From a virus: a DNA stretch of 54,703 nucleotides. The stretch spans positions 1 to 54,703 of IMG/VR virus record IMGVR_UViG_3300010331_000318; one strand, 5' to 3'. The notes under the pieces were generated by a model. The model was not told where the DNA came from. It did no database searches and was given only the letters and a program-made list of their open reading frames with translations. Within the stretch, counting starts at the first letter, position 1; each line of letters starts with the position of its first letter. Of this stretch, positions 1 to 54,703 are shown in pieces. A program made the translations under genes and the position numbers.

Positions 1-2
1 AA

Positions 3-557
3 TATAGGCTATATGAAAAATTTAACACACCCTTGGATATCCTTCAGGAAGTATTAATATTTAAAAATGCAAACTATAATAAAGGAGAGAAGCACAAACA
101 ACTTATTGATTTATTAGTTAAAACAAAAGATTTAGATGGAATATATCAAATAAATAGTGCCTTAGCTATATTTAGTATTATAGAAAAATGTGGTAAGAAA
201 ATAAATGGCTTAAAAACAAAAACATGTACCTTAAATGATAAGGCTAAAAAAACAGTAGAAAGAAAAGCAAAACAAGACTCGGTTGATAATTTAAAAAAGT
301 TAAAACCAAATGATTCTACTATTCTTTCTATTTTTAAACAAAGTTTCGGTAATGCAAAAGATGATAAATTTGGATTTAAAAAATATAGTATGTTAGTTTT
401 AAACCTTTTATATATTTCTAAAAAACCTCAAACATTAAAATGCTTTAAAAATGATAATATGAATAGTGATGAAGTGTTAATAAAAATTAAAAACAATTAT
501 GATTTTAACATATTTGGGGATAAATATCAAAAGGTAAAAAGAGGTGATTTATTGTAA
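3..557 (+). CDS. C-terminal part of an unrecognised protein, cut by the window edge
   Basis: The frame is open from the first bases of the window, so only the C-terminal ~184 residues are seen. A TTG at 33 is a possible internal start but has no ribosome binding site in front of it. The protein is lysine-rich and basic, mostly predicted helical, with one hydrophobic stretch (MLVLNLLY, near residue 130 from the edge). I recognise no domain. It lies upstream of a structured non-coding stretch and of the accessory genes that precede the terminase. Its role is unknown. Confidence 0.6.
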   Translation, partial: YRLYEKFNTPLDILQEVLIFKNANYNKGEKHKQLIDLLVKTKDLDGIYQINSALAIFSIIEKCGKKINGLKTKTCTLNDKAKKTVERKAKQDSVDNLKKLKPNDSTILSIFKQSFGNAKDDKFGFKKYSMLVLNLLYISKKPQTLKCFKNDNMNSDEVLIKIKNNYDFNIFGDKYQKVKRGDLL

Positions 558-675
558 AATTGCTGAAATTGCAAGGCAAAATAATTTTAGCACCCTTCTA
601 AACTAGATGTATCAACGTGCTCACAACTTTGTATCTGTTCCGTATATAGTATATAATTGAATTAATTTTTATTAT

Positions 676-694
676 ACAACTAAATAATAATTTG
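676..694 (+). repeat. Recurrent intergenic motif, copy 1
   Basis: ACAACTAAATAATAATTTG. The consensus across the window is ACAAYTAAATAATAATTT, nearly always on the sense strand of the following gene. This copy has no good -10 sequence behind it, so it is not a complete promoter. Confidence 0.7.
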
Positions 695-830
695 AGGTTG
701 AAGTCAATTATAGCAATTCGACTTACCTTTAATAAGCCTTCGTGCCTCGGCATTAAATAGGCTCCTTTAACGAAAAGTGGTTTAATAGGGCAGAGTAATA
801 TCTGCTCTACCATTATATTTTTTTAAACAA

Positions 831-850
831 CAATTAAACAATAATTATAA
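831..850 (+). repeat. Recurrent intergenic motif, variant copy
   Basis: CAATTAAACAATAATTATAA, with C in place of T in the core. It lies just ahead of the ribosome binding site of the gene at 876. Confidence 0.6.
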
Positions 851-875
851 ATTCAAGGAAGAGAGGTCAAGTTTC

Positions 876-2339
876 ATGGAGAAACGGGATACTGATATAA
901 AAATACAATTTTTAGGAGCTAATAATGTAGTTACCGGATCATGCACATTATTAACGTTTCCAAATGGTTTAAAAATCATAATTGATTGTGGATTACTTCA
1001 AGATTCAGCAAAAAGTTTTGAAACTATACAAAGCATAAATGCTAGACCTTTTGAATTTGAAGTAAAAGATATATCCTATGCAATCCTTACTCATGCTCAT
1101 TTAGACCATGTAGGGAGATTACCTATGCTGACTAAAAATGTATCATTCAAAGGTAAACTACTGGCTACGGTTCCTACAGTAGAGTTCTGTGCTATTAATA
1201 TGCTAGACGCCGCTTATTTAAATGGAGCCCAATGTAAATATGAGAATGATAAAAAATCAAAAGATAAGAGAATTAAAAATAAAGATGGAATTGAAATAGA
1301 ACCATTATATACAATGGGTGAAGCTCAGGAATGTGTAAGTATGTTACAAGGATATGACTTTAATAAAGAAATTCCTTTAGATAAATTCACTACAATTACA
1401 TTTATCCCGGCAGGTCATATGCTCGGTGCTTCAATGGTTTTAATTAAATATAGAATTGATGAATACAAATTTAAAACGATATTATTTACAGGAGATACAA
1501 GTGGTAAAGATGGTGAACATGCATTTGTTCCAATAGCAGCAGATATAGGCGAAGTAAATTATGTTATCTGTGAAAGTACTTATGGTGATAGATTACATCC
1601 TAAGAATAATCCATTAGAAATAATGACTAAAGCTATTGAAGATACTTGTATTTCTCATAAGAAGACTTTATTAATTGCTAGTTTCTCAATTCAGAGAAGT
1701 TCAGAATTATTATGGTTACTGAGAGAAGTATGTCTAAAAGCTGAAGGTAAATTTAATAATATCCCTATTTATTTAGATAGTCCTATGGCATGTAAAAGTC
1801 AAAAAGTTGTTGATGATAATAGAGAATTTTGGAATGAAAGAGATATTCAAAGGGATGCTGAATTAGGAGATTTATTCAGATGGAAACAGGTTTTATATAC
1901 TAGTGATGCTAAATCAAGTAAATTACTTGCTAATGGAGATACAAAAATAATTATCTCTAGTAGTGGAATGTGTAATGGTGGAAGAATTCTAAAACATCTT
2001 GCTAACTTTCTACCAACTAAGAATTGTAAATTGTTGTTAACGGGATTTCAAGGTGCTTCAACTTTGGGACGTAGATTATTAGAAACTACTCAAAAAACTA
2101 TCAGAATAGAAGGCAAACCAGTAAAAATAAATGCAAATATAGAACTTATGGAATTCAGTTCTCACGCAGATTGTAATCAATTAGTTGAATTACTTAAGAC
2201 GAGTAAAAAAGGAAAGCTTAAGAAAGTATTTATAAATCATGGGAATCTTTCTGGAAGTTTAAATTTACAAAAGTTGATTGGTGAAAATTTACATGTTGAA
2301 GCAATAATACCGGACAGTGAAGAAATATTTAAAATATAA
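876..2339 (+). CDS. Metallo-beta-lactamase/beta-CASP family nuclease (RNase J/CPSF-like)
   Basis: A 487-residue MBL-fold hydrolase of the beta-CASP type, a family that acts on RNA (CPSF73, RNase J and bacterial YSH1-like proteins). Seen in order: an N-terminal strand with TGSCTLL, then IDCGLLQ; the zinc signature THAHLDH (HxHxDH) at residues ~72-78; AGHMLGAS at ~177-184; FTGDTS at ~203-208, supplying the bridging aspartate; and the C-terminal beta-CASP/RNA-specificity signatures SSSGMCNGGRI and FSSHAD. Full metal-ligand sets are present, so it should be active in the cytoplasm. The ribosome binding site GGAAGAGAGG sits about 9 bases before ATG 876. Carrying such a nuclease is unusual for a phage. 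Its RNA target cannot be told from sequence; the structured leaders found throughout this genome are an attractive but unproven candidate. Confidence 0.88.
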   Translation: MEKRDTDIKIQFLGANNVVTGSCTLLTFPNGLKIIIDCGLLQDSAKSFETIQSINARPFEFEVKDISYAILTHAHLDHVGRLPMLTKNVSFKGKLLATVPTVEFCAINMLDAAYLNGAQCKYENDKKSKDKRIKNKDGIEIEPLYTMGEAQECVSMLQGYDFNKEIPLDKFTTITFIPAGHMLGASMVLIKYRIDEYKFKTILFTGDTSGKDGEHAFVPIAADIGEVNYVICESTYGDRLHPKNNPLEIMTKAIEDTCISHKKTLLIASFSIQRSSELLWLLREVCLKAEGKFNNIPIYLDSPMACKSQKVVDDNREFWNERDIQRDAELGDLFRWKQVLYTSDAKSSKLLANGDTKIIISSSGMCNGGRILKHLANFLPTKNCKLLLTGFQGASTLGRRLLETTQKTIRIEGKPVKINANIELMEFSSHADCNQLVELLKTSKKGKLKKVFINHGNLSGSLNLQKLIGENLHVEAIIPDSEEIFKI

Positions 2340-2372
2340 ATTAAATTAGGAAATAAGGGAGGAATTATCAAA

Positions 2373-2561
2373 ATGATAAAAACTGAACGAAATGAATTAC
2401 TCAAAATTACACTAAAGGGTGAGCTCGTTTCTATAAATGAAACTGGTATAACCGTAAAAGATCTAAAAGAAGGAAGTTTAGATACATTGTTTTACAGTGA
2501 TCTAAAAGAATTATTAGGCAAAGAAATAACTATCGCAATTCAGAATAAAGAAGAAGTTTAG
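2373..2561 (+). CDS. Small protein of unknown function (62 aa)
   Basis: Good ribosome binding site (AGGGAGG, 2356-2362) and spacing. It follows the beta-CASP nuclease by 33 bases, suggesting co-transcription. Short alternating hydrophobic strands (LKGELVSINETGITVKDL) suggest a small beta-rich fold. No family is recognised; an accessory factor for the upstream nuclease is possible but only by neighbourhood. Confidence 0.7.
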   Translation: MIKTERNELLKITLKGELVSINETGITVKDLKEGSLDTLFYSDLKELLGKEITIAIQNKEEV

Positions 2562-2567
2562 GAAATA

Positions 2568-2604
2568 AAGACAAGAGCTATCGTGAGATAATCTCCTCTG
2601 TCTT
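2568..2604 (+). other. Leader hairpin before the phosphoesterase gene
   Basis: AAGACAAGAG pairs with CTCTGTCTT with one bulged A. A small ATC-GTGA-GAT stem-loop lies inside it. No T-tract follows, so a transcribed leader structure is more likely than a terminator. Confidence 0.55.
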
Positions 2605-2631
2605 ATTCAAATAAGGAATGGAGGGGATTTA

Positions 2632-3843
2632 GTGGAAGATTTGATTAAGCATGAAAATGAAACTGAATTTGAGTTTCACAAACGCCTTGTATTTGGTAAA
2701 TTGGTTGATAAAACATTGTCTGATGAGGATTATGTAGATTTATCAGAGCTCGTATATAAACAGAAATTGTCTTCAGATGTATGTCGCAGGGAGATGTACG
2801 GATCTAAATATACTTTGCAATTACTCGATGAAGAAAAAATAAATAGTATTTCTGACAATACCATATTAGATGAAGTTGAATTAAAATTACAAGAGCTTAA
2901 AAAAGAAAGAATTAAATTTAGTACAACTAAACTTGAATATAACAAATGGATGAGACAGGATTCCAGATTAGAAATGTTCTTTGATGAAGTTAAGGAATCT
3001 ATAATTAAAATAGAAGTTCCGGACTTTGAACCTCTTCAAGTAACTCAAGGAGCAACAAAGATAGGACTACTTGGGATTTCAGATTTTCATTTCGGCAAGA
3101 TATTTTTCTCAGTTAATAATTCTTACTCTGAAGACATATTCTATGAACGTATGAATAAATTAATTTCAGAAACTAAACAAGCTTGCATTGAGCAGAATAT
3201 ATCTCAATTACATATATTAAATTGCGGAGACGATGTTGAGGGAATGACTCTAAGGATATCTCAATTAGCTAGTTTACAATATGGATTAACAGATCAATCT
3301 ATAAAAGTTGCAAGATATATGGTTAAGTTTCTAACAGAGATTAGTAAGTTTATGCCGATTACTTATCATCATGTACTTTGTGGAAATCATTCAGAAATTA
3401 GAGCTTTCGGCGATAAATCATTTACATTTGAGAATATGGAACGAATAATAGTTGCATATATACATGATGTATTATTAGATAATCCAAGGATTAAAATTCC
3501 TGAATATAATGGTAAATTCTTAGATTTTAAAATATTTAATTATAATATATTTGCTCAACATGGACAGAAAATTAAGAGCTCTAAAACTGCAATTGCTAAC
3601 GCTAGCCAGTTACATAGAAAGTTTTATGATGTTGCCTACTTTGGACATTTACATCATGATTTTCAAGCTACAACTAATGAAGCATCAACTCATGATTGTG
3701 AAGTTGTGTTTATTCCCTCTATAATGGGAAGCGATGAATTCTCTGATGATAACTATTTTGGTGGAGCAAAAGCTTCTGCTAAGTTAGATATTTATGAGGA
3801 TGGCAAATGTAGAAAAGGAAGTTTTAAGATTTTATTAAATTAA
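2632..3843 (+). CDS. Calcineurin-like metallophosphoesterase
   Basis: 403 residues, GTG start preceded by GGAGGGGA. The C-terminal half has the metallophosphoesterase metal-binding blocks in order: SDFHFGK (D-x-H, residues ~153-159), NCGDDVEG (GD-x-x-[ED], ~197-204), CGNHSE (GNH, ~250-255), AQHGQ (~306-310) and FGHLHHD (GHxH, ~339-345). The N-terminal ~140 residues are helical and charged and look like a separate adaptor. Proteins of this kind in phages act on nucleic acids (SbcD-like) or as phosphatases; the substrate here is unknown. It sits between the beta-CASP nuclease and a ClpP-like protease. Confidence 0.87.
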   Translation: MEDLIKHENETEFEFHKRLVFGKLVDKTLSDEDYVDLSELVYKQKLSSDVCRREMYGSKYTLQLLDEEKINSISDNTILDEVELKLQELKKERIKFSTTKLEYNKWMRQDSRLEMFFDEVKESIIKIEVPDFEPLQVTQGATKIGLLGISDFHFGKIFFSVNNSYSEDIFYERMNKLISETKQACIEQNISQLHILNCGDDVEGMTLRISQLASLQYGLTDQSIKVARYMVKFLTEISKFMPITYHHVLCGNHSEIRAFGDKSFTFENMERIIVAYIHDVLLDNPRIKIPEYNGKFLDFKIFNYNIFAQHGQKIKSSKTAIANASQLHRKFYDVAYFGHLHHDFQATTNEASTHDCEVVFIPSIMGSDEFSDDNYFGGAKASAKLDIYEDGKCRKGSFKILLN

Positions 3844-3846
3844 ATT

Positions 3847-3866
3847 TAACAATTAAATAATAATTC
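3847..3866 (+). repeat. Recurrent intergenic motif copy before the ClpP-like gene
   Basis: TAACAATTAAATAATAATTC, starting three bases after the stop codon of the phosphoesterase. TTAACA could be a weak -35, but the bases at the -10 distance (GGAATA) are poor. Confidence 0.7.
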
Positions 3867-3887
3867 AAGGAATAAAGGAGATATATT

Positions 3888-4502
3888 ATGGAAAAAGAAG
3901 TTCAAGAAATGAAAGCATCGGTGAGTTATTACTATGATGACATAATTTATTTAGACCACCTAAAACAGAGGAAAATTATAATAAATAATGAGATAGATGA
4001 TAATTTAATTGAGGATGCAGTTTTAAGAATCATGGCATGGAATCAAGAAGACAAGGGTTTTGCAGTAGAAGATAGAAAACCAATAATCATATATGTCAAT
4101 TCTCCAGGAGGCATGGTGACAACGGGATTTTCCCTCATTGATACAATTTTAACTTCTAAAACTCCTGTATATACAGTTAACCTTGGAATTGAATATTCTA
4201 TGGGATTCTTAATTGGAATAGCTGGTCATAAAAGATATACTCAAAGCTTTTCAACCTTTCTTTTGCATGATGGTTCCTCGGTTATGTATAATTCAATGTC
4301 AAAGCTAGCTGACACAGCAAACTTCTATAAAGATTTAGAAAAGAGAACTAAAGAATTTGTATTAGCTCATAGTACATTAACTTCAAAAGTATATGATAAA
4401 AAATATGGCTCCGAATGGTATATGTTTGCAAAAGAAGCTAAAGCAAATGGATTTGTAGATTTTATAATAGGGGAAGATTGTTCATTGGATGACATTATAT
4501 AA
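3888..4502 (+). CDS. ClpP-like serine protease
   Basis: 204 residues, close to the ClpP subunit length, preceded by AAAGGAG. ClpP-fold blocks are visible: IIIYVNSPGGMV (oxyanion strand and turn, residues ~64-75), the catalytic serine in EYSMGF (~103-108) and the catalytic histidine in FLLHDG (~125-130). In many phages a ClpP-like enzyme is the prohead maturation protease. This one is unusually placed, upstream of the terminase genes and some 9 kb before the capsid gene, so a different role (for example in host takeover) remains possible. The stop codon overlaps the first bases of a motif copy. Confidence 0.85.
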   Translation: MEKEVQEMKASVSYYYDDIIYLDHLKQRKIIINNEIDDNLIEDAVLRIMAWNQEDKGFAVEDRKPIIIYVNSPGGMVTTGFSLIDTILTSKTPVYTVNLGIEYSMGFLIGIAGHKRYTQSFSTFLLHDGSSVMYNSMSKLADTANFYKDLEKRTKEFVLAHSTLTSKVYDKKYGSEWYMFAKEAKANGFVDFIIGEDCSLDDII

Positions 4503-4517
4503 TTAAATAATAATTTA
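4501..4517 (+). repeat. Recurrent intergenic motif copy overlapping a stop codon
   Basis: AATTAAATAATAATTTA. The first two bases are the last two of the ClpP-like gene's TAA stop codon. Confidence 0.65.
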
Positions 4518-4729
4518 CCAATGAGTTAAAATCCATTGCTAGTGACTAAAAATTATGTCTAGTTTACTAAAGATTTTAAATTACTGCTGCCCAATAGCCC
4601 ATGATATATGGAGAAAGTGTAGGTGGTCATTTTCTATTAACGTCTAATGCGTAAATCTAACGCAAGGTGGTTGTCCTCTACCTTAACTGAGGACTTTCTA
4701 AAAATAAGGAATTGAGGAGATGTATTTAT
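4518..4729 (+). other. Structured leader of the small zinc-binding gene
   Basis: No gene is visible. Perfect short stems are TGCGT/ACGCA (4648-4652 with 4660-4664) and GTCCTC/GAGGAC (4673-4678 with 4689-4694). The second is followed by a short T-rich run and could attenuate transcription. Confidence 0.5.
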
Positions 4730-4945
4730 ATGTGTGATTCTAAAGAATGTATATGTGGTGAAAATTGTGAGGAAGAAGTAATGACTAAAGAGGATTTAGT
4801 AAATTCCGCTATTGAGAATATATCTGAAGGTGGATGTTTAGGATGTACACTTTTGGAAATGTACGAGATTGGATATAGAGAAGCTGAGAAAGATATAGCA
4901 GAATTATATAAAAGAATTTCAGAAGATATTTTAGAAGAAGTATAA
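4730..4945 (+). CDS. Small cysteine-rich protein (71 aa)
   Basis: I place the start at ATG 4730, 9 bases after GAGGAG; an in-frame TTG at 4712 lies inside that ribosome binding site and is unlikely. The N-terminus holds five cysteines in ~20 residues (CDSKECICGENC), followed by GGCLGC around residue 40, then a charged amphipathic helix. A small metal-binding protein is likely; function unknown. The stop codon is immediately followed by another motif copy. Confidence 0.68.
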   Translation: MCDSKECICGENCEEEVMTKEDLVNSAIENISEGGCLGCTLLEMYEIGYREAEKDIAELYKRISEDILEEV

Positions 4946-4963
4946 CAATTAAATAATAACTCC
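4944..4963 (+). repeat. Recurrent intergenic motif copy merged with a hairpin
   Basis: AACAATTAAATAATAACTCC. Its final AACTCC (4958-4963) pairs with GGAGTT (4985-4990), so motif and hairpin are fused at this site. Confidence 0.68.
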
Positions 4964-4990
4964 TTTCGACTGTGATTCGATTTTGGAGTT

Positions 4991-5020
4991 GAGTGGTAGG
5001 CTGTATTCCTACCCTCTTTT
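4991..5020 (+). terminator. Hairpin with T-run before the first zinc-ribbon nuclease
   Basis: GGTAGG (4995-5000) pairs with CCTACC (5008-5013), extended by GAG/CTC, followed by TTTTG. It could terminate upstream transcription or act as an attenuator for the nuclease gene. Confidence 0.6.
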
Positions 5021-5054
5021 GTTTAAATAAAAAACAGAGGAGATTAGAATTAAA

Positions 5055-6329
5055 ATGGCTAAATGGAATAGTGATAGTTTAAAAATTTATGTAGAAAAGG
5101 AAAGTTCTTGTGAATTTTTAGATTATAGAGTAGAAGAAAGAGGAAAAAGAAATAGAATAATTTTACGATTAAGATGTGGATGCTCTGATAAAACTGAGTT
5201 TGAAGTTCAACTGGATAACTTTTATACTAAGAAAAATCCTAAAAAACAATGTGATATCTGTAGTCAAAATAACTTTAAAAAAATTATGAGTATCCCTTAT
5301 GAAAATATAAAAGAATATATTAATGGTGAATTAGGGAATGGATGTACTTTAATTACTAAGAAAGAAGATTATATTTCTACAAAAGTAAAAATAGAGATTC
5401 AATGTGAATGTGGCAATATATTTAAAACAACATTTGATACATTTAAAAATGCGAATAAACGCCAATGTAATGAATGTGGAACAAAGATATATATAGAAAA
5501 AAATACTATGACAACTCAAAATCTAATAGATAGAGTTTATGAATTAGTTCAAGACGAATATACCTTATTAGAAGAATATAAAGGTTATTCTAATAAGATA
5601 AAAATAAGACATAACTGTAAAAAATGTAATAATTATGAATATGAGATATTGCCAACTAGTTTTTTATCTGGAACAAGATGCCCTGAGTGTGATAAAAACA
5701 GAAGAATAAAAAGAATACGAAATAAAGATATTGCTAAAAAATGCATAACAAATAGTCAATTAGCAACAAGACTATCTCAAGAATTTGTATTTAGCGAATT
5801 TGAGAAGGTGGGGTTACATATAATAGAGGGGCAAACTTATACTAGTGATTCACAACATATAAAATATATATGTGAAAATCATCCTAATGTAATTCAAGAA
5901 AAGAATTATCAAGGTGTTAGAAGCGAAACAGGATGTCCTTTATGTAATAAATCTAAAGGCGAAAAGAAAATAAGAAAGTTTTTAACTGCTGGTGGAATTA
6001 ATTTTAAACAAGAATATATATTTAGAGATTTAAAAGGTTCTAAAGGTGGTTTTCTAAGATTTGATTTTGCAATATTCGATGATAAAGAACAAACAAAACT
6101 TAACCACATTCTTGAATTTGATGGATTACAACATTTTGTAGCATCAACAAGATTAGGTGGGGATGAAAGATTCATAATTACACAAGCTCATGATATTTTA
6201 AAAAATGAATATTGTAATAAAAATGGTATTAGATTAATTCGAATTGACTATACACATCTCAGGAAACTAGAGAAAGAATTAGACATTATGTATATGGATT
6301 TTAATAAAAATGGATTAATAGTTATGTAA
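5055..6329 (+). CDS. Putative homing nuclease with zinc-ribbon array (EDxHD/PD-(D/E)XK-like), copy 1
   Basis: 424 residues. Four zinc-ribbon modules run in tandem (roughly residues 8-75, 83-142, 155-215 and 240-297). Each carries paired cysteines such as CGC...CDIC, CECG...CNEC and CKKC...CPEC. The last ~125 residues form a nuclease-like domain: FDFAIFDD supplies an aspartate, LEFDGLQHF an E-x-D-G-x-x-H block, and HDILKNEYC an HD-x-x-K block. This matches the layout of EDxHD homing endonucleases (I-Bth0305I type, a Vsr-related PD-(D/E)XK fold). The ribbons are presumably DNA-reading modules. The gene stands free between the small zinc protein and the tRNA-like cluster, behind a motif copy and two hairpins. 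Confidence 0.78.
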   Translation: MAKWNSDSLKIYVEKESSCEFLDYRVEERGKRNRIILRLRCGCSDKTEFEVQLDNFYTKKNPKKQCDICSQNNFKKIMSIPYENIKEYINGELGNGCTLITKKEDYISTKVKIEIQCECGNIFKTTFDTFKNANKRQCNECGTKIYIEKNTMTTQNLIDRVYELVQDEYTLLEEYKGYSNKIKIRHNCKKCNNYEYEILPTSFLSGTRCPECDKNRRIKRIRNKDIAKKCITNSQLATRLSQEFVFSEFEKVGLHIIEGQTYTSDSQHIKYICENHPNVIQEKNYQGVRSETGCPLCNKSKGEKKIRKFLTAGGINFKQEYIFRDLKGSKGGFLRFDFAIFDDKEQTKLNHILEFDGLQHFVASTRLGGDERFIITQAHDILKNEYCNKNGIRLIRIDYTHLRKLEKELDIMYMDFNKNGLIVM

Positions 6330-6408
6330 TAAGAATCAAAAATCTGCCCCGCTTGCGACCAGATTCATGCTACGTAATAGGAGGGTTTATCATGTAATAT
6401 TTATACAA

Positions 6409-6479
6409 CAGGAGCGTAAGATTAAGACTTACTAGCATTTATTACTTTGGCGAAAAATTAAAGTAACGGAGAATTCCTG
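6409..6479 (+). ncRNA. Three-way-junction RNA element
   Basis: Outer stem CAGGA (6409-6413) with TCCTG (6475-6479). Two perfect inner hairpins: GTAAG/CTTAC (6416-6420 with 6428-6432) and TTACTTT/AAAGTAA (6442-6448 with 6460-6466). It resembles a cloverleaf lacking one arm. Not a tRNA by standard rules. Confidence 0.5.
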
Positions 6480-6500
6480 CCTTAATGGATGATTTAAGAG

Positions 6501-6574
6501 TGTGGGTATGTCATAAGAATCGAGACACTCCTATATAACGGAGATAAAGAAAAGGTGTAAGTCCTTTACCCACA
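6501..6574 (+). tRNA. tRNA-like cloverleaf with abnormal anticodon arm
   Basis: Acceptor TGTGGGT pairs perfectly with ACCCACA (6501-6507 with 6568-6574). The T-arm has a perfect 5-bp stem AAAGG/CCTTT around a 7-base loop (6551-6567). The D-stem is GTC/GAC. The anticodon stem is only four pairs (CTCC/GGAG) around an 8-base loop TATATAAC, so no standard anticodon can be read. The T-loop TGTAAGT lacks the TTC signature. A degenerate or modified-function tRNA is more likely than a normal one. No CCA is encoded. Confidence 0.4.
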
Positions 6575-6697
6575 ATGTTTTAAAAGTATGCTTTTATAAG
6601 AATATTAATACCATACGAATGGGATGGCAGTTGCCTGACAACGGAAAAATCAGAGTCGCCTTGATTCATGGCAGGTTCGCAATAATGGATCATTTAT

Positions 6698-6771
6698 GAA
6701 TGGATAGCTTAATTGGATAAAGCATTTTCCTATAAGATTATAAGATATGAGTTCAAATCTCATTCCGTTCT
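6698..6771 (+). tRNA. tRNA-like, probably Arg(CCT)-derived, degenerate anticodon arm
   Basis: Acceptor GAATGGA pairs with TCCGTTC (one G-U). The D-arm TAGCTTAATTGGATAAAGCA is very close to that of bacterial tRNA-Arg. The T-arm is ATGAG-TTCAAAT-CTCAT with a perfect stem. The anticodon arm does not fold into a normal 5-bp stem with a 7-base loop; TTCCTA fits a CCT anticodon preceded by U33, but the assignment is tentative. No CCA is encoded. Confidence 0.5.
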
Positions 6772-6817
6772 AATCGGGTTGTAGGTGACTTTGGCATAAG
6801 GAACCTTCCATTTCTAT

Positions 6818-6893
6818 GCTTTCGTAACTCAGTTGGTAGAGTGTCTGTTTTGTAATCAGTTTTGCGTAGGTTCAAATCCTATCGAAAGCTCCA
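6818..6893 (+). tRNA. tRNA-Thr (anticodon TGT)
   Basis: Perfect 7-bp acceptor GCTTTCG/CGAAAGC with encoded CCA (6891-6893), a normal D-arm (ACTCAGTTGGTAGAGT) and a T-arm GTAGG-TTCAAAT-CCTAT with one weak pair. The anticodon loop is TTTGTAA, giving TGT. The anticodon stem carries T-T mismatches at both ends, which weakens it compared with clostridial tRNA-Thr. It is the only standard-looking tRNA in the window. Confidence 0.8.
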
Positions 6894-6952
6894 ACGGTTT
6901 CTTTCCTAGTTTCTTCCTGTGGAATAATAGAAAAGTAAACTAGATTTAATTG

Positions 6953-7029
6953 TAGTAGAGTAGCCAAGTGGTAAGGCAAGATGACCTTCACGATTCTAAT
7001 CGAGGGTTCGATCCCCAATGAGTCCTCTA
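6953..7029 (+). tRNA. tRNA-like remnant (Glu/Gln-like) with disrupted arms
   Basis: The D-arm TAGCCAAGTGGTAAGGCA and T-loop GGGTTCGATCCCC are unmistakable tRNA hallmarks. The acceptor pairs only through TAGAG/CTCTA, the T-stem has just three pairs, and the anticodon region (GACCTTCACGATTC) recalls tRNA-Glu (TTC) with a base missing from the loop. It is probably a decayed tRNA, or a processed tRNA-like element. Confidence 0.4.
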
Positions 7030-7129
7030 AAGCCTCTCACCTTTCATGTGATGCTCACTGTAGACAGTATAATACACTTTGTACAGAGTGTGAAGATTAG
7101 TATGGACTAACTGGTGCTAATCAAATTTT

Positions 7130-7178
7130 AGAGAGAATATGAATCTTAACGTAGGGTGTCGATTCTGGTATTCTCTCT
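7130..7178 (+). other. Perfect 10-bp stem-loop
   Basis: AGAGAGAATA (7130-7139) pairs perfectly with TATTCTCTCT (7169-7178), followed by GTTTAATATTT. It could be a terminator closing the tRNA-like transcript. Confidence 0.55.
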
Positions 7179-7187
7179 GTTTAATAT

Positions 7188-7209
7188 TTAACAATTAAAT
7201 AATATTTAG
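7188..7209 (+). repeat. Recurrent intergenic motif copy before the small terminase gene
   Basis: TTAACAATTAAATAATATTTAG. TTAACA sits in the -35 position, but ATTCAG at the -10 distance is weak. Confidence 0.65.
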
Positions 7210-7262
7210 AATTCAGTTTATTTTATAGTAAATTGAATTGTGAGTATTCTTATTCACAGGAT

Positions 7263-7320
7263 AGAAGAGATTCATGGGTAGCTCCTATGGATTAGTGCGA
7301 GATCCCTCCTCGCCTCTTCT
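7263..7320 (+). ncRNA. Three-way-junction leader before the small terminase gene
   Basis: Outer stem AGAAGAG/CTCTTCT (7263-7269 with 7314-7320). Inner hairpins are CATGGG/CTCCTATG-type (7273-7278 with 7284-7289, one G-U) and GCGAG/CTCGC (7297-7301 with 7309-7313). A TTTTTA run follows, so it may also act as a terminator or attenuator. Confidence 0.55.
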
Positions 7321-7375
7321 GTTTTTATTAATTTGTGGGAGAAAATAAATTTGTAATGAAAGGATGTGAGATATA

Positions 7376-8233
7376 TTGATCAGTTCAAAGCAATGTATAT
7401 GTTGCCACAAAACTAAAAAAATGAGTAACTATTATACAAATAGAGATAATAAACAAGGATATTCTTATGATAACACTTGTAAGGAAGATTCTCGTAAAAT
7501 AAGTAAAGATTTATCAGGCTTAAAAGAGTATTGTAGTTTAAATGATAGAAAATTTCAACAGGAATTGGTAGATATAGCTACATTAGAAGCAACTAAAAAA
7601 TATGGTGATAATATAGATTACAATTCTCTCTCTGAAGATAAAAGGGAGTCTTTTTTATTTGAAAAGATAAGAAATATATATTTTCAAAGGATGGGTATAT
7701 CCCCTCATTATGAGTTTATTGGAAGTAATGAACCAGTATCTCTTATCGAAGAAGACTTAGACAATGATACTGATGAGGATTTAGAGCCCATTAAACAAGG
7801 TAAAGAGAAGAAAATTTGGTCGGAAATTTGGCAAGGAAACTATAGTAAATCAAATATTCAATGGTTAGATACATATTATTTTGATACCTGTAATGATTTC
7901 GTTGTAGTTAATCGTAATCATAAGGATTATGTCCGAAAAATTGCAAAAGCTAGTTTAGCTATGGATATTGCGTACAACGATATGATGAATGGAAATGCTG
8001 GTGGAGATAAAAGATACAAAGAAAATAAAGCGATTTTTGATAGTTTATCCCAAAGTGCCAAGCTAAGTGAGAAGACACGCGGACAAAATGATACTGCTGG
8101 CTTAGGCTCCCTCTCTGAGATAACAGCATGGTTAGAACAAAATGGTTTCCTACAGAAAAAAATTGTGTTTGAAGATGACGATATTAGTAAAATAAATAAA
8201 GACTTACGTCATGTTTTAAGCAGTTTGGATTAG
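7376..8233 (+). CDS. terS: Terminase small subunit (by position)
   Basis: 285 residues, TTG start with AAGGATGTGAG 6 bases upstream. The N-terminus has a CxxC pair (CICC, residues ~7-10) and further cysteine near 36, suggesting a zinc-binding element. The middle is helical with an acidic stretch (DLDNDTDEDLE, ~128-138). Position is the main evidence: it abuts the large terminase gene, whose ribosome binding site overlaps this stop codon. In that place the small subunit normally recognises phage DNA and hands it to the packaging motor. Sequence similarity to a specific TerS family was not recognised. Confidence 0.65.
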   Translation: MISSKQCICCHKTKKMSNYYTNRDNKQGYSYDNTCKEDSRKISKDLSGLKEYCSLNDRKFQQELVDIATLEATKKYGDNIDYNSLSEDKRESFLFEKIRNIYFQRMGISPHYEFIGSNEPVSLIEEDLDNDTDEDLEPIKQGKEKKIWSEIWQGNYSKSNIQWLDTYYFDTCNDFVVVNRNHKDYVRKIAKASLAMDIAYNDMMNGNAGGDKRYKENKAIFDSLSQSAKLSEKTRGQNDTAGLGSLSEITAWLEQNGFLQKKIVFEDDDISKINKDLRHVLSSLD

Positions 8234-8242
8234 GAGGATAAT

Positions 8243-10000
8243 ATGGCAACAAACTTTTCACATAAAAAAAATGCAAGTCAAAATCAAACTCAAATAAATG
8301 GAGATAGTCCAGATAGTCATTGCGTAGTAAAACAAGGTGGCGTTGAAAATCCAGAAATTTGGGAAAAGTTGGTATCATTTTATCGTCAGCACTTAGATAT
8401 TTTTATCGAGGAATATTTCTCATCTCCAGGTAAGCCAGTTTCGTTTAAAGATGTTCAAAAGATTGTCGTGAGAAATTGCGGGACATGTACAAATGTAATA
8501 GACATTGAGGCACGTTCATTTGGTAAGACATGGAAAATGGCATGGATATTAAGCGCATTGTCAATTTTATATTCAGACAACCGTTGTCTCGTGGTCTCCG
8601 GTAACGTAAATCAAGCAATGTTGGTGGCAAATTATATTAGAGATATCGCAGCTAAGAATGAAAATTTTGCGAGAGAAATAATCTTGCCTGTACGAATCAG
8701 TAAGGATGGAGCTACAATTAAGTTTAAAAATAACTCTACTATAATATGCAAAGCTATGGAAAAAGATGGGAAAAACATAGTCGGTTTGAGAGAGAAAATT
8801 ATATATATTGACGAAAGTTGGCTAATAAAGTCGACTGTAATTCAAAAGGCATTAAGACCAATGCTATCATATACAAGAGATGTTGCAAGAGAACAGAACT
8901 TTGAAGATTTCCCCAGCAAACTTTTTGAAACATCTAGTGCCTATCTCAAGACATGTGATTTATACAAAAGATTTACAGATACTATTGATGAAATGAAAAA
9001 GGGGAACATGAATAAGTTCGCATGTGCTTTAAGTTATGAAGCAGGAATTAGAACGGGTATTATAGAGAAAGGGTTTGTAGAAGAAGAAAAGGGAAATATG
9101 CTTGAAAGTATATTTGATATGGAATGGGGAGCAAAGTTTATTGGAAATCAAAATGGTTCATTTTTCCCATATGATATTACAGAACCCTCTAGAGATATGC
9201 CTTCTATAGAATTGAAACAGCCCTCTCATTCAAAATCTAGGTACATATTAAGTTTAGATGTGGCTACTTCTGAAGCAGATGGAGCAGATAATGCAAGTTT
9301 AATAGTAATTAAATTTATTGAAAAAAATGATGGAACCTTTCATAAATATGTTGTCTTTATAAGAACATTTCATGGATATCCTCCAGAAAAACTCGCAGAA
9401 GAGGTTAGAAAAGTTTGTCTTAGATTCCCTAATATAGAATCCACAATTATTGACGGAAATGCTATTGGGGAAGGAGTTGTAAGTTTATTAAACTTTCCTT
9501 ATGTAAGTGAAGGTGTAGAATATAAGCCATTTGTAAGAGATGATATTGGATACACCGGAAATAATGCTATTCCAATAGTTAGGGTTTTTCGTGGAAGCAA
9601 TACTATTAATAATAACATGGTTGTAAAAACTAAAATATATTTTGAAAATAAAACATTACATTTACCTATTCCATCTTCTGAAGCAAGGAGATATCAACAA
9701 GATTCTTTCGATGATTCAAAAAAAGCAGATAAATCAAAGCCAAGAGAATTGTTAATTGAAGAAATGGCGATATATTTTGAAGCTGATAAATTACAGTTTG
9801 AATTGTCAACTATAGTTCCTAAATTTACAGCAAAAGGAAATAGTTTTTATGATACTGCGTTGACAACTCAACACAAAGATCGTTGCTCATCACTTTGGAT
9901 GGCAATGGATTATATTTCCAAGTTAGAGGATGAAAACAGGGAAAACTATAATAATAATACGCAAGGAATGTGCATGGGAATTGCAATGAGTTTCAACTAA
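8243..10000 (+). CDS. terL: Terminase large subunit (packaging ATPase and nuclease)
   Basis: 585 residues. The ATPase half has a degenerate Walker A in RSFGKTWKMAW (residues ~91-101) and Walker B YIDES (~190-194) with the catalytic glutamate. The C-terminal half has an RNase H-like nuclease: LSLDVATSEADG (~334-345), the second aspartate in IIDGNAIGEG (~404-413) and an acidic DSFDDSKKAD segment near 490. It cuts and pumps concatemeric DNA into the prohead through the portal encoded next. The ribosome binding site AGGAGG overlaps the upstream stop, indicating tight coupling with the small subunit. Confidence 0.93.
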   Translation: MATNFSHKKNASQNQTQINGDSPDSHCVVKQGGVENPEIWEKLVSFYRQHLDIFIEEYFSSPGKPVSFKDVQKIVVRNCGTCTNVIDIEARSFGKTWKMAWILSALSILYSDNRCLVVSGNVNQAMLVANYIRDIAAKNENFAREIILPVRISKDGATIKFKNNSTIICKAMEKDGKNIVGLREKIIYIDESWLIKSTVIQKALRPMLSYTRDVAREQNFEDFPSKLFETSSAYLKTCDLYKRFTDTIDEMKKGNMNKFACALSYEAGIRTGIIEKGFVEEEKGNMLESIFDMEWGAKFIGNQNGSFFPYDITEPSRDMPSIELKQPSHSKSRYILSLDVATSEADGADNASLIVIKFIEKNDGTFHKYVVFIRTFHGYPPEKLAEEVRKVCLRFPNIESTIIDGNAIGEGVVSLLNFPYVSEGVEYKPFVRDDIGYTGNNAIPIVRVFRGSNTINNNMVVKTKIYFENKTLHLPIPSSEARRYQQDSFDDSKKADKSKPRELLIEEMAIYFEADKLQFELSTIVPKFTAKGNSFYDTALTTQHKDRCSSLWMAMDYISKLEDENRENYNNNTQGMCMGIAMSFN

Positions 10001-10036
10001 TACTTAAATAACTTACAAAAGGAGGAGGTGTAATAT

Positions 10037-11548
10037 ATGTCAAGAAATAAAAAGAAACCATATATAGCTCAAACACAACCTATAATAAAAATAACTCCAG
10101 AAGTCTCGGTAGGATTTGATATGAAATCATATACAGGAGATGGTGATAAACCTATTACAGTATATGAAAACAGATTTAATTCCAATGGAGATGTTAAGGG
10201 TTATGATATTGATAAGATTCTAAAAAATAAGCAAGATAATATCTATAAAATATTTGAACTTTGTAACTACTATGTTGACGCAGATCCAATATATGGAAAT
10301 GCGATAAAAAAGATATTAACTCCGTTTTCATTATCTAAATGGAAACTTATGGGTGCGTCTGAAAAGATAAAGGAAAAATATATTGCTTATTTTGAATCAA
10401 TAGGACTTTTTGATTTACTTAGAGATATTTTCTATGATTTAAATTTATATGAAAATTGTTATGTTTATGACAGAGGAGATTGGTTCGACATATTCCCTCC
10501 TCACAGAATAAGGATTAGCTCTATAGGTATTGGTGGTGAACCGGTACTGGAGTACAAAATTCAAGAATTTGGTAATAGAAACTATACAATTGCAAAGGAA
10601 GGATTTATAAATACTCTGCTTAAACAATATGAAGGGTATCCACCTGAGATATTAGAAGGTATAAAAACAGGTACTTTGTGGGTTCAATTATCACCAGATA
10701 GCTGTTATTCTTTACAAGGTGTAAAATCCCGTTGGGAGAAGAATTGTATCCCCTTTATAAGTTCTTGTCTGAAGGCTTTCTCAAAAAAGAATCTAATTGG
10801 AGAGTTTGAAAATAGCCAACTTTTTGCAGGAATGAAACCATTTCTTCATGTTAAGGTAGGTTCAGAAAAGTTTATATCATCTCCTTCTCCAGATATTCTT
10901 AAAGATGTTGCTTTAATATTTAAGAATGCAATCAATGGTTATCCCCTTGCTGTGACTTCGCATGTAGTCGAAGCTTCTTGGATAGGAATTGATACGAAGA
11001 ATATGTTTGACAAGGCCAAGTATGATGAAGTTAATAGTTCAATTTTATCTAGTTGTGGATTAAGTGCTATTTTAGTAACAGGTGATTCTACTAGTTCTAA
11101 TTTCGCCTCTGCAACAGTGAACGTGTCTGTGGCCGAGAAAAAAATATCAGCTAATCAAAAAAATGTTGCAGAATTCTTAAAAAAGATTATGAAAAAAAGA
11201 GCAATAGAATGGAGAATAGCAGAAAATAAAGTCCCAACATTCGTATTTGATAAAGTTTCAATACAGGATGATCAAGCAATGAAAGATGAAGTCTTAAAAT
11301 TATTTCAAAGTGGACTTACTTCATATGCTACCACAATTACTACTCTTGGCTATGACTATGAGCAAGAAAAAGCTAGAAAAACTAAAGAGAAAGCTGATGG
11401 TGATGCAGAAATATTTGTTGTGCCAGCTTCTTTCAATACGCAAGCTGCTGGAGAAAATGGTGGTGGAGCTCCTATTAAAGATATTAAAAATAGCAAGCAA
11501 GATAAGAGTAATTCACAAAATAATCCTAAACCTTCCACAAGTAAATAG
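10037..11548 (+). CDS. Portal protein
   Basis: 503 residues, immediately after the large terminase, with GGAGGAGG 8 bases ahead. The sequence fits a portal: an N-terminal extension, a mixed alpha/beta wing and stem (NAIKKILTPFSLSKWKL, residues ~95-111; YENCYVYDRGDWF near 138-150), a long helix containing KKIMKKRAIEWRI near 380, and a low-complexity Lys/Asn/Gly C-terminal tail. The portal forms the dodecameric DNA channel at one capsid vertex. No maturation-protease or Mu-F-like domain is fused to it. Confidence 0.82.
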   Translation: MSRNKKKPYIAQTQPIIKITPEVSVGFDMKSYTGDGDKPITVYENRFNSNGDVKGYDIDKILKNKQDNIYKIFELCNYYVDADPIYGNAIKKILTPFSLSKWKLMGASEKIKEKYIAYFESIGLFDLLRDIFYDLNLYENCYVYDRGDWFDIFPPHRIRISSIGIGGEPVLEYKIQEFGNRNYTIAKEGFINTLLKQYEGYPPEILEGIKTGTLWVQLSPDSCYSLQGVKSRWEKNCIPFISSCLKAFSKKNLIGEFENSQLFAGMKPFLHVKVGSEKFISSPSPDILKDVALIFKNAINGYPLAVTSHVVEASWIGIDTKNMFDKAKYDEVNSSILSSCGLSAILVTGDSTSSNFASATVNVSVAEKKISANQKNVAEFLKKIMKKRAIEWRIAENKVPTFVFDKVSIQDDQAMKDEVLKLFQSGLTSYATTITTLGYDYEQEKARKTKEKADGDAEIFVVPASFNTQAAGENGGGAPIKDIKNSKQDKSNSQNNPKPSTSK

Positions 11549-11570
11549 TTAAATAATGTTAAAATATATA

Positions 11571-11599
11571 TTGACAATTAAATAATAATTTAATATAAT
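11571..11599 (+). promoter_or_regulatory. Consensus promoter whose spacer is the recurrent motif
   Basis: TTGACA (11571-11576), a 17-base spacer that is exactly the recurrent motif, and TATAAT (11594-11599). It matches the vegetative sigma-A consensus at every position. It should drive a leader of about 170 bases into the nuclease gene at 11778. Confidence 0.85.
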
Positions 11600-11660
11600 A
11601 TAACTATAGAGAAATATTTTGTAACAACTCTATAAGCTTTGCATATTATAATAAATGGGA

Positions 11661-11728
11661 TAGGAATGAATTGAGAGTCGACACTCAGTTATTCTGATAA
11701 ACGGAACCTTCCGAGTTTACGCTTCCTA
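11661..11728 (+). ncRNA. Cloverleaf-like leader of zinc-ribbon nuclease 2
   Basis: Outer stem TAGGAA/TTCCTA (11661-11666 with 11723-11728). Inner hairpins are GAGT/ACTC (11675-11678 with 11683-11686) and AAACGGA/TCCGAGTTT, in which CGGA pairs with TCCG and AAA with TTT around a bulge. It lies between the consensus promoter and a second motif copy. Confidence 0.55.
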
Positions 11729-11743
11729 TTTTAAAATCAATCG

Positions 11744-11760
11744 GAATTAAATAATAATTA
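11744..11760 (+). repeat. Recurrent intergenic motif copy adjacent to the start region of nuclease 2
   Basis: GAATTAAATAATAATTA, directly ahead of the ribosome binding site GGAGGT. Together with 11571-11599 it brackets the structured leader. Confidence 0.7.
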
Positions 11761-11777
11761 CTTCGGAGGTAATAAAT

Positions 11778-12749
11778 ATGAGTTTAAGTTATGAATTTGT
11801 TAAAACTACAATTGAAGATGCTGGATGCAAATTAATTAGTCTGGATTATAAAGGTATTTTTAAGCCATTAGAAATAGAATGTAATTGTGGTAATAAGTTT
11901 ACTACAAATTTCAAGATTTTTAAGGATAAAAATAAACATCAGTGTGATGTATGTTCGATGAAACACATGAAAGAAATTAGAGGATTTTCATATAAACAAG
12001 TGAAAGATATTATTGAAAATAGTCCCTACAGTAATGGATGTAAGCTAATTAGTAAAAAATATGATAAAAATAATGCAATATTAGATATACAATGTATTTG
12101 TGGAGAAATGTTTCATACTACTTTGGCAAACTTTCAGAAAAATGGTAAAAATCAATGTAATACATGCGGTGAAATATTGAGACGTAAAAATCTTGAATAT
12201 CGTGCATACGCTTATGAATATGTTAAAGAATATATCGAATCCAATACAGACTGTAAACTATTGAGCAATAAATACATTAATATTGATACTAAATTATCAC
12301 TTAGATGTGAATGTGGTAAAGAATATGAAGTTTCCTTTTATTGTTTTAAAAATAATTATCAAAGGAAATGTTCTGTTTGTAGTGGAAAATCATTGGGAGA
12401 AATTAGGATAAGGACTTATCTAGAAAATCAAGATATAAATTATAAGTCACAACATAGAATTGATGATTGCAGACATATAAATACATTGCCTTTTGATTTT
12501 GTTATTTTAGAAAACAATTCAGATATATTATATTTGATAGAGTATCAAGGCCTCCAACATTATGAAGCAATTGAATATTGGGGTGGAGAAGAAAATCTAT
12601 TATATGTACAAAATAATGATAGAATTAAAAGAGAATACTGTAAAGTTAATAATATAGAACTCATAGTAATTCCATATTGGGACTTTGAGAATATTGAAAT
12701 AATTCTAGATAAAAAATTAAATATGTTATCTATTCAAGAAGTCATCTAA
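11778..12749 (+). CDS. Putative homing nuclease with zinc-ribbon array (EDxHD-like), copy 2
   Basis: 323 residues with three tandem zinc ribbons (residues ~5-58, 70-125 and 140-198). Each has the pattern C-x-C-G...F...C-x-x-C (CNCG/CDVC, CICG/CNTC, CECG/CSVC). The C-terminal ~115 residues hold the nuclease blocks: LPFDFVIL, IEYQGLQHY and NDRIKREYC. It is clearly a paralogue of the products at 5055 and 16238. It interrupts the usual portal-scaffold gene order. A strong promoter and leader lie upstream, and its stop codon sits inside a terminator hairpin, so it is a self-contained transcription unit, as expected for a mobile free-standing homing gene. Confidence 0.78.
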   Translation: MSLSYEFVKTTIEDAGCKLISLDYKGIFKPLEIECNCGNKFTTNFKIFKDKNKHQCDVCSMKHMKEIRGFSYKQVKDIIENSPYSNGCKLISKKYDKNNAILDIQCICGEMFHTTLANFQKNGKNQCNTCGEILRRKNLEYRAYAYEYVKEYIESNTDCKLLSNKYINIDTKLSLRCECGKEYEVSFYCFKNNYQRKCSVCSGKSLGEIRIRTYLENQDINYKSQHRIDDCRHINTLPFDFVILENNSDILYLIEYQGLQHYEAIEYWGGEENLLYVQNNDRIKREYCKVNNIELIVIPYWDFENIEIILDKKLNMLSIQEVI

Positions 12750-12766
12750 TCATGACTTCTTTTGTT
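12736..12766 (+). terminator. Terminator overlapping the end of nuclease 2
   Basis: Ten perfect pairs, AAGAAGTCAT (12736-12745) with ATGACTTCTT (12752-12761), then TTTTG. The stop codon TAA lies in the loop. Confidence 0.82.
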
Positions 12767-12784
12767 ATGTAAAGGAGGTGAATT

Positions 12785-14182
12785 ATGAACAAGCAAGTAG
12801 AACAAATCAAATTAAAAGTTCTAGAGTTATCTAATGAAAATGATATTTATATGACTCTTAAATTATTGCTTATAACAAGTAATCCTAATTTAAATAAATG
12901 TATTTTTACTGAAAATTTCATTCACGAAATAGTTGAAAATAAAGACTTTTATATTGGTGGAGTTAGTTTAACTGCTGAAAGAAGTAAGTTGGAGTCTGGT
13001 AAAAAGAATTTGGGACATGGACTTACTAAAAGTGGAGAATTAATTTCTGACGTAATAGGTTCTTTTTCAGATTTCTCTGAAAATCAAGCTGAGGATGGTT
13101 CATGGGAGCTATTAGGAACTGCTAAAATTTTCAAACGATATCCTAAAGTTTGTGAAGCTCTTGGTGAATTATACCTAAACGAAGATTTAAACTTCAGTTG
13201 TGAGGTTTTTGTTTCTGAATATACCAAGGATGAAAATGGGAATAAAGTTGTAGATAAAGGAAATGGGCAACTCTTCGGACAATGTTGTGTTTCTCATCCG
13301 GCCGAGACTAAAAGTAAAGCGTTTATGATGGTTGCTGAAGCATTAAATATAGATTTAGGAAGTGATAATTTGGATAAAACTTTTGAAGAAGTATTTCAAA
13401 ATACTAAAGTAGTTGTGGAAACTAGTGAATTAGATTTAACTCAAATTCAAAGAAAGGTTTATGCACAATTTAGAGAATTAGAAAATTATTATGAATATGA
13501 TATTATCGAGTTTTCCGTAAACTATATAATTTTACTTCATTGTGAAGGTGATTTATATAGAGTCGACTACTCAATTTTTCAAGACACATTAACCCTTGGC
13601 GAAATGTATAAGGTTTCAAAATCTTATGCTCGTATAAATAATATTAATTTAGAAGAGGAGGAAAAAGAAAAGATGGAAGAATTACAAAAAGAATTAGAAC
13701 AAGCACAAGCTTTAGCAGATACTTTAAAATCAGAAATTGCTTCTAAAGATGTTGTTATAGCTGAGAAAGAGAATCTTCTTGTAGAAAAAGATACTTTAAT
13801 TGCAAGTAAAGATGCTGATTTAGTAAAAATTGGCGAACAGTTGGAAGCTAAAACTGTTGAGGTATCTGAGTTACAAGTATTCAAGGCAGAATCAGATAAC
13901 CTTAAACTTGAAAAGGAGGTTGCTGAAAAACTAGAAAAAGTATCTGCTCTGAAAGTAAGATGTTTAAAAGTGCTTTCAGAAAAGGAAGTTGAAGAAATAA
14001 ATGCTTCAATAGAATCTTTAGATGAAGTTGCTGTGAATAAAGTTCTTGCTGAAAAGTATATTACTTTAGCTTCAGTAGTTCCAGATGTAAAACCAATAGT
14101 AACACTGGCAAGTAGATTAGTTGACAATTTAAAAATATCAGGAGCAGAACCCGGTTCTCTAAGAGAGAAATATTCAATATAA
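12785..14182 (+). CDS. Capsid scaffold, possibly fused to a prohead protease domain
   Basis: 465 residues, ribosome binding site AAAGGAGGTG. The N-terminal ~215 residues are globular, with HGLTKSGELISDVIG (residues ~79-93) and CCVSHPAE (~171-178) blocks resembling phage capsid maturation proteases. From ~295 to ~400 there is a long heptad-patterned coiled coil rich in Glu, Lys, Leu and Ala, typical of scaffolds. The C-terminus is a small helical capsid-binding tail. Position before the decoration and major capsid genes agrees. The histidines and serines are suggestive, but I cannot prove protease activity; with a separate ClpP-like protein at 3888, one of the two may be the maturation enzyme. 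Confidence 0.7.
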   Translation: MNKQVEQIKLKVLELSNENDIYMTLKLLLITSNPNLNKCIFTENFIHEIVENKDFYIGGVSLTAERSKLESGKKNLGHGLTKSGELISDVIGSFSDFSENQAEDGSWELLGTAKIFKRYPKVCEALGELYLNEDLNFSCEVFVSEYTKDENGNKVVDKGNGQLFGQCCVSHPAETKSKAFMMVAEALNIDLGSDNLDKTFEEVFQNTKVVVETSELDLTQIQRKVYAQFRELENYYEYDIIEFSVNYIILLHCEGDLYRVDYSIFQDTLTLGEMYKVSKSYARINNINLEEEEKEKMEELQKELEQAQALADTLKSEIASKDVVIAEKENLLVEKDTLIASKDADLVKIGEQLEAKTVEVSELQVFKAESDNLKLEKEVAEKLEKVSALKVRCLKVLSEKEVEEINASIESLDEVAVNKVLAEKYITLASVVPDVKPIVTLASRLVDNLKISGAEPGSLREKYSI

Positions 14183-14183
14183 T

Positions 14184-14200
14184 AATTAAATAATAATTTA
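14184..14200 (+). repeat. Recurrent intergenic motif copy after the scaffold gene
   Basis: AATTAAATAATAATTTA, two bases after the stop codon and ahead of the AGGAGG of the decoration gene. No good -10 follows. Confidence 0.7.
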
Positions 14201-14217
14201 TACAGGAGGAATATTAA

Positions 14218-14658
14218 ATGAACGGATTAGTTAAAAATGGTTTATATTCAACTCAAGGTGGTTTTACTGCCAAAGTAGCAGGACTTGGTAGAGGCATGTT
14301 TGTAACACCTACTTATACAGATAAAACTGTAGCAGTTCCAGGAGTAGATGCTACAAGAGATGTGTATTTTGTACAATGTGATATTGACACTCCAATAGAA
14401 CTAGGTAAAGCTGACAAAGATTTTGTACTTGCAATTGGTGTTGCTGTTAAAATGGATAAACTACAATTAGGTTGTAAGTTTGTTACAACTTCATTAGAAG
14501 CTACTCTTAGTACATATGCAGTTGGTGGAGTAGTAATGGTTTCTGCTCTTGGAAAACTTAAAGCTAACGTAGCAGGATTATTTCAAGCAACAATAATAGA
14601 AAAAGTTACAAGTTATGACGGAGAAGAAGCTCTAGTTTGTATAGTAACAGCAGTTTAA
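14218..14658 (+). CDS. Probable capsid decoration (auxiliary head) protein
   Basis: 146 residues between scaffold and major capsid genes, the standard place for a head decoration protein. The sequence is Gly/Val-rich with predicted beta strands (VYFVQCDID, FVLAIGVAV, ALVCIVTAV) and no catalytic motif. Such proteins bind the expanded HK97-type shell and stabilise it. Strong AGGAGG site 10 bases upstream. The assignment rests mostly on position and size. Confidence 0.62.
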   Translation: MNGLVKNGLYSTQGGFTAKVAGLGRGMFVTPTYTDKTVAVPGVDATRDVYFVQCDIDTPIELGKADKDFVLAIGVAVKMDKLQLGCKFVTTSLEATLSTYAVGGVVMVSALGKLKANVAGLFQATIIEKVTSYDGEEALVCIVTAV

Positions 14659-14666
14659 TTAAAATA

Positions 14667-14695
14667 TTAACAATTAAATAATAATTTATTAAAAT
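14667..14695 (+). promoter_or_regulatory. Recurrent motif copy in promoter-like arrangement before the capsid gene
   Basis: TTAACA, 17 bases consisting of the motif, then TAAAAT. The predicted start site would fall at about 14702, inside the ribosome binding site, so a functional promoter here is doubtful even though the layout copies the consensus elements at 11571 and 23549. Confidence 0.4.
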
Positions 14696-14712
14696 TTAGG
14701 AGGAATATAAAA

Positions 14713-15690
14713 ATGGCAACAATTTATAAAGAAGTGGACATATTTTTAGCACAAGCTAAAGGAGAGGTGGATTCCAAATCACCTGAATTAGCAGAAGCAA
14801 GAAGTGCAATGAAGGATCTATCTGCAAAATATATCGCTACAAAAGACAAAGGAATAAGAACAGAATTAGCAGAAATAACAACTCTCGTAACTAATCAAAT
14901 ACTAAGAGGTAAAACTAATTATCTTGAATCATTTGCTGACGTTGCTAGAACTGGAATAAATGTTAAACAACAGTTTGAGATTGAAGTAGATTTAACTTCT
15001 GCTGAGTGGACTGCTAAGGGTGTTGCTGGAGACAGAGGGACACTTACTAAGAAATATGTTGGCATGGATACTAAGCACATAACTACCAGACCAAGCATTT
15101 CATTTATGGATTTGGCGTCTAATAGAATAAACTTTGATAGAATAGCTCTACTTTCTGCTGAAAAAATGGATCAAGCTATAACTAAAGAATTAGAAACAGT
15201 TCTATTTAATGCTTTCTCAGTTCTTGCAAGTCCTAATTATGAAACTGCTGTTGGTATTGATCAAACTCTTTTGAAGAATCAAATCAATACTTTTGCAGAA
15301 TTTGGTCAAGTTAGTTTACTAGGAGATATTTCTAAATTATCTTTACTTGACAATATTTCAGGTTGGAATGCTAAATTACCAGAAGCACTTGCTTTAGAGC
15401 ATAATGCTAATGGATTCATAGGTACATTCAATACTGCTAATGTTGTTAAATTAGTAAATCCTCTCCTTAGAAATAGTTTAACTACTAAATTATTAAGAAA
15501 AGATCTTCTATATATACTTTCAGGTGGAGATGCTTCTCAAAGAGGTCTTAAAGTTCAATTTGAGGGTGACGTTTATATGAGAGAGCAAGAAGACTTTTTC
15601 ACAGGGGATTATGACCTTATGATGGGTTGTATCGTGGGAGCAAAAGTTGTAGGTTCAGAATTGTACATGGGCGTTTACAGAGCACAATAA
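14713..15690 (+). CDS. Major capsid protein
   Basis: 325 residues, strong TTAGGAGG site. A helical N-terminal ~75 residues (possible delta-like region) precedes an HK97-like body rich in Thr, Ala and Leu, ending in strand-rich segments (VYMREQEDFFTGDYDLMMG, LYMGVYRA). The order scaffold - decoration - this gene - connectors is the main support. No clear protease cleavage site can be assigned by eye. It forms the icosahedral shell. Confidence 0.82.
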   Translation: MATIYKEVDIFLAQAKGEVDSKSPELAEARSAMKDLSAKYIATKDKGIRTELAEITTLVTNQILRGKTNYLESFADVARTGINVKQQFEIEVDLTSAEWTAKGVAGDRGTLTKKYVGMDTKHITTRPSISFMDLASNRINFDRIALLSAEKMDQAITKELETVLFNAFSVLASPNYETAVGIDQTLLKNQINTFAEFGQVSLLGDISKLSLLDNISGWNAKLPEALALEHNANGFIGTFNTANVVKLVNPLLRNSLTTKLLRKDLLYILSGGDASQRGLKVQFEGDVYMREQEDFFTGDYDLMMGCIVGAKVVGSELYMGVYRAQ

Positions 15691-15696
15691 TTATAG

Positions 15697-15718
15697 GAGG
15701 GATTCGTCCCTCTTAAAT
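15697..15718 (+). terminator. UUCG-capped hairpin after the capsid gene
   Basis: GAGGGA-TTCG-TCCCTC (15697-15712), a very stable tetraloop hairpin followed by TTAAATTTT. Likely an mRNA-stabilising or partial terminator signal after the highly expressed capsid gene. Confidence 0.65.
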
Positions 15719-15744
15719 TTTAATTGAAAAGGAGATAAGGTGCT

Positions 15745-16221
15745 ATGAAAGAAAGTATAAAGGTATTAAATAATAATCAATATAATGTAGGTTTATTATG
15801 TCAAAAGTGGAATAAACATAGGCAAGTTAAACCTAATTCATTTATTTATTTGAATGAGGAAGAAGTTAGAGAACTAGATTCTGACTATGATTTATTTAGT
15901 TCCGGAGAGCTCGTAATTGATGACTCAGAAGTAAATATATCCTTGGGTTACGAAGAAAAGAATCCTAATATATTAACAGATAAGGAAGTTGAAGATATAT
16001 TTAAATTATCTGCTAGTGAAATAAAAGAAAGTCTATCTGGTGTTACAGAAATGTTTGCATTAAATAGAATTTTTGAAGTTGCTAAGAAAAGTGATTTAAG
16101 TGTTTCTAGATTAAAAGCTGTTGAAGAAATAGTTGGAAAAAAAATCGAATTGGATGATGTAACACCAGTTGAAGAAGTAACTCCAAAAGTAGCAAAAGTA
16201 AAAATCAGTAAAGGTAAATAA
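15745..16221 (+). CDS. Head-region protein of unknown function (158 aa)
   Basis: Lies between capsid and connector genes with AAGGAGAT upstream. The N-terminal ~40 residues look like a small beta domain (QKWNKHRQVKPNSFIYL). The C-terminus is helical (residues ~75-135) and ends in a basic Lys/Val tail (VAKVKISKGK). Small proteins of this kind commonly sit at this place in Firmicute siphophages. Role unknown. Confidence 0.62.
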   Translation: MKESIKVLNNNQYNVGLLCQKWNKHRQVKPNSFIYLNEEEVRELDSDYDLFSSGELVIDDSEVNISLGYEEKNPNILTDKEVEDIFKLSASEIKESLSGVTEMFALNRIFEVAKKSDLSVSRLKAVEEIVGKKIELDDVTPVEEVTPKVAKVKISKGK

Positions 16222-16237
16222 GGGAGAGTGATCTGAT

Positions 16238-17446
16238 GTGAGCAGAACTCTAACTTATGAATTTGTAAAAAACTTTATTGAAATAGAAAGTGGAAGTGGT
16301 TGCAAATTAATAAGCACAGAATATGTTAATAATCACACTTTCTTAGATGTTCAATGTTCTTGTGGTAATACTTTTAATGTAGGTTATGATGCTTTTAGAA
16401 ATTGTAATGTAAGAAGATGTAAGGAATGCACAGAAGTAATTAGCAAACTTCCAAAAGTAAGAGAAACTTATGAAGATGTAAAAAAGTATATTGAAGCTAC
16501 TAGTAAAAGTAATTGTATTCTACTAACTAAAAAAGAGGATTATAAAACTAAAAGACAAAAGCTTGAATTACAATGTAGTTGTGGCAATCACTTTCAAACA
16601 GCTTTTCAAGACTTCAAAGCTAGAAATAAAAGGAAATGTAATGAATGTTCTTTTACAGAGAGATCTGAAGGGGCAAAACTTACATATGAAACAGTTAAAG
16701 AAGAGATTGAAGGGGAAAATGGGAACGGATGCAAGCTTCTCAGTACAGAATATGTTAACGCTCATACAAAGTTGAAAATACAATGTGCTTGTGGGGAAAT
16801 ATACGAATGTACTATAAATGATTTTAACACAACGAATCAGAAACAATGTAAAGCTTGTGGATATGCAAACGGTGGCTTTAAACATAGATGGACTATTGAG
16901 GAAATGGATATCTATGTTAAAGAAAATAGTGATTGCAAATTAGTTACTGCTATCTTAGGTGAGTATAAAGAACAAATTACATTTGAATGCAAGTGTGGGA
17001 AACTATTTTCTGAACAATTTTCATCTTTTGTTTCAGGAGGTAAATGTTGTCCAGCATGTAGCAGACTTAAATCATCTAAAGGAGAAATTGCAGTAAAACA
17101 ATATTTAGAAGATAATAATATTATTTTCACAGAGCAACATTCTTTTCCAGATTGTAAGCATCTTATTAGTTTACAATATGATTTTGCTATTTATGATGAC
17201 AACTCAATAATAATTTATCTCATTGAATATGATGGTTCATTACATTATACTACTACTGAATTTTTTGGTGGAGAAAAAAGATTATTGTTGCAACAAAAGA
17301 GAGACAGAATTAAAGACAAATATTGCATGGATAATAATATTCCATTAATTAGAATTCCATATTGGGATTTTGACAATATAAAATCTATTCTAGATAGGGA
17401 CATTTTACAAATAAAGGAGGCAGTTAATCATGTTATTGCTATCTGA
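16238..17446 (+). CDS. Putative homing nuclease with zinc-ribbon array (EDxHD-like), copy 3
   Basis: 402 residues, GTG start behind GGGAGAG; the overlapping ATG at 16236 reads into a stop. Four zinc ribbons (residues ~4-60, 75-130, 145-200 and 210-265) with CSCG/CKEC, CSCG/CNEC, CACG/CKAC and CKCG/CPAC pairs. The C-terminal nuclease has YDFAIYDD, IEYDGSLHY and RDRIKDKYC, closely matching copies 1 and 2. Unlike them it has no structured leader or terminator: it starts 16 bases after the previous gene, and its end overlaps the next start by 17 bases. It is therefore embedded in the head operon and likely depends on its transcription. Confidence 0.78.
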   Translation: MSRTLTYEFVKNFIEIESGSGCKLISTEYVNNHTFLDVQCSCGNTFNVGYDAFRNCNVRRCKECTEVISKLPKVRETYEDVKKYIEATSKSNCILLTKKEDYKTKRQKLELQCSCGNHFQTAFQDFKARNKRKCNECSFTERSEGAKLTYETVKEEIEGENGNGCKLLSTEYVNAHTKLKIQCACGEIYECTINDFNTTNQKQCKACGYANGGFKHRWTIEEMDIYVKENSDCKLVTAILGEYKEQITFECKCGKLFSEQFSSFVSGGKCCPACSRLKSSKGEIAVKQYLEDNNIIFTEQHSFPDCKHLISLQYDFAIYDDNSIIIYLIEYDGSLHYTTTEFFGGEKRLLLQQKRDRIKDKYCMDNNIPLIRIPYWDFDNIKSILDRDILQIKEAVNHVIAI

Positions 17447-17834
17447 GATTAAAACACAATTAATAGCTAAAATTAAATTTCAAGAAACTCCAATTGTTCT
17501 TAATGATACAGATTATGCCACCTTTACTTTGGAAGGTGCTCAGAGACTCTATGTTGATGAAGGATTAGATACTTGGGACATTGATTATAATAAAACTTTA
17601 TCACAATTAAATAAAACTTTTAGCCTAACTGAAAGAGAGTACATTTTAGTTGCTTCACAGATTGCTTTCTTCAATCAGATTAAAAACTATTGGGATACGA
17701 TAGCAAGTTATACAACTAATGCAATCTCAGTAACAGGTACTGGAAACATTTTTAAGTCAATCAATGGGAATGTAGTGGATTTAGAATCTCGTCTATCAAA
17801 ATTAGCATTTAAATTTACACATAAGAGTGTTTAA
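17430..17834 (+). CDS. Probable head-tail connector (adaptor) protein
   Basis: 134 residues. The ribosome binding site AAGGAGG lies inside the end of the preceding nuclease gene. The helical pattern, with a central hydrophobic segment (YILVASQIAFFNQIKNYW, residues ~71-88), fits the gp15/gp6-type adaptor that joins the portal. Assigned by order (first of five short genes between capsid and tail tube) and size rather than by a clear motif. Confidence 0.6.
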   Translation: MLLLSEIKTQLIAKIKFQETPIVLNDTDYATFTLEGAQRLYVDEGLDTWDIDYNKTLSQLNKTFSLTEREYILVASQIAFFNQIKNYWDTIASYTTNAISVTGTGNIFKSINGNVVDLESRLSKLAFKFTHKSV

Positions 17835-17836
17835 TT

Positions 17837-18079
17837 ATGAAAGTGATAATTAATATTCGTGATAAGGATTTAGAATTAGTTGATGTAAAGGAATATGAGT
17901 TTGTAGAATTTTGTGATTTATTGTCAAGAAGAATTACGAGTTGTTTATATTTAATTGATGATTGTTTAGATCCCCTCTCCCCTGTTACACAGAAAGATAT
18001 TAGAAATAATATTTTAGATGTTGCAGGAGATATTAGAAGATTACCAATGACAATTCAATTTCCCAAGGATGTGGATTAG
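17837..18079 (+). CDS. Small head-tail region protein (80 aa)
   Basis: Starts two bases after the adaptor stop and ends directly against the next start (TAG-ATG), so it is translationally coupled. It is acidic with no recognised domain. Position suggests a neck component. Confidence 0.6.
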   Translation: MKVIINIRDKDLELVDVKEYEFVEFCDLLSRRITSCLYLIDDCLDPLSPVTQKDIRNNILDVAGDIRRLPMTIQFPKDVD

Positions 18080-18715
18080 ATGAGATTTTATATTCCACCT
18101 AATTTACAAAAAGATTTTGCAGACAGTATTGCTTCTCCACTTGGAATAGATTGTATTCTCAACTTCAGTTTAACTGCAAAAGTTAGAGTTAGAATGGATA
18201 AAGTTAATTACAGAACCGTCAATAATATAGTTTCTAGCGATGAAGTTATTTTTGCTGAACTTTCCTCTAATCTAAAGATGGGAGATTATATCCAATATAA
18301 GGAAGAAATACTTCTGATAAATCAGGTTAAGACTAATCAATTTCCAGCTTGTTATGAAATTTCCGTTGGAACATGTAATTCAAAATTCAACATTACAAGA
18401 TATTTCGCAGAAGAATATAACTCTAGTGGAGTAATAACTAAAGTTGCAGGCAATTATCCTGTAGTAAGTAGTTTGTACTGTATATCTGTAATTGGAAGTT
18501 TTGAGTTTAATACGAGTAATGGCTCAGTTGGAATCATTCCGAGCGATGTAATGGCGTGCAGTTGCCAGATTAGTACTTTAACTAAGTCTATTATTGAAGG
18601 AGATACTTTTCTTTGGGTAAATGATAAATATGAAGTTATTAGTTTGGATTATAGTCAGATGGATTTGGATGGAATTGATGGTATTTTAACTTTTCATGCG
18701 AAGAAGGTAATATAA
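18080..18715 (+). CDS. Probable head-closure/neck protein
   Basis: 211 residues, directly abutting both neighbours. Beta-rich throughout (VIFAELSSNLKMGDYI, EEILLINQVKT, YEVISLDYSQMD), which fits the small beta-barrel stopper or head-closure proteins placed between adaptor and gp10-like genes. Longer than typical stoppers (~100-130 residues), so a fused or larger neck protein is possible. Assignment by order. Confidence 0.55.
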   Translation: MRFYIPPNLQKDFADSIASPLGIDCILNFSLTAKVRVRMDKVNYRTVNNIVSSDEVIFAELSSNLKMGDYIQYKEEILLINQVKTNQFPACYEISVGTCNSKFNITRYFAEEYNSSGVITKVAGNYPVVSSLYCISVIGSFEFNTSNGSVGIIPSDVMACSCQISTLTKSIIEGDTFLWVNDKYEVISLDYSQMDLDGIDGILTFHAKKVI

Positions 18716-19315
18716 TTGAAACTAATGTTTGACGAAAAGAGATTAATAAATGATATTATCAAACAGTTAAATATTGAACTCGATATTGTGGCAAAAGTTT
18801 TAATTGAATTTATGATTGGCGAATTATCTCAAACTCATATAAACTCCAACAATAAAGAAATGGAAGAGTGGAAATTAAACGTCATAGAAGCATTAAAATT
18901 CAGGTCTGTAGCATCCGCAGGGCAACTTGTTAGAGAAATAGGTATATTACAACAGGACGATGAAGGACTTATGGCACAAGCTTTAAGTTTGGAATTTGGT
19001 ACTGGAAATCTAATGAATAGTGCTGCTAACCCTTGGTATGGTGAATTTATATCTAGTGAATATTATCATGATAGTCGAAATGGAAGTTCTATGTACACAT
19101 TACCCGGGGAAGAAGTTTTTGATCCTCTCAGTGGCACATGGGCTGAATCTAAAGCTACAAGCAGAACTAGTATGGATTTTATGTCACAAGATCCAAGTTT
19201 GTATTGGACAAATATATTCGGCAACTCAGCAATTATGGCAGAAACATATTTTAACAGAGGGATAGATAATGCTATCTCAAAAATTGATTTTAGTAATTAT
19301 TTAATAGTAAAGTAG
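18716..19315 (+). CDS. HK97 gp10-like neck/tail-completion protein
   Basis: 199 residues, TTG start right after the preceding stop with AAGAAGG upstream. The layout fits gp10-like proteins: an N-terminal amphipathic helix, then a central segment with ALSLEFGTGNL (residues ~84-94), the usual E-[FY]-G-T block, and an aromatic segment (NPWYGEFI) before a helical C-terminus. Such proteins sit at the portal-tail interface. Confidence 0.68.
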   Translation: MKLMFDEKRLINDIIKQLNIELDIVAKVLIEFMIGELSQTHINSNNKEMEEWKLNVIEALKFRSVASAGQLVREIGILQQDDEGLMAQALSLEFGTGNLMNSAANPWYGEFISSEYYHDSRNGSSMYTLPGEEVFDPLSGTWAESKATSRTSMDFMSQDPSLYWTNIFGNSAIMAETYFNRGIDNAISKIDFSNYLIVK

Positions 19316-19323
19316 GTGATTAT

Positions 19324-19776
19324 ATGGGTGGAATTGCATCCGACTATGGTGCTTTTATGAAACTGTTATTAAATGACAATGAATTGAAAACTTTGATGCT
19401 TGTACCTTCAGGAGTATTTACGAATCTTGCAGAACTTAGGATTAAATATTTTGTAGAGGCATTCATATCAGATGTTGTGGTTGTGCCAAATACGTGCAGG
19501 CTTTTGATTAAGAGTGCACCTATGAATTCTACAAATAACTTTCTAGTCAAAGAGAATAACATAATCATTGAAGTTTTTGTTCCAAATGAGCAAGACAGAT
19601 TAGGTAATTTTGAAAGAAGAACTAATCAGATTATAGATAAATTGATTAAAATGTTTAATAGACAATTGATAAATGATAGAAGATTTAGTTTAGAGGCAAG
19701 TAATGAATTAACATCTTCTGTTGTAGGGTATAAACGAGCATATGTAATGTTTAGTTACAAAAGAGTTTACAGTTAA
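19324..19776 (+). CDS. Tail terminator/completion protein (by position)
   Basis: 150 residues, ribosome binding site GTAGGTG. Mixed alpha/beta with IIIEVFVPNEQ (residues ~80-90) and RRTNQIIDKLIKMFNRQL (~99-116), the usual strand-then-helix pattern of phage tail terminators that cap the tube at the head side. It is the last gene before the tail tube gene and is followed by a terminator. Confidence 0.6.
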   Translation: MGGIASDYGAFMKLLLNDNELKTLMLVPSGVFTNLAELRIKYFVEAFISDVVVVPNTCRLLIKSAPMNSTNNFLVKENNIIIEVFVPNEQDRLGNFERRTNQIIDKLIKMFNRQLINDRRFSLEASNELTSSVVGYKRAYVMFSYKRVYS

Positions 19777-19784
19777 AAAAATAG

Positions 19785-19810
19785 AGACTAGAGATAGTCT
19801 TTTTATTTTA
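19785..19810 (+). terminator. Terminator before the tail tube gene
   Basis: AGACTA-GAGA-TAGTCT followed by TTTTATTTTA. Separates the connector operon from the tail tube gene. Confidence 0.75.
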
Positions 19811-19851
19811 TATAAAAATAGAAATAATATAATTTTAGGAGGAATTTAACA

Positions 19852-20613
19852 ATGGCAAATAAATCAATCCAGGGTTTCATCATAGATGTACCTAAGGTTT
19901 TAGTTACAACTGCTAAGGGAGATTACCATATGGTAACTGGATCTTCGGCTGAAGTTTCATTTGGAGGAGATTCTCTTACCATAGACGGAGGTTGGTCATT
20001 CTATTCTCTTGCGGAAATCGACAAAAAAAAGACACTAGAAATTAAAATATCAGATACACAATATGACATCAATGCACAAGCTCTTTCCAGTGGTGGTACA
20101 TTATCAACTGGAGCAACTAATTTCAAATACTTCGGAGATCCATATCTTATTGATGTTGCAGGCAAAATAACTATTCCTTACGTATGCCAAGTGAATTCGG
20201 TTAGAATTAATGGATATGTTGAAAAAACAACAGCACCTTTAACTAATGAATTTAAAACAACTGTTTCTGCAAGTTCCACAGAGGTTCAGTTTGTAGTTGG
20301 AGATGCTGGCAAAACAGTTTACCCTTCATATTCAGTAGCAATAGCTAGTGCTCCTATCCTTTCAGTTAAGACTACAGACTTCCCAGGTGCCGGCGCTGTG
20401 GTAATGACCTTCCCAATTTATTCTGGGGCTGACTCTACAGATTCAATAGTAGAAGGATATGGGCAGATTGAAATTTTCAAGGCAAAAATACTTCAAACAT
20501 CCAAGCTAGGAGGGAGTTATAAGTCACTTTCGAATAATGAGATTTCCCTAAAAGGTCTAGATCCTAGACGTCCAGATGGTAAAATGTGGGAATTTAAATA
20601 TTTAACAGCTTAA
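19852..20613 (+). CDS. Major tail tube protein
   Basis: 253 residues, strong TTAGGAGG site. Almost entirely beta and rich in Ser, Thr, Gly and Ala, with strands such as YHMVTGSSAEVSFGG and a long segment of small residues (TTVSASSTEVQFVVGDAG) typical of siphovirus tube proteins with an immunoglobulin-like insertion. It lies between terminator-type and chaperone genes, and has its own terminator upstream and a consensus promoter just downstream. It should polymerise into hexameric rings around the tape measure. Confidence 0.8.
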   Translation: MANKSIQGFIIDVPKVLVTTAKGDYHMVTGSSAEVSFGGDSLTIDGGWSFYSLAEIDKKKTLEIKISDTQYDINAQALSSGGTLSTGATNFKYFGDPYLIDVAGKITIPYVCQVNSVRINGYVEKTTAPLTNEFKTTVSASSTEVQFVVGDAGKTVYPSYSVAIASAPILSVKTTDFPGAGAVVMTFPIYSGADSTDSIVEGYGQIEIFKAKILQTSKLGGSYKSLSNNEISLKGLDPRRPDGKMWEFKYLTA

Positions 20614-20615
20614 TT

Positions 20616-20634
20616 ACAACTGAATAATAATTTT
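20616..20634 (+). repeat. Recurrent intergenic motif, diverged copy
   Basis: TACAACTGAATAATAATTT, a few bases after the tail tube stop codon and just upstream of a separate consensus promoter. Confidence 0.6.
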
Positions 20635-20642
20635 CAAAATAC

Positions 20643-20671
20643 TTGACACATATAACCATATTTAGTATAAT
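20643..20671 (+). promoter_or_regulatory. Consensus promoter for zinc-binding nuclease 4
   Basis: TTGACA (20643-20648), 17 bases, TATAAT (20666-20671). Here the spacer is not the recurrent motif. Transcription would begin just before the three-way-junction leader. Confidence 0.85.
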
Positions 20672-20680
20672 ATATATAAG

Positions 20681-20742
20681 GGAGATAAATAAGGAACTTA
20701 TAGACCTTATTGATAAGTTGGCAATCCTAAGCCAATTTCTCC
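20681..20742 (+). ncRNA. Three-way-junction leader of nuclease 4
   Basis: Outer stem GGAGA/TCTCC (20681-20685 with 20738-20742). Inner stems are AAGG/CCTT (20691-20694 with 20705-20708) and TTGGC/GCCAA (20718-20722 with 20731-20735), then TTTTT. It could be a leader structure or an attenuator. Confidence 0.55.
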
Positions 20743-20756
20743 TTTTTAAATAATTA

Positions 20757-20778
20757 GGACAATTAAATAATAATATTC
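20757..20778 (+). repeat. Recurrent intergenic motif copy directly before nuclease 4
   Basis: GGACAATTAAATAATAATAT and two further bases, then TAGGAGG and ATG 20796. A second copy lies inside the 3' end of this same gene (22171-22194), so the gene is flanked by direct repeats. Confidence 0.72.
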
Positions 20779-20795
20779 TGTAGGAGGAATAATAG

Positions 20796-22214
20796 ATGAT
20801 AATAACAGAGCACGTTGAAATAAATATAAGTCCTAGAAATGTTGAGTATTATGAAAATCTAGGATATAGAATAAATAAAATAGTGGGTTCTAAAGGAAAA
20901 TTAGTTTGTCCTAAAGGGACAACATTAATGGTGAATATAAAAGATTTATCTAAGGCATCCGGTGTAAAAGTTAACGTAAAATGTGATGGATGCGGAGATA
21001 TTCTTAAAAATATAGCATGGAGTGATTATACAAAGCAAGTCCACAAAGACAATACCTATTATTGTAATGTTTGTGCAACTAAGTTATATGCTGGTAAAAG
21101 AGCAATGAAATCCAAATTAGAAAATGGTGGCAAGAGTCTAGAAGATTGGTGCAATGAAAACGGAAGAAAAGATTTAATTGATAGATGGGATGAAAAACTT
21201 AATAAATATAAAATTAGTGAAATTAATTGCAGAACAGCAAAAAAGTATTATTTTAAATGTCCTATGGGTATCCATCCCAGTGAAAAGAAACATATTGCTA
21301 GCTTTACATTTGATAAAGGTAGTATGAATTGTAAAGCATGTAACAGTTTTGCTCAATGGGGAATTGATAATATATGTGAAGATTTCCTTGATAAGTATTG
21401 GAGTATTAAAAATACAATCAGTCCTTGGGAAATTGATTATTGTGGTTCAAATAATCCGATATATATTAAATGTCAAGATAAGGATTATCATGATGATTAT
21501 AAATCTTCCCCTTGTATATTTAATAAAGGATGTCGATGTCCCGGTTGTTCACATAAAGTTGGTCATTTGCATATTTTAGATTCACTTGGGACTTTATTTC
21601 CTCAAGTATTAGAATTATGGTCAGATAGAAATAAGAAATCACCATATGAATATTCACCAATGAATAATAATAAAATTTATTGGAAGTGCCCTTGCGGAAA
21701 ACATGGGGAACATTTCACGAAAATATATGATGCTAATAAATGTGATTTCCGATGTCCAGAATGTACACAAGAACGAAATGAAAGTCTTCTTCAAGAAAAG
21801 GTGCGACTATATTTAAATACATTTGATTATACAATATTGCATGAACATAGGTGTACTATTGTTCCTATAAATCCTAAAAGAAAGGGCACTAATAATACCT
21901 TGCCTTTTGATAATGAAGTATTAGAGTTAAAACTTTTATGTGAAGTAATGGGACAGCAACATTATAGAATAAATGGGTATCATATAATGCAAGCAAAAAC
22001 TAAAAACACTACACCAAAGCAAGAGTTACATTATACAAAATTAAAAGATAGATATAAACGGATATATTCTAAATCTAAAGGATATAATTATTTAGAAATA
22101 TCTTATAAAGCAGATAATAAAAGGGAAACATATAAATTATTAATAGATAATAAAATTGAACAAATATTAAAACAACAATTAAATAATAATTTGGTTTTAC
22201 AAGAAGCTATTTAA
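20796..22214 (+). CDS. Putative homing nuclease with DUF4379-like zinc modules, copy 4
   Basis: 472 residues. After an N-terminal ~100-residue zinc domain (CDGCG...CNVC) come DUF4379/PF14311-like treble-clef units with D-x-W/YW-S and C-x-x-C patterns (CPMG...CKAC, CQDK...CPGC, CPCG...CPEC). The C-terminal ~130 residues hold a divergent nuclease: LPFDNEVL, CEVMGQQHY and DRYKRIYSKSKGYN, recognisably the D...E-x-x-G-x-x-H...DxxK arrangement of the other copies. It sits between tail tube and tail chaperone genes with its own promoter, leader and terminator. The C-terminal residues QQLNNNLV are encoded by a copy of the intergenic motif. Confidence 0.75.
   Translation: MIITEHVEINISPRNVEYYENLGYRINKIVGSKGKLVCPKGTTLMVNIKDLSKASGVKVNVKCDGCGDILKNIAWSDYTKQVHKDNTYYCNVCATKLYAGKRAMKSKLENGGKSLEDWCNENGRKDLIDRWDEKLNKYKISEINCRTAKKYYFKCPMGIHPSEKKHIASFTFDKGSMNCKACNSFAQWGIDNICEDFLDKYWSIKNTISPWEIDYCGSNNPIYIKCQDKDYHDDYKSSPCIFNKGCRCPGCSHKVGHLHILDSLGTLFPQVLELWSDRNKKSPYEYSPMNNNKIYWKCPCGKHGEHFTKIYDANKCDFRCPECTQERNESLLQEKVRLYLNTFDYTILHEHRCTIVPINPKRKGTNNTLPFDNEVLELKLLCEVMGQQHYRINGYHIMQAKTKNTTPKQELHYTKLKDRYKRIYSKSKGYNYLEISYKADNKRETYKLLIDNKIEQILKQQLNNNLVLQEAI
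22171..22194 (+). repeat. Recurrent motif copy inside the 3' end of nuclease 4
   Basis: ACAATTAAATAATAATTTGG read in frame as QLNNNL. It forms a direct repeat with 20757-20778 around the gene. Confidence 0.75.
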
Positions 22215-22230
22215 CCATGGCTTCTTTTTA
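22201..22230 (+). terminator. Terminator overlapping the end of nuclease 4
   Basis: AAGAAGC (22201-22207) pairs with GCTTCTT (22220-22226), followed by a T-rich run. The stop codon lies in the loop, the same layout as at 12736. Confidence 0.8.
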
Positions 22231-22267
22231 TTTACATAAATAATAAATTATAAAGGAGATAAGGATA

Positions 22268-22603
22268 ATGGCAAATAAATTAACAGAAAATCAAATAGAA
22301 CTTTCAAATGGAAGAGTTTACTGTATTTGTCCCATAAAAGTAAAATATATGCTTACTGGATTTTATGGTCAGTATATAAATGTTAAGGAAAATGGTTTTG
22401 TAAAATTAATGGGATGTGGCGATGGCCCCCAAATAGCTACCGATTTCTTAATAGCATCTTTTGATTCTGAAGAAATAGCAACGGAAGTTTTACCGGAACT
22501 ATTAGCAAAAGATATGACTAGAATATTAGAAATAACAAAACGTCTTAATGAATTGAAGGATAATTTTGAAATAAAAAACAATCAACCTCCAATACAGGAA
22601 TAA
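22268..22603 (+). CDS. Tail assembly chaperone gpG
   Basis: 111 residues, AAAGGAG site, between tail tube and tape measure genes. It is the shorter product of a G/GT pair. Near its 3' end the zero-frame codons ATA AAA AAC contain the perfect slippery heptamer A AAA AAC (22573-22579). Most ribosomes end at TAA 22601. The protein binds the unfolded tape measure during tail assembly. Its N-terminal half is beta-rich (VYCICPIKVKYMLTG) and its C-terminal half helical, the usual pattern. Confidence 0.8.
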   Translation: MANKLTENQIELSNGRVYCICPIKVKYMLTGFYGQYINVKENGFVKLMGCGDGPQIATDFLIASFDSEEIATEVLPELLAKDMTRILEITKRLNELKDNFEIKNNQPPIQE

Positions 22604-22905
22604 CTCTAAGGAGGGGAGTATTTTTAGTAGGTCTTCATTATAAAAAAACACCAGAAGAAGTCCGAGAATTTGCTTATATAGATTTTCAAGATTGTATAAA
22701 AGAAATAGATATACATATTGCTTTTGAATCATATAAGGGTATAATTGGAAACTCATATGCAACTGATGCGTCAAAAATGCTTAAGGAGATAAATCCACTA
22801 AATCATAAAGAAGTAGATTCTAAAGGTAGAGTTAAATCTAATCTGCCAAGAGTTACAAAAGATATGATGATAGCATTATCACAGGATAATGAAAAGAAAA
22901 AATAA
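22268..22905 (+). CDS. Tail assembly chaperone gpGT, made by -1 ribosomal frameshift
   Basis: Translation shifts -1 at A AAA AAC (22573-22579) and continues at CAA 22579 to TAA 22903-22905. This gives 104 + 108 = 212 residues. The extension frame is open from 22570 (TGA at 22567 closes it upstream). It has no ATG, GTG or TTG at a place where the T domain could start by itself, although AAGGAGGGG lies at 22608-22616. The extension is hydrophilic and helical (YKKTPEEVREFAYIDFQDC), typical of T domains that recruit tail tube protein. Known for lambda G/GT and conserved across long-tailed phages; here inferred from sequence only. Confidence 0.88.
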
Positions 22906-22912
22906 AACACCA

Positions 22913-22960
22913 ATAGAGGAGCATACGAAATTAAATCTTCGGTGTTCCTCTATTTTTTTT
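22913..22960 (+). terminator. Strong terminator after gpGT
   Basis: ATAGAGGA (22913-22920) pairs with TCCTCTAT (22946-22953), with ACACC/GGTGT extending the fold, then eight or more T. It isolates the lipoprotein gene that follows. Confidence 0.85.
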
Positions 22961-23020
22961 AGACCTATCTTATAAAATCGCTGTTTTATTATTAACACTA
23001 CTTATTATTTTTCTCATATA

Positions 23021-23050
23021 TTGTATAATTCACAAAATTTGGTGTATAAT
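23021..23050 (+). promoter_or_regulatory. Promoter of the lipoprotein gene
   Basis: TTGTAT (23021-23026), 18-base spacer, TATAAT (23045-23050). Fits an individually expressed gene, about 40 bases upstream of ATG 23092. Confidence 0.6.
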
Positions 23051-23091
23051 CATATTATATTAAATAAATAATAAATGGAGGATTACAATAT

Positions 23092-23493
23092 ATGCGAAAG
23101 GTAATAGTTGTTATAGGAATTATGATGTTGACGATAATGATGTTCGGATGTGCTAAGTCGGATGGATTAAAAATTCCTAGTACATTAGAATTAAAAGATG
23201 AATATAAGAAAGATGTAAATACTGAATTTGATAATAAACTTAAATTAATAGTAACAAAATACACTGAATTATATAATCAAAAGGAACCATTAATAATAAC
23301 TGACTTAGATTCATTACTTAAATCAGATTTGAAAAATGATAACTCCTCCCCTCTCACTGAAACAGAAAAACTTTTATTAAGTAAATCATCAAAAGTAAAC
23401 GGAGATTTAATAATTGAATGTGATAAACCTACTCCAGAGAACAAAATAAATTTAAAAAATAATATACAAATACTTTTAAATTATTATAAATAA
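23092..23493 (+). CDS. Small secreted lipoprotein (moron)
   Basis: 133 residues. The N-terminus is a lipoprotein signal: MRK, a hydrophobic core (VIVVIGIMMLTIMM), then FGC with cysteine 21 as the probable lipidation site. The mature part is a small charged helical domain with no enzymatic motif. It should be anchored outside the host membrane. Phage lipoproteins of this size placed near tail genes (such as Ltp of phage TP-J34) block DNA entry by superinfecting phages; that is an analogy, not sequence identity. It has its own promoter and is enclosed by terminators, so it could be expressed from a prophage. Confidence 0.75.
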   Translation: MRKVIVVIGIMMLTIMMFGCAKSDGLKIPSTLELKDEYKKDVNTEFDNKLKLIVTKYTELYNQKEPLIITDLDSLLKSDLKNDNSSPLTETEKLLLSKSSKVNGDLIIECDKPTPENKINLKNNIQILLNYYK

Positions 23494-23503
23494 GAATATA
23501 TAA

Positions 23504-23536
23504 TAGAACAGATTTTAATAGTCTGCTCTATTTTTA
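23504..23536 (+). terminator. Terminator after the lipoprotein gene
   Basis: TAGAACAGA (23504-23512) with TCTGCTCTA (23522-23530), one mismatch, then TTTTTATG. Confidence 0.8.
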
Positions 23537-23548
23537 TGTAAATAAATA

Positions 23549-23577
23549 TTGACAATTAAATAATAACTTGGTATAAT
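23549..23577 (+). promoter_or_regulatory. Consensus promoter whose spacer is the recurrent motif (second case)
   Basis: TTGACA (23549-23554), 17-base spacer made of the motif, TATAAT (23572-23577). Identical layout to 11571-11599. Confidence 0.85.
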
Positions 23578-23615
23578 TTAGGTAAGGAAGACTATTTATG
23601 CAATTGATACAAGTT

Positions 23616-23644
23616 TTAACAACTAAATAATAATTTAATATTAT
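23616..23644 (+). promoter_or_regulatory. Motif copy with near-consensus promoter elements
   Basis: TTAACA, 17-base motif spacer, TATTAT (23639-23644). It would be a second, weaker promoter 67 bases after the first one. Confidence 0.5.
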
Positions 23645-23652
23645 TATAAAAA

Positions 23653-23715
23653 GTGGCAACAGGAGGAGTTATAAACCTTTTGGAATGATAAGTTTTCACT
23701 CGCTTATCTTGCCAC
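23653..23715 (+). ncRNA. Structured leader of nuclease 5
   Basis: Outer stem GTGGCAA/TTGCCAC (23653-23659 with 23709-23715) and inner stem GATAAG/CTTATC (23687-23692 with 23703-23708). An AGGAGG inside the structure (23661-23666) is not followed by a useful start, so this element is probably a decoy or regulatory leader. Confidence 0.55.
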
Positions 23716-23762
23716 CTTATTTAATTTCGAGTGAAAATATAAAACTAGGAGTGAAATATAAT

Positions 23763-25097
23763 ATGTTAAAAGAACGAATTGTATGCAAGACAAACGAGGA
23801 ATTTTGGAAAGTGATAGAACCCTATTGGGATTATGAAAAGAATGAAAAACATTGGAGTGAGTATACTAAGGGAGCACATAAAAAAGTATGGATAAAATGC
23901 TTAGAAACAGATTATCATGAAAGCTATGAAATCAGTTGTAGCCACTTTTCAGAAGGTAAAAGATGTCCATGTTGTGTTGGACAAAAAGTTCATCCAAGAG
24001 ATTCATTTGCACAATATAATATAGACAACATAAATAAAGATTTTTTAGAAAAGTATTGGGATTGGGATAAAAATAATGAGTTAGGAAATAATCCATGGAA
24101 TATCACTGTGATGTCAACAAAAGATGTTTTTATATTTTGCCAAGACAACTCTTATCATGATAGTTATAAAATAGAACCTCGTCATTTTTCAAAAGGTTGT
24201 AGATGCCCCTTCTGTGCAGGTAAACAGGTTCATCCCAAAGATAGTCTTGCTCAATGGAGCATAGACAATTTAGGAGAAGATTTTTTAGATAAATATTGGT
24301 CAGATAAAAATACATTAAATCCTTGGAAAATAAGTTTAGGTTCAGATAAAAAGATATGGATTAAATGCCAAAACAAAGATTATCACGAGGATTATATCGT
24401 TGCTTGGTGGAATTTTAAAAACGGAACAAGATGTCCTTGTTGTAGCCATAATGTATTTAATGAAGGAGATAGCTTAGGTAGTTTACTTAAAGAAATAAAT
24501 TTATCATATATATATTCGGATAAGAATAAAAAATCTGCGCATGATGTTTCTCCAAGCTCAACTGAAATTTGTTGGTTTAAATGTCCAGATGGAAAACATG
24601 ATGATTTTGAAAGAAGCACTAACGGTTCAAAACATCGAGACTTTAGATGCCCCATATGTTCTACGGAGAGTAAAATTGGAGAAGGTAATTGTAGATGGAA
24701 TGGTGGAGTAAGCACTCTTTCTCAATATCTGCGTTCAAATATATTACAATGGAAAAAAGACTCCATTAAAGAGAGTTACTATAAATGTATTTTAAGTGGT
24801 AGTAGATTTAATGTAGTCCATCATTTATATGGATTTGATAAAATAATTCAAGAAACACTTAGTATAACCAATTTACCAATATATACTGAAATGAATATGT
24901 ATACTGAAATAGAAAGTGCTTTATTAGTAGATACTTGTACTAAATTGCATGCTAAATATGGATTGGGCGTTTGTTTGTCCAACGAGGTGCATGATAGATT
25001 TCATTTAGAATATGGATATGGGAAAAATACCCCAGAACAATTTGAAGAATTCAAACAAAATTACAAACAACAACTAAATAATAACTTAGTAAGTTAA
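23763..25097 (+). CDS. Putative HNH homing nuclease with DUF4379-like zinc modules, copy 5
   Basis: I start at ATG 23763, which has AGGAGTG 9 bases upstream; an earlier in-frame ATG (23685) lies inside the leader hairpin and lacks a site. 444 residues. Three or four DUF4379-like units repeat W-x-[IV]...C...DYH..Y......F..G.RCP-C-C (residues ~15-240). The C-terminal ~130 residues differ from copies 1-4. They carry FNVVHHLYGF, LHAKYGLG and LSNEVHDRFHLEYGYGKNT, the conserved pattern of a phage HNH endonuclease. It lies directly upstream of the intron-bearing tape measure gene. It ends with QQLNNNLVS, encoded by the recurrent motif, and its stop overlaps a terminator. Confidence 0.75.
   Translation: MLKERIVCKTNEEFWKVIEPYWDYEKNEKHWSEYTKGAHKKVWIKCLETDYHESYEISCSHFSEGKRCPCCVGQKVHPRDSFAQYNIDNINKDFLEKYWDWDKNNELGNNPWNITVMSTKDVFIFCQDNSYHDSYKIEPRHFSKGCRCPFCAGKQVHPKDSLAQWSIDNLGEDFLDKYWSDKNTLNPWKISLGSDKKIWIKCQNKDYHEDYIVAWWNFKNGTRCPCCSHNVFNEGDSLGSLLKEINLSYIYSDKNKKSAHDVSPSSTEICWFKCPDGKHDDFERSTNGSKHRDFRCPICSTESKIGEGNCRWNGGVSTLSQYLRSNILQWKKDSIKESYYKCILSGSRFNVVHHLYGFDKIIQETLSITNLPIYTEMNMYTEIESALLVDTCTKLHAKYGLGVCLSNEVHDRFHLEYGYGKNTPEQFEEFKQNYKQQLNNNLVS
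25068..25088 (+). repeat. Recurrent motif copy inside the 3' end of nuclease 5
   Basis: ACAACTAAATAATAACTTAG, read in frame as QLNNNLV. It forms direct repeats with the upstream copies at 23549-23577 and 23616-23644. Confidence 0.75.
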
Positions 25098-25125
25098 GAG
25101 TAGGAATCATCTACTCTTTTTATTT
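25097..25125 (+). terminator. Terminator overlapping the end of nuclease 5
   Basis: AGAGTAG (25097-25103) pairs with CTACTCT (25111-25117), then TTTTATTTT. The last base of the stop codon is the first of the stem. Confidence 0.8.
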
Positions 25126-25150
25126 TAAATTGAAAGGAGTAGATAAATAA

Positions 25151-28100
25151 ATGGCAATAGGACAGGGAAAATTGGTCGGAGAGCTCCAATTAGGACTTTC
25201 CACTCTCAAAAAAAATATTAATGACGCTAATAAAATATTACAAACTATTGATATGTCAAAGATTAATGTTGATATTATTACTACTAAACAAGCTACCACT
25301 GCAATAAATACATTGAAATTAATTAAAAAAGAATTAGATAGTATGGGTAATACAAATATAACTACGACTAAAATAGATGACTTTGTAAAGAATTTAACGG
25401 CAGCTCTTATGAAAGTAAGTTCAGAAATCACAAAGACAACTACTAAAACTATAACCGATACTGCAAATGCAATAGACAAAACTGTAAAGATGGTAGAATC
25501 CGTTAATGCAGCAGGTAAAAAATTAACTACTAATAATACCACTAATAATAAAACAGGCAATACTGTAACAACTACAGCTAATACAACTGATTATAAACAA
25601 CAGGCAAAAGATTTAGATGCTTTGGCCAACTCTATAAATAGACAGTCTGAAGCACAAAAGAAAAATGCTGGGCAAAATACAACTTTGTATAATGCTGGAT
25701 ATAAATCTCAATTAGACGGAATTAATCAATCTTATTTAACTTTAAACTCATCAGAGAAAGCTAGAATATCTGACTTAAATGCTCTTGCAAGTAAATCAAC
25801 AGCATTAATATCCTCGTTAGGATTAGAAGGTACTGCTAGAATGCAAGCCACCTCACAAGCCAAGAAATATACAGATGAGGCTAAAAGAGTTCAATTGGCT
25901 ATTGACCAAGAGGTTAAATCTAGGCAGGATGTAACGGCTAAAATTATAGCAGCAAATGAAAAACAAGCATTATCCGCACTAAAACTTTACACTCAAGAAA
26001 AAGCAAGTAGCCAAGAATACGATAAAATGAGTAAAGAATTATCTAAAATATCTGGGGAATCTCAATTAGCGATGGGTTCAGGAAACATAAACAACAGCCT
26101 TATGGATCGTGCAAAAATTTCCGGAGCCTACGCCTTCGCCGCAGCAAATATATATTTATTAACAAGTTCTATAAAAGAACTAATTACGACAAATTCCTCG
26201 TACGAAGTTTCGCTTAATAATTTGTCCAGAACCCTTGAAAATGTGACAAATAATGATTTAAAAGAATATGGAAAACAAGCTGTGGCATATTCTAAAGACT
26301 TTGGTCAACCATTGCAAGAAGTCCAAACTGCTATGACAGAGTTAGCTCGTGCAGGAATAAGTAGCAAGTCAGATTTAACGGGTATGTCAAAGTCAGTTAT
26401 GTTAGGTTTGAATACTACAGAAATAGCCTCAGCAACAGAAATGACCGGCTACTTAGTTTCGGCCGTCAAGCAGCTAGGCATGAGTTTTCAAGACTCAGAA
26501 AAGATTATAGATGGATGGAATAAACTAGGTGATAAATATGCAGTAAAATCAAATGACATGGCAGAGGCAATGCAAAGAGCTGGGTCGAGCTCAAAAAACC
26601 TAGGAATTGACCTTAATAATTTGAACGCAATTACTGTGGTGATCGGTGAGGCGACACAAAAAAGTGGTTCTGAAATTGGAAATGCTATCAAAACTATGGA
26701 AACTAGACTTTTAAGACCTGAAACAATCAGTGTATTGGAAAGTTATGGAATTACAGTTATGAAAGATGCTGAACATTTCAACACATTTAAAGACATAATG
26801 ACAAGTACAAACATAGCATTAGATAAGTTTGGAGAAGGAACAAAATCTTCAAATGATATTCTAGATGCAATGGGTGGAGTAACCTTAAAGCTCCCTATAT
26901 TTGTAAAAAGTATAGACCGATAGTTTAACCTATCAAAACTCCTTTAACTGCTGGAAGTCCCTAAAGTCTGATTAACCACAACGTAAGAATGAAATATGTC
27001 TAAGCGTGATGGTGATGAAAGTAGAAAAAATAATCAGAATGGCATATGGTTAAATCCTAAGTGCTACTAAACAATGGGTAATCAGCAAGTAAGACTCGAA
27101 CAGAGTAAACTTCAACGACTAGAGAGAAATCTCGTACCTACAAGCGTAGGGAAATGGGGAGAATCCTATCTAATAAATAGGATTGTGATATAGTCTGTTC
27201 TCATATAAAAGTATGAGAAGTTCATTGTAATTTATTACATGAGAACTGTATGAAAACTAGCGATTTCATATGAACATCAAGCATGGAGAAAGAACGACAT
27301 CTCGATTTTGGCCAAGGGCTGGGGAGAAATAGATGCAATAGCAAAAGAAAGTGCAGACTCAGTAGGTTACTCTGCAAAGGAAAACGTGAAGGCTATGCAA
27401 ACATTTTCTAAACAAGTTGAGGTTTTTAAATCTTCAATCAAAGAACTTTATATTAGCGTCGGTGAGGCAGGACTTATGACAACTTTGAAAGGCGTAGCAA
27501 ATGGAGCAACATCAATTGCACAAGCTCTTTCTAAAGCAGATCCAGGAATGAAAAAATGGTTATTTACACTACTTGAAGTTGGAGTTGTAATGAAGTCATT
27601 TTCTTCAGCATCTAAAATATTTACAGGATTAAATTTCACACAATTCCTAGATAAAACAGGAATTAATGGATTATCTGCTCTTACTGGAGGATACCAAAAA
27701 TCTACAACCGCAGCAAAGGCTTATCAAGTAGCATCTGCAAGTTTATCGGCTCAAGTTGCAGCAGGAAATATAACCGCAACAGAATCTGCTGGTATATTAC
27801 AAGTAGTTGGGACTAAACTTGGACTTGCTTCTACTAGTACTAACGTTTTAAGTGCTGCACAAACTGGACTTCAGAGTAGCCTTGCAAGAGGAATTGCATT
27901 AGAAAGCAGTTTGAATGCACAAGTTACTGCTGGTACTTTATCTGCACAAGGTAGAAAGGCTGAATTATTACAACGTATGTTTTCAGAAAAAGAATTGCAA
28001 GGACAATTAGCATCAGGGATAATAACACAAGAAGAATATAACCTAGCATTAAGAAGACGTTCAATATATGAAGCTGGAGTACAAGGACAAGTTGCTGCTG

Positions 28101-31100
28101 GAACAATAACACAAGCACAAGCAGATGGTTTATTAAAACAGAAAATTATCACACAAGAACAATACAATATAGTAATAGCTCAAACAAGCGCAAGTTTAAA
28201 TGTTTCTACTGCAAGTACAGCAGGACAAACCGCTAGTAATGAAGCTCTTAACGCTTCTCAGAAAGCTGTAACCGCTGGTGCATGGGTTATGAAAGCTGCA
28301 ATGTTAGCAGGAGTTCTTATTCTAACGGTTGGAATTACCGCAATAATAAAAATGGTTCAAGCACAAAAGAATGCAGTTCAAGATATGCAATCTGCCTTAG
28401 ATACTATAAATAATAAAACTAGTTCAATAGATGGTTTAATAACAGAGCATGAAGAATTAGCTAAGAAAACTAGTCTTACTGCTGAAGAAACCAAACGTTA
28501 TGGAGAAGTTGTAAAACAATTAAACAAACTATTACCTGATTCTTCTTCTATTATAAGAGATCAAACTTTATCTATAGAGGAACAAACCTCAGCAATGAAG
28601 AAAAATAATGCTGAATTAGATAAAGCAGCTACAAAGAAATCAATTGACGATGCAGCAGGCAATTATGATAAATCGAAAGGAAATATTACAAAGCAAGAAG
28701 ACATTTATGATAGTGCTTCAGAAGTTTCAAAAGGTAAGGGAGTAGATTATGAAAAGGCATATGCTTCTAAAAAAGCAGAATTTCTTGCAGGTATGGGTGT
28801 TCAAGCTGAGCTTACAAAAGAAGATTTAGCATCAATAGATAGTTTTGTAATTTCAGAGGCTAATAAAACAAGAGATACAGCTTATAATAGTATGACAAAA
28901 TCGAAAGAAATTGTTGCTGTTTACTCTGCATGGTTTAAAAAATTAGCAGAAGATGGAGTAGTTGCAGCAGGAATTACTGGAACTGTAGCAACAAATATAA
29001 TAAATTCTTTTGATAAAATGGGAGAGTCCGGAGGAATTAATAAAGATAAAATTATTAGTTATTCAGATTCGCTAGTGGAGTTAGGCAAGGAAGATATATT
29101 TAAACAATTTTCAAAATCAGTGGACGAGTTTAATAAAAAAACCAGTCATACTCCAGGAGAAATTGATAAGCAAAAAGTAGCTCTGTCTTCTTTGTTAGCG
29201 AGTCAAAAGAACTCAATGCCAACAACAGAATATGAATTGTTTAGTAAAATTCTAGCAGAAACATTAAGCACTATGGGAATAGCAACTGAAAAAGCTACAA
29301 TAAAAGCTAAAACCCTAGCAGACGTAATGACCACAGTAACTAAAGCAATGGAAACAACTACTCCTATCGTATCCTCAATCAACACAATCCTAGAAAAACA
29401 TGCAGAAACTAACGAATGGGATACAGCATCAATCCTAAAACTTGCATCAACTTATCCTTCCCTTCTCGCAGTTATGAACGATGATAAACTCCTTGCACAA
29501 GAATTAACAAAAATAAAAGGAGATAATATTGTAACTGTTCAGAAAGCAGCAAAGGATGAATTACAAGTAACCGCAGATAAAATTAAGAAAATAGCTGGAG
29601 CTTACCTTACAGATATTGCTAATTTTAAAACTGCAATAGATGCTAAAAATGCATACTTAATGGCATATGCTGCTAACTTAGATATAATCCAAAAGAAATT
29701 TGAAACTCTTGGTAAAGCTAGTGGAGCCACAGACGAAGAATCATATTACTTAGGTAAGAAAGCTAGTTTAGCATCTCAAGCTAGTAGTGGTGGAGCAGGA
29801 GAAACTGTAAAATCAATTGATGATTACTTTAAATTAAAGAATATAATTACTTCTGTAGATACTTCTCTTCAAGATGTTGGTAAATCTAAAGAAAAAGTAA
29901 CAAAAGGTACTAAAGCTCTCACAGATGCAAATAAACAAGCCACTAATGCAATAAACGATCAAAAACAGGCCATCAAGGAATTAGATAATCAACTTAAACT
30001 TCTTGCAATATCTCAATCTAAGCTTGCACCAAACTCTGATGCATATATCGCCGGATTAGATAAAGAAGCAATTCTTATCAAAAAGAAAATTACCCTAACT
30101 CAACAATCCATAAAAACTAATGAAGCAAATGTTAAATCAATGTTATCTGTAGAATCTGCTACAAATAAATCTTCTAAATCTACTATGACATCGAATACAT
30201 CTTCAGGAAATTATGCTGGTGGATATGCAAATGGTAAATATAAAGATTGGATAAATCAATCTGGTTCTAAATATGGAATAGATCCTAATCTAATAGCTGG
30301 AATTATTCAGACAGAATCAAGTTTTAATCCCTTAGCTAGAAATTCTAAATCTGGTGCAACTGGACTTGGACAATTCCTTTATAGTACAGCAAAAGAAGAA
30401 GGTTTATCTGATAGAACTGATGCTAAATCATCTATAGACGCAATTGCTAAATATCTTGTTAAACGTATCTCATGGGCTGGTGGAGATGTAGAAAAAGCTA
30501 TTATGGGATATGGCGAAGGAACTCGATCTTATTTAAATAAAGTAAAGAACAATACTCCAGGAGGAAAATCAAGCTTTACATCATCAACAGGAGAATCCAC
30601 AACAGATAATGGTTCCGATAAACTCAAAGCTCAAATTGAACAAGATAAAGCTGATATAGCTGATTGGGAAGAAAAGTTAGCAGGATTTGCATATCAAAAA
30701 TTCAACATTAGAGTAGCACAATATGATGATAAAATTGCAGAATATGAAAGTAAAAACGATATTTTGTCAAGTCAAGCAGAAATAACAGATGATGATTTAA
30801 AACGAAAAGGATACGAAAAAGAAATTGTATCTAATCTCAATAAAGAATTAGACATTAAAAAACAAGAAATCAAACTTGTAGAAGATGGATTAAAAAGTGG
30901 TAAATATACAAAAGCACAATTACAAGAAATGATTATCTTGAAATCTAAATTATTAAAAATGGAATTAGACACAACTCTTGCACTTAAAACTCAAGCAAAA
31001 GAGAGAGTAACTTCGCTTTTAGAATCTAGAAGAGTTAGCGATGAAATAGCCTTAAAACAGCAACAAGACAATGAGAAAAACAAATTAGCATCTTCAATTT

Positions 31101-32395
31101 ATGGTGGAGTACCAAGTAAAACTATCACTGTAAATACAGAAATTGACAAAGAAATGTTACAAAAGAAATACTCGGATTTAGACATAACTGTTAAAGCAGG
31201 TGCTGGTGAAACTGGTGCTAATAGAAATGATACATTAGCATTAAACGAAAAGAAACTTGCAATGAAATCAGCAGAAGATTCAATTAAAATTTATGATAAA
31301 GAAAATCAAAAACAACAAGATGCAATTCAGACACAAATTGACAATCTAAATACTGTAAATGATATTAATAAAGAAATTGAAGATAGATTAAAAAATCAGA
31401 ATGACTTAATAGAAAAACAAACTGCATTACAAAATACACTAAAAGAAAAAAATGTTATGCAAATAAAACAAGGTGCAGATGGGAAATTTACAAAAGAATA
31501 TATTGCAGATCCTAAAGCAATTGAATCCGCACAAAAAGCCTTAAATGACCAAGTTAAATCTAATGCAGATTTTGAGAAATCTATAGCACTAAAACATCAA
31601 ACTGATTCTCTTAATGCGTTAAAAAAATCACTAGCAGATGAAAAAACTGCAAAAGATTTAGCATATTCTGAAAAACTTGTAACACTTGAAAAAGATCAAC
31701 TTATAGAAACTAATCTTCTAACTCTCCATTATGCAGATATGAATCTCCTTGCGGATACTTCATTAAAATTATTAAAGAAAACGTATGGAGATAATTGGGT
31801 TGAAATAATAAAACAACTTACAACAGATGTAGATTCTGCTAAATCATTACAAGATTCTCTCCTATTATCACAAGCAAATGGTACTTTATCTTCCACTGTA
31901 AAAGGAACTACAGGAGTTGGTAACTCAGCTTCTATTACAGTAAACACAGAGGTTGATAAAGCAATGCTACAAGCAAAGTATGGTAGTGGAGTTAATATTA
32001 CAGTGTCTAAAGGTGGAGGGGCTACAGGCTCTGATAGGGCTGCTACATTATTACTTAATGAAAAGATATTATCAGGCAAAGGGGTTGTTCCTAAATTTGC
32101 AAGTGGTGGAGAAGTAGGTTCATTTAGTGGTAATAGATTAGCTATGGTAGATACAAAAGAAAGAGTATTATCATCAACTCAAACTCAAGATTTCGGACAA
32201 CTTGTATCTTATCTTCCCTCTGCTTTAATTTCTATGGAAAATATTATGGACAAAATAAATATGAGCAATACATCTGGTCATAATAATCAATCTGTGGTTG
32301 CACCAATTATTCATAATTATCATATTGATAAAGTGGTGGCAAATAATGTAGATGAATTTATAAGTAGTTTTAAAACAAAAGTTGCTTTAGTCTAA
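25151..32395 (+). CDS. Tail tape measure protein, split by a group I intron, with lytic transglycosylase domain
   Basis: Exon 1 is 25151-26900 and exon 2 is 27282-32395; joined they give 6,864 bases, 2,287 residues plus stop, in frame. The N-terminal third has the conserved tape measure core; across the junction the spliced reading aligns with the usual layout of that family without a gap (LPIS from exon 1 into WRKND and LAKGW of exon 2). A hydrophobic segment lies at ~917-945 (MLAGVLILTVGITAIIKMV). An SLT-type transglycosylase domain is at ~1575-1665 (LIAGIIQTESSFNP, GATGLGQF, IMGYGEG). Two related blocks of ~45 residues, TVNTEIDK and TVNTEVDK, begin near 1866 and 2137. The protein sets tail length, forms a conduit at infection and probably opens peptidoglycan. 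At about 0.15 nm per residue the tail would be ~340 nm. Splicing is inferred, not shown. Confidence 0.87.
26901..27281 (+). ncRNA. Group I self-splicing intron (381 nt, no ORF) in the tape measure gene
   Basis: Conserved core elements in order: a P-like sequence ATGGGTAATCAGCA (~27074-27087), R-like TTCAACGACTAGAG (~27112-27125) and S-like GATATAGTCTG (~27189-27199); the GACTA/TAGTC pairing is P7. The P1 helix pairs exon end CTATAT (26895-26900) with internal guide GTATAG (26910-26915), giving a U-G pair at the 5' splice site, as group I introns require. The intron would end with G27281. P9-like hairpins such as TTCTCAT/ATGAGAA and TATGAAA/TTTCATA lie near the 3' end. It looks like the IA-type introns of Firmicute phages. 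No endonuclease is encoded inside it. Confidence 0.88.
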
Positions 32396-32406
32396 TTCAA
32401 TAACTA

Positions 32407-32437
32407 AAGAAGAGATAATTAATATCTCTTCTTTTTA
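32407..32437 (+). terminator. Terminator after the tape measure gene
   Basis: Ten perfect pairs, AAGAAGAGAT (32407-32416) with ATCTCTTCTT (32424-32433), then TTT. Confidence 0.82.
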
Positions 32438-32463
32438 CTATGAAAGAAAGTGAGGTAAAGCCT

Positions 32464-33498
32464 TTGATATATTTAAGCACCAATATGATTCCTAAAAATA
32501 GTACAATAAATCCTACAATATCTAATATATTTTCTGCTGTTATGAATGGTTCTATTATAACAGCTTATCGCATTTATATTTATAATAATGATTCTGGAAC
32601 ATTATTATATGATAGTACAAAAATTACATTAGGAGCTCCTTTATATGATAAAAGTATTTTAAATATAACTCTTCCTGCAAATACAATTACTGCTAATCAA
32701 AATTGCAAATGGGTTTTAACAGTCTTTGACAATGCAAATAATAGTACTACAACAGGAGAAGTATTTTTTAAATCTTATGGAATATCAACAGTTTCAATGG
32801 CAATTCCGGTAACAATTAATTCTCAAACCTATACTCCAATTGCCACATATTCTCATCCGCAAAGTATTGCGATTAAGAAATTTAAATTTGTACTATATGA
32901 TTCAAGTAATATTTCTGTATTAAAGGATAGTGGTTATATATTTTCAGCTAATCTGACTTATGTATTTAATGGATTTTTAAACGGTTCTACTTATTCTATT
33001 GAATGTATAGTTGTAGACCAAAATGATATAATTTCAACTACTGGTAAGAAAACATTTACTGTAAGTTATTCGTTGCCAAATCTTAATATAATTCCTAATG
33101 CAAGTGTATTCAAAGATTTAAGTGCAATACAATTAGTTTGGGGACAAGCAATTCAAATAGTAGGAACTCCAAATGGAACTTATTCATATGCAAATAATAT
33201 CATAAGGAACAATAATAAGGCATTGCAGTTAGATAGCACAAGTAATATAAGTTATTCAATAAATATTCCTCTAAAATTTAATGCAAAGTTTAAAATTCTA
33301 TTTTCAGTAGGATTTATAGGGGTGTTTTGTTCATTGGGAAATAATGATTATCAAATTGGATATGATGGTACACATTTTTATTTTAATAACAAAGGAATAA
33401 TTATATATGGATTAGCAACTACATTACCAACTATACCAATTTATGTAGATATAAGACCAACAGATATATTAGTAAACGGTATTCGGATTGGAATGTAA
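32464..33498 (+). CDS. Baseplate/distal tail protein, N-terminal part (Ig/FN3-like and LamG-like)
   Basis: I start at TTG 32464, which has GTGAGG 8-10 bases upstream; the in-frame ATG at 32440 has no binding site and sits in the terminator tail. 344 residues. Two ~90-residue beta-sandwich repeats (residues ~1-190; note SNIFSAVMNGS and later FLNGSTYSIECIV) resemble Ig/FN3 modules. They are followed by the start of a lectin-like (LamG/ConA) sandwich (YQIGYDGTHFYFNNKGI, IPIYVDIRPTDILVNG). The fold stops abruptly at TAA 33496 and appears to continue in the next gene, in the same frame. Confidence 0.65.
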   Translation: MIYLSTNMIPKNSTINPTISNIFSAVMNGSIITAYRIYIYNNDSGTLLYDSTKITLGAPLYDKSILNITLPANTITANQNCKWVLTVFDNANNSTTTGEVFFKSYGISTVSMAIPVTINSQTYTPIATYSHPQSIAIKKFKFVLYDSSNISVLKDSGYIFSANLTYVFNGFLNGSTYSIECIVVDQNDIISTTGKKTFTVSYSLPNLNIIPNASVFKDLSAIQLVWGQAIQIVGTPNGTYSYANNIIRNNNKALQLDSTSNISYSINIPLKFNAKFKILFSVGFIGVFCSLGNNDYQIGYDGTHFYFNNKGIIIYGLATTLPTIPIYVDIRPTDILVNGIRIGM

Positions 33499-33519
33499 GA
33501 GAAGGGAGGTAATATTAAA

Positions 33520-34371
33520 ATGCTATTAAGTGGAGTATTCCTAGGAAAAAGTTTTCTTAATTATACACAGCCATTACCGGTTGCTTCTGTTTATAACAAA
33601 ATAACATTTTATGGAAACAATATTATAGATGATATACATGTTCAAAATAGGCTTTATTCGGATACCGAAGTCCAATCTTTAGTAATTAATGATGTTCCCT
33701 CTTGGGATGGTTATACAATAATGTTATCACAGTTTAATCAGTCAAATTTACAGGCAGGAAATGTTGTAAGTTTAGATTCTGCAATTACTAATTGGGGTAT
33801 TTATAGAAAAGCCATAGATGAAGAAATATCTAAAAACTTAGCTATTATAGATGTAGGAACGACACAGTATATGGATTATACTGCACAAGCCAACAAAACA
33901 TATATCTATGATATTTTTCCACAAACTAATACTCAAATAGGAGAACCTTTGGAAACAGCAAATATATTAGCTGATTTTTATGGTGTTTATTTAATTGATG
34001 GGGATACTAACGAAGTTTATATGTTTGATTTAAATTTAACAACTTCTGATGTAACAAATGAAATAGACAGAACTAGTTATCCAAATTATACAAAATATAA
34101 TGGTGTTACTTGGGGAAATAGAGACTTCTTAAAAACTAGTGTTACTGCTTATGCTGGATTATCAGAAATAGATGATGTATTTAAAAGCGACATTAACTAT
34201 ATTGATGATTTAAGGACGTTTATAAACAATGGTAAAGAAAAGCTATTCAAATTTAGAAGTGGACAAATGTTAAAAGTTACGACTACAAATTTTAAATATA
34301 AATACACAGACGAGTTAAATATTCAACCATATCAAATAACTTTTGACATTGAAGAATGTGGGGCGATATAG
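33520..34371 (+). CDS. Baseplate/distal tail protein, C-terminal part
   Basis: 283 residues, strong GGGAGG site. Its first ~60 residues look like the closing strands of a LamG-type domain (KITFYGNNIIDDIHVQNRLYSD), which the previous gene starts. The rest is a beta-rich domain (residues ~60-283) typical of tail-tip proteins, ending in PYQITFDIEECGAI. It is in the same frame as the preceding gene with only one stop codon between them, so the two may be a split or regulated single gene. Position after the tape measure suggests a distal tail role. Confidence 0.65.
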   Translation: MLLSGVFLGKSFLNYTQPLPVASVYNKITFYGNNIIDDIHVQNRLYSDTEVQSLVINDVPSWDGYTIMLSQFNQSNLQAGNVVSLDSAITNWGIYRKAIDEEISKNLAIIDVGTTQYMDYTAQANKTYIYDIFPQTNTQIGEPLETANILADFYGVYLIDGDTNEVYMFDLNLTTSDVTNEIDRTSYPNYTKYNGVTWGNRDFLKTSVTAYAGLSEIDDVFKSDINYIDDLRTFINNGKEKLFKFRSGQMLKVTTTNFKYKYTDELNIQPYQITFDIEECGAI

Positions 34372-34373
34372 AT

Positions 34374-35510
34374 ATGTCTACATTTCAAGACTATATAGAT
34401 AAAATAAAGACAGGAAAATATAAAAAAAGATGTAAGGTTGAATGGTTGAGATCTGAAGATGAGAGTGTGTCTTCAGAATTTACAGCGGATATTTTAAGTG
34501 GTTCACTTTCAATAACTCGTCAAAACGGAATAAGACGAAGTGTTTCAATTAAGTTAAAAAATATCAACGGTCAATATATTCCTAGTGAAGATAGTAATAT
34601 ATGGATAAATAGAAAATTTAGACTATCGTTGGGAATTGCAATAAATAAAGATGAGGATTACTTTTTCTCACAAGGGATTTTTGTAATATCAGATCCTGAA
34701 GCTATAAGCAATTTTAGTGAATCATATTTAACATTGAATGGTTCAGACAAATTTAGTTTATTATCGGGAGATATGGGCGGTAATTTTACAAGTATTTATC
34801 AAGCACCATTAGGTTCAAATATATATACAACTATTAGAGGTATTTTAGCATTAAATAATGATAAGTTACCTCCTATTTTATGTAACAATTTTACATCAGA
34901 AATAACTCCATATACAGTTCGTAAAGATATAGGAAGTTCAACATATGGTGAAGTTTTAATAGAATTTGCACAAATTTTATCTTGTAATGTTTACTATAAT
35001 GAATTAGGCAACCTCGTATTTGAAAAAGATGTTGAAGATACAATAAAAGGAAGTCAATGGGATTATTCAACAGATAATTTTCATTATTTAGGTGCTACCA
35101 ACACTTATAAATTTAAAGATGTTTGTAATACTATAGTTGTTATAGGCTCTAATATAAATGGAAGTATCGCAACTGGTACTGCAATAAACAATAATTTACA
35201 AAGTGGTACAAGGGTTCAATTAATAGGGAGTAAACCTAAAACACCAATTGTAGATGATAATATTACTACAAATTCACTTGCACAACAGAGAGCAGAGTAT
35301 GAATTAAAAAGAGTAGTAGCATTACAAACATCAATTAGTATTAATGCAATGCCTATGTTTCATTTAGATGTCGACCAAGTTATTACTTTAACAGATTATT
35401 CATTAAAATTAAACGAGGAAAGATTTCTAACTCAAAGCATAACATTACAATTAGAAAACCAAGGGAATATGTCAATTTCATGTGTCAAGAGTAAAGATAT
35501 AGTATTTTAA
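34374..35510 (+). CDS. Probable baseplate hub/tail-associated structural protein
   Basis: 378 residues from ATG 34374, two bases after the previous stop; an in-frame ATG at 34356 (384 residues) overlapping the previous gene is an alternative. Beta-rich with GSLSITRQNGIRRSVSIKLKN at residues ~40-60 in full-length numbering, QGIFVISDP and YGEVLIEFAQILSCNVYYNELGNLVFE, the arrangement of hub proteins related to gpD/gp27. It should form the central ring of the tail tip through which DNA passes. Confidence 0.65.
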   Translation: MSTFQDYIDKIKTGKYKKRCKVEWLRSEDESVSSEFTADILSGSLSITRQNGIRRSVSIKLKNINGQYIPSEDSNIWINRKFRLSLGIAINKDEDYFFSQGIFVISDPEAISNFSESYLTLNGSDKFSLLSGDMGGNFTSIYQAPLGSNIYTTIRGILALNNDKLPPILCNNFTSEITPYTVRKDIGSSTYGEVLIEFAQILSCNVYYNELGNLVFEKDVEDTIKGSQWDYSTDNFHYLGATNTYKFKDVCNTIVVIGSNINGSIATGTAINNNLQSGTRVQLIGSKPKTPIVDDNITTNSLAQQRAEYELKRVVALQTSISINAMPMFHLDVDQVITLTDYSLKLNEERFLTQSITLQLENQGNMSISCVKSKDIVF

Positions 35511-35524
35511 GGAAGTGATGTAAT

Positions 35525-35812
35525 TTGAATATTAACGATAAGGATTTTTCTGAATTCTTAATATCTCAAATAAGAGATATAATAAAAAAAGAAAAAAGTA
35601 AAGAACAAGTAGTCAAAGAATGGCCTGGCACAGTGGTTGCAGTAAGTTCAGATAACAAAACAGCAGATATTAAAATTGCTGGAGATGATGTAACTGTACT
35701 TCCGGGGATTTTAAATAAAAGCGGACAAACTCTATTAATAAATAGTAATATTTATGTTCACTCTCCTACTGGCAATCTCACTAATTGTTGGATTTGCGTA
35801 AAATTCAGTTAA
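35525..35812 (+). CDS. Small OB-fold-like baseplate protein
   Basis: 95 residues, TTG start with GGAAGTGATG upstream. After an N-terminal charged helix (~residues 1-30), the strand pattern WPGTVVAVSSDNKTADIKIAG and NSNIYVHSPTG matches the small OB domain found at the base of phage spike or hub proteins. Directly follows the hub-like gene. Its stop codon is the first part of a motif copy. Confidence 0.6.
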   Translation: MNINDKDFSEFLISQIRDIIKKEKSKEQVVKEWPGTVVAVSSDNKTADIKIAGDDVTVLPGILNKSGQTLLINSNIYVHSPTGNLTNCWICVKFS

Positions 35813-35824
35813 ATAATAAGTAAA
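35809..35824 (+). repeat. Recurrent intergenic motif, short copy
   Basis: AGTTAAATAATAAGTA, overlapping the stop codon of the OB-fold gene. Confidence 0.55.
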
Positions 35825-35831
35825 AACTTAA

Positions 35832-35862
35832 AACACTTACTATGTAGTAGGTGTTTTTCTAT
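35832..35862 (+). terminator. Terminator before nuclease 6
   Basis: AACACTTACT pairs with AGTAGGTGTT (one G-U), followed by TTTCTATTATG. Separates the baseplate genes from the inserted nuclease gene. Confidence 0.75.
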
Positions 35863-35888
35863 TATGTGAAAATATGGAGGTTTATATA

Positions 35889-37292
35889 GTGAGGAAGGTA
35901 TTTTTAGAGAGTTTACCAAAGCAAAATGGATATAATGATAAAAATATTAATTGGATAAAAAGTGTAGGATGTAAAATCAAGTTCGCATATGATGATATAA
36001 AAGGCGAATTTGAAATTATTGATTATGAAAGCCAAACGCAATATTTGTTTATCAAATATTTAGAGAACGATATCTTTAAAATAAGTGCAGGTAATTTAAA
36101 AAATTGTAGGCTAGGTGGTTTACTATGTTTAAAAACAAATAAATTTAAAATAGATATAGGAACAAAATTTAAAGATAGTAAAAGAGACTTATCAATTATG
36201 GATAGAGAATATAGAAAAGATAAAAACAACTGTAATTGGAAATGGTATAAGTACACCTGTCATAAATGTGGTTGGACTGGAGGATGGATGGAAGAATCTA
36301 ATTTAATAAAGGGAAAGGGATGCTCATGTTGTGCAAATCAAACTACCGTTGAAGGCATTAATGATATACCAACAACAGCATCATGGATGATACCATATTT
36401 TCAAGGTGGGTATGATGAGGCAAAATTATATACATGTCAAAGTAGTAAAAAAATAATATCAATATGTCCTGATTGTAGTAGGATTAAAGGAAAAGAAATT
36501 TGTATTAGCCAAATTTATAGTAACCATTCACTTGGATGTTCTTGCAGTGATGGGCAGTCATATCCTTTCAAATTTATGTTTTCAATTTTAGAACAATTGA
36601 ATATACTTTTTGAAACAGAATATAATCCTGATTGGATAAAACCTATGAGATACGACTTTTATTTTGAACTAAATAATAAAAAATATATAGTAGAAATGGA
36701 TGGGGGTTTTCATTTTAAAGATAACAATATGAGTGGGCAAACTAAAGAAAAATCTAAAGAAATAGATGATTATAAAGATAAAACAGCAAATATACATGAT
36801 ATAGAAGTCATAAGAATTAATTCAAATATTTCTGAATTAAAATATATAAAAAACAATATATTAATTAGTTCATTGTCCCATTTATTTGATTTAAATAAAA
36901 TTGATTGGGACAAATGTATAAAATTTACATTGAATAATTTTGTTAAAACCGCTTGTGGCTATAAGAAAAATAATAACGATTTATCAACGTATCAAATTGG
37001 TATCATTATGAAATTGCACACTGCAACAATTAGAAATTATTTAAAACAAGGAAACGATATCGGATGGTGTAACTACGATGTCGAAGAAGAAATATATAAA
37101 CGGAATCACAAGGGTTGCAAAAAAGTAGAGATATTTAAAAATCAGGTATCACTTGGAATCTTTGAAAGTTGTAGCAAATTAGGAAGAGAGTCAGAGAGAT
37201 TATTTGGTGTTCTGTTGCGTATTTGTAGTATAACAAAAGCATGCAACAGCGAAGGGAAACAATATAAAGGATATATATTTAAATTCGTTTAA
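35889..37292 (+). CDS. Putative homing nuclease, EDxHD-like, with NUMOD-like tail, copy 6
   Basis: Start placed at GTG 35889, 8 bases after GGAGG; an in-frame ATG at 35874 overlaps that site. 467 residues. A zinc-binding region has CHKCGWTGG, CSCCAN, CPDC and CSCS pairs (residues ~115-220). A nuclease block follows: MRYDFYFEL, VEMDGGFHF and DDYKDK, the D...E-x-D-G-x-x-H...DxxK pattern. The C-terminal ~130 residues include a helix-turn-helix-like segment (STYQIGIIMKLHTATIRNYL) and a NUMOD1-like segment (VEIFKNQVSLGIFESCSKLG), both common DNA-binding tails of homing enzymes. It separates the baseplate from the fibre gene. A motif copy follows the stop. Confidence 0.75.
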   Translation: MRKVFLESLPKQNGYNDKNINWIKSVGCKIKFAYDDIKGEFEIIDYESQTQYLFIKYLENDIFKISAGNLKNCRLGGLLCLKTNKFKIDIGTKFKDSKRDLSIMDREYRKDKNNCNWKWYKYTCHKCGWTGGWMEESNLIKGKGCSCCANQTTVEGINDIPTTASWMIPYFQGGYDEAKLYTCQSSKKIISICPDCSRIKGKEICISQIYSNHSLGCSCSDGQSYPFKFMFSILEQLNILFETEYNPDWIKPMRYDFYFELNNKKYIVEMDGGFHFKDNNMSGQTKEKSKEIDDYKDKTANIHDIEVIRINSNISELKYIKNNILISSLSHLFDLNKIDWDKCIKFTLNNFVKTACGYKKNNNDLSTYQIGIIMKLHTATIRNYLKQGNDIGWCNYDVEEEIYKRNHKGCKKVEIFKNQVSLGIFESCSKLGRESERLFGVLLRICSITKACNSEGKQYKGYIFKFV

Positions 37293-37294
37293 TA

Positions 37295-37315
37295 TAACAA
37301 TTAAATAATAATTAA
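37295..37315 (+). repeat. Recurrent intergenic motif copy before the fibre gene
   Basis: TAACAATTAAATAATAATTA and one further base, two bases after the stop of nuclease 6. No usable -10 sequence follows. Confidence 0.7.
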
Positions 37316-37338
37316 ATTAATGAAAGGAAGTGCTTAAT

Positions 37339-38364
37339 TTGAGTACAAAAGTAGATTTTAATTCTTTATATGCTTCTGAAAAAATTAGATATGATGGTTT
37401 ATCATATAAAGAATCCCCTCTTACTACTACAGGGAATTTAAGTTTTACAAGTGCTAGTAGTGGGTTATCATATAGCTCAACTACTGGTGAAAATGGATTG
37501 GTAATATTATTTCAAACTCTTTTTGCATCTTGCAATATAACCGCGAGCGAGTTTAATGCAAAAGCAGAGAATGTTGATTTAGTTGCTCATTTGGCAGATA
37601 ACACAAAGGCAATACCACATCTAGGAACAACTACAAATATCGGAAATGCTTATAGTATTACAAGCACTGAGACTATTGTTGCTAATCAGAAATTTACCGT
37701 TAAAATCAACGCAAATTCAACAGGAGTAGCAACCTTGAATATATCTTCTATTGGAAGTACAAAAGGAATAAAAAAGGCAGGAGGGTTAGATGCAACTTTA
37801 AAAATTGGTGTATATACCTTCTTTTATGATGGCACAAATTTTCAATTATTGGGTGAGGGAGGTGATTACGGAACAGCCATAAGTAGTGATGTAGTGCTTG
37901 GTAAAACTATTGGAACTGATAATGGAATTGTAACAGGCACTAAAAATTTAAGTAATTTAATAGCAAGTAATATAAAAAATAGTATTAATATTGATGGAAT
38001 TATTGGAAATGTAGTTGAAAAGAAAACAATAACAAAAACTACTACCATTACTGTACCTACTGGTTCAGGTTCAACTTCGGTAGGTTTTACCGTTAGTGGA
38101 GTTGGTTTTCAACCCTCACAAATATTTATTAATACTACTAATAGATATTATTTATATACTACTGATTATTCATTAAACGGTGGTTATTTATCGCCTAATA
38201 AAGATTTAGTTTATTATTATACAACAATTAGTTGGACTATATCTATAACAAATTTTGTTGCTAATAGTGACGGTTTTACCGCAACATTTAATATAAGTTG
38301 TAGTAATGGTGGTAATACAGTGCCATCAAATACAATTAACTTAAGCATTTTATGTATTAGTTAA
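37339..38364 (+). CDS. Tail fibre/receptor-binding type protein
   Basis: 341 residues. I prefer TTG 37339 (9 bases after AAGGAAG) over GTG 37330, which touches the binding site. The N-terminus (STKVDFNSLYASEKIRYDG) is a typical baseplate-attachment segment. It is followed by a Thr/Ser/Gly/Asn-rich beta domain and a C-terminal knob (TVPTGSGSTSVGFTVSG, SWTISITNFVANSDG). Low-complexity beta-rich sequence and place before small fibre-associated genes suggest a host-recognition fibre. The receptor is unknown. Confidence 0.65.
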   Translation: MSTKVDFNSLYASEKIRYDGLSYKESPLTTTGNLSFTSASSGLSYSSTTGENGLVILFQTLFASCNITASEFNAKAENVDLVAHLADNTKAIPHLGTTTNIGNAYSITSTETIVANQKFTVKINANSTGVATLNISSIGSTKGIKKAGGLDATLKIGVYTFFYDGTNFQLLGEGGDYGTAISSDVVLGKTIGTDNGIVTGTKNLSNLIASNIKNSINIDGIIGNVVEKKTITKTTTITVPTGSGSTSVGFTVSGVGFQPSQIFINTTNRYYLYTTDYSLNGGYLSPNKDLVYYYTTISWTISITNFVANSDGFTATFNISCSNGGNTVPSNTINLSILCIS

Positions 38365-38383
38365 TAAAAATGGAGGCGTTACA

Positions 38384-38773
38384 ATGATAGGGAAAAAAAT
38401 ATATTATGAATTAACAACAGGAACTACAATTTTAATGATTCCACAAAAACATAGTGAAAATGCAGTCAATACCACAAAAGAGCAAGACTTTATCATGTTT
38501 GATGTGTTAAACGGAAGAAATCCAAGTCAAGTTGGTGTTAAACAATTAGATTATATGCAATATGAAAATAATTTTGAAATGGCAACAACCTTTATGATAG
38601 ATATAAACACAAATGAGGTATTATTCCAATATCCTGTGTTTAAGGTAAGTCAATCAGATATTATTGAAGCACTTAAAAGTGAAAATGTAGTATTAAAAGC
38701 AGATAATATAAAATTAAAAGAAGATGTTGCAACAAATGCTGGTGCAATAGACTTCATCATAATGAACTTTTAG
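38384..38773 (+). CDS. Small tail-fibre-associated protein (XkdW/XkdX-region type)
   Basis: 129 residues, TGGAGG site. Beta-rich N-terminal ~90 residues (TTILMIPQKHSENAV, FEMATTFMIDINTNEVLF), then a short coiled coil (SDIIEALKSENVVLKADNI). Genes of this size follow fibre genes in many Firmicute phages. Perhaps a fibre chaperone or tail component; not firmly assigned. Confidence 0.55.
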   Translation: MIGKKIYYELTTGTTILMIPQKHSENAVNTTKEQDFIMFDVLNGRNPSQVGVKQLDYMQYENNFEMATTFMIDINTNEVLFQYPVFKVSQSDIIEALKSENVVLKADNIKLKEDVATNAGAIDFIIMNF

Positions 38774-38799
38774 AAAGGATGTGAGAGGAGGTGAATGAT

Positions 38800-38949
38800 A
38801 TGGCTTTATATTTAGCACAAAGAATAGAATTAGGGAAATTAGACTACCTAGCAGTTTTTTCAATACCAAGATATACTCCATTAAAAGCAGATGTTGATGC
38901 AATGCTAATAGTTGATGGATTCGGTAATTTAATAGTTCCAATTCCTTAA
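38800..38949 (+). CDS. Very small structural-region protein (49 aa)
   Basis: Short gene with strong AGGAGG 8 bases before ATG 38800 (an in-frame GTG at 38791 overlaps the site). The product begins MALYLAQRIELGKLDY and ends LIVPIP. It is followed by a strong terminator, supporting that it is real. Size and place recall XkdX-like small tail proteins. Function unknown. Confidence 0.6.
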   Translation: MALYLAQRIELGKLDYLAVFSIPRYTPLKADVDAMLIVDGFGNLIVPIP

Positions 38950-38951
38950 TT

Positions 38952-39006
38952 AAAAAGGGTAATACTTTATGTACTAGAAATAGTGCTTTTTTATTGCCCT
39001 TTTTTA
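38952..39006 (+). terminator. Long terminator after the fibre genes
   Basis: AAAAAGGGTAATA (38952-38964) pairs with TATTGCCCTTTTT, enclosing a small inner hairpin. Ends in T-runs on both strands. Confidence 0.75.
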
Positions 39007-39067
39007 AAACAAAATGAAATAAGGAAGCATAAAATATAATCATATAAAACACAGGTTTTATAAGTAA

Positions 39068-39092
39068 GAATTAAATAATAATTTAATACTAA
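39068..39092 (+). repeat. Recurrent intergenic motif copy before HNH gene 1
   Basis: GAATTAAATAATAATTTAAT plus ACTAA. TACTAA at the -10 distance and TAAGAA at the -35 distance could make a weak promoter. Confidence 0.65.
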
Positions 39093-39170
39093 GGAATTGC
39101 ATGGAATAAATGCCTCCTTAATTATATATAGAAGGCCTTTGCAGGATAACTACTTGCCAGGCCTTTTTGT
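39091..39170 (+). other. Two-hairpin leader/attenuator of HNH gene 1
   Basis: First hairpin AAGGA/TCCTT (39091-39095 with 39115-39119) with inner GCAT/ATGC. Second hairpin AAGGCCT/AGGCCTT (39132-39138 with 39159-39165) followed by TTTGTT, terminator-like. Confidence 0.6.
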
Positions 39171-39198
39171 TATGTAAAAAAAATAGGAGGAAACACAA

Positions 39199-40137
39199 AT
39201 GGAAGAGACAAAAATTTGTAGCAAATGTAAGGAAAATTTAACGCTTGATAACTTTTACAAGGCAAAAGGACATAAATATGGTGTGAGTTCTTATTGTAAA
39301 CCTTGCGAAAAAGAAAATAAAAAACAATATGTAATTGACAATAAAGAACTTATTCAAGAAAAGAGAAAAGAATATTATGAGAAAAACAAGGAACATATTA
39401 GTAAACAAACAAAAGAATACAGATTAGAAAATCCTGAGAAAATATCAGAACGAGGCAGAGCATATAGAGATACACATAAGGAACAGATATCGAATCGCAT
39501 GAAGGGATATTATGAAGAAAATGTAGATAAAATATCAGAAACACATAAAGCATATAGAGAAGAAAATCACGACAAATGTTTGGAGTTAGGTAAAGAATAT
39601 CGAATAAATAATGTAGAAAAAGAAAAAGTACGAGGTAAAATATATAGAGATAATCACAAGGAGGAAAGCTTAATCCGTCAAAGAAAATGGAGATCCGACA
39701 ATAAAGATAAAGTATTTGAATGGCACAAAAAATATAACGAAAGAAACAAAGAGAAGATTACCATAAACAAAAGAATATATAGAAAAGCCAACAAAGATTT
39801 AATCAATGCTATTTCACAACGTAGAAGGGCAAAAAAATTATTGTTATTGTCTACTTTTACAATAGAAGAATGGGAATCAACAAAACATTATTTTGATAGT
39901 AAGTGTTGTTATTGTGGAGAAGAATTACCTCTACAACAAGAACATTTTATTAGTGTTTCTAAAGGTGGAGGATATGTAGATGAAAATATGCTCCCATCTT
40001 GTAAATCTTGTAACTGCTCAAAAAATGATAAAGATTTTTCAGATTGGTATCCTTCATATAAATTTTATAACAGAGAACGTGAAATAAAAATTCTTGAATA
40101 TTTAAATAATAAATTGGGAGGAAGGATAATATGTTAG
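39199..40137 (+). CDS. HNH endonuclease with tandem-repeat linker, copy 1
   Basis: 312 residues, AGGAGG site. N-terminal zinc finger (CSKCKENLTLDNFYK...CKPC, residues ~5-36). Then about twelve degenerate 13-14-residue repeats with the core Y-x-E-x-N-x-x-x-[IC] (residues ~45-195), highly charged and helical. The C-terminal HNH core has CCYCG, QQEHFISVSKGG, NMLPSCKSCNCSKND and DWY (residues ~225-285). Probably a free-standing homing or mobility nuclease. It overlaps the endolysin start by 7 bases, so it is inserted tightly into the lysis operon. Paralogous to the gene at 42300. Confidence 0.82.
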   Translation: MEETKICSKCKENLTLDNFYKAKGHKYGVSSYCKPCEKENKKQYVIDNKELIQEKRKEYYEKNKEHISKQTKEYRLENPEKISERGRAYRDTHKEQISNRMKGYYEENVDKISETHKAYREENHDKCLELGKEYRINNVEKEKVRGKIYRDNHKEESLIRQRKWRSDNKDKVFEWHKKYNERNKEKITINKRIYRKANKDLINAISQRRRAKKLLLLSTFTIEEWESTKHYFDSKCCYCGEELPLQQEHFISVSKGGGYVDENMLPSCKSCNCSKNDKDFSDWYPSYKFYNREREIKILEYLNNKLGGRIIC

Positions 40138-40922
40138 CAATACAAAAACTGTTTATAGATTACAATTATTCAATTAGAAATACAGCTATTAAGTATATTA
40201 TTTTACATGATGTCGGAGCTTCTTCGTCTGCAAAAAATAATAGAGATTATCTTGCTAGTGGAAATAAAAATGCATCTGCCGATTTCTTTACAGATTCAAA
40301 TAATATTATTCAAACGATGGATTACCATACTAGAAATTCATGGGCTGTTGGTGATGGACATGGGAGTAGAGGAATAACCAATTCAAATTCTGTTTCCGTA
40401 GAAATGTGTCTTGAATTTAATATGAAACCATCTACAAAAACAATAGGAAATACGGTAGATTTAATTAAATATCTTATGAAAGAATTAAATATACCAATTG
40501 AAAATGTTAAACGTCACTATGATGCCAGTTTTAAGCGATGTCCCGGTTCATTTAGTGATAATAATTGGAGCCAATGGTATGATTTTAAAAATAAACTAAC
40601 TACAAATAATATAATTGTTACATCTCCACCAAAACCCAATTCTAAGGTAAACTACGTTTTGGAGTTCCAACGCTTCTATAATTTATCGACACAATCTAAA
40701 AATCAATTAGTTTGTGATGGAACTTATGGTAATAATACCCAAACTGCATTAGACACTTTTTTAGGATATGTTAAGCAAAGTAAAAAGTACAAATATTGCA
40801 AAGATTTTCAGTGTTGGTTCAATTTCGTTACCCAGACAGGTTCACCTTTATCTGAGGATGGAATTTATGGGAATAAAACAGAAATAGCATTCCAATTGAT
40901 AAATAAGATATGTAAGAAATAA
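40131..40922 (+). CDS. Endolysin: N-acetylmuramoyl-L-alanine amidase
   Basis: 263 residues, ribosome binding site GGGAGG in the end of the HNH gene. N-terminal Amidase_2 domain (residues ~1-150) with the zinc ligands in place: LHDVG (H), KRHYD (H) and KRCPG (C). The rest (~175-263) has two repeats built on N-x-x-x-x-x-FQ-x-[WF] and DG-x-YG-N-x-T (LVCDGTYGNNTQ and LSEDGIYGNKTE), typical of peptidoglycan-binding modules. It cleaves the amide bond between MurNAc and L-alanine at lysis. No signal peptide is seen, so release depends on a holin; XhlA-like and LL-H holin-like candidates follow at 43271 and 43688. Confidence 0.9.
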   Translation: MLAIQKLFIDYNYSIRNTAIKYIILHDVGASSSAKNNRDYLASGNKNASADFFTDSNNIIQTMDYHTRNSWAVGDGHGSRGITNSNSVSVEMCLEFNMKPSTKTIGNTVDLIKYLMKELNIPIENVKRHYDASFKRCPGSFSDNNWSQWYDFKNKLTTNNIIVTSPPKPNSKVNYVLEFQRFYNLSTQSKNQLVCDGTYGNNTQTALDTFLGYVKQSKKYKYCKDFQCWFNFVTQTGSPLSEDGIYGNKTEIAFQLINKICKK

Positions 40923-40929
40923 ATAACTA

Positions 40930-40945
40930 CTGAGGATTTCCTCAG
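40930..40945 (+). other. Small perfect hairpin after the endolysin gene
   Basis: CTGAGG-ATTT-CCTCAG, six pairs, ahead of a second, longer hairpin. No T-run. Confidence 0.55.
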
Positions 40946-40949
40946 ATAT

Positions 40950-40987
40950 TAACAGAAAGGATATATTAAAAGTAGTCCTTTCTGTTA
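40950..40987 (+). other. Twelve-pair hairpin after the endolysin gene
   Basis: TAACAGAAAGGA (40950-40961) pairs perfectly with TCCTTTCTGTTA (40976-40987). No T-run follows, so it may stabilise the 3' end or serve as a protein or processing site rather than terminate. Confidence 0.6.
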
Positions 40988-41053
40988 ATAAATGTAATAG
41001 GAGAATATTGAGTTCTCCATACTATAGTTTAACATAGATTAAATAACATTGTA

Positions 41054-41080
41054 AAGCATTATTATTAGTGCTTTTTTATT
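41054..41080 (+). terminator. Terminator before the tyrosine recombinase gene
   Basis: AAGCATTA pairs with TAGTGCTT, then TTTTTATTATG. Confidence 0.75.
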
Positions 41081-41109
41081 ATGCGTAAAATTAAGGAGAC
41101 GATAAAAAT

Positions 41110-42120
41110 ATGGCTAAAAAATTAACCAATTTAACAGAGGAAATGTACCAATTGTGTAATGAATACAATAAGAAAATAGTTGAAGAGTTCATAGATAATA
41201 GTGACGAATTATCTCCAAAAACTAAGCCACAATATCGTTCATCTTTACGTATTTGGATAAATTATATTAGAGAATATTGTGATAACAAACCATTACCAAC
41301 AGTTGAAAGTATAGACTATAAAAAATATCAGAGTTGGTTATATAACAGTGGATTAGGTGAAAGTGCTATTAGATTTAAAAGATCATCTGTAAGTACATTA
41401 AATAATTACATTATGCTTTATTATCAGAAACAGTATCCTACATTTAGAAATTTTGTTAACAAAGGAATTAAAGTACCATCATTAGGAGAAGTAAATAAAA
41501 AAGTACCATTGACTCCTACTGAATACACTTTCCTATGTGATAAATTAGAGGAAATGGAAGAATGGGAAAAACTTGCATATCTTAAATTTACCTATTCTAC
41601 AGGATGTAGGCGTACGGAGAGCTCATTACTTTTAAAAGAAGTTGCAAATTATATTCCTAAAAAATCAACAGTAAAAGTAAAAGACGAAGATGGTAAAGAA
41701 ACTAGTATAGAAGTGTCCTCTTATAGAACCCATAATATTCGTTGTAAGGGACATGGTGCTCTTGGTGTTGTTAGAAAATTACAATTCTCTGAAGAGGCTA
41801 TGGAAGCACTAAAGAAATGGTTAGAGGTTCGTGGAGAAGATGATTGTGAATTTATGTTTGTTTGTAAAGATAAAGATGGAGTTCATGCAAGACAACCTGA
41901 AAACTTTAATTATTGGTGCAAGAAATTATTCACTTTAATAGTGGGCAGAAGAGTACATCCTCACCTTTTTAGAGAATCAAGGGCTACAAATTTAGTATTG
42001 CACTCAGGTAAAACTTTAGAAACTGCACAGAAACTTCTTGGACATAAATCTGTAGAAACTACAAAAATTTATGTTATTAGAGAAGACACAGATGATGCGG
42101 ATGATGCCTTTACAGAATAA
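41110..42120 (+). CDS. Tyrosine recombinase/integrase family protein
   Basis: 336 residues, TAAGGAG site. N-terminal SAM-like core-binding domain (residues ~10-120). C-terminal catalytic domain with the full set of residues: arginine in TGCRRTE (~169-175), lysine in RCKGHG (~212-217), HPHLFRES (H-x-x-R, ~284-291), LLGHKS (H, ~309-314) and tyrosine in KIYV (~319-322). It lies between endolysin and holin-like genes, far from the serine recombinase at 48102. It may resolve phage dimers or concatemers, or be a second integration or inversion enzyme. No attachment or inversion site was recognised next to it. Confidence 0.88.
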   Translation: MAKKLTNLTEEMYQLCNEYNKKIVEEFIDNSDELSPKTKPQYRSSLRIWINYIREYCDNKPLPTVESIDYKKYQSWLYNSGLGESAIRFKRSSVSTLNNYIMLYYQKQYPTFRNFVNKGIKVPSLGEVNKKVPLTPTEYTFLCDKLEEMEEWEKLAYLKFTYSTGCRRTESSLLLKEVANYIPKKSTVKVKDEDGKETSIEVSSYRTHNIRCKGHGALGVVRKLQFSEEAMEALKKWLEVRGEDDCEFMFVCKDKDGVHARQPENFNYWCKKLFTLIVGRRVHPHLFRESRATNLVLHSGKTLETAQKLLGHKSVETTKIYVIREDTDDADDAFTE

Positions 42121-42143
42121 ATAAAATGAAATAACACTTTACA

Positions 42144-42172
42144 AGGTAGGGATTAATTCTCTGCCTTTATTA
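42144..42172 (+). terminator. Terminator after the tyrosine recombinase gene
   Basis: AGGTAGGGA pairs with TCTCTGCCT (with G-U pairs), then TTATTATTG. Confidence 0.7.
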
Positions 42173-42229
42173 TTGTGCAAAAAATATTGTGGTTTGAAAA
42201 ATAGGGTTCGAAGTCTATTTTCAGTAATT

Positions 42230-42259
42230 AAAAGGGTTGTGCCGATACACAGCTCTTTT
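42230..42259 (+). other. Leader hairpin of HNH gene 2
   Basis: AAAAGGGTTGTG pairs with CACAGCTCTTTT (two G-U pairs) around CCGATA-type loop bases. It precedes a motif copy and the HNH start. Confidence 0.6.
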
Positions 42260-42287
42260 CCCATTTAATCAGAAAATATCGGAGGAT

Positions 42288-42301
42288 GATTAAATAATAA
42301 T
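42288..42301 (+). repeat. Recurrent motif copy between ribosome binding site and start codon
   Basis: GATTAAATAATAAT, whose last AT begins the ATG of HNH gene 2. The site GGAGG (42282-42286) is therefore separated from the start by an unusually long 13-14 bases. Confidence 0.65.
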
Positions 42302-43058
42302 GGAAACTAAGAAATGTAGTAAATGTAAAAAAGAATTGACACTAGATAAATTCGGTAAAAGTAAAAAGAATAAAGACGGGCTTAAATGTGCCTGTAAAAA
42401 ATGTCTTAAATTAGAAGCTATAAAATATAAAGAAGAAAATTGGGACGAGATTAAATTAAGAAATAAAAAATATAAAGAAGGCAATAAAGATATTATAAAA
42501 GTTAAAAATAAAATCTACAGTGATAAAGAAGAGAGAAGAGAAGAAGTTAGAAAATATAATAAGAAAAATAAGATCAAATTTAAAGTACGTGATAAAAAAT
42601 ATAGAAAAGAACACCCTGAAAAATGCATAAAAACAAAAGAATCTTCTAGAAAATATAGAGAGAAAAATAAAGATAAAATATCACAATATAAAAAAGATAA
42701 TAGAGATAAATGCAATGTTATTTCTCAACGCAGAAGAACGAGGAAAAAATTACTTTTATCAACATTAACGATTGAAGAATGGAAGGATTGTTTAGATTTT
42801 TTTAATTGCAAAGATGCTTACACTGGTCTAGACATGAAAATCATTAGTCAAGATCACATTATACCATTGAGTAAAAATGGATGTTATGTTAGAGAGAATA
42901 TAATTCCATGCGAAAAATGTGTTAACTCAAGTAAAAATAATTCAGACATGGAATTATGGTATAAATCACAAACCTTTTATGATGAGGAAAGATTAAATAA
43001 AATATATGAATGGATTGGATTTGAAAACAATAATCAACAATTGGCGCCTATTAATTAG
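42300..43058 (+). CDS. HNH endonuclease with tandem-repeat linker, copy 2
   Basis: 252 residues. Same design as the gene at 39199: an N-terminal zinc finger (CSKCKKELTLDKFGKSKK...CKKC), five to seven degenerate Y-x-x-x-N-x-x-x-[IC] repeats and the shared ISQRRR...LLLST..TIEEW segment, then an HNH core (QDHIIPLSKNG, NIIPCEKCVNSSKNN). It lacks the second cysteine of the first CxxC (CKDAYTG instead of CYCG), so zinc binding is altered and activity may be reduced. The spacing between binding site and start is long. A terminator overlaps its end. Confidence 0.75.
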   Translation: METKKCSKCKKELTLDKFGKSKKNKDGLKCACKKCLKLEAIKYKEENWDEIKLRNKKYKEGNKDIIKVKNKIYSDKEERREEVRKYNKKNKIKFKVRDKKYRKEHPEKCIKTKESSRKYREKNKDKISQYKKDNRDKCNVISQRRRTRKKLLLSTLTIEEWKDCLDFFNCKDAYTGLDMKIISQDHIIPLSKNGCYVRENIIPCEKCVNSSKNNSDMELWYKSQTFYDEERLNKIYEWIGFENNNQQLAPIN

Positions 43059-43072
43059 TAGGTGTTTTTATT
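43044..43072 (+). terminator. Terminator overlapping the end of HNH gene 2
   Basis: CGCCTA (43045-43050) pairs with TAGGTG-type bases (43059-43064), then TTTTTATTATA. As in nucleases 2, 4 and 5, the stop codon lies in the loop. Confidence 0.65.
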
Positions 43073-43147
43073 ATATAAATAATAATGTTGAGACGGGAGT
43101 TGACCTGAGAAAATGTGGTGGTGGTATTGGTAGTCTAATCTAATCAA

Positions 43148-43185
43148 ATAGCCTATAAGATGACATAATATTCCTTATAGGCTAT
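43148..43185 (+). other. Twelve-pair perfect hairpin before the lysis genes
   Basis: ATAGCCTATAAG (43148-43159) pairs with CTTATAGGCTAT (43174-43185). No T-run follows. A second hairpin, AGGA/TCCT with TATATA pairs, lies at about 43205-43231. Confidence 0.6.
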
Positions 43186-43270
43186 AACAAATTAAAATTA
43201 CGAAGGACTATATAACACTTTATATATCCTCCAATATAAGACGTAAAAATAAAAGCAGGAGGTAATAATA

Positions 43271-43666
43271 ATGTCGGAACAAACTATTGGAAGCTTAAAA
43301 ACGGAAGTTGATCATATTAAAGGTGATATAGTCGATATAAAAATAAATGCAAAAGAACAAGGTATTGCTATGTTATCAATGAGAGATAGTAATACAGAAA
43401 CACGTATTTACATCAACCAAATAAGAGAATCACAAAATACCATGGCCAAAGAAACTAGAGAAACAATAGCAATAGTAGCAAAAGATGCAAAGGAGAACCA
43501 AAAAGCTACAATGGAAGCCATTCAAACTCTTAAAGATGCTCCTCACAATAGTTGGAAACAAATGAGTATGGCGTGGAAAATAGGTGCAGGTATGTTAATT
43601 ATATCTTATATAGTTGGTTCTTCATTTAGTCTTATAAAATCAATTGCAAGTATGTTAGCAAAATAA
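43271..43666 (+). CDS. XhlA-like membrane protein (lysis accessory)
   Basis: 131 residues, GCAGGAGG site. Long hydrophilic coiled-coil N-terminus (residues ~1-90) and one transmembrane segment at ~103-125 (IGAGMLIISYIVGSSFSLI). This single-anchor layout matches the XhlA/hemolysin-type proteins that work with a holin in Bacillus and Clostridium phages. It is coupled to the next gene, a holin of another family. Confidence 0.7.
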   Translation: MSEQTIGSLKTEVDHIKGDIVDIKINAKEQGIAMLSMRDSNTETRIYINQIRESQNTMAKETRETIAIVAKDAKENQKATMEAIQTLKDAPHNSWKQMSMAWKIGAGMLIISYIVGSSFSLIKSIASMLAK

Positions 43667-43687
43667 AATTTTAGGAGGAATGTATTA

Positions 43688-44362
43688 ATGGATTTAAATC
43701 AAACAATTCAAACTTTTTTAAATCAAGCAGTTACTTTATTAGGTGGGCTTGCATTAGCATATCTAACTTTCTTTGTGTATAAGGCAAAAGCTAAAATGGA
43801 CATAGAAAAAAACAAAATTAAAGATGAGGTTGCTAGAGCTCTTTTAGGAAGTGCTTTAGATAGAATAAATGATCTTGTACTCAAAGGTGTAAACTCTGCG
43901 CAACAGGCAATTGTAGCTGATTTAAAAGCACAAATATCAGAAGGAAATGCCTCTAGAGAAGACTTATTAGAAATAGGAAGAAATGTAGCTTCTACCGTTT
44001 ATGCTCAACTTACTGAACCTACCATAAATGTATTAAAACTTGAAATTAACGATATTCAAAAATATATTACCGACACTATAAATACACAAATTTTAGCATT
44101 AAAACCTACAGTAATTACTCAAGTAGTTATTTCAGATTCTCCAACTATTGCAGATAAAACTACTACTACAGTTGTGGAAAGTAAAAGTCCAGTTGTAGTT
44201 AATGTTAATCCTGTAGAATCTACTGTTATAGTATCCCCACAGCCTTCTAGCGAAGCCGTAGAACCACTATTACCTCAAGTTGATACAAATACTAGGGTAG
44301 AGGTATCCCCTTCTGAAATAGCTCCAAATGTTGAGTTTGGTGTTGTACCAGAAAAGAACTAA
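43688..44362 (+). CDS. Holin, LL-H (phage holin 6) family-like
   Basis: 224 residues, TTAGGAGG site. One N-terminal transmembrane segment (LLGGLALAYLTFFVYKAK, residues ~17-34), then a long charged helical region with EVARALLGSALDRINDLV and a repetitive VNVNPVE..VIVSPQPSS tail. This is the arrangement of the Lactobacillus phage LL-H holin family. The C-terminus is longer than usual for the family. It would open the membrane for the amidase at 40131. Followed by a terminator. Confidence 0.75.
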   Translation: MDLNQTIQTFLNQAVTLLGGLALAYLTFFVYKAKAKMDIEKNKIKDEVARALLGSALDRINDLVLKGVNSAQQAIVADLKAQISEGNASREDLLEIGRNVASTVYAQLTEPTINVLKLEINDIQKYITDTINTQILALKPTVITQVVISDSPTIADKTTTTVVESKSPVVVNVNPVESTVIVSPQPSSEAVEPLLPQVDTNTRVEVSPSEIAPNVEFGVVPEKN

Positions 44363-44397
44363 AGTACTATAAAAGTTACAATTTATAAGAACCATTT

Positions 44398-44430
44398 AAG
44401 AGATTAGTTTATTCTAGTCTCTTTTATTAT
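44398..44430 (+). terminator. Terminator after the holin gene
   Basis: AAGAGATTAG pairs with CTAGTCTCTT (one G-U), then TTATTATATAA. Confidence 0.78.
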
Positions 44431-44461
44431 ATAAAAAATAAATCTCAAGGAGGAATAAATA

Positions 44462-44629
44462 ATGGCAGTAACAATGATTGGATTTGATGCAAATTGGTCA
44501 AAGGCAGAATTACTCGGATTATCTACAGATGTAAAGCCTACAATATACAAAGCTGGTTCAACTTTTCTCGAAACAGATGGTTCAAAAAATGCTTACCTGT
44601 TTGATGGAACGACATGGATATTAATATAA
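44462..44629 (+). CDS. Very small protein before the SGNH gene (55 aa)
   Basis: Strong AAGGAGG site and ATG 44462. The product starts MAVTMIGFDANWSKAE and ends FDGTTWILI, resembling the short tail-associated proteins that carry one small beta unit. It is separated from the next gene by 14 bases. Real by context; function unknown. Confidence 0.62.
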   Translation: MAVTMIGFDANWSKAELLGLSTDVKPTIYKAGSTFLETDGSKNAYLFDGTTWILI

Positions 44630-44643
44630 TGGAGGTGAATTAA

Positions 44644-46074
44644 ATGGATATGATTTTAAATTCAAAAATAAATAAAGTTAAGTCGCAATTGGCTGATAAG
44701 ACGTCATTCCATGCAAGTAAATTTATTGCAAAATTACAAAATAATCAATCAGCAAAAGTTATATTTATAGGTGATAGTACAACGGAAATAAACGAAACAA
44801 CTAACTATTTACCTAATGTTGTTGGCAAAATAGATACATGGCTTAAATCAATTTATAACCCTGCTAATGTAAATGTAATTAATATGGGTATTAGTGGTGA
44901 AAATATCCACATGATGTGGAGAAGAATATACGCAGATATAGTTGCAAGAAATCCCGATTTAGTTGTTATTTGTAGTGGAATAAATGATTGTAATGGAACA
45001 AATAAAACAACTCTAAATGAATATATTGAAGCTTATAATGGTTTTATACTAGAATTAATTTCTTCATGCGATTGTGATGTAATAATTAGAACTCCAAGTT
45101 ATATGATGAATGTCGATTATAATGCTTTGCAACCACCTTATAATAATGTAGTTTTAGGTATTTCTAAAAAGTATAATTTAGGTTATTTTGATATGTTTGA
45201 AACTATGAAAGCAGATATATTAAGTGGTGTAATTGCAGACCAAAATACATTAATGTTTGACCATGTACATCCTAATCAAAATGGACATGAATATATGTTC
45301 CAAAAACTAAAACCTTTTTTTATACCTACAACAAATGTTCAAAGACCATTAAATAATTTTATAACTTTATGTGCAGATGGTGGATTTAGGCTTAAAAATA
45401 GTGGTGGGGAAATTATAACAGGCACACAATATATGAATAACAAAGTTTTGTCGTTTGCATGGGTAGATACAAGAATACAATTTGAATATATAGGTAGTGA
45501 ATTAAGTATTGTATATGCAACTGCTCCATCAATAGGGACATTTAAAGTTGTTGTTGATAATATAGAAATAGGCACAGTTGATTGCTATAGTACAGTTTTA
45601 GAACTTAGAAAAATAACGACATTTAGTATTGCAAAAGGTCATCATATTGTAGATATTGTATGTATTGCTAAAAACCCATTATCTTCAAGCACAAATTTAC
45701 AGATACAAGGTGTTGTTTTTAAAAAGGAAAAGGCAATAAATAATGAAGTTATAGCAGAATCCATTATTGTAGTTAACCAATATATAATTGAAACCTATGA
45801 TGTTTCAAAATTGCCTGATAGCTTTTCTGTAGGTCAATCAAATTCTATTGTTAATTTTGGCGCTGTTGGATTACCAACAGGGTTTAACCAAGGTATTTTA
45901 GTCACTCATAAATTAAGTAGTGATACCTCTTTTAGAGGATTTATTACACAAATGTATTACCCTAGATACAATAGTGCCGATATTACCACATTAACAAATA
46001 ATTATTACAGACGAGGTAATACAGATACTAATACATGGTCGGCATGGTATAAAATTAGTGGTGTAGTAGGTTAG
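44644..46074 (+). CDS. Tail protein with SGNH/GDSL hydrolase domain
   Basis: 476 residues, TGGAGGTG site. An SGNH hydrolase spans residues ~35-225 with all four blocks: FIGDST (Ser), MGISGEN (Gly), SGINDC (Asn) and DHVHPN (Asp and His). A beta-sandwich follows (~240-370). The C-terminal ~100 residues look like a pyocin-knob-type fibre domain (ITQMYYPRYNSADITTL...NTWSAWYKI). Such proteins cleave acetyl or other ester groups from host surface sugars during adsorption. It lies after the holin, away from the other fibre genes. Confidence 0.82.
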   Translation: MDMILNSKINKVKSQLADKTSFHASKFIAKLQNNQSAKVIFIGDSTTEINETTNYLPNVVGKIDTWLKSIYNPANVNVINMGISGENIHMMWRRIYADIVARNPDLVVICSGINDCNGTNKTTLNEYIEAYNGFILELISSCDCDVIIRTPSYMMNVDYNALQPPYNNVVLGISKKYNLGYFDMFETMKADILSGVIADQNTLMFDHVHPNQNGHEYMFQKLKPFFIPTTNVQRPLNNFITLCADGGFRLKNSGGEIITGTQYMNNKVLSFAWVDTRIQFEYIGSELSIVYATAPSIGTFKVVVDNIEIGTVDCYSTVLELRKITTFSIAKGHHIVDIVCIAKNPLSSSTNLQIQGVVFKKEKAINNEVIAESIIVVNQYIIETYDVSKLPDSFSVGQSNSIVNFGAVGLPTGFNQGILVTHKLSSDTSFRGFITQMYYPRYNSADITTLTNNYYRRGNTDTNTWSAWYKISGVVG

Positions 46075-46127
46075 TTGCTTCATCATAGGAAAATAGGTGT
46101 AAGTAACTCTATTTAACAAAATCAAAT

Positions 46128-46176
46128 ATAATAACACATATGACTTGTATATCTATACATTTATATGTGTTATTAT
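46128..46176 (+). other. Fourteen-pair perfect stem-loop
   Basis: ATAATAACACATAT (46128-46141) pairs with ATATGTGTTATTAT (46163-46176); a TGTA/TACA stem lies inside the loop. No T-run directly follows. It may be a bidirectional terminator or a binding or processing site. Confidence 0.65.
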
Positions 46177-46206
46177 CCAATAAATTTCAAATTTTATATC
46201 AACTCA

Positions 46207-46238
46207 AGAGATAGGTTTAGGCTTATCTCTTTTTATTA
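46207..46238 (+). terminator. Terminator before the small genes at 46304
   Basis: AGAGATA pairs with TATCTCT, then TTTTATTATG. Confidence 0.75.
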
Positions 46239-46284
46239 TGTCCGGAAATAAAAAGGAATTAAGGTAAATCAATAAACATTAAAA

Positions 46285-46297
46285 ATAGTAGGAGGTT
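46285..46297 (+). repeat. Shared ATAGTAGGAGG leader, copy 1
   Basis: AATAGTAGGAGG ahead of the gene at 46304. Nearly identical leaders precede 46516 and 47284, and no gene elsewhere in the window, so these three genes are probably co-regulated at the level of translation. Confidence 0.55.
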
Positions 46298-46303
46298 CTT
46301 CAT

Positions 46304-46486
46304 ATGGAAAACTTTGAATGTAAATCAGTAAGGTTAAAAAATTACTTGGTAAAAAATGGTCTTAAATATACATGGGTAGATGTTGATCCATTAGACAACA
46401 TGACATATTGGGTATTTGATAGAGACGATAGGTTCAATGGATATTTTCTTATATATAATTCATTAAACAGAGCTAAAAAAAAGTAA
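46304..46486 (+). CDS. Small DUF5659-like protein (60 aa)
   Basis: 60 residues, AGGAGG site. The sequence has KSVRLKNYLVKNG, then an aromatic centre (YTWVDVDPLDNMTYWVFDRD) and a basic end. Resembles small phage proteins of the DUF5659 kind; function unknown. First of three genes with the same ATAGTAGGAGG leader. Confidence 0.6.
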   Translation: MENFECKSVRLKNYLVKNGLKYTWVDVDPLDNMTYWVFDRDDRFNGYFLIYNSLNRAKKK

Positions 46487-46490
46487 CAAC

Positions 46491-46506
46491 TTAATATAGT
46501 AGGAGG
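46491..46506 (+). repeat. Shared ATAGTAGGAGG leader, copy 2
   Basis: TTAATATAGTAGGAGG ahead of the gene at 46516. Confidence 0.55.
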
Positions 46507-46515
46507 CAATTTAAT

Positions 46516-47091
46516 ATGGTAGACGAGGCAATAAGAAGAGAACAATTGACAGTTTTAAGTCAGTTAATCGAGGTTAATAGTGAAGTCAGTTCTGAGTTTG
46601 CAGCTCAGATATTAATATGTGAAACAATATCAAAACTAAAGAAGGAAAACAATTTAGAGAATTATAACATTAATACGTTTGTACAAGATACGACAAAGGT
46701 GAAATGGAAACAGAATCGGGCAAAGAAGAATGAGTTTATAAAAATATTCTACAATGAAATATTAAGTGCTACTGAACTTTATGGTTTGACTAAACCAGAG
46801 GTTCTTTTTTTATACTCATTATCACCTTACTTATTATGGGAAGAGAATTTATTAGTAGATTCTGAAGGTAAACCTCTTAATCAAAAGAGACTTTGTGAGG
46901 AGTTAGAACTAGGTAGAAGTACGGTTTCTCAATATATTAAAACTCTTGAGTATAAGAAATGTCTTATTAGAATTTGGCATGAAAGGAACACTTATTTCCT
47001 AATTAATCCTAACTTAATGTTTAAAGGAGTTAAAATCTATAAAGCTATATCTGAATTCTTTAAGATAATCGGATATGAGTACAAAAAGTAG
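46516..47091 (+). CDS. Winged-helix DNA-binding protein, RepL-like
   Basis: 191 residues, AGGAGG site. The C-terminal ~90 residues form a winged helix: helix LTKPEVLFLYSL, recognition segment QKRLCEELELGRSTVSQYIKTL (residues ~124-145), then wing residues RIWHERNTYFLINPNLMFKG. The ending YFLINPNLMFKG resembles the wing of plasmid RepL-type replication proteins. The N-terminal ~90 residues are helical. The same domain occurs fused to a GIY-YIG nuclease at 47284. It could initiate replication, maintain the phage as a plasmid, or regulate transcription. Confidence 0.62.
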   Translation: MVDEAIRREQLTVLSQLIEVNSEVSSEFAAQILICETISKLKKENNLENYNINTFVQDTTKVKWKQNRAKKNEFIKIFYNEILSATELYGLTKPEVLFLYSLSPYLLWEENLLVDSEGKPLNQKRLCEELELGRSTVSQYIKTLEYKKCLIRIWHERNTYFLINPNLMFKGVKIYKAISEFFKIIGYEYKK

Positions 47092-47167
47092 GTAAAAGAA
47101 AGTGTATAGAGTATTAAGATGTTTGATGTAAGAATGTATAGTTACCAACGTTTAAGGAAGATTAGGT

Positions 47168-47243
47168 GTGCGGTAGATTGCACCTTCAATGTTTAAACAA
47201 CTGTGGATTTACAAGGGTTTAAATAATAGAAGGTGCGGTAAAT
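47168..47243 (+). repeat. Iteron-like direct repeat between two winged-helix genes
   Basis: GTGCGGTAGAT (47168-47178) and GTGCGGTAAAT (47233-47243), 65 bases apart, each followed at a short distance by CAC (GCACC, ACACG). The AT-rich bases between include TGTGGATTT, close to a DnaA-box complement. Candidate binding site or origin for the neighbouring winged-helix proteins. Confidence 0.45.
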
Positions 47244-47261
47244 CATACACGTTCGCAAATT

Positions 47262-47275
47262 AATATAGTAGGAGG
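47262..47275 (+). repeat. Shared ATAGTAGGAGG leader, copy 3
   Basis: AATATAGTAGGAGG ahead of the gene at 47284. Confidence 0.55.
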
Positions 47276-47283
47276 AGTTAATA

Positions 47284-47985
47284 ATGAATAATATAATGGG
47301 GATTTATCAGATAACAAATATGGTGAATAATAAATTTTATATAGGTAGTAGCATAGATATTCCTAAAAGGTGGAAACAACATACAAGTGACTTAAAAAAG
47401 AATAAACATACTAATAAACATTTACAATTTGCTTGGAATAAATATACTGAAAAGAATTTTAATTTTCAAATATTGGAATTAGTTTTAGATGAGGATTCAC
47501 TAAAATTAATAGAACAGAAATGGATAAATAAAACTAAATGTTTTGATGGAAACATTGGCTATAATATATCAGTGGAAGCCAATAGACCAAATATAGGATA
47601 TGTTGAATCTCATATGAATTGTAATTTAGTTTTCAGAGATAAGATTGAAAAACTAAGGAATATGAAATTAAATAGTAACGAAAAATTGGTGTTTTATGTT
47701 CTAAGAGATTACATACAATATCCAACTAATTGTGTAGTGATAAATGATAATATTCCATCTGTAAAAGAATTGGAACCATTAATAGGATTAACTGAAAGAA
47801 GTATTATTAGTGTTTTAAAATCTCTAGAGGAATTTAATTTAATCAAAAGAGTGCAACATGTGCATAAGAAAGCAATTTATATTAACCCAGAATACTATGC
47901 TACTGGAAAAGATTTAGAAACAGAAACTTTAAAGTTATTTGGATTATTAGAATGTGATAATGAAAAGATAAATAGTTATTTATAG
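47284..47985 (+). CDS. GIY-YIG nuclease fused to a winged-helix domain
   Basis: 233 residues. The N-terminal GIY-YIG domain (residues ~4-95) has GIYQI and FYIGSS, the catalytic arginine in IPKRWKQH, and the glutamate in LIEQKWI. The C-terminal ~120 residues are a winged helix paralogous to that at 46516: LNSNEKLVFYVLRDY, then VKELEPLIGLTERSIISVLKSL, then AIYINPEYYATG. In both the wing ends [IY]-INP-[EN]. A nuclease with the DNA-binding domain of its neighbour suggests it recognises the same site, possibly homing into or regulating that locus. A strong hairpin follows. Confidence 0.82.
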   Translation: MNNIMGIYQITNMVNNKFYIGSSIDIPKRWKQHTSDLKKNKHTNKHLQFAWNKYTEKNFNFQILELVLDEDSLKLIEQKWINKTKCFDGNIGYNISVEANRPNIGYVESHMNCNLVFRDKIEKLRNMKLNSNEKLVFYVLRDYIQYPTNCVVINDNIPSVKELEPLIGLTERSIISVLKSLEEFNLIKRVQHVHKKAIYINPEYYATGKDLETETLKLFGLLECDNEKINSYL

Positions 47986-48013
47986 TTTCTAATATGATAA
48001 TTTAAAGTTACAG

Positions 48014-48068
48014 TTTTAAGGATAATATAAACTCGTTAATTCGAGAATATATTATCCTTATTTTTTAC
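48014..48068 (+). terminator. Strong terminator between convergent operons
   Basis: TAAGGATAATATA (48017-48029) pairs perfectly with TATATTATCCTTA (48048-48060), with CTCG/CGAG inside, followed by TTTTTTAC. It ends the rightward operon and faces the leftward serine recombinase gene. Confidence 0.85.
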
Positions 48069-48101
48069 ATTTTTAATTCAAACTCTATAACCCTTACTAC
48101 A

Positions 48102-49775
48102 TCAACCTTTATCGGAAATTCCTTCAACTTGAAAAACAACTTTAAACCGTTCCTTTTTATAAGTACAGTGTGTATTGTCATTAGTATTTGGAACGGTATT
48201 TTCTAACGGAATATCAATCTGTTCTAAAGGTAATATTAGGTTTAAATTATGTTCATTACTAATAACTAAAGATACTTCAATTGTGCCATCAGGATATATC
48301 ATTATACTTTTTATCAGTGTCTTTAATGCTTCATTAGTATATTCTCCTTCTTCAATAATATTACTCATATTATCAAAATATTTCTTAACAATACTTTCTA
48401 TGTTTAAGGTTATTTCATTAGCATTATTTACAGCATGAATACTAATTTTGTGTATAGAGATTTGGTCATTAATACCTTTTGTATAATCTTTTAATTCTTC
48501 CATTTCTATAATCTCATTTTGAAACATTTCCATATATTTCTGTTTTTGTTTCATAAGTGAATCCAATTCCACTTGAATATCTTTCTGATTATTTATAGTT
48601 CCTTTATTTTTTTCTTTAATTATTTCTTTAAGTCTAGCGGAAACCCCTTTGATAATTTTAGTTTTATTTTTAAACATTTGTTGTATAAGCAATTTTATAT
48701 AATCTTCTAATTCTTCCTCATCAATAATTACTTTATTGCAACAAGCATCTTTTCCCATAGAATTTCTTAAACTATCAACCCATCTTTTATATGTTTTTCC
48801 ATCTGTAGAATATTTCCTTTGCATACGTCTAAAAGCATATCCACATTCTGAACATCGAATCAAGTTACTTAATGGATATTTTGTACTTTCTTTTTTATTC
48901 ATCATATGAAACGTATCTCTTCTACCTTCAAGAATATCTTGAGCTCTATTGAACATAATATCATCTATAATTCTAAATTGAGGTCTGTCTATTATAATCT
49001 GATTTTCCAATGGAATTGATTCTCTAGTACCTGTAATAAAATCTACAACTTGAGATTGCTTATTTACAACTTTACCTACATATAATCTATTCCTAAGAAT
49101 TTGACATACAACGACCTGGTGCCATTGTGATTTTTTAGTCCTCTTAGTAATAACTTTTAGATCATTTAATACTCCAGCTATCTTTCCACTTCCATAGCCT
49201 TCATTTACAAATAAGTCGAATATTTTCTCAACTATAATTTTTTCTTCTTCATTAATAGTAAGAGTATAGTTGTCCACTTTATCATATCCAAATACAAAGT
49301 TAGGGACTCTTCCCTTTTTAGCAGTTATATCTTTACCAAATTTCACTCTCTCACTTAATTTAGACGATTCCTCCTGGGCGAGTGATGCAAGAATTGTTAA
49401 GTAAACTTCTGAAGTCTCTTGTAATTTCATCCCTTGATTTACAAAGTTGATGTCGCAATTATATTTTTTTAGCTTCCTTATAACTTGCAAAAAATCTAAA
49501 GTATTCCTTGCTAGACGACTGATATCCTTGACTAAGATCAAACTGAATTTACCTAATCGAGCATCCACAATCATTTGTTGAAACTCAACTCTATTTTTAA
49601 GTTGCTTACCAGATATCCCTTCATCAGCATAAATCTTAACTAATTCATAATCATGTTGCTTAGCTATATCTTCAAAGAATTCATGTTGTTTACTTAAACT
49701 TGCAATCTGTTCTTCCTTATCTGTACTTACTCTTATATAGCAAGCTATTTTAATTCTTTCTAATTTCTTCTCCAT
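48102..49775 (-). CDS. Large serine recombinase (phage integrase type)
   Basis: 557 residues. I start at ATG 49775, 10 bases after AAGGGGA on the minus strand; the in-frame GTG 9 bases earlier touches that site. The N-terminal resolvase domain (residues ~5-150) has the nucleophile in YIRVSTDKEEQ, then VKDISRLARN and LASLAQEES. The recombinase domain (~165-280) includes VFGYDK and ILRNRLYVGKV. A zinc ribbon follows (CSECGYAF...CCNK, ~308-345), then a coiled coil (~385-450). It would carry out attP-attB integration. No attachment core could be identified, because the other end of the element is not in the window. Confidence 0.93.
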   Translation of the reverse strand: MEKKLERIKIACYIRVSTDKEEQIASLSKQHEFFEDIAKQHDYELVKIYADEGISGKQLKNRVEFQQMIVDARLGKFSLILVKDISRLARNTLDFLQVIRKLKKYNCDINFVNQGMKLQETSEVYLTILASLAQEESSKLSERVKFGKDITAKKGRVPNFVFGYDKVDNYTLTINEEEKIIVEKIFDLFVNEGYGSGKIAGVLNDLKVITKRTKKSQWHQVVVCQILRNRLYVGKVVNKQSQVVDFITGTRESIPLENQIIIDRPQFRIIDDIMFNRAQDILEGRRDTFHMMNKKESTKYPLSNLIRCSECGYAFRRMQRKYSTDGKTYKRWVDSLRNSMGKDACCNKVIIDEEELEDYIKLLIQQMFKNKTKIIKGVSARLKEIIKEKNKGTINNQKDIQVELDSLMKQKQKYMEMFQNEIIEMEELKDYTKGINDQISIHKISIHAVNNANEITLNIESIVKKYFDNMSNIIEEGEYTNEALKTLIKSIMIYPDGTIEVSLVISNEHNLNLILPLEQIDIPLENTVPNTNDNTHCTYKKERFKVVFQVEGISDKG

Positions 49776-49856
49776 TGTATGCACATCCCCTTTGGACTTT
49801 TTATCTGACCGTTCCTTATTAATTTAAATCATTCTATGTTGATTATATCATATATA

Positions 49857-49899
49857 TAATATAAAAGAACATGCAATTAATGCACATTCCTTTATATTA
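49857..49899 (-). terminator. Hairpin at the end of the 52-residue gene
   Basis: An AT-rich stem around ATGCA-ATTAA-TGCAT with outer AATATAAA/TTTATATT pairs, between the recombinase and the small gene upstream of it. It may limit recombinase expression. Confidence 0.55.
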
Positions 49900-50055
49900 T
49901 ATATTACTAGGATTTAAAGCTCCCTGTAATAGTTTTTGAAATTCAGGTTTATTATATATTGAATTAGCAATTATATTTATCAATGATTTTTCTAAACTCT
50001 TTGTAATTGCATCATTGGTTATGCAGACTAATTTAAGTTTAATTTTTTTTGCCAT
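49897..50055 (-). CDS. Small protein (52 aa) just upstream of the serine recombinase
   Basis: Reading on the minus strand from ATG 50055 with AAGGGGTG 7 bases upstream. The product begins MAKKIKLKLVCITND and ends LLQGALNPSNI, a beta strand then a helix. It lies 121 bases upstream of the recombinase. Small genes of this kind next to large serine recombinases sometimes encode directionality factors or regulators, but nothing in the sequence proves it. Confidence 0.6.
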   Translation of the reverse strand: MAKKIKLKLVCITNDAITKSLEKSLINIIANSIYNKPEFQKLLQGALNPSNI

Positions 50056-50120
50056 GTTAATCACCCCTTATGGTTTATTGTATTAATATGTATTAGAAAT
50101 TATTACCAATTGTTTATATT

Positions 50121-50633
50121 TTAATCAGTCAATGATTCTTTTATCTCATTAATAAATTCTCTAATATAATAAGAATATTTAACTACTTTTAATTTACTTC
50201 TAATTTCTATAGCTCCAGCAGCAAGAATATCCTTTTCATTAATACTAGATTTTGTTGTACTTTTTACAAATTCATTAAAGTTATTTATATGAAGAAAATA
50301 TGTTCTGTTATAAGGTTCTCTCATATTAAAAATTAAGCCAGATGTTATTCCTTCAAATTTAGATGATTCTGTAAGGCCTTTAATCTGACTTGCCTTTATC
50401 ATTGGAGTTTTACCTTTGAAACTAAATGCAGTTCCCTTTGTACTCTTAAGCTCTAGAGTAAATAAGAAAGGATTACTGAATAGCAATACATCAAAAGGAT
50501 TTGAAACTGAAAATCTTAATGCGGAATTACCTTGGTCACCAAAACTTGATGCTGGATCCTTAAGCCGAAGATAATAGACGTCATTTGGTACACTTTCCTT
50601 AAAACTATTTTCAAATACTTTTCCATCATTCAT
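50121..50633 (-). CDS. recU: RecU-like Holliday junction resolvase
   Basis: 170 residues. The PD-(D/E)XK fold of RecU is recognisable: GKVFENSFKESVP near the N-terminus, the catalytic aspartate in PFDVLLF (residues ~47-53), E-x-K in LELKSTKG (~60-67), and a downstream glutamine helix KASQIKGLTE. It resolves branched recombination intermediates and may help prepare replicated phage DNA for packaging. Its start overlaps the stop of the upstream YopX-like gene (ATGA), so the two are translationally coupled. Confidence 0.8.
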   Translation of the reverse strand: MNDGKVFENSFKESVPNDVYYLRLKDPASSFGDQGNSALRFSVSNPFDVLLFSNPFLFTLELKSTKGTAFSFKGKTPMIKASQIKGLTESSKFEGITSGLIFNMREPYNRTYFLHINNFNEFVKSTTKSSINEKDILAAGAIEIRSKLKVVKYSYYIREFINEIKESLTD

Positions 50634-51007
50634 ATGCTCAACCTCTCAGGATTTTCATATATGTTGCCTACGATTTCGCCTTTAATCCACCAGTAATCTC
50701 TATCACTATTAATAAGTTCTAAAAAAGGTATATATCCATCAACAAAATCATCACAAGCCAAAATGAATGTACCTGCTTCAAATTTAACTATTCCAACATA
50801 TTCAGTACTTTCGTATATAAATTTAATTTTATCTTCCTCATATATCTCCTTTTCATCTGCACTTTCATCATGTACTCCTGTGTATTGCATAACATAAGAA
50901 CTTGATTCAATATACATACAGCCACTACATAAATCAGCAAAATCAACCGGAATCATTGTCTTTTCACATATATCCCAAAACCTAAATTTAATTTCTCTGT
51001 TGATAAT
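50630..51007 (-). CDS. YopX-family protein, probably using an ATT start codon
   Basis: The reading frame is open from 51016 down to 50630, but the only standard ATG (50956) lies after the conserved YopX start (NREIKFRFWD, then MIPVDFADL). Upstream of that there is AGGGGG, a 5-base gap, then ATT ATC AAC AGA, so translation probably starts at ATT 51007, giving 125 residues. The rest has the YopX signature MQYTGVHDESADEKEIYEEDKI-type core (only part quoted here) and DYWWIKGEIVGNIYE at the end. YopX-like proteins are common in Firmicute phages; function unknown. Confidence 0.72.
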   Translation of the reverse strand: MINREIKFRFWDICEKTMIPVDFADLCSGCMYIESSSYVMQYTGVHDESADEKEIYEEDKIKFIYESTEYVGIVKFEAGTFILACDDFVDGYIPFLELINSDRDYWWIKGEIVGNIYENPERLSI

Positions 51008-51016
51008 AAATTCCCC

Positions 51017-51036
51017 CTAATTATTATTTAATTGTT
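51017..51036 (-). repeat. Recurrent motif copy on the minus strand, before the YopX gene
   Basis: Minus strand: ATAACAATTAAATAATAATT. It overlaps the stop codon of the 59-residue gene, and, as on the plus strand, points in the direction of transcription. Confidence 0.72.
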
Positions 51037-51214
51037 ATATGTTTCCACTTTCTTTTAAATCTTCTGCTTCTTTATCTGCAAACCAACAAGATGTACATAT
51101 TTTGACTTTATCTTCTCTTATTTTTAAAGACAAACAATCTCTATCGCACAACTCACACTTTAAACGTCTTTTACCCATCGCACTTACTACTATAGAACCT
51201 TGATAGTATTTCAT
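51035..51214 (-). CDS. Small zinc-ribbon protein (59 aa)
   Basis: ATG 51214 on the minus strand, GGAGG 4-5 bases upstream. Two cysteine pairs, CELC (residues ~20-23) plus C27, and CTSC (~40-43), form a probable zinc ribbon. Followed directly by a motif copy. Function unknown; one of several small cysteine-rich genes in a row. Confidence 0.65.
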   Translation of the reverse strand: MKYYQGSIVVSAMGKRRLKCELCDRDCLSLKIREDKVKICTSCWFADKEAEDLKESGNI

Positions 51215-51228
51215 ATTAATCCTCCTTT

Positions 51229-51246
51229 AAATTATTATTTAGTTGT
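51229..51246 (-). repeat. Recurrent motif copy on the minus strand
   Basis: Minus strand: ACAACTAAATAATAATTT. It overlaps the end and stop codon of the 68-residue cysteine-rich gene. Confidence 0.7.
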
Positions 51247-51441
51247 TGTTAATATTCTGATATCCCTTATATAATTAGGTCTAAATTCAAATGTCATACT
51301 ATCCTCTAAATCTCCACAGTCACAATCTTTACAATTACACTTTTCACATTTACCTGTTAATAAACTATTATCATTAAGACATTTTAAATTATCATCAAAG
51401 TGTACACAATTAGTACAATATACATGTTCATTTTTATCCAC
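51235..51441 (-). CDS. Small cysteine-rich protein (68 aa)
   Basis: GTG start, AAGGAGG upstream. Nine cysteines in the first 42 residues (YCTNC, KCL, KCEKCNCKDCDCG), a density seen in zinc- or metal-cluster-binding proteins. The C-terminal end ILTTTK is encoded by the motif. Function unknown. Confidence 0.62.
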   Translation of the reverse strand: MDKNEHVYCTNCVHFDDNLKCLNDNSLLTGKCEKCNCKDCDCGDLEDSMTFEFRPNYIRDIRILTTTK

Positions 51442-51452
51442 AATAAACCTCC

Positions 51453-51656
51453 TTAAAATTTATTCATATCATAATTATCTCTAATATAATCTATCAGCTT
51501 ATTTATTGATTCGATTACGATTTTATCATCAGTTAACTCCGGATGAATATGAGCCATACAATTTTTCTTATCCATAGTTTTAGAATTATAATTTACCCAG
51601 AGTAAAGGAATTTCTGTTAAGTTATTTGTAAGTTTACTTTTTATCCATTTAAACAT
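51453..51656 (-). CDS. Small protein (67 aa)
   Basis: ATG 51656 behind GGAGAT. Basic N-terminus (MFKWIKSKL) and a C-terminal helix (IVIESINKLIDYIRDN). Start overlaps the end of the upstream gene by 8 bases, indicating coupling. No domain recognised. Confidence 0.6.
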   Translation of the reverse strand: MFKWIKSKLTNNLTEIPLLWVNYNSKTMDKKNCMAHIHPELTDDKIVIESINKLIDYIRDNYDMNKF

Positions 51657-51819
51657 ATTTATCTCCTTTCACAATTAATGGACATTTATTCATCTGCTTT
51701 TTAATTGTATCGAATTCCTTATTATTCTGCATTATACAAGCATCAAATTCATCACAAAGTGGACATTCAAAACAATGTTTGCTTGATTCAAAGTTTATTT
51801 TTAATATATAATTATTCAT
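51649..51819 (-). CDS. Small cysteine-rich protein (56 aa)
   Basis: ATG 51819 on the minus strand behind AAAGGAG. Cysteines in HCFECPLCDEFDAC (residues ~15-28) and a late KCPL suggest a zinc knuckle. It overlaps the next gene's start by 8 bases. Function unknown. Confidence 0.6.
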   Translation of the reverse strand: MNNYILKINFESSKHCFECPLCDEFDACIMQNNKEFDTIKKQMNKCPLIVKGDKYV

Positions 51820-51881
51820 TTAATTCTCCTTTCAGTTGTAAAGCAATCCTTGTTATGTCATATAGAATTTACATTTTAATA

Positions 51882-52238
51882 TTATTTGTTGTTACACCAT
51901 ATATTTGACATTTGTTTTATTTCAGAAGCAAGATTTTCCATATAATTTTCTATTTCCCTTGCTCGTATATCAGTTTTAGTATTTGTGTAAGTTTCGTCTA
52001 ACATTTTTATGCTTTTATATATAGTTCTAATACTTGTTGATATATTATATTTTATACAACTGTCTCCTTCATTACATTCTTGAAAGTCTTTACATTTTTT
52101 AACATCTTTATATAATAAACCTTGCATAAGAATATCACATTTACTGTCACAAGTTGTAAGAATATCACATTCTATACAACACTTATTATTGTTTGTTATT
52201 GTGCAGCAACCATGTTCCAAATTATTACATTTACTCAT
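51882..52238 (-). CDS. Cysteine-rich protein (118 aa)
   Basis: I start at the ATG (52238) that has GAGGAGGG 6 bases upstream; an earlier in-frame ATG overlaps the binding site. Eleven cysteines in the first 62 residues (CNNLEHGCCTI, CCIEC, CDSKCDI, CKDFQEC), then a helical C-terminal half. Related in composition to the other small cysteine-rich genes here. Function unknown. Confidence 0.6.
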   Translation of the reverse strand: MSKCNNLEHGCCTITNNNKCCIECDILTTCDSKCDILMQGLLYKDVKKCKDFQECNEGDSCIKYNISTSIRTIYKSIKMLDETYTNTKTDIRAREIENYMENLASEIKQMSNIWCNNK

Positions 52239-52284
52239 AATTTCCCTCCTCATATTAATCAATTAAATCTCTTGGTTTAATAGA

Positions 52285-52497
52285 TTATTTAATTAAATTT
52301 TCTACTACTTGTTTATTTAATTTCTTAAACATCATATCTACCTGACTGCTTGTAGCTACATGAAATCCACACATATTAATTGCATGTCTTATTTTCTCGA
52401 ACTTATCTGGATTTTTTAATTTAAATCCCTGTTTTATTGCTTGTTCCTCTAATGTATCTCCAATGCAGCCATAACTAAATCCAACTTTATTGTCCAT
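52285..52497 (-). CDS. Small protein (70 aa)
   Basis: Start chosen at ATG 52497, which follows AAGGAGG; an earlier in-frame ATG (52524) has no site. Helical, with GCIGDTLEEQAIKQGF near the N-terminus. The layout resembles a small DNA-binding helical protein, but no family is recognised. A diverged motif-like sequence (GATTATTTAATTAAATT) lies at its 3' end. Confidence 0.58.
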   Translation of the reverse strand: MDNKVGFSYGCIGDTLEEQAIKQGFKLKNPDKFEKIRHAINMCGFHVATSSQVDMMFKKLNKQVVENLIK

Positions 52498-52510
52498 TAA
52501 TAAACCCTCC

Positions 52511-52909
52511 TTAAAATATATCAATTATTTTACTGGTTCCATCATTATATTTAATTCTAGTTTGATTTTCTTTTAATTCGTTATCCTCTTGTATAACTGT
52601 TACTCTAATTCCCATTCCTGGATAATATCCTTGTTGTGATATATCTATTGCTTTTTTAAAGTCTGCAAACATATTTATATATCCAGAAGGAAATACTTCC
52701 ATTTCTGTAGCTATTGGAGGAAGTTCCTTTAACATTTTGGCTACTTCTTCAAAATCATGTTTTGAGAAACTTTGAGAAGTTGTAGTGCATGGTAATGTCA
52801 TATTATTATAATTAGCCATTATTCTATCTTGGAACCTCTGTTCAAACTTTTCTAATGATAATCTAATTGCAGAGTCAAGTTCTTCATTAATTCTAGTTTT
52901 AGATTGCAT
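52511..52909 (-). CDS. Unrecognised early protein (132 aa)
   Basis: Start overlaps the stop of the upstream gene (TAATG). N-terminal helical stretch (ELDSAIRLSLEKFEQRFQDRI), then strands (GIRVTVIQEDN, TRIKYNDGTSKIIDIF). Both this protein and the next upstream one (52909) end in a short strand bearing SSKVI or TSKII before an acidic tail; they might be related. Function unknown. Confidence 0.6.
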   Translation of the reverse strand: MQSKTRINEELDSAIRLSLEKFEQRFQDRIMANYNNMTLPCTTTSQSFSKHDFEEVAKMLKELPPIATEMEVFPSGYINMFADFKKAIDISQQGYYPGMGIRVTVIQEDNELKENQTRIKYNDGTSKIIDIF

Positions 52910-53172
52910 TATATTTCTTCTCTCAGGTTGATTACTTTTGAACTGGAATCGCTCATAATTACCCTTGCCTGAAAATCAAACAAGGTAGAATGTTTATTCG
53001 TAAGTTCTATTCCATTTTCAATTCTGTATTTTTCTTTATCAAGTATTCTAAGTGAGCTTGTAATAAACTCAAAGGATTTTCTTGACATGTGCATCGACAC
53101 CGGGATTGGCTCCGAATTCTCTAATTTCAATTGTAATTCTTCCATTTGCTCTTGATTAATTTCATTTTCCAT
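52909..53172 (-). CDS. Unrecognised early protein (87 aa)
   Basis: ATG 53172 behind GAGGAGG. Helical N-terminus (NQEQMEELQLKLEN), then a segment ARVIMSDSSSKVINL. It is translationally coupled to the following gene by a one-base overlap. Function unknown. Confidence 0.6.
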   Translation of the reverse strand: MENEINQEQMEELQLKLENSEPIPVSMHMSRKSFEFITSSLRILDKEKYRIENGIELTNKHSTLFDFQARVIMSDSSSKVINLREEI

Positions 53173-53187
53173 AATATAATCCTCCTC

Positions 53188-53745
53188 TTAATTTAATATT
53201 AATTCCTCAAAATTAGGTAATGTTTCAATCCATTTTGTAAATTCTCTCCATTCTGGTAATCTATGATTTTTTCTCTGTGAATAGACTGTTTTCAATGCTC
53301 TATAATTTGTAGTTAATCTAGCTGTTAGTTCAAATCCACTTGGATTGCTATATAATAGTATTAAATAATCTTCGATATTTTGTGTTTCATTATATATATC
53401 CTTGAGTATTTCCATCCTAGTAACCATTATATAATCTACATATTTATTGTATTGACTACTTAGGTCAAACTTTGATATTCTATGCATTGTAGACTGACTA
53501 CTAACAAATTCTACAAATCTATATCTCTCCAGCTCTACCCATGCTTTATTACTAAATGTTAAATCAAATGCTACCCTAACTCCTGTTAACCATTGATCAT
53601 GTCCCTCACCTTTAGATGATGATGCAAGTCCTTTTACTCTATCTGTAATATCACAGTTGCAACTATCAGTATTAATTGCCATAGGATATTTACTAGCTTT
53701 AATACTTTCCTCTAAATCGTACACTTTTACATTTTCTACTTTCAT
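53188..53745 (-). CDS. ThyX-like protein with altered motif
   Basis: 185 residues, GAGGAGG upstream. The fold cues of flavin-dependent thymidylate synthase (ThyX) are visible: ELERYRFVEFVSSQSTMHR (residues ~71-89) replaces the usual RHR-x7-S motif (RYR with SQS), followed by TTNYRALKTVYSQRKNHRLPEW (only part quoted) and a final helix. The changed motif suggests a diverged enzyme or a non-catalytic ThyX relative. It would supply dTMP if active. It overlaps its upstream neighbour by 4 bases. Confidence 0.65.
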   Translation of the reverse strand: MKVENVKVYDLEESIKASKYPMAINTDSCNCDITDRVKGLASSSKGEGHDQWLTGVRVAFDLTFSNKAWVELERYRFVEFVSSQSTMHRISKFDLSSQYNKYVDYIMVTRMEILKDIYNETQNIEDYLILLYSNPSGFELTARLTTNYRALKTVYSQRKNHRLPEWREFTKWIETLPNFEELILN

Positions 53746-54086
53746 ATATTCCTCCTCTGTAAAGTTTTGTATTTTTCTTCCATTTCTTCTAAAACAATCT
53801 GTGTATTTTCGTCAATGATATTCATATTAATATGTCTATTCATTTCTTCTATTTCTTTGAGTTTATATAGTACATTTTCCTTAAGTGTTATTTCATGTTG
53901 AGCATTATTACAACTACATCTATACGGTACATAGCTAATTTCATTCCATATAACCTCTTTGTTGTTATTAACTGCCTGATGACAATAAACACAGTGATTA
54001 TAATAATGTGCTATATAATATGTTGAAGATGATAGCATCTCTTCTATAGAAACCATGTTGCTTACATCAACAAATTTACTATTCAT
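53742..54086 (-). CDS. Unrecognised zinc-binding early protein (114 aa)
   Basis: GAGAGG upstream. Cysteines CVYCHQ (residues ~32-37) and RCSCNN (~56-61) probably bind one zinc between an N-terminal helix and a C-terminal coiled coil (IVLEEMEEKYKTL). Start and stop overlap both neighbours by 4 bases. Function unknown. Confidence 0.6.
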   Translation of the reverse strand: MNSKFVDVSNMVSIEEMLSSSTYYIAHYYNHCVYCHQAVNNNKEVIWNEISYVPYRCSCNNAQHEITLKENVLYKLKEIEEMNRHINMNIIDENTQIVLEEMEEKYKTLQRRNI

Positions 54087-54334
54087 ATCCTATCAACCTC
54101 TCTTTTCATTTTTTGTCTTTCAGACTCTATATCTAATTCTGCAAATAAATCTCCCATAGTTACTACATCATTATATAAAACCATTGCTGAGTAGTTATAT
54201 GCAACTGATATTCCATTATGACTTCCGGATGTTCTATATTTAATATCTATGACGCTAATATCATTTTCAAGAAACTTATTTAGATTATCTTCAAATACAT
54301 ATGACATATTTGCTTCTATAATTTTAACTTTCAT
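54083..54334 (-). CDS. Cse60-like (DUF2758-type) small protein
   Basis: 83 residues, TTAGGAGG upstream. MKVKIIEANMSYVFEDNLNKFL (only part quoted) with VIDIKYRTSG and YSAMVLYND is the small alpha/beta fold of sporulation protein Cse60-like proteins, common in Firmicutes and their phages. In Bacillus it is a sporulation-related protein; its phage role is unknown. Confidence 0.65.
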   Translation of the reverse strand: MKVKIIEANMSYVFEDNLNKFLENDISVIDIKYRTSGSHNGISVAYNYSAMVLYNDVVTMGDLFAELDIESERQKMKREVDRI

Positions 54335-54343
54335 TTAATCCTC

Positions 54344-54366
54344 CTAAATTATTGTTTAATTGTAGT
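54344..54366 (-). repeat. Recurrent motif variant on the minus strand
   Basis: Minus strand: ACAATTAAACAATAATTTAG, overlapping the last codons (TTIKQ) and stop of the gene at 54349. Confidence 0.6.
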
Positions 54367-54573
54367 TTCTGATGGTTTACTTTGAATTGTAGATAATCCA
54401 TCTTCATCCTTAAAACATCCTCTGACACATATATTAACAATTCCCTTTTCAGCGTTAGTTTCATATTCTCCAGTATCTGAATTAAATACTTTGAAGATAT
54501 CATATATTTTAATGTCTTCTATTTCTGTTTTAATCCATTTCTCGTTTTCTAATTTATATATTTGATCTTTCAT
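54349..54573 (-). CDS. Small early protein (74 aa)
   Basis: ATG 54573 behind CTAGGAGG. The product resembles a small beta-rich protein (WIKTEIEDIKIYDIFKVFN). Its C-terminal end is encoded by the motif. No function recognised; leftmost-reading operon continues upstream. Confidence 0.6.
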   Translation of the reverse strand: MKDQIYKLENEKWIKTEIEDIKIYDIFKVFNSDTGEYETNAEKGIVNICVRGCFKDEDGLSTIQSKPSETTIKQ

Positions 54574-54585
54574 AAGTTATTCCTC

Positions 54586-54675
54586 CTAGTTTATTTTTGT
54601 ATTATTTACTGAGATTAAAGTGAAAGTGATAAAACCTACACAAGCACCGAATATTGTCCCTAAAACAAAACTCAT
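54586..54675 (-). CDS. Tiny membrane protein (29 aa)
   Basis: ATG 54675 on the minus strand behind AAAGGAG. The product is one hydrophobic segment (MSFVLGTIFGACVGFITFTL) and a short polar end. Its stop codon TAG is part of the next gene's binding site. A motif copy (54691-54703) lies just upstream and is cut by the window edge. Role unknown. Confidence 0.55.
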   Translation of the reverse strand: MSFVLGTIFGACVGFITFTLISVNNTKIN

Positions 54676-54703
54676 AATATTTCTCCTTTCTAATTATTAT
54701 TTA

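Follow-up and report, generated by a model that had tools for sequence, protein, structure and literature searches.

The tail tape measure gene of the window (the whole 54,703-nt stretch of viral DNA analyzed here) is interrupted by a 402-nt insert (26880 to 27281, plus strand), which its sequence identifies as a group I intron bearing the extra IA2-type elements that IStrons have. We consider it very likely that this insert derives from an IStron, lacks TnpB and transposase, splices after G26879, ligating GGAG to CATGG to give a 2,280-residue protein, and is probably immobile. Tape measure genes with introns have been described before (ICP1, PMC10448857); what is new here is the proposed IStron descent, the boundary after a G and the lost transposon, rather than the type of host gene.

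The gene belongs to the TP901-type tape measure class. In the ORF list of the window its frame starts at 25151 and stops at 26921-26923, and the same protein resumes from 27282, downstream of the stop. The 5′ exon (25151 to 26879, plus strand, last bases ...GGTGGAG) matches PF10145 (PhageMin_Tail, 85.8 bits) and aligns to two intron-less relatives, L006 and L007, while the 3′ exon (27282 to 32395, plus strand) includes a transglycosylase SLT domain (PF01464, 67.3 bits); phrog_4211 is matched on both sides of the insert, and TIGR01760 spans the junction. Because a second, near-identical contig shows 100% identity to the window across the 8.3 kb compared, sequencing error is an unlikely source of the interruption. 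The ORF list contains no ORF of at least 80 aa inside the insert, so we rejected an intron with a homing-endonuclease ORF. These results agree with the preliminary description, which had placed an ORF-less group I intron in this gene, with the tape measure frame stopping at 26921-26923 and continuing downstream. Intron-like breaks in the tape measure gene are likewise present in ICP1, where splicing was shown by RNA-seq and RT-PCR (PMC10448857), and in Thomasclavelia phage TR-TP1, but both of these carry an HNH endonuclease gene, unlike the window intron. An insertion shared with TR-TP1 was rejected, as the sequence at the break differs.

The boundaries of the insert are established by comparison with the two intron-less relatives, whose proteins are 82% (L006) and 81% (L007) identical. 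Their empty sites read ...GATGCGATGGGAGGAG^CATGGAGAAAG in L006 and ...GGCGGCG^CCTGGAGAAAA in L007 (^ denotes the insertion point), and in the window 402 bases separate ...GGTGGAG from CATGGAGAAAG. Because both empty sites read through the GGAG^CATGG position as GG-A-WRKND, the insert is assigned to 26880-27281, with the terminal intron base, G27281, taken from the empty sites; these ends also agree with those of L001, L013, L030 and the IStron copies compared pairwise. The insert is thus 21 nt longer than the 26901-27281 previously proposed, and a counterpart of the additional bases (26880-26900) is missing in both relatives. Joining 26879 to 27282 gives 2,280 aa across DAMGGAWRKND, with GG-A-WRKND exactly as in L006 and L007. 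The earlier join of 26900 to 27282 does give the 2,287 aa claimed for it, but it adds seven residues (VTLKLPIS replacing A, junction peptide DAMGGVTLKLPISWRKND) within a conserved stretch. It also lowers the TIGR01760 score from 126.6 to 115.9 bits and PHROG scores in seven of eight cases, one of the seven only slightly; phrog_5448 goes the other way, with 40.5 bits for the 26900 join versus 33.6 bits for the 26879 join. Because AG is repeated at the two ends of the insert, the position of the cut is uncertain and may be up to two bases earlier, leaving the joined sequence and its product unchanged.

We found strong support for a group I core within this insert. Searched alone, an 800-base region matched the full RF00028 (Intron_gpI) model over 26891-27217 with 57.8 bits (E 5.7e-14), above the gathering cut-off of 50 bits, the outcome anticipated when this covariance search was first suggested. 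The match was missed in whole-window scans, as well as in a record-level search of the near-identical contig. Since the region alone passes the gathering score, with the speed filters failing, such whole-window and whole-record negatives carry little weight for these introns. The same limit applies to an Rfam scan of the window for other group I introns at E 0.1, which returned two tRNAs only and missed the 26880-27281 intron too. Separately, a tRNA gene at 6698-6771, beside tRNA-Thr, has an anticodon that is ambiguous in ARAGORN.

The intron RNA folds better than 100 of 100 shuffles (z -3.4), and a consensus fold of 27 relatives contains 95 pairs, 69 of them with a compensating change, supporting P3 to P9.2. 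The Rfam alignment and the consensus fold together place the predicted catalytic core at 26939 to 27184 (plus strand, as are all elements given here), comprising P3 (26939-26944 with 27156-27161), P4 (26949-26954 with 27082-27087), P5 and P6, the 5′ strand of P7 (27117-27121, pairing with 27191-27195), P7.1 (27122-27133), P7.2 (27137-27150) and P8 (27162-27184). From the 3′ strand of P7 the intron runs to its 3′ end GAACATCAAG (27191 to 27281), through P9 (27200-27217), P9.1 (27219-27247) and P9.2 (27248-27271). A P3-P8 core with the guanosine site in P7 is therefore predicted, together with the P7.1/P7.2 and P9.1/P9.2 extensions that are IA2-like, as in IStrons; the group I core motifs quoted earlier were all located in the sequence. 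This completeness bears on whether the intron is instead degraded and no longer splices, leaving a broken gene and either a defective phage or two tail proteins. The loss of the element's mobile parts would fit such decay, yet P1 to P9.2 all pair, both exons remain long open frames free of additional stops, and the second contig is identical over the 8.3 kb compared, so that we regard a dead intron as extremely improbable.

We next consider the kinship of this intron, which had gone unnoticed when it was described as an ORF-less group I intron, a designation that otherwise holds. A pattern of the P1-P2 region retrieved 8 viral contigs and 51 genome contigs whose titles name Clostridium and related Firmicutes, while a looser pattern brought mostly unrelated sequence, L097 excepted. 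The elements fall into two types. Targets of the AG type read GGAG in 24 of 24 cases; copies start GGAG^CAAC, with the window's GGAG^TAAC among the 24, and end AGAACCAG^. GG-type copies start G[AG]GG^TAAC (28 of 28) and end GCAACGG^. Dispersed IStron copies in Clostridia show both layouts, and TnpB is carried by many of the copies. Four AG-type IStrons (L046, L058, L074 and L076) lie in one Clostridium genome, where their downstream ORFs were unmatched to a single TnpB query, and a further AG-type IStron lies in a dUTPase-like gene around position 9956 of viral contig L032.

The window intron shares several features with the published group B IStrons BcISt1, CbISt and CsISt1 (Tourasse 2014, PMC4227781). 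These are IA2-type introns inserted after an exon ending in G, with a shifted U.G pair and with P7.1/P7.2 and P9.1/P9.2; CsISt1 is an AG variant that inserts after AG and ends in CAG (PMC4227781). In the window we likewise find a G-ending site, a matching dinucleotide at both ends (GGAG^...AAG^) and a P1 with U.G shifted by one base. Group B IStrons, however, are 482-2582 nt long, with an IS607/TnpB component and AT-rich ends, whereas the window intron is 402 nt, has neither and lies in a phage tail gene. Another parallel is the Turicibacter group IA2 intron (Tourasse 2014), which has no IS part, a G-ending site and a relationship to group B IStrons, but its site, GGAGG, is of the GG type, whereas that of the window is of the AG type. 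In a core-sequence tree, the window intron is placed by its sequence inside the AG-type IStron clade (support 95/99 with 15 rows, 100/99 with 18 rows), next to L013 on a branch with support of only 83/88.

Together with these relatives, the window allows P1 to be reassigned. Its predicted 5′ strand combines exon GGAG with intron base U1 (26876 to 26880), pairing with the internal guide sequence GCUCC (26890 to 26894) and including U26880.G26890. The equivalent pairing is present in 52 of 52 related elements: exon positions -4 to -1 and intron base 1 form 260 of 260 pairs with the guide, compared with a mean of 234 and a maximum of 245 in 1000 shuffles, counts that reflect few independent events, as the pattern varies mainly between two subfamilies and part of the guide (CTCCC) belonged to the search pattern that gathered the elements. 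Pairing at intron base 1 is U.G, U-A or C-G; AG-type elements have C-G there in 23 of 24 cases, and the window intron alone has U.G. The last exon base is G26879 rather than the usual U, with U.G one base into the intron. This missing exon U does not exclude group I membership, because group B IStrons show the same published exception: RT-PCR showed that BcISt1 splices after G, and its U.G was placed one base into the intron (Tourasse 2014, PMC4227781).

The hairpin read as P1 both by the preliminary description and by the Rfam model corresponds by comparative evidence to P2 (26895 to 26915). It contains a GUAAA loop and U26900.G26910, the pair formerly taken as the splice site. An ordinary group I intron cut after U26900, with CUAUAU/GUAUAG as P1 and seven extra residues in a 2,287-aa protein, has some appeal in that the hairpin is perfect, includes a U.G pair and is where Rfam puts P1, and the reading frame alone permits it, the 21 disputed bases being open in frame within the window. 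Both strands of this hairpin, however, belong to the mobile insert, and it is kept, including its U.G, whatever the host gene (portal, tail tube or chromosomal). Conservation of the U.G was first seen in loci found by a pattern requiring it, but it is also kept in copies found by the core alone, in genomes chosen with the U.G-requiring pattern. The stem covaries among 27 sequences. GNRA-like loops on P2 dock on P8 in known group I structure, and the GUAAA loop is probably the usual L2-P8 docking loop. Moreover, in the tail-tube gene of Alicyclobacillus phage KKP_3916 and in the portal gene of L013, an in-frame stop lies between GGAG and the P2 U, which makes a splice site at this U very unlikely in either. 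Given these stops, the empty sites and the mostly lower family scores, we rejected a 5′ splice site at 26900: that reading is highly improbable, and the earlier splice site and P1 are very probably wrong.

Relatives of the intron in other phage genes support the boundary after GGAG. In three empty-site sets (tape measure, L006 and L007; tail tube, KKP_3916 versus L022-L024; portal, L013 versus L025), the insert begins directly after GGAG and ends in AG. In KKP_3916, whose record has no intron annotation, comparison with L022-L024 and the frame place the start after GGAG and the end before CTAACCGT, and the joined exons read GGQGANRLLTWDYGR. For L013, the intron-less L025 gives GAAGGAG^TTCGCGTG, encoding PEGVRVLTVPF. 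The L030 relative, in a tail-tube gene, follows GGAGG and ends in CGG, with GG bounding it on both sides, and its joined exons give a tail-tube protein. Like the window intron, those of KKP_3916 and L030 have a short 5′ loop and no ORF and are inserted in a phage tail gene after GGAG or GGAGG, but they occupy another gene and site and branch outside the AG-type IStron clade. Short forms therefore either have several origins or are old.

Relatives of the window intron lie close to a shared GG motif in three distinct tail-tube genes of phages (L001, L030 and L097), suggesting that this motif is a favored landing place. On the reverse strand of viral contig L097, around the match at 7225-7640, a tail-tube-like gene seems to carry two consecutive group I introns with an exon of only some 25 bases between them.

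The transposon parts of an IStron are absent from the insert as judged by its sequence. The insert has no ORF of at least 80 aa; OrfB_IS605 had no match in the record, and the 126-kb near-copy contig contained neither a Cas12f1-like_TNB (TnpB) match nor a second intron copy. No IS607-type transposase was found in either sequence: the window yielded a single serine recombinase, a large integrase of the phage type, and in the near-copy contig Resolvase matched just one frame, which is 573 aa long. The large serine recombinase of the window (48102-49784; Resolvase, Recombinase and Zn ribbon) suggests a temperate phage. The AT-rich transposon ends are missing as well: the 5′ arm of the window intron is 11 nt, compared with 49-87 nt in nearly all IStron-type copies, and the long right end is missing from its 3′ end, GAACATCAAG. 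L013 shows an intermediate arrangement, keeping the long left arm but having no ORF or IS gene and sharing the 3′ end of the window. Most simply, an IStron would first have lost its right part and genes and then its left end, leaving an intron that can probably no longer transpose.

Most likely, self-splicing from the tape measure mRNA would start with guanosine attack after G26879, within a P1 formed by GGAG and U26880 with GCUCC; in the second step the intron would be released at G27281 and GGAG joined to CATGG, producing one restored tape measure protein. As we infer from the DNA, this would be a plain intron, the intron half of a clostridial IStron with its GGAG target and AG at both ends, that has shed the TnpB/transposase cargo and both AT-rich ends and probably still splices. 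Tail assembly most likely depends on splicing by this ribozyme. This would be a clear example of an intron-transposon hybrid pared down to a plain intron in an essential phage gene, with intermediate states kept in relatives such as L013. It also carries a warning, in that the Rfam model and the eye both mistake P2 for P1 here, giving wrong junctions and wrong predicted proteins. AG-type elements offer a natural test of 5′ splice-site choice by group I introns without U.G at the cut. More tentatively, phages may have made plain introns of IStrons repeatedly, by shedding the transposon half, and the AG-type branch may splice with a P1 lacking U.G both at the splice site and beside it. If so, such a P1 would represent an exception in nature to the U.G rule of 5′ splice-site choice, and the conserved U.G of P2 might serve as an alternative cleavage or circularization site.

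Mobility by collaborative homing, rather than transposition, with a free-standing HNH-type gene at 23685-25097 is a further and rather unlikely scenario. The gene is absent at the equivalent place in intron-less L007, and ORF-less introns are known to occur beside free-standing endonucleases (Bonocora & Shub 2009 and Zeng et al. 2009, as cited in PMC10448857). Proximity and this absence make homing aided by the neighboring gene possible, with the L006-like empty site GGAGCATGG as a putative target of its protein. The comparison covers only three phages, however, each with related HNH-type genes at other positions, and the nearest relatives of the intron are IStrons at unrelated sites. Within the window, three HNH/homing-endonuclease-like genes lie amid the structural genes (16238-17446, 20796-22214 and 23685-25097), the last just upstream of the tape measure gene and flanked by similar AT-rich repeats.
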